Source of the DNA: a virus
IMG/VR virus record: IMGVR_UViG_3300021478_000114
Location: 1-22,813 of that record
Strand: one strand, 5' to 3'
Length of the DNA stretch: 22,813 nt
Below the pieces are notes generated by a model. It saw only the letters and a list, made by a program, of their open reading frames with translations, made no database searches and was not told the origin of the DNA. Shown in pieces: positions 1 to 22,813 of this stretch; within the stretch, counting starts at the first letter, position 1; every line of letters begins with the position of its first letter. The translations under genes were made by a program, and so were the position numbers.

Positions 1-119
1 ATGGTCAGTACCTGCAGTACCAGGCGCAGCAGCCGCCGGAGTACGCGATCACCTTCGAGCAGTGGCTGCGTAACTTTACCGGGCGCAACTACACCACGTA
101 CCAGCAGGAGCACCCGTGA
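1..119 (+). CDS. C-terminal fragment of an unknown phage protein (5' end outside window)
   Basis: An open frame enters from the left edge (codons in phase with base 3) and gives 38 residues before a TGA at 117-119. The residues are rich in Gln, Tyr and aromatics and contain EQWLRNFTGRNYTTYQQEHP at the end, a composition like a normal protein rather than a shadow frame. The competing frame from the ATG at base 1 reads as Arg/Ser-rich low complexity and is not credible. The stop overlaps the GTG of the next gene (GTGA), the coupling used throughout this genome. Function cannot be told from this short tail. Confidence 0.6.
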   Translation, partial: GQYLQYQAQQPPEYAITFEQWLRNFTGRNYTTYQQEHP

Positions 120-388
120 GCCTACTGAACTACACGCTGCCGAACCTATGGAACCGCATCACGCGCCAGAAGATGCAGTTTGAGCGCGGCTCGCAATGGG
201 ACTGCACGTACTGGCACGACGGCAGCGCCTGCCAGGTATCTGGAGTGAAGGTGGCAGGCAACGGCGGCTACGTGTTCCAGTTCATGCGTGACGGCAAGCG
301 CACCGCACGGATACGCTTGAGCTACCCGGCGGTCGATGCGATGCGCCAGATGCTGGGCAAGTGGGAGGACGAGAGTGAGCCTAAGTAG
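116..388 (+). CDS. small hypothetical phage protein, 90 aa
   Basis: Starts at GTG 116, preceded by a good Shine-Dalgarno (CAGGAG) and overlapping the upstream stop as GTGA. The product is soluble and basic. Its middle looks like a small beta-rich domain (WDCTYWHDGSACQVSGVKV, then GGYVFQFMRDGKRTARIRL), followed by a short helix. No signal peptide or membrane segment is seen. I do not recognise the family. Overlapping starts on both sides place it in the same operon as the following membrane proteins. The antisense frame over the same bases is a shadow. Confidence 0.7.
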   Translation: MSLLNYTLPNLWNRITRQKMQFERGSQWDCTYWHDGSACQVSGVKVAGNGGYVFQFMRDGKRTARIRLSYPAVDAMRQMLGKWEDESEPK

Positions 389-668
389 CTTCATCGCCAA
401 GACCGGAACCAACCCCACGTTTGTCGCCTTTATGGCGCACGCTGGCGTCGCCTATGGCGTGATCTATACCCTGGCCCAGCACCTGCAGGGACCCCGCTTC
501 GGTTTCGCCCTGTTGGCCGCCATACTCGCTGCGGCGGGCAAGGAGTTCTGGTTCGACGCCACCCAGGAGAAGGACCCTCCCCAAACCTTCGAGGACAACC
601 TGGGCGACTTCATTGGGTACATGGTAGGCCTGAGCCTGGCGGCGTGGTTCCATGCTCACGGTATCTAG
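375..668 (+). CDS. small integral membrane protein, 97 aa, three predicted TM segments
   Basis: The start is placed at GTG 375, which has GGAGG six bases upstream. A longer frame from 336 has no such site and adds an implausible Arg/Cys-rich leader. Hydrophobic stretches lie at about residues 15-35, 42-56 and 78-94. Between the last two sits KEFWFDATQEKD followed by NLGDFIGYMVG. A 'KE-x-D ... N-x-x-D ... G' layout is reminiscent of small VanZ-like membrane proteins, but this resemblance is weak. It overlaps the upstream gene by 14 bases. It could be a holin-like or superinfection-related membrane protein; function is unknown. A clearer holin exists at 19987-20346. Confidence 0.7.
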   Translation: MSLSSFIAKTGTNPTFVAFMAHAGVAYGVIYTLAQHLQGPRFGFALLAAILAAAGKEFWFDATQEKDPPQTFEDNLGDFIGYMVGLSLAAWFHAHGI

Positions 669-777
669 GCTGCGAGCGGCCAAGGACGCCGTGGTCGAGT
701 TCGTGCTATCATGGAGCCTGATCGACTATATTATCGTAGCGCTGATCGTGATGGTGCTACTGGAGAGACCGCAATGA
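652..777 (+). CDS. single-TM microprotein, 41 aa
   Basis: An ATG at 652, inside the end of the previous gene, opens a 41-residue frame ending in TGA 775-777. A short basic N-terminus (MLTVSRLRAAKDA) is followed by one hydrophobic helix at about residues 15-37 (WSLIDYIIVALIVMVLLERP). This is a typical single-pass membrane microprotein. The stop overlaps the next ATG as ATGA, the same coupling seen for proven neighbours, which argues that it is translated. No clear Shine-Dalgarno is seen, so it would depend on coupling. It might be a lysis or membrane accessory peptide, but that is inference. Confidence 0.55.
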   Translation: MLTVSRLRAAKDAVVEFVLSWSLIDYIIVALIVMVLLERPQ

Positions 778-965
778 ATTGGTACGTGTTTCTTGGAATG
801 ACCGGTTTTATGGCCACGCTGATAGGTTTTGCCGTTGGTTTTTCGATGCTTCTGCAGTGGCTATGGCAGGAACACGATATCAATCCGGCCTGGGGCATGG
901 GCATATTCGTGATCGCGTTGTGTGCAGCCGCTGGGATAGTTGCGAACCATGTTCCTCCTGGCTGA
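774..965 (+). CDS. small membrane protein, 63 aa, two predicted TM segments
   Basis: Starts at ATG 774 with GGAGAG just upstream and an ATGA overlap with the preceding microprotein. An in-frame upstream ATG at 711 has no ribosome site and adds an Arg/Asp-rich leader, so it was not chosen. Two hydrophobic stretches, at about residues 4-31 and 40-58, are joined by a short polar turn (WQEHDINP). The product looks like a small hairpin membrane protein. With the two preceding genes it forms a cluster of three membrane proteins. Size and topology fit a holin or antiholin, but no diagnostic motif is visible. Confidence 0.65.
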   Translation: MNWYVFLGMTGFMATLIGFAVGFSMLLQWLWQEHDINPAWGMGIFVIALCAAAGIVANHVPPG

Positions 966-1410
966 CGCGATCTGGTACTTCGAGCACCGCTTCACCTGCG
1001 AGCAGGGCCGGCCGTACAAGCACCAGGACATTGAGCGCCTGAACAAGTACTGGACCCTGGACGTCCACGGGCCTGATGTCGCCTACCGCGCGAGCGCGAT
1101 GATAAACGCCTGCGGGCACATTGCGGACACCATGGCGTGGACCTATGGAAAGGCCAAGCCGAAGCTCTACTGGCGCTTCAGAACGAAGATCGACGACCAC
1201 CCGGATCTTGGGCGCATGATCACGCGCATTTGGATTGAAGGCTGTAATGACTACGGCCACCGGGCCACCCAGGAGTGGCGGGCGGCCTACCCGCCGCTGT
1301 TGGTGTATACTAGAGCTAGGGACCTTCTTCCACTGCTGACCTTCAAGGAGCCGGCACTAAGTGCGCTACCTATCATCGATCTTGATCCTGATCCTCCTAT
1401 CTGCGGCTAA
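949..1410 (+). CDS. hypothetical protein, 153 aa
   Basis: The likely start is ATG 949 (a TTG at 940 is the alternative), overlapping the upstream stop by 17 bases. The product is rich in Trp, Tyr, Arg and His with helical stretches (HQDIERLNKYWTLDV, YRASAMINACGHIADTMAW), and looks soluble. The final residues are Asp/Pro-rich and overlap the next gene by 50 bases, more than usual here, so the true C-terminus deserves care. I do not recognise a family. Confidence 0.6.
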   Translation: MFLLADAIWYFEHRFTCEQGRPYKHQDIERLNKYWTLDVHGPDVAYRASAMINACGHIADTMAWTYGKAKPKLYWRFRTKIDDHPDLGRMITRIWIEGCNDYGHRATQEWRAAYPPLLVYTRARDLLPLLTFKEPALSALPIIDLDPDPPICG

Positions 1411-1963
1411 CGCCAAGGCCCAGACCACCGCTCGCCTAGACTTCCCTGATGGTACATGCTCCGGCACCATTGTGGCACCGAACACGATCCTGTCGGCTGG
1501 GCACTGCTTTCAGGGGACAGAGAACGAGTGGGGTATACCTGAGCCGGCGCCCACGGAGATGAAGGTCGACGGCTATAAGGTGAAGATCCTGGCGACGGTG
1601 TTCGACGACAACGACCACGCACTGGTGAAGGTCGACTTCACATTCCACGATCACGCCAAGCTATCGAAACCGGCAACGGTTGGGACGCGCATCCACTATT
1701 GGGGTAACCCGGCTGGCCTGAATAACATTTACCGTTCTGGGTACGTCACTAGTTACCACAACTCGGCGATGATGATGGACGTGAACGGGTTCTTCGGTGA
1801 CAGCGGCTCAGGCATCTTCAACGACGCGGGCGAGGTCGTGGGTGTCATGGGCTTCCTGAGCGTTCACCCGCACGACGGCCTGAAGTTCACCCTGATGGGT
1901 GCGGCGACGCCCCTGGAGTTCACGCCGCTGCAGTACGACATGATGGGAGTTACGCCGCCGTGA
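1361..1963 (+). CDS. secreted trypsin-like serine protease (S1/chymotrypsin fold), 200 aa
   Basis: GTG 1361 with AAGGAG at a good distance. The product begins with a Sec signal peptide (MRYLSSILILILLSAANAKA), with likely cleavage after the Ala at about residue 20. The catalytic triad of the trypsin-like fold is visible: His48 in LSAGHCF, Asp85 in DNDHALVKV and Ser148 in FFGDSGSG. The Gly-x-x-x-Gly-Asp-Ser-Gly context and the following strand (GEVVGVMGF) match the family. About 180 mature residues is compact but complete for this fold. Only two Cys (33 and 49) are in the mature part, near the His loop, and may form the classical disulfide. The signal peptide implies export to the periplasm or outside, so a role in capsid maturation is unlikely. 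The target is unknown; degrading surface or envelope proteins, or host modulation, is speculative. Confidence 0.88.
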   Translation: MRYLSSILILILLSAANAKAQTTARLDFPDGTCSGTIVAPNTILSAGHCFQGTENEWGIPEPAPTEMKVDGYKVKILATVFDDNDHALVKVDFTFHDHAKLSKPATVGTRIHYWGNPAGLNNIYRSGYVTSYHNSAMMMDVNGFFGDSGSGIFNDAGEVVGVMGFLSVHPHDGLKFTLMGAATPLEFTPLQYDMMGVTPP

Positions 1964-2169
1964 GCGCCAAGACCAAGGTGAAGCACGCCGAGGAAGTAGC
2001 GTGTCTCGACATGAACTTCCGGTGCCTCAAGTGCGACCAGGTGCTGGAGATCCTGTGCCGGTACCTAAGCGCCGGCCACAGCGTGGCAGCCTGCGGGAAC
2101 CGCTCCTGTGAGCAGCTAAACAAGCAGATGAAGGTCCCGCGCGTGACAATCAAAGGGGAATGGCTGTGA
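1960..2169 (+). CDS. small Cys-rich, probable zinc-binding protein, 69 aa
   Basis: GTG 1960 overlaps the protease stop (GTGA) and has GGGAG upstream. The 69 residues contain six Cys at positions 15, 22, 25, 33, 45 and 50. C22-x2-C25 (FRCLKCDQ) and the later AACGNRSC pair could form a zinc ribbon. The N-terminus is Lys-rich (MSAKTKVKHAEE). No membrane segment or signal is seen. A nucleic-acid or protein-binding zinc domain is a reasonable inference; the precise family is not recognised. Confidence 0.65.
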   Translation: MSAKTKVKHAEEVACLDMNFRCLKCDQVLEILCRYLSAGHSVAACGNRSCEQLNKQMKVPRVTIKGEWL

Positions 2170-2399
2170 TTAAGACCAAGGTCGTGCGACAGTACTGTGT
2201 CATTAAGGGCCGGCAAATCTACGTCGTATGCCTGTGGCGCGAAGCCTGGCAGACGATGCCGTACTGGGAAGATATGCGAGACTTCGAGCTGGACGAGTAC
2301 GAGAAGGCCCGCGAGTACGCCCGTAATCTCTGCCTCCAGAGCGCCAGCAAGCCAGAGATCAAGGACATGGTCGAGTTCCACGACGGAGTACAGGTATGA
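2166..2399 (+). CDS. small hypothetical protein, 77 aa
   Basis: I place the start at GTG 2166 because it overlaps the upstream TGA as GTGA and has AGGGGA at about the right distance. The ATG at 2160, two codons earlier, lies almost on top of that Shine-Dalgarno. The N-terminal half is strand-like (VVRQYCVIKGRQIYVVCLW) and the C-terminal half is an acidic helix (MRDFELDEYEKAREYARNL). It looks like a small soluble alpha/beta protein. Its stop overlaps the next start as ATGA. No function can be assigned. Confidence 0.65.
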   Translation: MIKTKVVRQYCVIKGRQIYVVCLWREAWQTMPYWEDMRDFELDEYEKAREYARNLCLQSASKPEIKDMVEFHDGVQV

Positions 2400-3112
2400 C
2401 CGACCGCGAGTACTTCACGAGTGTGATGAAGGCGCTGCGCGTATACGCACACAACAACGCGCCTATGCCGCCAGCGGTCGCCGAGAAGATGGCCGATATG
2501 ATCGAGCTGCAGTTGAACGAGCTGAAGCGTATGGACGACGCGCCGCCACCAAACCCGGGACGATGGGCAGCACAGTACGATGCATACGTTGACAGCTGCG
2601 CGGCGCGCGGCATGAACCATATGAGCTACGGTGAATACGCACGCCAGGCTGACTCCATGGTTCTAGGGAGTGTACCCCAGACACACAGTGGTCACCAGCG
2701 TGATGGTGGTCAGCAGTACAATACAGCTGGGCCACTGCCTCTGAAGTGCCCGCACGGCGTATTGAAGAACGGCATGTCAACTTGCCTGGTATGCTCTGAC
2801 CCGGCGTTCCATGCGGCGAGCAGGAACAACCCCAGTCCGTACCAGACATTCACACTGACTGGTGAGACGAAGCAGGCATCCGCGAGCAACCTATCACTGT
2901 GCGTCATCTGCGGGGAGCCGAACTTCAGCATCCCCCGCCTGGGGATAGGTCACGTCTGTAAGTTGAAGCCGAATGCTACGTATTGGCGCTGCATCCATCA
3001 CCCCAGCTTGATTGAGAATATGAAGGACCATCGCTATGTCTGTGAGCACGGGTGCCACAAGAGTGAGCTACGCTGGTACGACAATGGCACTTGCAAGCCT
3101 CTGACATCCTAG
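2396..3112 (+). CDS. Cys/His-rich, probable multi-zinc protein directly upstream of the terminase, 238 aa
   Basis: ATG 2396 (GGAG upstream, ATGA overlap). Residues 1-90 are helical and free of metal ligands apart from Cys68. Residues 118-233 hold a dense series of Cys/His groups: C118-x-H120 with C130-x2-C133; C169-x2-C172 with H186-x-C188; and C199, H201, H202 with C216, H218, C220 and H221. Each group could hold one zinc. The gene lies where a small terminase is often found and overlaps the large terminase start by 22 bases, but it has no recognisable small-terminase features. A DNA- or RNA-binding role is inferred from the metal clusters only. Confidence 0.7.
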   Translation: MTDREYFTSVMKALRVYAHNNAPMPPAVAEKMADMIELQLNELKRMDDAPPPNPGRWAAQYDAYVDSCAARGMNHMSYGEYARQADSMVLGSVPQTHSGHQRDGGQQYNTAGPLPLKCPHGVLKNGMSTCLVCSDPAFHAASRNNPSPYQTFTLTGETKQASASNLSLCVICGEPNFSIPRLGIGHVCKLKPNATYWRCIHHPSLIENMKDHRYVCEHGCHKSELRWYDNGTCKPLTS

Positions 3113-4656
3113 AGCTGTCCCTTCGCCAGGGCTTTACTCGTGAACAAGCAGCAGCGGCGCTCCGTAGTCTCGACGACGATCAGGTCACTCGTCTCGCGTG
3201 GGCGTGCCGTTGGGCGGAGACTCGCCACAAGCATCAGATCGTACCGGCGGATGTGGATGGTGTACCGTGGTCGGTGTGGCTCATTCTGGGTGGTCGTGGC
3301 GCTGGAAAGACCCGCGTGGGCGCAGAATGGAGCGGTATGGCTGCCGCGACGACCGGTCCTGACCGGAATGGTAAACATTTCCGGTGTCTGGTGGCCGCTC
3401 CAACAAGTAACGACCTTCGCAATACGTGTTTCGAGGGCGAATCGGGCCTCATGGAGGTCATACCGACTTGCCTTGTTAAGGACTACAACATCTCCCAGCA
3501 CCGGATCAAGCTCCACAACGGGAGCATGCTAGGTGGCATCAGCGCTGAGAAGTCTACGCGTTTTAGAGGCCCTCAATGGCACAAGGCCTGGTGCGACGAG
3601 CTTGCCGCTTGGGGGGATAACGGACGAGACCCACAGGATGCTTGGGACACGATGGCCCTATCTGTACGCCTCGGCGATGATACTCGCATCCTGGCTACAA
3701 CTACACCAAGGCCTCTCCCGCATATCAAGTCCCTCATACTTGCAGAGGGAACCGTTGTCACACGTGCCTCGACGTACGTCAATCTCGACAACCTCTCCAA
3801 GGAGTTCGCGAACCGCATCCTCAAGTACGAGGGTACGAAGATCGGCCGCCAGGAGATCCACGCCGAGCTGATTGATGCGGAAGAGGGCGGCATCGTCCAG
3901 CGCGCGGACATCAAGAAGTGGCCATACGGCCGGCCGCTCCCCGAGTTCGAGTACATCGTGATGTCCTTGGACACCGCCTACAGCGAGGAGTCCTACGACC
4001 CGAAGGCCAAGGAAAGCGACCCGTCAGCGTGCAGCGTCTGGGGTGGCTTCGTCCATAAGGGCAAGCCGGGGATCATGCTCCTGGACTGCTGGGCGGAGAA
4101 GCTGGGTTTCCCCGAACTGGTGGATCGTGTTACAATAGAGAAGTCGGTACGGTATAAGGCGCAGGATAAGGCCTTGATACCGATGGCGCTGATCAACGGT
4201 AAGAAGCAGCGGCCGACCAATCGGGGCAAGAAGATTGACCTGATTGTGATCGAAGAGAAGGCCTCGGGTAAGTCTCTGCGCCAGCAGCTGGCCAAGGAGA
4301 AGATCTTTACCTACGGGTACAACCCCGGAAAGGCCAGCAAACTCACCAGGTTACACGTAGTAAGCTATCTGCCGGTGCGCGGCACCATCTGGGTACCTGA
4401 GTCCAAGAATCTCGGCTGCTTCACCACCTGGTCGGAGCCCCTGCTCGAACAGCTGTGCTCATACAGCGGCGAGGGGACCATCCTACACGACGACTTGCTC
4501 GATACGACCACCCAGGCGTGGCGTGTCATCGAGGACCAGTGGCTGCGCGAGGCGCAGGCCAAGCTCGACAAGCAGCGTCTCAGGGCCCACACGGGCGAAA
4601 TAGACGACGACAATCCACGGCCCAAGAAGCCATCCTCCAATCCGTACGCAGTATAA
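3091..4656 (+). CDS. terL: terminase large subunit (DNA-packaging ATPase and nuclease), 521 aa
   Basis: The motor that cuts concatemeric DNA and pumps it into the procapsid. Walker A is GGRGAGKT at residues 67-74, Walker B is HKAWCDE ending D169-E170, and the coupling motif is ATTTPRP at 202-208. The C-terminal RNase H-like nuclease has acidic residues at D294 (VMSLDTAYSE), E388/E389 (IVIEEKASG) and D467/D468/D471 (HDDLLDTTTQAW). Length is normal for the family. The start is probably TTG 3091; no ATG or GTG precedes the conserved region, the next stop upstream is at 3064, and no strong Shine-Dalgarno is seen, so translation may be coupled to the overlapping gene. Codons of the ATPase half end in T much more often than those of the nuclease half. 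TAATG overlap with the portal gene. Confidence 0.95.
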   Translation: MQASDILELSLRQGFTREQAAAALRSLDDDQVTRLAWACRWAETRHKHQIVPADVDGVPWSVWLILGGRGAGKTRVGAEWSGMAAATTGPDRNGKHFRCLVAAPTSNDLRNTCFEGESGLMEVIPTCLVKDYNISQHRIKLHNGSMLGGISAEKSTRFRGPQWHKAWCDELAAWGDNGRDPQDAWDTMALSVRLGDDTRILATTTPRPLPHIKSLILAEGTVVTRASTYVNLDNLSKEFANRILKYEGTKIGRQEIHAELIDAEEGGIVQRADIKKWPYGRPLPEFEYIVMSLDTAYSEESYDPKAKESDPSACSVWGGFVHKGKPGIMLLDCWAEKLGFPELVDRVTIEKSVRYKAQDKALIPMALINGKKQRPTNRGKKIDLIVIEEKASGKSLRQQLAKEKIFTYGYNPGKASKLTRLHVVSYLPVRGTIWVPESKNLGCFTTWSEPLLEQLCSYSGEGTILHDDLLDTTTQAWRVIEDQWLREAQAKLDKQRLRAHTGEIDDDNPRPKKPSSNPYAV

Positions 4657-7352
4657 TGGCCAAAAAGAAAGTCAAGACCAAACGCGCCGCCAAAGCCTCT
4701 GGGAGCACCTACGAGAGCAGCGAGCTGCAGGCCATGTCCCAGCAGGCCCCCGAGGAAGATCCCGCCACTGACGCCGCCGAGGACGCCAAGGACCGTAGCG
4801 TGGGGATCACGCCCGAGGACTCAGATACCAAGGAGCTGCCAAACGGCGGCGCCATCATCACGTTGTCCGACAAGAAGGACACCAAGAAGGCCATTGAGTT
4901 CTACTCTAACCTCGCGGAGGACATGGACGAGTCTGAGCTAAACAAGATCGCCACGAACCTGGACGACCTGATTGAGAAGGACATCGAGGCGCGCAAGAAC
5001 CGCGACAAGCAGTACGAAGAGGGCCTGCAGCGCACGGGTCTTGGAGACGACGCCCCGGGCGGAGCCACGTTCGAGGGAGCCTCCAAGGTTGTCCACCCGC
5101 TGCTGCTTGAGGTCCACATCGACTTCGCCGCGCGCTCCATCAAGGAGCTGTGGCCGGCGGACGGCCCGGTGAAGGACAAGATCATCGGGACCACTACCGA
5201 CAAGAAGGAAGCGAAGGGCAAGCGCAAGAAGACCTACATGAACTGGCTGATGACGGAGAAGATGCCGTCGTTCCGGTTCGAGCTTGAGCAGATCCTGACC
5301 CAGGTGCCGTTTGGCGTCGCATACAGCAAGCTGTTCCAGGACATCAAGCGCAAGCAGGTCGTCCACCAGCCGGTGTGGATGGACGAGATCATCCTCCCCA
5401 GCGGCGCGAGCGACTACTACTCCAGCGACCGCAAGACCCACGTCCAGCAGATCAACGAGTTCACCTTCAACGACCGCGTCCGCTCCGGTATGTACCGGGA
5501 CATCTCGGCCGTCAAGGTCGTCACCGTCCCCGACCAGACCGCGAGCCAGGCTGCGAACGACAAGATCGAAGGCCTCACGCGCTCAAGCTACAACGAGAAC
5601 GGCCTGCGCACTGTCTACGAGGTAGACGTCCAGTATCTGCTGGCAGACGATAAGCGCAAGATCGACAACGCCGAGGAGACCGACGAGGGCCCGGCGCCGT
5701 ACCTCATCACCATCGACGAGAGCACGAAGAGCGTCCTGTCGATCTACAGAAACTGGGACGAGAATGATGAGAACCTTGATGCTCTCGTGCATACAATTGC
5801 TTGGCCGTTCCTTCCGTGGCGTGGCGCGATGCCTCTTGGGACTCCTCAAATACTTGGGGGAATTGCGGCTGCTGCCACGGGTGCTCTTCGCGCTCTGTTG
5901 GACAGTGCCCATATTAACAATTTTCCTGGTGGGATGCATCTTAAGAGTGGCCCAGTGGGCGGCCAGTCAGTGCGTATTGATGCTGGTCAGACGAATGAAA
6001 TAGAAGGCGGAGTGATGCAGGACGACATCCGCAAGGCGTTCATGCCTACGGAAGTCAACCCCACGTCCCCTGTGTTGATGGAACTGTATGGCAACCTGGT
6101 CGAGAGTGGCCACGAGCTAATCAAGGTCACATTGGATGAGGCCGAGGACAACCAAAACGTGCCGGTCGGCACGACGATGGCCCGCATTGAGCAGGGCATG
6201 GTGGTATTCAGCGCGATTCACTCGCGGCTGCACAACGCCATGGGCAAGATGCTCAAAGTTATCCATCGGCTGCTCGCGACGTACCTGGACGACGCGCAGG
6301 TTCTCAAGGAGACCGGCGAGCAGATGGTATTCAAGGCCGATTTCGACTCGCCCAACGACGTCGTGCCGGTATCAGATCCCGAGATCTTCAGCGAACTGCA
6401 GCGAATAGCGCAGATCCAGACGATTGCCCAGCGCGCGCAGCTGTTCCCTGGACTCTACGACCCCCATGAGGTCGAGACGGAGATCCTGAAGCGGATGAAG
6501 GTCAAGGACCCGGAGCGGTTCCTGACGCCCAAGCCTAAGCCGAAGCCGGAGCACGCGGCGAACGAGAACATAGCGGCCGCCCTCGGGCAGCCAATTGTGG
6601 CGTTCCCCGACCAGGACCACCTGGCACACATCGAGATGCACCTGGCGTTCCTTGAAGACCCGATGTTTGGCGCCAGCTCGCTCATGGCACCCCAGGTAAT
6701 ACCGGCTCTCTTGCAGAACGTCAAGGAGCATATGCTATTCTATTATGGTATGCAGATATTCAACCAGGCCCAGAAGGCACTGGAGGATACCGGCACCAAG
6801 GACGACCTGTCGACGTTCCAGGCCATCCACGACCCAGCCGTCAAGGGCGCAGTAGACCAGCTGCTAGCGGCTGCCTCGCAGCGTGTCCACCCGGGCATGC
6901 AGAAGGCATTCGCGAAGCTCCCGGACATCATCCAGAAAGCTCAGGCGATGCTCAAGCAGTTCGCTCCGCCGCCGATGATGGACCCGTCTCAGGTCGCGGC
7001 CCAGGGCAATCAGATCAAGCAGACCCAGGTCGAGAACCAGGACAAGCAGGCCACGGCGAAGCTCCAGCAGACCGCGCAGGCGGACGCACAGAAGGCAGCC
7101 TTGAGCAACGCTGAGCTGCAGCAGAACGCAGCCACCAGCGCGGGCGAGGCGCAGGGCGCGGCAATGATCGCAGCGAAGTCCGACCAGACCAAGCTCCAGG
7201 TCGCCGACAGCAGCAACCAGACCAAGCTCGCGACCACGCAGGCGGACAACACGACCGCGATGGAGATCAGCGCCGCGACGATTCAGGCCGGACACAAGTC
7301 CGACCTCAAGGACGGCCAGGGCGTAGGCGGGAAGCCTCGCGCGGCCGAGTAA
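4656..7352 (+). CDS. portal protein (P22-like), 898 aa
   Basis: Forms the dodecameric ring at the capsid vertex through which terminase drives DNA and to which the tail attaches. The start is ATG 4656, overlapping the terminase stop (TAATG). A longer frame reaching back to 4455 is Arg-rich shadow. The core carries features of the P22-type portal family: IYRNWDENDE, then a Gly/Ala helix, then ALRALLDSAHINNFPGGMHL. The last 120 residues are Gln/Ala/Lys-rich and strongly helical with repeated QTKLxxxxxx units, like the C-terminal helical barrel of the P22 portal. The N-terminus is Lys-rich and acidic, probably disordered. Residues about 370-449 are encoded by a sharply distinct codon patch (see the overlapping ORF entry). 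Confidence 0.92.
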   Translation: MAKKKVKTKRAAKASGSTYESSELQAMSQQAPEEDPATDAAEDAKDRSVGITPEDSDTKELPNGGAIITLSDKKDTKKAIEFYSNLAEDMDESELNKIATNLDDLIEKDIEARKNRDKQYEEGLQRTGLGDDAPGGATFEGASKVVHPLLLEVHIDFAARSIKELWPADGPVKDKIIGTTTDKKEAKGKRKKTYMNWLMTEKMPSFRFELEQILTQVPFGVAYSKLFQDIKRKQVVHQPVWMDEIILPSGASDYYSSDRKTHVQQINEFTFNDRVRSGMYRDISAVKVVTVPDQTASQAANDKIEGLTRSSYNENGLRTVYEVDVQYLLADDKRKIDNAEETDEGPAPYLITIDESTKSVLSIYRNWDENDENLDALVHTIAWPFLPWRGAMPLGTPQILGGIAAAATGALRALLDSAHINNFPGGMHLKSGPVGGQSVRIDAGQTNEIEGGVMQDDIRKAFMPTEVNPTSPVLMELYGNLVESGHELIKVTLDEAEDNQNVPVGTTMARIEQGMVVFSAIHSRLHNAMGKMLKVIHRLLATYLDDAQVLKETGEQMVFKADFDSPNDVVPVSDPEIFSELQRIAQIQTIAQRAQLFPGLYDPHEVETEILKRMKVKDPERFLTPKPKPKPEHAANENIAAALGQPIVAFPDQDHLAHIEMHLAFLEDPMFGASSLMAPQVIPALLQNVKEHMLFYYGMQIFNQAQKALEDTGTKDDLSTFQAIHDPAVKGAVDQLLAAASQRVHPGMQKAFAKLPDIIQKAQAMLKQFAPPPMMDPSQVAAQGNQIKQTQVENQDKQATAKLQQTAQADAQKAALSNAELQQNAATSAGEAQGAAMIAAKSDQTKLQVADSSNQTKLATTQADNTTAMEISAATIQAGHKSDLKDGQGVGGKPRAAE
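5764..6003 (+). CDS. possible overprinted hydrophobic ORF inside the portal gene, 79 aa
   Basis: In the +1 frame of the portal gene a 79-residue frame runs from ATG 5764 to TAG 6003. It encodes a very hydrophobic, cationic protein with two likely membrane helices (for example RVLFALCWTVPILTIFLVG). It coincides almost exactly with a block where about 38 of 80 portal codons end in T, against about 4 in the 80 before and 7 in the 80 after. T at the portal third position is the second codon position of this frame, which creates hydrophobic residues. Selection on the overlapping frame would therefore give this pattern, but so would a simple codon-use patch. No convincing Shine-Dalgarno (only GACGAGA) is present. 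Listed as a hypothesis. Confidence 0.25.
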   Translation: MMRTLMLSCIQLLGRSFRGVARCLLGLLKYLGELRLLPRVLFALCWTVPILTIFLVGCILRVAQWAASQCVLMLVRRMK

Positions 7353-7367
7353 GGCATCATAAAACAG

Positions 7368-7398
7368 ACCGTAAGTGGCTTAGTGCACTTTTTACGGT
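7368..7398 (+). promoter_or_regulatory. hairpin in the portal downstream spacer
   Basis: ACCGT and AAGTG on the left pair with CACTT and ACGGT on the right, giving two five-base stems separated by a TTT bulge and closed by an eight-base loop. It lies in the only spacer between the portal gene and the small-gene run. The T run is inside the arm rather than after it, so it is not a standard terminator. It may be an RNA processing or attenuation element. Confidence 0.35.
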
Positions 7399-7414
7399 AC
7401 ATCAGGAGTCCCAC

Positions 7415-7597
7415 ATGACGGGCATAGCAGACGCAGAAAACAACAAGCGCGAGGGCACCGACGAGGAGCAGCTCGACGCGCATCTACTCGGGCCACGGAA
7501 GGTCTACCACCGGGACGGCAAGGACATCGAAGACGCGGCTGCGTTCGACGCTGATCCGGGCAAACTCGGCAAGGTGAGCACCCCGTTCCCGTACTGA
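7415..7597 (+). CDS. small acidic hypothetical protein, 60 aa
   Basis: ATG 7415 with AGGAG upstream. The product is very hydrophilic and acidic (NNKREGTDEEQLDAHLLG, then GKDIEDAAAFDADPGKLGKV) and has no Cys or membrane segment. It is the first of a run of tiny genes between portal and co-chaperonin. Family not recognised. The length and charge suggest a small binding or virion accessory protein, but nothing in the sequence proves it. Confidence 0.65.
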   Translation: MTGIADAENNKREGTDEEQLDAHLLGPRKVYHRDGKDIEDAAAFDADPGKLGKVSTPFPY

Positions 7598-7607
7598 AGG
7601 TGACGCC

Positions 7608-7823
7608 ATGCCGTCAACCAGTAAGAAACAGGCACACACCATGTCGGCCATCGCCCATGGGTGGACCCCTCCAGCGGACAGTAAGGTCGCCGATATCCCC
7701 GTTAGTGTGGCAAAGGACTTCCACAGCGCCGACAAGAAAGTCGGGAAGTGGGAGCACCCCACCAAGGTGACAAAGCGCGCCAAAGGTGGTAGTATCAAAT
7801 GTTCCGCGAAGTTTAACTATTGA
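7608..7823 (+). CDS. small basic hypothetical protein, 71 aa
   Basis: ATG 7608 with a modest ribosome site (AAGGTGA), ten bases after the previous stop. Lys/Ser-rich, beginning MPSTSKKQAHTMSAIAHG and ending with a basic tail, KRAKGGSIKCSAKFNY. The KRAKGGSIK segment resembles the GG-type units of the large repeat protein at 14823-16256, which may mean a shared interaction motif. No known domain is recognised. Soluble and likely DNA- or protein-binding because of charge; this is inference. Confidence 0.6.
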   Translation: MPSTSKKQAHTMSAIAHGWTPPADSKVADIPVSVAKDFHSADKKVGKWEHPTKVTKRAKGGSIKCSAKFNY

Positions 7824-7826
7824 ACC

Positions 7827-7946
7827 ATGGCATACGCTCGATACGGCGTCCGCAGCCCGCAGTGGTGGAAGCATCTCCGCGACTGGAAGCGTGTGTACTG
7901 GAAACGTGTGAGGGCTCGTGATCAAAGACATCCTGACCGAGATTGA
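7827..7946 (+). CDS. Trp/Arg-rich microprotein, 39 aa
   Basis: An ATG three bases after the previous stop opens a 39-residue frame ending TGA 7944-7946. The product is extremely basic and aromatic (RSPQWWKHLRDWKRVYWKRV). I recall similar short 'KHLR...KR' proteins near portal genes in other phages, which supports it being real, but this is from memory. No clear Shine-Dalgarno is visible, and it overlaps the next gene by 29 bases. A nucleic acid or membrane-surface binding peptide is plausible. Confidence 0.45.
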   Translation: MAYARYGVRSPQWWKHLRDWKRVYWKRVRARDQRHPDRD

Positions 7947-8109
7947 CCGCGTCGACGCGCGGGCCCGCGTAGAGTGCGGGCAGCCAATCAGTACGCGTAC
8001 GGCCTACAATGCCGGCCTGCGTATTGGCGTCGTGCAGGGCATTGACCGCGTGCGCCAGGCCATCATCAACATGCACGCCAAAGACAATGCGAAGGAGCAA
8101 GACCTGTAA
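7918..8109 (+). CDS. small helical hypothetical protein, 63 aa
   Basis: GTG 7918 with a GAGGG-like site a few bases upstream. The sequence looks wholly alpha-helical (IKDILTEIDRVDARARVE; GVVQGIDRVRQAIINMHA). Mixed charge, no Cys cluster, no membrane segment. Its stop overlaps the next start as TAATG. Function unknown; the heptad-like spacing suggests self-association or docking to another protein. Confidence 0.6.
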   Translation: MIKDILTEIDRVDARARVECGQPISTRTAYNAGLRIGVVQGIDRVRQAIINMHAKDNAKEQDL

Positions 8110-8423
8110 TGTGTACGTACTCGAATATCGGTGATATCGGCCGCGATATGTGGCCGCAACCGTGGGGACCAAAGCAGGAGCCATATAAGTTCCCGAATAT
8201 TACGACGCTCATGCCAGCGCCACCATACGGTGGAATCCCGATCAATCCACCCTACAATGGCCCGACGAAGGAGCAGTTCGAAGAGTTCTTGCAGCTTATG
8301 CGTCAGGCGAAGAAGTTCGACAAGGCTATGGGGCACCCGGACTGTGAGCAGGGCGAGAAGATCAAGTGGATCAAGGAACTGGCAGAATACCTTGGCTGCG
8401 ACGTGAAGGACCTCATCAAGTGA
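8109..8423 (+). CDS. hypothetical protein, 104 aa
   Basis: ATG 8109, TAATG overlap with the upstream gene. The first half is Pro/Gly/Tyr-rich and probably extended (APPYGGIPINPPYNGPT). The second half is helical with Lys/Glu (QFEEFLQLMRQAKKFDKA) and contains an HPDCEQGEKIKWIKELAEYL stretch. It looks like a flexible linker followed by a small helical domain. It belongs to the run of small genes and is not recognised. A virion or regulatory role cannot be separated from the sequence. Confidence 0.65.
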   Translation: MCTYSNIGDIGRDMWPQPWGPKQEPYKFPNITTLMPAPPYGGIPINPPYNGPTKEQFEEFLQLMRQAKKFDKAMGHPDCEQGEKIKWIKELAEYLGCDVKDLIK

Positions 8424-8542
8424 GCGACCCGAAACCCAAGACCCCCGCGCGCCCCGGCAGCCAGTGGGCGACTGGGAAACGTAAACAGATGAAGGGCTAC
8501 AGCGCGCCGAAGGGTTTCGCACGCGGAGCAAAGACCAAATGA
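8420..8542 (+). CDS. basic microprotein, 40 aa
   Basis: GTG 8420 overlaps the previous stop as GTGA, and its own TGA overlaps the next ATG as ATGA. The product is Lys/Arg/Pro/Gly-rich and disordered (PKPKTPARPGSQWATGKRKQ, ending KGFARGAKTK). Overlaps on both sides, identical in style to the rest of the operon, argue that it is translated. A nucleic-acid-binding or structural peptide is possible; no family recognised. Confidence 0.6.
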   Translation: MSDPKPKTPARPGSQWATGKRKQMKGYSAPKGFARGAKTK

Positions 8543-8808
8543 CAACCACCGCCGCAGACATTGATGCCGCCTACGCCACGCTGCGCATCTCGACGCAGTA
8601 CATGACGATGCCGCAACTCGACGCGCACGTCGCCGCCGTACTTGCCATGGCCGCTGCCGTACCTGTAACGGTGCTCCAGAATCTCGCGCTTCCGCCTGTG
8701 CCCGCGCCTCAGCCGCCGCCGAGTGCCGCTGTGGCAGCGCTCACTGCAGCCCAGGCCGCATTGAATGCCCAGGCCGCTGCAGCTGCAGTTATACCAGCCG
8801 GACCGTGA
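8539..8808 (+). CDS. Ala/Pro-rich small protein, 89 aa
   Basis: ATG 8539 (ATGA overlap). Residues 1-50 form an amphipathic helical region (DIDAAYATLRISTQYMTMPQ). Residues 50-65 are Pro-rich (LPPVPAPQPPPS), and the end is an Ala-rich helix (AALTAAQAALNAQAAAAAV). Low complexity limits inference. It closes the small-gene operon just before a weak terminator. It might be a minor virion or scaffold-like component, but this is a guess. Confidence 0.6.
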   Translation: MTTTAADIDAAYATLRISTQYMTMPQLDAHVAAVLAMAAAVPVTVLQNLALPPVPAPQPPPSAAVAALTAAQAALNAQAAAAAVIPAGP

Positions 8809-8824
8809 AGTCTATCACGTTTTT
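8804..8824 (+). terminator. weak rho-independent terminator
   Basis: CGTGA (8804-8808) pairs with TCACG (8815-8819) around a six-base loop, followed by five T (8820-8824). The stem overlaps the stop codon of the preceding gene. The short stem suggests partial termination between the small-gene run and the co-chaperonin. Confidence 0.45.
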
Positions 8825-8851
8825 GAACATTGAACAATCTTCGAGGTAAAA

Positions 8852-9307
8852 GTGACCACCCTAGCGAAAGTAAAGCTCCCGCAGCCTGAGTCTTTGATCC
8901 ACCAGACCATGGAGGATGCATTCCCAGATGTCGATCCAGGCGAGAAGCCGCTCGGCAGTCTCGTGCTCCTGCAGATCAAGCGGCCGGCGACTAAGACCAA
9001 GTCCGGCTTCCAGCTGTCTGGTTACGACATGGAGACCGAGTTCGACAACACGAAAATCGCCAAGGTGATTGCAATGGGGCGCCTAGCTTTCTGCAGCCGC
9101 ACCACGGGCGAGCAGTGGCCCGAGGGCGCCTGGGTGAAGGTGGGCGACTATATCCGCATCAGCCAGCACAATGTCGGCACCTGGACCATCCCGATGCCGG
9201 GCACGCGCGGCACGACGATTGAGGACCGCATTACCTTCGGCTTGATGGACGACCTGCAGTGCAAGAGCATCGTGGACGATCCCCTCAAGACAAAGGCCTT
9301 CTTTTAG
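8852..9307 (+). CDS. GroES-like co-chaperonin, 151 aa
   Basis: GTG 8852 with GAGGTAA upstream. From about residue 35 the layout follows the Cpn10/GroES barrel: GSLVLLQIKRPATKTKSGFQ, a mobile-loop-like stretch, KIAKVIAMG, a long insert (TTGEQWPEGAWVKVGDYIRI), and a closing strand. This insert with 'tGe.W.eG.w.kvGD' is what I know from phage-encoded co-chaperonins. Phage co-chaperonins (T4 gp31 type) replace host GroES so that GroEL can fold the capsid protein. Its place upstream of the scaffold and capsid genes fits that. The N-terminal 30 residues (KVKLPQPESLIHQTMEDAF) are an extension beyond classic GroES. The call rests on pattern alone. Confidence 0.75.
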   Translation: MTTLAKVKLPQPESLIHQTMEDAFPDVDPGEKPLGSLVLLQIKRPATKTKSGFQLSGYDMETEFDNTKIAKVIAMGRLAFCSRTTGEQWPEGAWVKVGDYIRISQHNVGTWTIPMPGTRGTTIEDRITFGLMDDLQCKSIVDDPLKTKAFF

Positions 9308-9316
9308 TGGTACAAT
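9287..9316 (+). promoter_or_regulatory. candidate sigma70-type promoter for the structured RNA region
   Basis: AAGACA (9287-9292) and TACAAT (9311-9316) are spaced by 18 bases, a fair -35/-10 pair. It straddles the stop of the co-chaperonin gene and would start transcription near 9322, just where the non-coding, hairpin-rich region begins. Not proven. Confidence 0.45.
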
Positions 9317-9568
9317 AGGATTATCGCTTAGAGTCGCAATCTAGCGCAGCTGGGGTGAGAGGCCCCTTCGTACAATCGCCTGGCGCTCCACAAACGTCCC
9401 CGCAAGGGGTAAAGCACTGAGCGGCGGCAACCCGGGAGAATGGCCTGGGCCGTTTCGGGCCGTGTCGTAAACGGTCCACCAATTCAGCAAGCGCAGGCAC
9501 TGCAGTGTACCAGCGGAGCTTCCGACAGACGGACGCCGTCTGGGATGCGATACCCAAGACACCCTCAT
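9317..9568 (+). ncRNA. unassigned structured RNA upstream of a tRNA-like element
   Basis: No credible coding frame is present on either strand, but there are many clean stems. AGCGCAG (9343-9349) pairs with CTGGCGCT (9380-9387) with one bulge, enclosing GGGG/CCCC. CCCC-GCAA-GGGG (9398-9409) has a GNRA tetraloop. A nine-base stem joins 9447-9455 to 9469-9477. CACTGCAGTG (9498-9507) is a palindrome. CGGA-gct-TCCG occupies 9514-9524, and a perfect seven-base stem (CAGACGG/CCGTCTG) occupies 9526-9542. A likely promoter lies just upstream and a tRNA-like unit just downstream. I could not match it to tmRNA, RNase P RNA or a group I intron. Possibly a phage regulatory RNA freed by tRNA processing. 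Confidence 0.4.
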
Positions 9569-9645
9569 AGCGGGGTAGACTGGATTGGCCCCAGCGTGGC
9601 CTCATAAGCCATCGAAGCGAGTTCGATTCTCGCCCATCGCTACCA
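9569..9645 (+). tRNA. tRNA-like element, anticodon CAU (Met or Ile2 type), slightly irregular
   Basis: A 77-base unit ending in encoded CCA (9643-9645). The anticodon arm is GTGGC-CTCATAA-GCCAT with CAT at 9603-9605. The T arm is perfect (GCGAG-TTCGATT-CTCGC, 9617-9633). The acceptor AGCGGGG pairs with the 3' side if one A (9636) is bulged and one G-T pair is allowed. The D arm is imperfect: it fits GACT with AG-C as if one base were missing, or else a shifted CTGG/CCAG stem. CAU could be initiator, elongator Met or, after lysidine modification, Ile2. The irregular arms mean it may be a diverged functional tRNA, a decaying one, or a tRNA mimic used for RNA processing. Confidence 0.6.
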
Positions 9646-9670
9646 TCACGGCTCCCTTGAATGGCGAGCA

Positions 9671-9693
9671 GCCGCCCGTTTCACCGTGGCGGC
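9671..9693 (+). other. GC-rich hairpin downstream of the tRNA-like element
   Basis: GCCGCC (9671-9676) pairs with GGCGGC (9688-9693) around an eleven-base loop. No T run follows (CTATTAAATAA instead), so it is not a clear terminator. It could be a processing or stability element. Confidence 0.35.
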
Positions 9694-9730
9694 CTATTAA
9701 ATAACGGGATACATCCACCAAGATGCCCAA

Positions 9731-9760
9731 TTCGGGCATAACCGAACCCATTCTGGGGTT
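9731..9760 (+). promoter_or_regulatory. two overlapping alternative hairpins just upstream of the scaffold gene
   Basis: TTCGG (9731-9735) pairs with CCGAA (9742-9746), and AACCC (9745-9749) pairs with GGGTT (9756-9760). They share two bases, so the stems compete. The ribosome site AAGGA (9768-9772) follows. This could be a switch or attenuator controlling scaffold expression. Confidence 0.35.
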
Positions 9761-9779
9761 CTATACCAAGGAAAACAAG

Positions 9780-10796
9780 ATGGGAACCATCCGCGAGACA
9801 GACGGCGACATTGACCGCGACCAGGACGACTCACGCATGCAGCAGCAGCGCGGCGCCGAGGAAGTCGAGGTAGAGCAAGAACAGCAAGAGCGCCAGGAGC
9901 CAGAGGTCGAGGTAGTCGAATCATCTGGCGACGACGAGCAGGGCGACGAACGCATTGCCCAGGGCGACGAAGAGGGCGGCCAGCGCGAGCAGCGCCGGGA
10001 AACCTCTGCAGAGCGCCGCAAGCGCGCCAAGGAAGCCAAGCTCCGCGATAAGCGCGAACTGGACTTCCAGAAACGCGAGCTTGACCGCCTCCAGCGCACC
10101 GTCTGGGACCTAACCCAGGGTCAAATTGCGACTCGCGTCACAGAATTAGATAATCGCATAACTTCGGCAGATGCCGAGGTTAAGCAGTGGGACCTGGTCA
10201 AAGCTAAGGCCATCACTGCCAAGAACGGCGAGGACGCGGTCGCCGCCGACAACCTGCGTTCCGCAGCGCAATTAAAGCTGGATCAGGCCCGCTGGGAAAA
10301 GCAGCGCATCGCCGACCAGCAGCGCCAGCCGGTCCAGGTCGACACTTCAGTCGAGGGCTTCAAGCAGCAATTCTTTGCTGATAATAAATGGTACAATCCC
10401 AATGGAGTCGACGAAGATTCCTTGATTGTCAAGGCCATCGACAACGCGGTCGCACAGCAGTACCGCCCCTCCGATCCAACGTACTGGGAAGAACTGCAGA
10501 AGCGCGTGAACGCCCGGTTAGGGAAGAACGTGCGCAAGAACAACGAAGCCGACGACTCCGACGACGAGGACGACGGCGAACAAGAAGTCCACCAGGAACG
10601 CCAACAGCGCCGGGGTGGCCCGCCGGTAGGCGGAAGTACCCGCAGCAACTCCACGGGCGGCGGCAGCAAGGTGCAAATCATGCTGTCCCCCGAGCGAGTG
10701 CAGGCCATGAAGGACGCAGGCTACTGGGATGACCCAGTGGTGCGCCAGAAGATGGCCAAGAAGTACTCAGAATACGACCGACAAAATCGCGGCTAA
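9780..10796 (+). CDS. putative scaffolding / capsid assembly protein, 338 aa
   Basis: I choose ATG 9780, seven bases after AAGGA, over an in-frame ATG at 9723 that has no ribosome site and lies in the hairpin region. Residues 1-80 are extremely acidic and Gln/Glu-rich (EEVEVEQEQQERQEPEVEVV). Then follow a basic helix (AERRKRAKEAKLRDKRELDF) and a long coiled coil to about residue 185. Next is a compact segment (GFKQQFFADNKWYNPNGVDE), another acidic linker, and a basic C-terminal helix. High charge, coiled coil and a position just ahead of the capsid protein are typical of scaffolds, which guide shell assembly and are then lost. No internal protease domain is seen. Call by composition and context. 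Confidence 0.7.
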   Translation: MGTIRETDGDIDRDQDDSRMQQQRGAEEVEVEQEQQERQEPEVEVVESSGDDEQGDERIAQGDEEGGQREQRRETSAERRKRAKEAKLRDKRELDFQKRELDRLQRTVWDLTQGQIATRVTELDNRITSADAEVKQWDLVKAKAITAKNGEDAVAADNLRSAAQLKLDQARWEKQRIADQQRQPVQVDTSVEGFKQQFFADNKWYNPNGVDEDSLIVKAIDNAVAQQYRPSDPTYWEELQKRVNARLGKNVRKNNEADDSDDEDDGEQEVHQERQQRRGGPPVGGSTRSNSTGGGSKVQIMLSPERVQAMKDAGYWDDPVVRQKMAKKYSEYDRQNRG

Positions 10797-10812
10797 CCTC
10801 TAGGAGTCAGCC

Positions 10813-11355
10813 ATGGAACAAGATCAACGTTTAAGTAAAGCGACCGTCAACACGCGGAAATCGAAAGCCAGCCAAGATCGGCAGGTTACAGAGGACCGAG
10901 AGCAAACGGATGCTGATCGGCTGGAATTATTTAGGGCGAGCTTCGCGCAAGCGGCACTGCCAGACATTCCGCCTATACCCGGATTCCACGTTGTTTGGCT
11001 TGCGTCAAACAATCCTCGCGACTCGCTGGCCATGCGCCATCGAATGGGCTACACGCCCGTAGTTGCGGAGGACGTCAAGGGCTTCGAGTTCGTCGCCGAC
11101 AAGGGCGGACCCACCGATGGCCTGATACGTGTCAACGAGATGGTGGCCTACAAGCTGCCGCAGTCGTTGTACAACCTCTACATGCGCGAGAATCATCACT
11201 ACCGTCCTGCCCAGGAACAGACCAAGCTGACCGATACGGTCACGAGTCTGAAACAGAAGGCGCAGCACAGCGGTGCCGACGTCGATGAAGGGGATGGAGT
11301 CGCAGCACTCCGCGAACTGGACTCCGTGCCAGTCCCCGACTTCTCCGAAGAATAA
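10813..11355 (+). CDS. conserved hypothetical protein of the capsid module, 180 aa
   Basis: ATG 10813 with TAGGAG upstream. Residues 1-35 are polar and probably disordered. The core begins at LPDIPPIPGFHVVWLASNNP, followed by RHRMGYTPVVAEDV and NEMVAYKLPQSLYNLYMREN. In other phages I know similar 'G.H..WL...N..D....R...GY.PV' proteins next to the major capsid gene, but their function is not known to me. The C-terminal tail is acidic. It may be a minor capsid component or assembly helper. Confidence is high that it is a gene, low for the role. Confidence 0.75.
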   Translation: MEQDQRLSKATVNTRKSKASQDRQVTEDREQTDADRLELFRASFAQAALPDIPPIPGFHVVWLASNNPRDSLAMRHRMGYTPVVAEDVKGFEFVADKGGPTDGLIRVNEMVAYKLPQSLYNLYMRENHHYRPAQEQTKLTDTVTSLKQKAQHSGADVDEGDGVAALRELDSVPVPDFSEE

Positions 11356-11413
11356 CATTCCTCGTCGAGAGCGGTGACCAGCGCGGGGACTCTCAACCCT
11401 GTAAGGAAACCAC

Positions 11414-12076
11414 ATGTCTCTCACAGCCCTTCCCTCTGGGTTGGTGCCGGCGTATCACCCGTCTGGTGAAATCCGCAGCATCGCCCACCCTGGCATCCTA
11501 CTGCCGGGAACCAACGTCAACATTTTCAAGGGTCAACCCGTGAAAGTGCTGATTGGGACTGGTGGTGCCGTCAACGGCGTCACTGTTCCTGCCGGCCAAT
11601 CGTACCTCGCTCCCTGCACCGCAGGCGCGGACAAGGTCTACGGCGTCTTCGCAGGCGTCGAGTACTTTGATGCGACCGGCTTCCCTCAAGAGTCGAATTT
11701 CTGGCCAGCCAGCCAGACAACCTTTGCCGGCACCGTCATCACGGCGTTCATCTGGCAAGACCCGCTCATTGAGTACACCATCCAGACTGACGGTACCGCC
11801 TCTGGCGTCGCCGTTACTCCGGGACTTGGCGACACCTTCCCGCGCTATGATGGCCGTGAAGTCAACATGGTCAACTTCGCCGCCGGCTCCGCCACGGTTG
11901 GGTTGTCCCAGTGTGCCGCTGGGTTGTCCACAATCGTGGCAACCGGTGCCCAAGGTCAGCTGTCGATCACCAAGACCGACCCGACCATCCTCAACCAAAC
12001 TGCCGGCGACGCGTTTCTCCAGCTGCAAGTTCGTATAGCGAACTCGCAGACGGCGACCCCGTTCGTTTCGGTCTAA
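11414..12076 (+). CDS. putative capsid-associated (decoration-like) structural protein, 220 aa
   Basis: ATG 11414 with AAGGA upstream. The sequence is beta-rich, with Gly, Thr, Val and Pro (GQPVKVLIGTGGAVNGVTVP; YGVFAGVEYFDATGFPQESN), a small N-terminal segment (MSLTALPSGLVPAYHPSGEI) and no charged helices. It sits immediately before the major capsid gene, the usual place for head decoration or cement proteins. A capsid-stabilising role is inferred from position and fold style; no diagnostic motif is seen. Confidence 0.7.
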   Translation: MSLTALPSGLVPAYHPSGEIRSIAHPGILLPGTNVNIFKGQPVKVLIGTGGAVNGVTVPAGQSYLAPCTAGADKVYGVFAGVEYFDATGFPQESNFWPASQTTFAGTVITAFIWQDPLIEYTIQTDGTASGVAVTPGLGDTFPRYDGREVNMVNFAAGSATVGLSQCAAGLSTIVATGAQGQLSITKTDPTILNQTAGDAFLQLQVRIANSQTATPFVSV

Positions 12077-12089
12077 GGAGCGCGCTTAA

Positions 12090-13007
12090 ATGGCTGCCCC
12101 AATGCGAAGTACAGACTTCCGAAACATCGTTGAGCCAATTCTCAACGAGGAATTCGATGGAGTCTACGAACAGCGCGCGGACGAATGGAACCAGGTCTTC
12201 AAGCAGATCACCGGTATCCCCCGCTCGTTCCACGAAGAGCCAGTGCTTTACGGCTTCAGCGCCGCGCCGCTCCTCCCCGACGGTCAACCCGTTACCTACC
12301 AGGCTGGCGGACAGTTGTTCGTCTACCGGTACTTCTACCAGGTCTATGGTCTCGCCTTCGCGCTGACCAAGGTCCTCGTGGAAGACGGCGACCACATCCG
12401 TATCGGTCAAACCTACTCGCGCCACTTGGCGCAGAGCTTGATCGAGACCAAGGAAACCCTCTGTGCGAACATCATCAACCGGGCCTTCAACAGCTCGTTT
12501 GTCGGTGGCGACGGCGTGTCCTTGATCAACACGGCTCACCCGATCCAAAACGCGGGCTCGTTCTCGAACCAGCTCGCCACCGCCGCTGCCCTCAGCCAGA
12601 CGTCCCTGGAACAGATCCTGATCCAGATCCGCAACGCTGTCGACAACAACGGCAAGCGCATCCGCCTGGAGCCCAAGAAGCTCGTGGTCGCGCCGTCGAA
12701 CGTGTTCCAGTCCGAAGTGCTCCTCAAGAGCGTGCTCCGTACGGGTACCACGAACAACGACATCAACCCGATCAAGTCCATGGGCTTGCTCTCGGGTGGT
12801 CAAGCGAACCTGTCGCGTCTGACCTCGAATACGGCCTGGTTCGTCCAGACCGACGCCCCGGAAGGCCTGAAGCTCGTGCAACGTCGCACGCTGCAGAAGT
12901 CCATGGAAGGCGACTTCGAGACCGACTCGATGCGGTACAAAGCCACTGAGCGCTACGCGGTAGGTTGGACCGACCCGCGCGCCCTCTTCGGCACGCCGGG
13001 CCTGTAG
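12090..13007 (+). CDS. major capsid protein (HK97 fold, Mu-like), 305 aa
   Basis: Starts at ATG 12090 after a strong TAAGGAG site and ends in a double stop (TAGTAG). It forms the icosahedral shell. The N-terminal helix (RNIVEPILNEEFDGVYEQRA) is followed by the long spine and P-domain. Features typical of Mu-type capsid proteins are present: VSLINTAHPIQNAG, the helix LEQILIQIRNAVDNNGKRIR with EPKKLVVAPSNVFQ, and SNTAWFVQTDAPEGLKLVQR near the end. No N-terminal delta domain or maturation protease is visible, matching the use of a separate scaffold. Followed directly by a strong terminator, as expected for the most abundant virion protein. Confidence 0.9.
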   Translation: MAAPMRSTDFRNIVEPILNEEFDGVYEQRADEWNQVFKQITGIPRSFHEEPVLYGFSAAPLLPDGQPVTYQAGGQLFVYRYFYQVYGLAFALTKVLVEDGDHIRIGQTYSRHLAQSLIETKETLCANIINRAFNSSFVGGDGVSLINTAHPIQNAGSFSNQLATAAALSQTSLEQILIQIRNAVDNNGKRIRLEPKKLVVAPSNVFQSEVLLKSVLRTGTTNNDINPIKSMGLLSGGQANLSRLTSNTAWFVQTDAPEGLKLVQRRTLQKSMEGDFETDSMRYKATERYAVGWTDPRALFGTPGL

Positions 13008-13015
13008 TAGACCCC

Positions 13016-13069
13016 GACCCGGGCTTTTGCCCTGGTCAGCTCCCCCGGGAAACCGGGGGATGCCTTTTT
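13016..13069 (+). terminator. tandem rho-independent terminator after the major capsid gene
   Basis: The first hairpin is GACC-c-GGGC (13016-13024), loop TTTT, GCCC-t-GGTC (13029-13037). The second is a seven-base CCCCCGG/CCGGGGG stem (13042-13059) with a GAAA tetraloop, one more T-A pair outside it, and a five-T run (13065-13069). The second is a textbook terminator; the first may add stability to the capsid transcript end. Confidence 0.88.
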
Positions 13070-13081
13070 CTCTCGTTCCTT

Positions 13082-13130
13082 TAACCAGCGGAAGCTCTCG
13101 TCGACCCCGGAAGGCGCAGTGTAGGGCACG
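13082..13130 (+). repeat. leader element A sharing blocks with the leader at 16254
   Basis: TAACCAGC (13082-13089), TCGACC (13101-13106) and TAGGGCACG (13122-13130) occur in this order. The same three blocks occur in order in the spacer at 16254-16290. Here they lie between a terminator and the start of a structural gene. Possibly a duplicated leader or phage promoter. Confidence 0.35.
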
Positions 13131-13148
13131 ATCCGACAAGGTGTAAAC

Positions 13149-14420
13149 ATGCGTACAGCCATCGACGGCCCCTATGTCATTTACGGTAATGACAACCCCC
13201 AGCAGATTTCCAACACGGAAGCTGGCCCGAACATTGACTACCAGTCAAATGCCCTGATTGACCCGCGTACTATCTCGCAAGCCACGGCTGCTGGAGAAGG
13301 CGCACAAGCCGGCGTCCTCTGCTGGCACAACCCGGTGGAGCTGGAAACCCTTTCCGCTATCCCCGCGACTCTCTCCAACACGGCGATTACCTCTTCGCAG
13401 ACCCCTGCGGCGAGTGCTTTCTTCGCGTTGAATACGGCGGCCGGTCTACCCGCTGCCGCGAACATCCCGCTTATCCCGCAAGGCAACGGTGTCGTCCCGG
13501 GCTCCAATGCCATCGTGAACGTGCTCGCGCTCGATTTCGGTTTCGCACTTGTAACCACCACGACCGCTGCGGCAACCGCGCAGGTTCTCACCGTGACCGG
13601 CCCGACGCCGACCCCCGCTGGTTCTGCGTCTGCGGTCTACGCGACCCGCTTCTTCTACCCTGGCCAGCGCATTATCGTCGCTGCGGCCGGCAACGCGGCG
13701 GGCACTGCCCCGCTCTTCGCTGTCGTCACCGCGACTGACCGCTACGCCTCACCCGGTGTCGCCCTCGCGGCCGCTGGTACCGTCACCATCAACACCCCGG
13801 CGCTATTCGCCAGCACCAACCTCCAGGTCGGCACGTCCGACCAAGAGTACGGCGTCACTGCCCAGCCGGTAGTGAAGGCCGGCGCCGCGCGCTGCTGGGA
13901 CCCCGCTCAGCTTATCTCGCGCGTGGTCACCGTGACCAACGGCGTCGGTGGCTCGGGCTTTGTTACCGTCCGTGGATACGACATCTACGGTCAGCCGATG
14001 TCTCAGATCATCGCCATCACCGCGTCGACCACGGTCGCCGGCACGAAGGCATTCAAGTACATCAGCTCCGTGCAGGCGAATGCCGGCGCGGTTACGACCG
14101 GCGGCGTATCAATCGGCACGGCTGACATCATCGGCATACCGATGCGCGCTGACACCTCCGAGTACCTGAATTTGTTCTACCAGGGCGCCCCTGTTGTGGC
14201 GGTTGCTGGCTCGCAGGTCACCGGCTTTGTTGCCGCTGATCAAACGACCCCCGCGACCAACACCTCCGGTGGATCTGGAGACGTGCGCGGCACATACTTG
14301 CTCTTAACGGCCAGCAACGGCTCAAAGCGCATCGTGCTGACCCAGTACGAGCCCATCGCGACGGCGAAGCTCGGCACCAACATCGACGTGCGCGCACTGG
14401 TTGGCGTCACAAACGCCTAA
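13149..14420 (+). CDS. virion structural protein, 423 aa
   Basis: ATG 13149 with AAGG upstream, right after the capsid terminator. It is beta-rich and Ala/Thr/Val/Gly-dominated, with very few charged residues, as in many outer-surface phage proteins. A middle segment (FVTVRGYDIYGQPMSQIIAI, then GTKAFKYISSVQANAG) resembles a recurring 'GYD.yG.pm...GtKaFk.i..v' motif I associate with phage virion proteins of unknown exact role. No cleavage site or enzymatic residues are seen. It could be a head decoration or a neck component. Confidence 0.72.
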   Translation: MRTAIDGPYVIYGNDNPQQISNTEAGPNIDYQSNALIDPRTISQATAAGEGAQAGVLCWHNPVELETLSAIPATLSNTAITSSQTPAASAFFALNTAAGLPAAANIPLIPQGNGVVPGSNAIVNVLALDFGFALVTTTTAAATAQVLTVTGPTPTPAGSASAVYATRFFYPGQRIIVAAAGNAAGTAPLFAVVTATDRYASPGVALAAAGTVTINTPALFASTNLQVGTSDQEYGVTAQPVVKAGAARCWDPAQLISRVVTVTNGVGGSGFVTVRGYDIYGQPMSQIIAITASTTVAGTKAFKYISSVQANAGAVTTGGVSIGTADIIGIPMRADTSEYLNLFYQGAPVVAVAGSQVTGFVAADQTTPATNTSGGSGDVRGTYLLLTASNGSKRIVLTQYEPIATAKLGTNIDVRALVGVTNA

Positions 14421-14429
14421 GGCTGAGCA

Positions 14430-14819
14430 ATGAAGCTCACCCAGTACAATATCGTCTATACTGGCATCACCGCCATTGGTGTAAGCGCGAACCCGACGGT
14501 AGTCGGCACCGCTGCCGCCAACGTCGGCGTGATCCCATTGGACACCCGCTCGAACCCCGTCAACGTATGGGGCTCGATTATAGACGGCGGCGCATCCACC
14601 TACGCCGTGCAGTACACGACATCCGACGTCTACGCGCCAGGATATAATGCCGCAACCGACCCACAATGGACTGCAGTTCCTAGCGGCCCTGTGGGTGGCT
14701 CGAAGCCCTTCAATCTCACCGCCGTTGGAGCCACTGGCATCCGCCTGAACGTCACCGTTGGCCCCGCCACCGTGACCCTGGGTCCGATCTTCCAGTCCGA
14801 CAGCACAGTAGGCGCCTAA
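14430..14819 (+). CDS. small beta-rich virion protein, 129 aa
   Basis: ATG 14430, nine bases after the previous stop, with AAGG upstream. The whole sequence looks like alternating beta strands (GVIPLDTRSNPVNVWGSIID; TGIRLNVTVGPATVTLGPIF), without Cys and with few charges. Its size and composition resemble small immunoglobulin-like or decoration domains. It continues the structural operon, and the next gene starts three bases after it. Role inferred from context only. Confidence 0.7.
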   Translation: MKLTQYNIVYTGITAIGVSANPTVVGTAAANVGVIPLDTRSNPVNVWGSIIDGGASTYAVQYTTSDVYAPGYNAATDPQWTAVPSGPVGGSKPFNLTAVGATGIRLNVTVGPATVTLGPIFQSDSTVGA

Positions 14820-14822
14820 TTC

Positions 14823-16256
14823 ATGGCCGTAAAATACGTCAACGACTTCGAGTTCCCCGAGGGCTTCGGCTTTCAAAAGTCCGTCAACACCTCCAAGGGC
14901 AATGCTGCCCAGGGCGTGAAGGGCTACAACACCTCGATGGCCGGCCCCTCGGTAGTCACTGGCAAGTCCAGCGGCGCGGGCGGCGGCAAGCACACCTCGG
15001 GCTCGGTACCGAAGTTCGCCAAGGGCGGACTAGCGAAGGGCGCCGGCATAGGTAAGGGCGGCAACGAGAACAAGGGCATCGGGACGGGCATCGCTAGCGA
15101 GCACTTCTCGAAGGTCAACGATAAGCGGTCGCCTCCCGCGACCCGTGGTGAGAAATCCAGCGGCGTCCAGAAGCCTGCCTTCAAGAGCGGCGGACACGCC
15201 ACCACCCCCCAGCGCTACAAAGAGGGCGGGAAGGGTGACTCGCTGCACGACAGCGGCTGCACCTGCAGCTACTGCGGCGGCGGGATGGCGAAGAAAGCCG
15301 AAGGCGGGGCGATCAGGGTTGCCGCCGGCAAGGTAAAAGACGGCGCGAAGACCCCCTGGAACAAGGACGACGGCGTCTCCCCGGGCAGCTTCAAGCGCAC
15401 CCCGCCTGGCCAGAAGGTCACCAATAAGGCCGCTGCCAATTCGAAGTTCGACGCCGAAGGGCGCAACACGGAGCCGGCGACAAATCAGTCTGGTACCACT
15501 CAGCGCATGAGCGAGTTCTCGGACTTCAAGAAGGGCGGCAAAGTCAAGCGCCACGCGGAAGGCGGCCACATCAAGGCCACGACCCCGCAGCGGTTCAATG
15601 AGGGCGGCGGCGACGTCGTCCAGCACGCGGATCGCTACGAGACGCGCGACACGAACGAGCACGGCGGCACGGAAGAGTCAGCCGGCACCACGACCAGCCA
15701 CGGCATGAAGGAAGGCGGCAGCGCCCATCCCCACCGTAATCTGGGCGGGTACCTGCATCCCGCGAAGAAGGGCGGCGACGTCAAGGTCCCCGGGACCCAC
15801 ACGGAGCACCCGGGCGGCAAGGCCGCTGCGACAGGCACCAGGGTTAATTCCAGCCCGGCGAATGCGACGGCCGAGAAATACGAACACGCAGCCGGCACCC
15901 CCAGCTTCAGCGAGCCGCGCGGCGACATGTACGAGATGACCTCCGGTGAGCCTCACATGGCCATGGGCGGACTCTCGCGCGGCACCGCGCCGAAGAAAAA
16001 CGCCGCGATGCACGCCAAGATGGACCACAAGGCCCTCGGGCAGCTTGCCGGCGTCGTCGGAGCCCTCTCAGGGCCTCCGCATCAGCCCGCAGCGCCGGGA
16101 ATGGGTCCCGCCCCTCCTGGTATGGCCCCTCCGATGGGCGCACCTCCTGGGATGGCTGGCGGAGCCCCAAGGATGCCCCCGATGGCAGGCGGCCCACCGA
16201 TGGCGGCAGAGGGTGGACATTTGGTCATCCACCACGTTCACCACCAGGCCGGATAA
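14823..16256 (+). CDS. Gly/Lys/His-rich GG-repeat protein, 477 aa, function unknown
   Basis: ATG 14823, three bases after the previous stop. Almost all of it is low-complexity and hydrophilic, with recurring (K/A/E)-x-GG units such as FAKGGLAKG (65-73), KKAEGGAIR (157-165), FKKGGKVKRHAEGGHIK (235-251), KKGGDVK (315-321) and AAEGGHLV (461-468). A near-identical block, ATTPQR(Y/F)xEGG, occurs at 126-136 and 252-262. A Cys cluster, C146-x-C148-x2-C151 (GCTCSYCGG), sits in the first third. The C-terminus switches to Pro/Met/Gly repeats (from about 420) and ends in a His cluster (HHVHH). No enzyme motif, signal or membrane segment is seen. Such proteins occur in phages, but their job is unknown to me. 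It may be an ejected or virion-internal disordered protein. Confidence 0.72.
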   Translation: MAVKYVNDFEFPEGFGFQKSVNTSKGNAAQGVKGYNTSMAGPSVVTGKSSGAGGGKHTSGSVPKFAKGGLAKGAGIGKGGNENKGIGTGIASEHFSKVNDKRSPPATRGEKSSGVQKPAFKSGGHATTPQRYKEGGKGDSLHDSGCTCSYCGGGMAKKAEGGAIRVAAGKVKDGAKTPWNKDDGVSPGSFKRTPPGQKVTNKAAANSKFDAEGRNTEPATNQSGTTQRMSEFSDFKKGGKVKRHAEGGHIKATTPQRFNEGGGDVVQHADRYETRDTNEHGGTEESAGTTTSHGMKEGGSAHPHRNLGGYLHPAKKGGDVKVPGTHTEHPGGKAAATGTRVNSSPANATAEKYEHAAGTPSFSEPRGDMYEMTSGEPHMAMGGLSRGTAPKKNAAMHAKMDHKALGQLAGVVGALSGPPHQPAAPGMGPAPPGMAPPMGAPPGMAGGAPRMPPMAGGPPMAAEGGHLVIHHVHHQAG

Positions 16257-16290
16257 CCAGCACTCGACCGAGGCCAGCCTATAGGGCACG
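16254..16290 (+). repeat. leader element B sharing blocks with the leader at 13082
   Basis: TAACCAGC (16254-16261), TCGACC (16264-16269) and TAGGGCACG (16282-16290) repeat in the same order as at 13082-13130, with shorter spacers. The first block begins in the stop codon of the GG-repeat protein. ATG 16303 follows with GGAGAA. Confidence 0.35.
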
Positions 16291-16302
16291 CCGGAGAATC
16301 AG

Positions 16303-17346
16303 ATGGCGCTATCCACTACAGGCACACTTCAGGTCACAGCATGGGACAACCGGACGGTCTACGACCGCTCCTACGGCATGCTCGGGCTCGTGCCTTCCCA
16401 GGTAACTGGCGAGAAGATTGACATCGCGCACGACCTCCTTGGTATGGTGCTCGCGGACGCGGTGAATACTTCGCACCCGTTGTTCACGCTTGAGAAGATC
16501 CTGATCCCCCTGGTAGTTGGCCAGCGCAACTATCCGATGCCGGTGGGAACCAATGACCTGAATCGCGTGTTCTTCCGCACCTCCTTCAACGTGACCCCGG
16601 CGCTCATTGCGAGCGGCCCCAATGCGTGGGCGTACGACTTCGGTGCCAACAACCCGACCATCGTCTACAACTGGTCGATATTGTGGCTCGGCACCCCGGT
16701 CCCGGTGACATTCCAGTCTAGCCCCGACAACATCAACTGGACGACGGTCAGCGCGACCACGCCCTTGAACTTCGGCGGCTACGGCTCCCAGAACATCTGG
16801 TACGACATGAACGTGAGCGCCCCCCAGAGATACTGGCGCGTGATCCCCACTGTCGTGACCCCTCCGAACACCTTGAGCATCACGAGCGCGGCGCTCTACA
16901 ACACGCCGAACGACATCGAGATGTACCGGTTCAACAAGGACGACTACTACAATATGACGAACAAGGGCTTCGAGGGTCGCCCCTTGCAGTACTACGTCAA
17001 CCGGGACGTCGCCGTCGGTAACCAGGCGCTCGGCTGCAGCATAGACTTGTGGCCGCCGGCCGATCAGACCACGGTCAACCTGAACGGCATCATGGTCGCC
17101 CGCCGGCAGCGTTACATACAGGACGTCGGGAGTCTTCAGCAGCAGCTTGAAGTCCCTACGCGGTGGTTCTACACCGTACTATTCATGCTCGCCGACGCCC
17201 TGTCCTTTTGCACCCCGGAAGCGAAACCGGATCGCATAGTAGCCGTGCAGGCACGCCTGCCGCAGATGAAGGCGAACCTGTGGCTCGAAGAGCGCGACCG
17301 CAGCCCCTTCAAGATGAACTATAACCTCCGGCAGTACACACGCTGA
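16303..17346 (+). CDS. virion structural protein with probable inserted beta-sandwich (discoidin-like) domain, 347 aa
   Basis: ATG 16303 with GGAGAA upstream. The outer parts carry a layout I know from phage head-tail and neck structural proteins: RFNKDDYYNMTNKGFEGRPL followed by QYYVNRD (about 209-235), then SIDLWPPADQTTVNLNGIMV, then helices containing LADALSFCTPEAKPDR. Between about residues 100 and 205 lies a beta-rich segment (SPDNINWTTVSATTPLNFGG; YDMNVSAPQRYWRVIP; TLSITSAALYN) reminiscent of F5/8-type C (discoidin) domains, which often bind sugars. Both assignments are by pattern. It is probably a tail or neck virion component, perhaps with surface-binding ability. The stop overlaps the next gene (TGATG). 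Confidence 0.75.
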   Translation: MALSTTGTLQVTAWDNRTVYDRSYGMLGLVPSQVTGEKIDIAHDLLGMVLADAVNTSHPLFTLEKILIPLVVGQRNYPMPVGTNDLNRVFFRTSFNVTPALIASGPNAWAYDFGANNPTIVYNWSILWLGTPVPVTFQSSPDNINWTTVSATTPLNFGGYGSQNIWYDMNVSAPQRYWRVIPTVVTPPNTLSITSAALYNTPNDIEMYRFNKDDYYNMTNKGFEGRPLQYYVNRDVAVGNQALGCSIDLWPPADQTTVNLNGIMVARRQRYIQDVGSLQQQLEVPTRWFYTVLFMLADALSFCTPEAKPDRIVAVQARLPQMKANLWLEERDRSPFKMNYNLRQYTR

Positions 17347-17669
17347 TGCCAGAATACCTCGACACCACTGGGAACAACTCGCTCGGCATCGGCCTCTGCG
17401 CGCGATGCAGCCGCAAGTTCCCGCTCGATGAGCTGGAAAGCGACGTCAACTACCCGGGCCTGCGCGTGTGCCAGGAAGACTCCGATTGGTACGATCCATA
17501 CCGGCTTCCCCCACGGGCGACCGAGGACATCGTACTCGAATACCCGCGCCCCGACGTGCGCCTGACCACGGTCACCGTGGCACCGGGTGACGCGAACTGG
17601 CCGCCCTCACAATTTGAAGACAACGGCCTCCAGGCGCCGCAGCTCCCCACCACTGGGAACGTACCCTAA
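17346..17669 (+). CDS. small zinc-finger-like structural-operon protein, 107 aa
   Basis: ATG 17346 (TGATG overlap). The N-terminus has C18-x2-C21 (LCARCSRKFPLDELESD) followed by GLRVCQED with C42. I recall a recurring phage protein with a second CxxC at this place. Here the fourth Cys is missing (C42-x2-D45), so zinc binding may use Asp45 or be lost. The rest is Pro/Asp-rich and probably extended (PYRLPPRATEDIVLEYPRPD). It sits within the virion operon. Probably a small assembly factor or minor virion protein. Confidence 0.72.
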   Translation: MPEYLDTTGNNSLGIGLCARCSRKFPLDELESDVNYPGLRVCQEDSDWYDPYRLPPRATEDIVLEYPRPDVRLTTVTVAPGDANWPPSQFEDNGLQAPQLPTTGNVP

Positions 17670-18004
17670 TGCAGACAACCAACATCCAGAACCCGGCGCT
17701 CACCACGAACCTGCCGACCTCTATCACGCAGGTTATACCGACGCCGGCCGCGTCCACCGGACGTATCGTGAGCTGCATCAGCTTCGCGAACAAGTCCGGT
17801 GGCAACGTCACCGTACAGGTCACCGTATACAACGGGACCACTGACTTCTACGTGGCGTTCAATACTGTCATCGCGGCGGGGGATACGCTCGTGCTCGGCG
17901 GCGGGAACCTGAAGATTACCCTCACCAACGGCTTCTCGATGCGCGCACTCTGCAATACGTCGAGCGCGGTCGACGTCGTCGCCTGCTACACGGACTTCAC
18001 GTAA
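17669..18004 (+). CDS. small beta-rich virion protein, 111 aa
   Basis: ATG 17669 (TAATG overlap). The protein is built of beta strands (GRIVSCISFANKSGGNVTVQ; VTVYNGTTDFYVAFNTVIAA; GDTLVLGGGNLKITLTNGFS) with few charged residues. It resembles small jelly-roll or tail-surface domains. It lies immediately before a fibre-like protein and may attach to or cap it. No family recognised with certainty. Confidence 0.7.
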   Translation: MQTTNIQNPALTTNLPTSITQVIPTPAASTGRIVSCISFANKSGGNVTVQVTVYNGTTDFYVAFNTVIAAGDTLVLGGGNLKITLTNGFSMRALCNTSSAVDVVACYTDFT

Positions 18005-19144
18005 ATGAGATCATGGGCTAACCAGGTCCGCTCGTACTGGGGTTCAATCTCCATTACCGGGGCGGCCGGTAATAATCCGCTGACGATCAATACGACGCCT
18101 AGCATCACGGCCGTTGCAGTCTCTGGTGCGGCTGCGTCGCAGTTGAACATCTTGAGTGCCAAACAGGGCGCGCAAGCTATCTGGACATTATATCAACCAG
18201 CTAGCGACACTTCAATACGCCTGAACAATGGCGCCGACCAGATGGTCGTGAGCGCTGTAGGTTTGATCACTGCAGCCGGCGGACTCGTAGCCACGACCGG
18301 CGGCATCACAGCCACAGCCGGCGGACTTACGGTTAGCGCAGGTGGCGCATCAATCACGGGGGCGCTTACTCAATCTGGGGGAGCGATATCGCTCACTGGC
18401 GCCACTACGATTACGGACAGCACCGGCACACAGTGGGGAGCACCGACCGGTGGCGCACAAGGGGCTGGGACGATCAACGTCGCTGGCGGATTATTTGTCA
18501 ACGGCGCATCAGTTGCAACCGGTGGTCCCTTCGCACCAGCATCTGGATCAGGTAACTACCTGCAGATCGGCGGCAACCAGGCGATGACCGGAGCGTCCGG
18601 CGGCGCTCAAGGCAGCGGCACTGTCAACGCCGTGCAGTTCTACGTGAACGGCGGACAGGTCCTGTCGCTCGGGAATGCGAACAACACGCAGGTCGGCACC
18701 GTGGTCATTAAGACCAAGAACGCCGCAACCAACCGCGCCAGCGTTGCAGTACCGGCGAACGATCCTGACCTTACGTACGTCATCCCAGCTAACGGCACAT
18801 ACCGCATTGAGCTGGTAATTCCGTACACACAGAACGGCGTAACCACAAACGGTATCGCTGGCAATATCAACTACAGCGGAACCATCACCGCTGGCAGCCA
18901 GGGTTGGTACACCGGATCGACCGCTGGTCAGCTCGCCGGTCAGCCTATCAGCTCGGCGGTAGGAACCGTCGTATTCCAAGGAACCTTCAACCCAGCTGGC
19001 GGCACCGTGCAGGCCACTGGAGATGCTGTTCTGGTTTGCGCATCAGGCGGAACTCTCGCGTTCTCATGGTCGCAGCAGAGCAGCGTAGCAACAAACACCT
19101 CTGTTCTGCAGGGTGCGTCCATGATTGTCACACGAATCGCTTAA
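18005..19144 (+). CDS. putative tail fibre / receptor-binding protein, 379 aa
   Basis: ATG 18005 directly follows the previous stop. About residues 83-135 form a run of GG-spaced short repeats (ITAAGGLVATTGGITATAGG, then LTVSAGG), typical of fibre shafts. Two related units follow: GGAQGAGTINVAGGLFVNG (149-167) and GGAQGSGTVNAVQFYVNGG (199-217). The C-terminal third (from about 230) is a beta-sandwich-like domain (DLTYVIPANGTYRIELVIPY, then AFSWSQQSSVATNTSVLQGA), ending MIVTRIA. I associate this end with C-terminal domains of phage fibre proteins that trimerise and bind receptors. Host-range function is inferred. Confidence 0.72.
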   Translation: MRSWANQVRSYWGSISITGAAGNNPLTINTTPSITAVAVSGAAASQLNILSAKQGAQAIWTLYQPASDTSIRLNNGADQMVVSAVGLITAAGGLVATTGGITATAGGLTVSAGGASITGALTQSGGAISLTGATTITDSTGTQWGAPTGGAQGAGTINVAGGLFVNGASVATGGPFAPASGSGNYLQIGGNQAMTGASGGAQGSGTVNAVQFYVNGGQVLSLGNANNTQVGTVVIKTKNAATNRASVAVPANDPDLTYVIPANGTYRIELVIPYTQNGVTTNGIAGNINYSGTITAGSQGWYTGSTAGQLAGQPISSAVGTVVFQGTFNPAGGTVQATGDAVLVCASGGTLAFSWSQQSSVATNTSVLQGASMIVTRIA

Positions 19145-19160
19145 TCAACTGGAGAGTAAA

Positions 19161-19445
19161 ATGTCAGATAACACAATAGTAATTTTGTCGAAAGAGTTCA
19201 TGACCAGGATCAACATCGCCCTGGGAGAGATCCAGGCGAAGTTCGCGATCCCCGTGATCAACGAGCTGGACACATGGATACGTAAGATGGAAGCCGCACC
19301 GCACGAGGTCATCGCAGCGGTAGAAGCGCACATCGCCCCAGCCAAGGCGAAGATTGAGGCCGACAAGGCTGCGGCAACTGCTGCGGTAGCAAAGATCGAG
19401 GCTATGCCGGCAGAGGTCGCGACCGAAGTAGAGAAGGCGCTGTGA
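19161..19445 (+). CDS. small coiled-coil protein before the lysis genes, 94 aa
   Basis: ATG 19161 with GGAGAG seven bases upstream. An in-frame upstream ATG at 19125 lies within the fibre gene and lacks this site. The product is nearly all helix: an N-terminal segment (TIVILSKEFMTRINIALGEI) and then an Ala/Lys/Glu-rich coiled coil (APAKAKIEADKAAATAAVAK). No membrane segment. It overlaps the muramidase start (GTGA). It may be a fibre chaperone, a virion component or a lysis regulator; none can be distinguished. Confidence 0.7.
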   Translation: MSDNTIVILSKEFMTRINIALGEIQAKFAIPVINELDTWIRKMEAAPHEVIAAVEAHIAPAKAKIEADKAAATAAVAKIEAMPAEVATEVEKAL

Positions 19446-19987
19446 GCATCGACGCATTCAATACCGCGTTCGCTCAAACTATCGGGCTGGAAGGTAAATA
19501 CAGCAACGACGAAAAAGATCCTGGTAACTGGACAGGTGGCGCGGTAAATAAGGGCGAGCTGAAGGGGACGATGTACGGCATCAGCGCCGCCGCGTACCCG
19601 ACACTCGACATCCCCAGCCTGGGTTTGCCGCAGGTGAAGGGCATATACCAGAAGGACTTCTGGGACCGCCTGCGCTGCGACACGCTCCCGGACATTGTCG
19701 CCATTGCGCTCTTCAAGGAGGGTGTAAACATGGGCCCAACGGGCGCCGCCAAGGCCCTACAGCGGTCCCTGCGCGTCACCCCCGCTGATGGTGTCATCGG
19801 CCAGGTAACGACCGGCGTGGCGACCTCCACGGCGCCCAAGCAGGTGCTGGAGGGGTTCCTGACCGAGTGCGCGTACGAGTACACGCAGATGGAGAACTTC
19901 GACAAGTACGGCAAGGGCTGGCTTAGTCGGGTCATTCAAACCGCTGTCGAGGCGACACTAAGCCCCGAAGAGCTTGGAGCAAAATAA
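19442..19987 (+). CDS. endolysin: GH108-type N-acetylmuramidase with peptidoglycan-binding domain, 181 aa
   Basis: GTG 19442 (GTGA overlap). The N-terminal part (about 8-90) matches the glycoside hydrolase 108 layout: IGLEGKYSNDEKDPGNWTGG with the likely catalytic Glu17, then LKGTMYGISAAAYP. The C-terminal part (FKEGVNMGPTGAAKALQRSL, then RVTPADGVIGQVTTG) matches the peptidoglycan-binding domain that accompanies it. It cleaves the glycan backbone of the host wall. No signal peptide or anchor is present, so it should be released by the holin encoded next. TAATG overlap with the holin gene. Confidence 0.9.
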   Translation: MSIDAFNTAFAQTIGLEGKYSNDEKDPGNWTGGAVNKGELKGTMYGISAAAYPTLDIPSLGLPQVKGIYQKDFWDRLRCDTLPDIVAIALFKEGVNMGPTGAAKALQRSLRVTPADGVIGQVTTGVATSTAPKQVLEGFLTECAYEYTQMENFDKYGKGWLSRVIQTAVEATLSPEELGAK

Positions 19988-20346
19988 TGGGTATCGACGT
20001 TGCAGGGGTAGGCGCGGTCGCTACGGCGGCTCAGAAGATTCTGTCTATGATCTTCCCCGATAAGACCGCCGAGGAGCAGGCAAAGCTCGCTGCGAGCCTT
20101 GCGTTAATCACAGCGCAGACCAGTATTGACCAGACCGAAGCGGCCTCCAGCGACCCGCTGGAGCATTGGCGCGGCGGGCTCGGATGGGTATGCTCGCTCG
20201 CGTACTTGAATAACTTCATTTTGGTGCCATGGGCTACCGCCTTTGGGCTACATGTTCCGGCATTGGATATCGCGCCGCTGTCGGCCCTCACATTCGGCAT
20301 GCTGGGTCTCGGTGGCATGCACGTCTACGAGAAGACGCAGCAATGA
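19987..20346 (+). CDS. holin (3TM holin-like family), 119 aa
   Basis: ATG 19987 (TAATG overlap with endolysin). An amphipathic N-terminal helix contains KTAEEQAKLAASLALITAQT. The segment SSDPLEHWRGGLGWVC is followed by two clear hydrophobic stretches (SLAYLNNFILVPWATAF and LSALTFGMLGLGGMHV). The 'EA..D....W RGG.GW' layout is what I know from the 3TM holin / gene-transfer-agent holin family. It permeabilises the inner membrane so that the endolysin reaches the wall. ATGA overlap with the next gene. Adjacency to the muramidase strengthens the call. Confidence 0.82.
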   Translation: MGIDVAGVGAVATAAQKILSMIFPDKTAEEQAKLAASLALITAQTSIDQTEAASSDPLEHWRGGLGWVCSLAYLNNFILVPWATAFGLHVPALDIAPLSALTFGMLGLGGMHVYEKTQQ

Positions 20347-20618
20347 GCGAACAGGGTATGACTGGCGAACAAATCGAACGCGTATTTGGCGCCCTGTCAG
20401 AAATCAGGACCCAGGGACTCAACACTGCGAAGTGGATGGAGGAGCACGCGAAGGCCGACAAGGCCGCCTTCGATACGATCACCAATGAGATCGTCGCCCT
20501 GAAGGTCTCGAACGGCCGCCAGAAAGGCTTCCTGTCGGCGCTCGCCGGAGTCGGTGGCGTACTCGGGGCGGCCGCAGGCTACGCGATTGACCTACTCACG
20601 ATGAGGGGCCACCACTAA
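20343..20618 (+). CDS. lysis-cassette accessory protein, C-terminal TM, 91 aa
   Basis: ATG 20343 (ATGA overlap). The first 60 residues form a helical region (GEQIERVFGALSEIRTQGLN; WMEEHAKADKAAFDTITNEI). They are followed by a Gly/Ala-rich membrane helix (GFLSALAGVGGVLGAAAGYA) and a short tail. Coiled coil plus one C-terminal TM resembles XhlA-type holin accessory proteins. An i-spanin would normally have the TM at the N-terminus, so that is less likely. It is probably part of the lysis system. TAATG overlap with the next structural gene. Confidence 0.7.
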   Translation: MSEQGMTGEQIERVFGALSEIRTQGLNTAKWMEEHAKADKAAFDTITNEIVALKVSNGRQKGFLSALAGVGGVLGAAAGYAIDLLTMRGHH

Positions 20619-21292
20619 TGCCTACCACGATGACGTTCCAGTCCCTGCAGAATGATATGCAGGCGTACCTTGAGCGCGGCACAGTAAACGACTCAATCGT
20701 GTTCAACCAGCTCCCGGAGTTGATCAACTTCGCGGAACGTCGTATTGCCACGGAATTGAAGGTCGTGGGCTTCCTTGTGCCGTCTGTGTTCACCATGCAG
20801 GCGAATCTCGCGGTATACGCGAAGCCTGATCGCTGGCGCCAGACCGTGTCATTGAACGTCGCGAGCGCGGCGACCGGGACCAGTGTCCGCAATCAAGTAT
20901 TCCCGCGCAGCTACGAGTACCTGCGCAGCTACTGGCCCGACGATACGCAGACCAACACGACCGTATATGGTGTGCCTGGTCCGCCGAAGTTCTACGCTGA
21001 CTACAACTACCAGAACTTCATCGTCGCGCCGACCCCTGATGCAGCCTACCCAGCGGAACTGGTCTACTACGAGCAGCCGGCGCTGCTCGATGTCACCAAT
21101 AACACCAACTGGATCACGCAGTACCAGCCGAGTCTCCTCCTCTATGCCGCGCTTCTGGAGTGTACGCCATTCATCAAGAAGGACGAACGCATCCCAGTGT
21201 GGCAGGAGATGTACGACCGGATGGCTGCCGTGGTCAACGGCCAGGACACGGACAAGATCATTGACCGGTCCACCACCAGGCAAAAAGACTGA
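20618..21292 (+). CDS. putative head-tail adaptor / neck protein, 224 aa
   Basis: ATG 20618 (TAATG overlap). The N-terminus is helical with the layout I know from P22 gp4-like and related adaptor proteins (SLQNDMQAYLERGTVNDSIV, then QLPELINFAERRIATELKV). A beta-rich middle (FPRSYEYLRSYW, PPKFYADYNYQNFIVAPTPD) and a helical end (YQPSLLLYAALLECTPFIKK) follow. Such proteins form a ring below the portal and seal the DNA channel. No enzyme residues are visible. Placement after the lysis cassette is unusual, since adaptors often follow the portal or capsid genes. Confidence 0.72.
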   Translation: MPTTMTFQSLQNDMQAYLERGTVNDSIVFNQLPELINFAERRIATELKVVGFLVPSVFTMQANLAVYAKPDRWRQTVSLNVASAATGTSVRNQVFPRSYEYLRSYWPDDTQTNTTVYGVPGPPKFYADYNYQNFIVAPTPDAAYPAELVYYEQPALLDVTNNTNWITQYQPSLLLYAALLECTPFIKKDERIPVWQEMYDRMAAVVNGQDTDKIIDRSTTRQKD

Positions 21293-22569
21293 TGACTACC
21301 ACCTATACTACCGTCTTCGGCGGAAACAACATCAGCCCGGCACTCGATTCGTACATCAGCTACACGCTGACGGCGAACCTGCAGCTCGTATGGCCACAGG
21401 AGACCGCCCCTAACTCGAACCTCGCCGCGCAGATCATGGAGGTCAGCGCCGCGACTGCGGGTTCCTTCGCCCTGATCATGCCCCCCGCGAACGCGGTCAG
21501 CCAGGGTCAGTTCCTGCTGGTCAACAACCTGTCGGCATTCACGCAGACGATACAGAGCTTCGGCGGGGCGGTCATCGCGACGGTCGGCGCTGGCGCGATC
21601 TTCTTCCTGTACATACAGAACAATGCCACCCAGGCTGGTAACTGGATCACATTCCAGTACGGCGCCGCCATTGCGATCCCCAGTGTGGCCGCCATCGCGG
21701 GCGCGGGCCTGCTGGCCACGGGCGCCACACTGTCGCAGGACATCGTGGTCGCGACATTCAACGTCAGCCCCGTCACCCTTGGTATCAACAACCGCGCGCA
21801 GCTGATCAACTGGCAGGCAGGGTCGGGGTCAGGCAATGCCAACCTCCCGCTGTCTTCGACAGTCGGCGCGAGCTGGTACGTCCAATTCAAGAATTCGGCC
21901 ACGTCGCCGTTCACGATCACACCCCAGGCCGGCGACAACATCAACTCCCAGGTATCTGGTGCGCTCATCACTTTGCAGCCGAACGATTCCTGTTTTCTGG
22001 TCACGGACGGACTGGGGGATTGGTACAGTATCGGCCTCGGCACCACGCAGCCGGTGTTCTTCAACTACCAGGCAATTGCCCTGGGTGGCGCATCCAACCC
22101 GGTCAGCATCGGCACCACTGCCGGTACGAGCCTGAACAAGATCGCATACAAGTTCACCGGCGTCCTCACGCAGAACCTGATTATCGACCTCCCGGCGTAT
22201 GCGCAGACCTACTGGGTCAACAACGCAACCACGGGGGCCTTCAGTCTGACATTCCAGGTACCCACTGTGTTCCCCGGCGGCCTCACGCCGGCCGGTACCA
22301 CGCAGCTAGTGCCACAGGGTATCCAGGAGATCCTCTACAGCGACGGCTCGAACGTCATCAACGCGGTCTCTGGCTCGGGCTTCGGTGGATACCCGGTGCT
22401 TATCAGCCAAGGTGGCACGGGCGCTACTACTGCGGGTGGCGCGGTCACCAACTTAGGCGGCACATCAATCGGGTCGGCAGTGTTCACTGCGGTCTCAAAC
22501 GCGGCGGCACAGGCAGCTATTGCGGCGGCATCGACAGCTGACGCCGTCGTGCTATCCCAGGTGTTCTGA
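21292..22569 (+). CDS. fibre- or tail-surface-like structural protein, 425 aa
   Basis: ATG 21292 (TGATG overlap). The first 350 residues are tandem beta-rich, uncharged segments with repeating themes (for example NNLSAFTQTIQSFGGAVIAT; VQFKNSATSPFTITPQAGDN; YWVNNATTGAFSLTFQVP). Each looks like a jelly-roll strand set of a needle or fibre. Near the end is ISQGGTGATTAGGAVTNLGG, a sequence type common in phage tail-fibre connectors. An Ala-rich helix follows (NAAAQAAIAAASTADAVVLS). A role in the tail needle, fibre or attachment is inferred. A second fibre-like gene at 18005 suggests two surface proteins. Confidence 0.72.
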   Translation: MTTTYTTVFGGNNISPALDSYISYTLTANLQLVWPQETAPNSNLAAQIMEVSAATAGSFALIMPPANAVSQGQFLLVNNLSAFTQTIQSFGGAVIATVGAGAIFFLYIQNNATQAGNWITFQYGAAIAIPSVAAIAGAGLLATGATLSQDIVVATFNVSPVTLGINNRAQLINWQAGSGSGNANLPLSSTVGASWYVQFKNSATSPFTITPQAGDNINSQVSGALITLQPNDSCFLVTDGLGDWYSIGLGTTQPVFFNYQAIALGGASNPVSIGTTAGTSLNKIAYKFTGVLTQNLIIDLPAYAQTYWVNNATTGAFSLTFQVPTVFPGGLTPAGTTQLVPQGIQEILYSDGSNVINAVSGSGFGGYPVLISQGGTGATTAGGAVTNLGGTSIGSAVFTAVSNAAAQAAIAAASTADAVVLSQVF

Positions 22570-22813
22570 TGGCCGCTAGAATGATCCGCGTAGCTAGCGC
22601 CCCTGGCGTTCAGCGCGACGGAACAGCGCTGGCGGCGCAGGCCTACGTCGACGCGCAATGGTGCCGTTGGCAGCGCGGTCTGCCGCGCAAGATGGGTGGC
22701 TACAAGAACACCCAGGCATACCTGAATGCGGTCTCTCGGGCACTCTACAGTCAAGCCCAGAGCGGCTTCCGATACATCAGCTCAGGCACCCCGAGTGGGG
22801 TCGACTCATTCAC
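22569..22813 (+). CDS. N-terminal part of a large virion protein (3' end outside window)
   Basis: ATG 22569 (TGATG overlap) opens a frame that stays open to the window end, about 81 codons. The start resembles a family I know from short-tailed phages: SAPGVQRDGTALAAQAYVDA, then QWCRWQRGLPRKMGGYKN. Members are large structural proteins of the tail or DNA-stabilisation type, near adaptor and fibre genes. The rest of the gene is needed to confirm. Family memory only; no computation. Confidence 0.72.
   Translation, partial: MAARMIRVASAPGVQRDGTALAAQAYVDAQWCRWQRGLPRKMGGYKNTQAYLNAVSRALYSQAQSGFRYISSGTPSGVDSF

Follow-up and report, generated by a model that had tools for sequence, protein, structure and literature searches.

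The GroES-scaffold junction of an environmental tailed phage as a probable accessory slot, filled by a non-coding insert with a divergent CAU tRNA-like gene

What occupies the non-coding DNA between the co-chaperonin and scaffold genes of this phage? The window, by which we mean the whole 22,813-nt stretch that was analysed, is a 22.8-kb IMG/VR record (IMGVR_UViG_3300021478_000114) representing the head and tail module of a tailed phage, with terminase, portal, small ORFs, a GroES-like gene, scaffold and capsid. An initial annotation read positions 9308-9650 as a densely structured RNA with its own promoter, possibly a new phage RNA family whose 3' end is set by tRNA processing, and proposed an Rfam search of the region. 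Our analysis favors a different answer. The GroES-scaffold gap is probably an accessory insertion slot, filled in the window by a 472-nt non-coding insert in which a divergent Met/Ile-type CAU tRNA with an encoded CCA is the sole recognizable gene (Table 1).

The nearest named relatives by terminase are the Caulobacter phages RW, RLK, KcrB and GB2A (44% amino acid identity), while the nearest relative by capsid protein is the record IMGVR_UViG_3300030737_000051, here L144 (95% amino acid identity). The capsid protein of the window (12090-13007) is 80-95% identical across relatives, versus about 30-48% for the neighboring GroES and scaffold proteins. An AAGGAA ribosome site, read from the sequence, precedes the likely scaffold start (ATG 9780).

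Table 1. Coordinates of features in the window and of filled GroES-scaffold slots in relatives
Feature	Coordinates	Strand	Basis or content
GroES-like co-chaperonin gene	8852..9307	+	Weak Pfam Cpn10 match, 16.8 bits; tblastn to annotated phage GroES; upstream border of slot
Sigma70-like promoter, AAGACA-18-TACAAT, TG before -10	9287..9316	+	Consensus match only
Non-coding accessory insert (probable), 472 nt, between GroES and scaffold	9308..9779	+	Negative codon scores in all frames; gap of about 12 nt in most relatives
CCCC-GCAA-GGGG hairpin, GNRA loop	9398..9409	+	Sequence; without conservation support
CCA-capped hairpin, 7-bp stem GGGCCGT/ACGGTCC, 7-nt loop GTCGTAA, then ACCA	9457..9481	+	Loop and ACCA context common only to L144:3185-3203
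Perfect 7-bp hairpin CAGACGG-ACG-CCGTCTG	9526..9542	+	Sequence; without conservation support
Divergent tRNA-like gene, anticodon CAU 9603-9605, encoded CCA 9643-9645	9569..9645	+	RF00005, phage model R1, cloverleaf pairs
Two hairpins directly 3' of tRNA	9651..9693	+	z -1.96; 8 of 200 shuffles as stable
Two perfect 6-bp hairpins just upstream of scaffold ribosome site	9723..9761	+	9716-9779 z -3.25; 1 of 200 shuffles as stable
Scaffold gene	9780..10796	+	tblastn to 34 IMG/VR loci adjoining GroES; downstream border of slot
Filled slot of relative	L062:3294-3593		Tad2-like
Filled slot of relative	L146:3437-3748		Tad2-like
Filled slot of relative	L151:2767-3749		Tad2-like; gp49/66
Filled slot of relative	L210:2899-3731		Tad2-like; gp49/66
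Filled slot of relative	L149:2689-3760		Acb2/Tad1 hairpin and RyR-domain; gp49/66
Filled slot of relative	L158:2642-3297		Acb2/Tad1 hairpin and RyR-domain
Filled slot of relative	L152:3381-3773		gp49/66
Filled slot of relative	L221:1732-2100		gp49/66

The absence of a credible coding frame, as claimed in the initial annotation, was borne out. Codon scores across 9308-9722 ranged from -0.29 to -0.62 bits per codon in all six frames, against a reference of +0.09 to +0.44 bits per codon for the GroES gene and small ORFs of the window, and six-frame read-through translations of the insert had no PHROG match. A hidden or decayed protein gene was rejected on these two results. An antisense ORF of 94 aa (9321-9605) was also rejected; it has no Pfam match and its codon score lies inside the range of antisense controls. 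The region is thus non-coding as described, but the insert extends past 9650 as far as 9779, the base preceding the likely scaffold ATG.

Evidence on the nature of the insert comes from the same junction in other phages. Among 121 distinct relatives having both genes, the GroES-scaffold gap is about 12 nt in nearly all. Gaps larger than 150 nt were found in 11, of which nine were judged real; the other two, in L154 and L183, are frame artefacts in which the GroES match itself spans the supposed gap. Protein genes fill eight of the nine slots (Table 1). The ninth, in L144, holds a cluster of tRNA-Met, -Pro and -Asn, scoring 63.7-70.5 bits, and two tRNA-like genes of low score, namely a tRNA-Trp (29.7 bits) and one further, very weak unit (17.1 bits). 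The cargo thus varies between constant neighbors, and we read the junction as an accessory insertion slot because nine relatives carry differing cargo, including the tRNA cluster of L144, and nearly all others are empty. Given this cargo and the L144 cluster, the window insert is best read as a reduced, divergent tRNA version.

Several of the protein genes in the slot belong to families that act against host immunity. Phages use Tad1, Tad2 and Acb2 as sponges that take up immune signals (PMC12043709); their RyR-domain proteins degrade or sequester Thoeris signals (PMC13232231). The unassigned small genes in the slot of relatives are candidates for counter-defence genes. In L151:2767-3288 and L210:2899-3387, the Tad2-like domain is fused to a preceding N-terminal segment, conserved and roughly 75 residues long, with no Pfam match, and L144:2407-2919, between GroES and the tRNA cluster, contains three small ORFs (57, 60 and 54 aa), also with no Pfam match.

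The tRNA-like element with CAU and CCA noticed in the initial annotation is real. It scored 25.9 bits with RF00005 (E 3.5e-5 for the window), short of the curated cut-off of 29 bits, and 33.4 bits (E 5.7e-8) with model R1, built from six tRNAs of related phages, for which the next best place in the window scored 10.7 bits. ARAGORN reported no tRNA here at default and tRNA-Met(cat) at 9569-9645 with relaxed settings. All 21 cloverleaf pairs are standard, the four stems are complete, and the T-loop UUCGAUU, the 7-nt anticodon loop CUCAUAA, A73 and the encoded CCA are present. Spacing departs from the canonical form at a bulged A9636 in the acceptor stem and at linker 9576-9579 (UAGA), which is 4 nt versus the usual 2; because these two usual features fail, we call the gene tRNA-like. 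An alternative fold that is not a cloverleaf is favored by 2.1 kcal/mol. Comparison with ten phage tRNAs placed the gene nearest to Met tRNAs from two relatives. It most likely works as a tRNA, but it could be a decaying gene. An Ile2-type CAU tRNA would read AUA, which accounts for 27 of 5197 codons in the phage genes (AUG, 107), and since AUA is this rare, codon supply alone is a weak motive for carrying it.

The Rfam search matched tRNA alone; no other family was found at E<=5. This agrees with the earlier view that the RNA is not tmRNA, RNase P RNA or a group I intron. Riboswitches were likewise rejected on this ground, and tmRNA, permuted forms included, was rejected because the tRNA unit is unbroken and has an anticodon arm of its own, and because RF00023 and its relatives were unmatched at the same threshold. 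No further tRNA above 7 bits was hidden in 9308-9566 in an unfiltered search with the phage tRNA model.

The remainder of the insert upstream of the tRNA-like gene was examined for a promoter, structure and homologues. The sigma70 hexamers are present as first described (AAGACA 9287-9292 and TACAAT 9311-9316, 18-nt spacer), with 9 of 12 consensus matches and an upstream TG. About 0.9 sites of such quality are expected by chance per 3 kb, so that the site is weak evidence alone; the L144 tRNA cluster opens with a similar 9/12 TG site. The stems named in the initial annotation (9447-9455/9469-9477, together with the GNRA and perfect 7-bp hairpins of Table 1) were also found where they had been placed. 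The dense structure claimed for the region was not. The folding energy of 9308-9650 gave z = -1.03, with 14 of 100 shuffles as good, and its halves fold no better than shuffles (9308-9450, z = 0.05; 9420-9568, z = 0.33), so that 9308-9566 shows none of the excess stability looked for in a conserved structured non-coding RNA. Stems of at least 7 bp number six in the claimed region, against a shuffle mean of 2.4 (8 of 200 shuffles reach six), and five of the six are overlapping alternatives inside one GGGCCG repeat. Nor does the region stand out when folding is scanned along the whole record in 379 windows, each of 120 nt.

Homologue searches for the upstream part were negative throughout. The search of 50,697 phage records gave no homologue, its only matches being to stretches of tRNA with E values no better than 0.4. 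The upstream 260 nt had no homologue in 72,556 plasmids, where one match covers the tRNA part only, and none among the more than 100 relatives fetched. Exact-motif scans of IMG/VR returned only a chance coding match in L142/L143. A 23-mer with 91% identity in L030/L034 lies on the opposite strand just after a start codon region and was judged a chance match, and when the upstream part was aligned locally with L144 or RW, the result stayed inside the shuffle range. An alignable homologue of 9308-9566 on which covariation could be counted was not found in the searches made.

One element upstream may nevertheless be new, and it is the sole part of the 260 nt for which this can be said. The CCA-capped hairpin at 9457-9481 has its loop and cap in common with L144:3185-3203, and its GGGCCG...GGTCCACCA frame recurs only at L144:3294-3314. 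Both strands of relatives' sequence totalling about 3 Mb contain 1826 distinct CCA-capped hairpins of this kind, and no other carries the loop GTCGTAA. The pattern was defined after being seen and rests on two phages, and we therefore treat it as a lead rather than a finding. It is conceivable, though highly improbable, that some phages of the group make short CCA-capped hairpin RNAs (a 7-nt loop GUCGUAA or similar, a stem and ACCA) beside their tRNAs. Such minimal tRNA mimics, lacking a cloverleaf, could become charged, act as traps for enzymes that process or cut tRNAs, or serve as a decoy against defence.

These results bear on three other explanations of the insert. If 9308-9566 were a new structured phage RNA with the tRNA unit serving only as its 3' processing site, a non-coding segment with a promoter-like site at its start would be expected, and this was observed. 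The loop GTCGTAA and ACCA that its CCA-capped hairpin has in common with the L144 spacer would also fit, as identical loops occurred in 0 of 4000 pairs of shuffled inserts. However, folding is no better than in shuffles, no sequence homologue appeared in phages, plasmids, relatives or the IMG/VR motif scans, and the common hairpin was noted post hoc in only two phages. We consider this reading distinctly unlikely. The proposal of a new, densely structured RNA family was not upheld either, given the ordinary stability upstream of the tRNA, the negative homologue searches and an ordinary tRNA cluster in the L144 slot. Decay of a tRNA cluster or insert, leaving a pseudogene and a functionless upstream leftover, is unlikely, though it would account for the Rfam score below cut-off, the indels in acceptor and linker, one tRNA versus four to five in L144 and an upstream part lacking excess structure or homology. 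Random decay is not expected to keep 21 pairs, both loops and the CCA intact, and phage genomes tend to shed useless DNA.

The third explanation concerns the DNA downstream of the tRNA-like gene. The leader at 9646-9779, with four hairpins, is the clearly over-stable part of the insert (z -2.84, 0 of 200 shuffles as stable), and once the tRNA has been excised it may protect the scaffold-capsid message or regulate it. The hairpins of significant stability, at 9651-9761, immediately precede the scaffold ribosome site. They could mean that the whole insert acts in cis on the scaffold-capsid operon, as a leader or a regulatory region, with the tRNA as a processing signal between low (GroES) and high (scaffold, capsid) expression. 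This is very unlikely, since the two genes lie about 12 nt apart without a leader in nearly all relatives and the L144 scaffold leader is weakly stable (z -1.29).

Under the preferred reading, an accessory slot with tRNA cargo, a sequence of events can be proposed. The transcript would probably start at the promoter-like site around the GroES stop codon, arise by read-through of the late operon, or both. RNase P would cleave on the 5' side of A9569, and trimming from the 3' end would halt at the CCA ending at 9645, releasing the tRNA; the 3' end of the non-coding RNA is thus probably set by tRNA processing, as the initial annotation had suggested. With the tRNA removed, the late mRNA would be split into a GroES and a scaffold message. 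The scaffold-capsid message would gain a new 5' end, which the hairpins at 9651-9761 may cap and protect. Once charged, the tRNA might top up or replace a host tRNA during infection, possibly against tRNA-cutting host defences. Its position in a slot that holds counter-defence cargo in relatives fits such a role in host-tRNA replacement.

The RNA of the insert is mostly ordinary phage cargo, its tRNA part being known in kind, and the slot is the more useful discovery. At this junction, a widespread environmental phage group swaps tRNAs for sponges and enzymes against Thoeris and CBASS signals. This swapping fits the idea that phage tRNAs are themselves counter-defence cargo and marks the slot as a place to seek new counter-defence genes.

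The closest known parallel is the slot of L144, which has the same neighbors, non-coding DNA that follows a promoter-like TG -10 site, a tRNA-Met(CAU), low-scoring tRNA-like genes and CCA-capped hairpins. It differs in that ARAGORN calls four tRNAs there at default, versus none in the window, and in that three small ORFs precede its cluster; its upstream and spacer sequences are not alignable with the window. The related Caulobacter phages RW, RLK, KcrB and GB2A carry about 380 nt of non-coding DNA in the terminase-portal gap, with a tRNA-Val of 26.7 bits, which likewise misses the Rfam cut-off, and additional hairpins resembling T arms. In RW (L050:275-653) the tRNA-Val is accompanied by two such hairpins in tandem, GGGGTTCGATCCCC and CTGGTTCGACTCCAG. 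Unlike the window insert, these regions occupy another genome position, encode another isotype and have no sequence similarity to it. With regard to function, the tRNA-Tyr of phage T5 counters retron-Eco7, a tRNA-cutting defence (PMC11555353), and replacement by phage tRNAs of host tRNA lost to such defences has been proposed generally (PMC10264068). The window gene differs from the T5 case in its anticodon, CAU, and in that its counter-defence role is a proposal. It resembles that case in presenting a phage tRNA, possibly with its own promoter, in a slot where relatives hold counter-defence genes.
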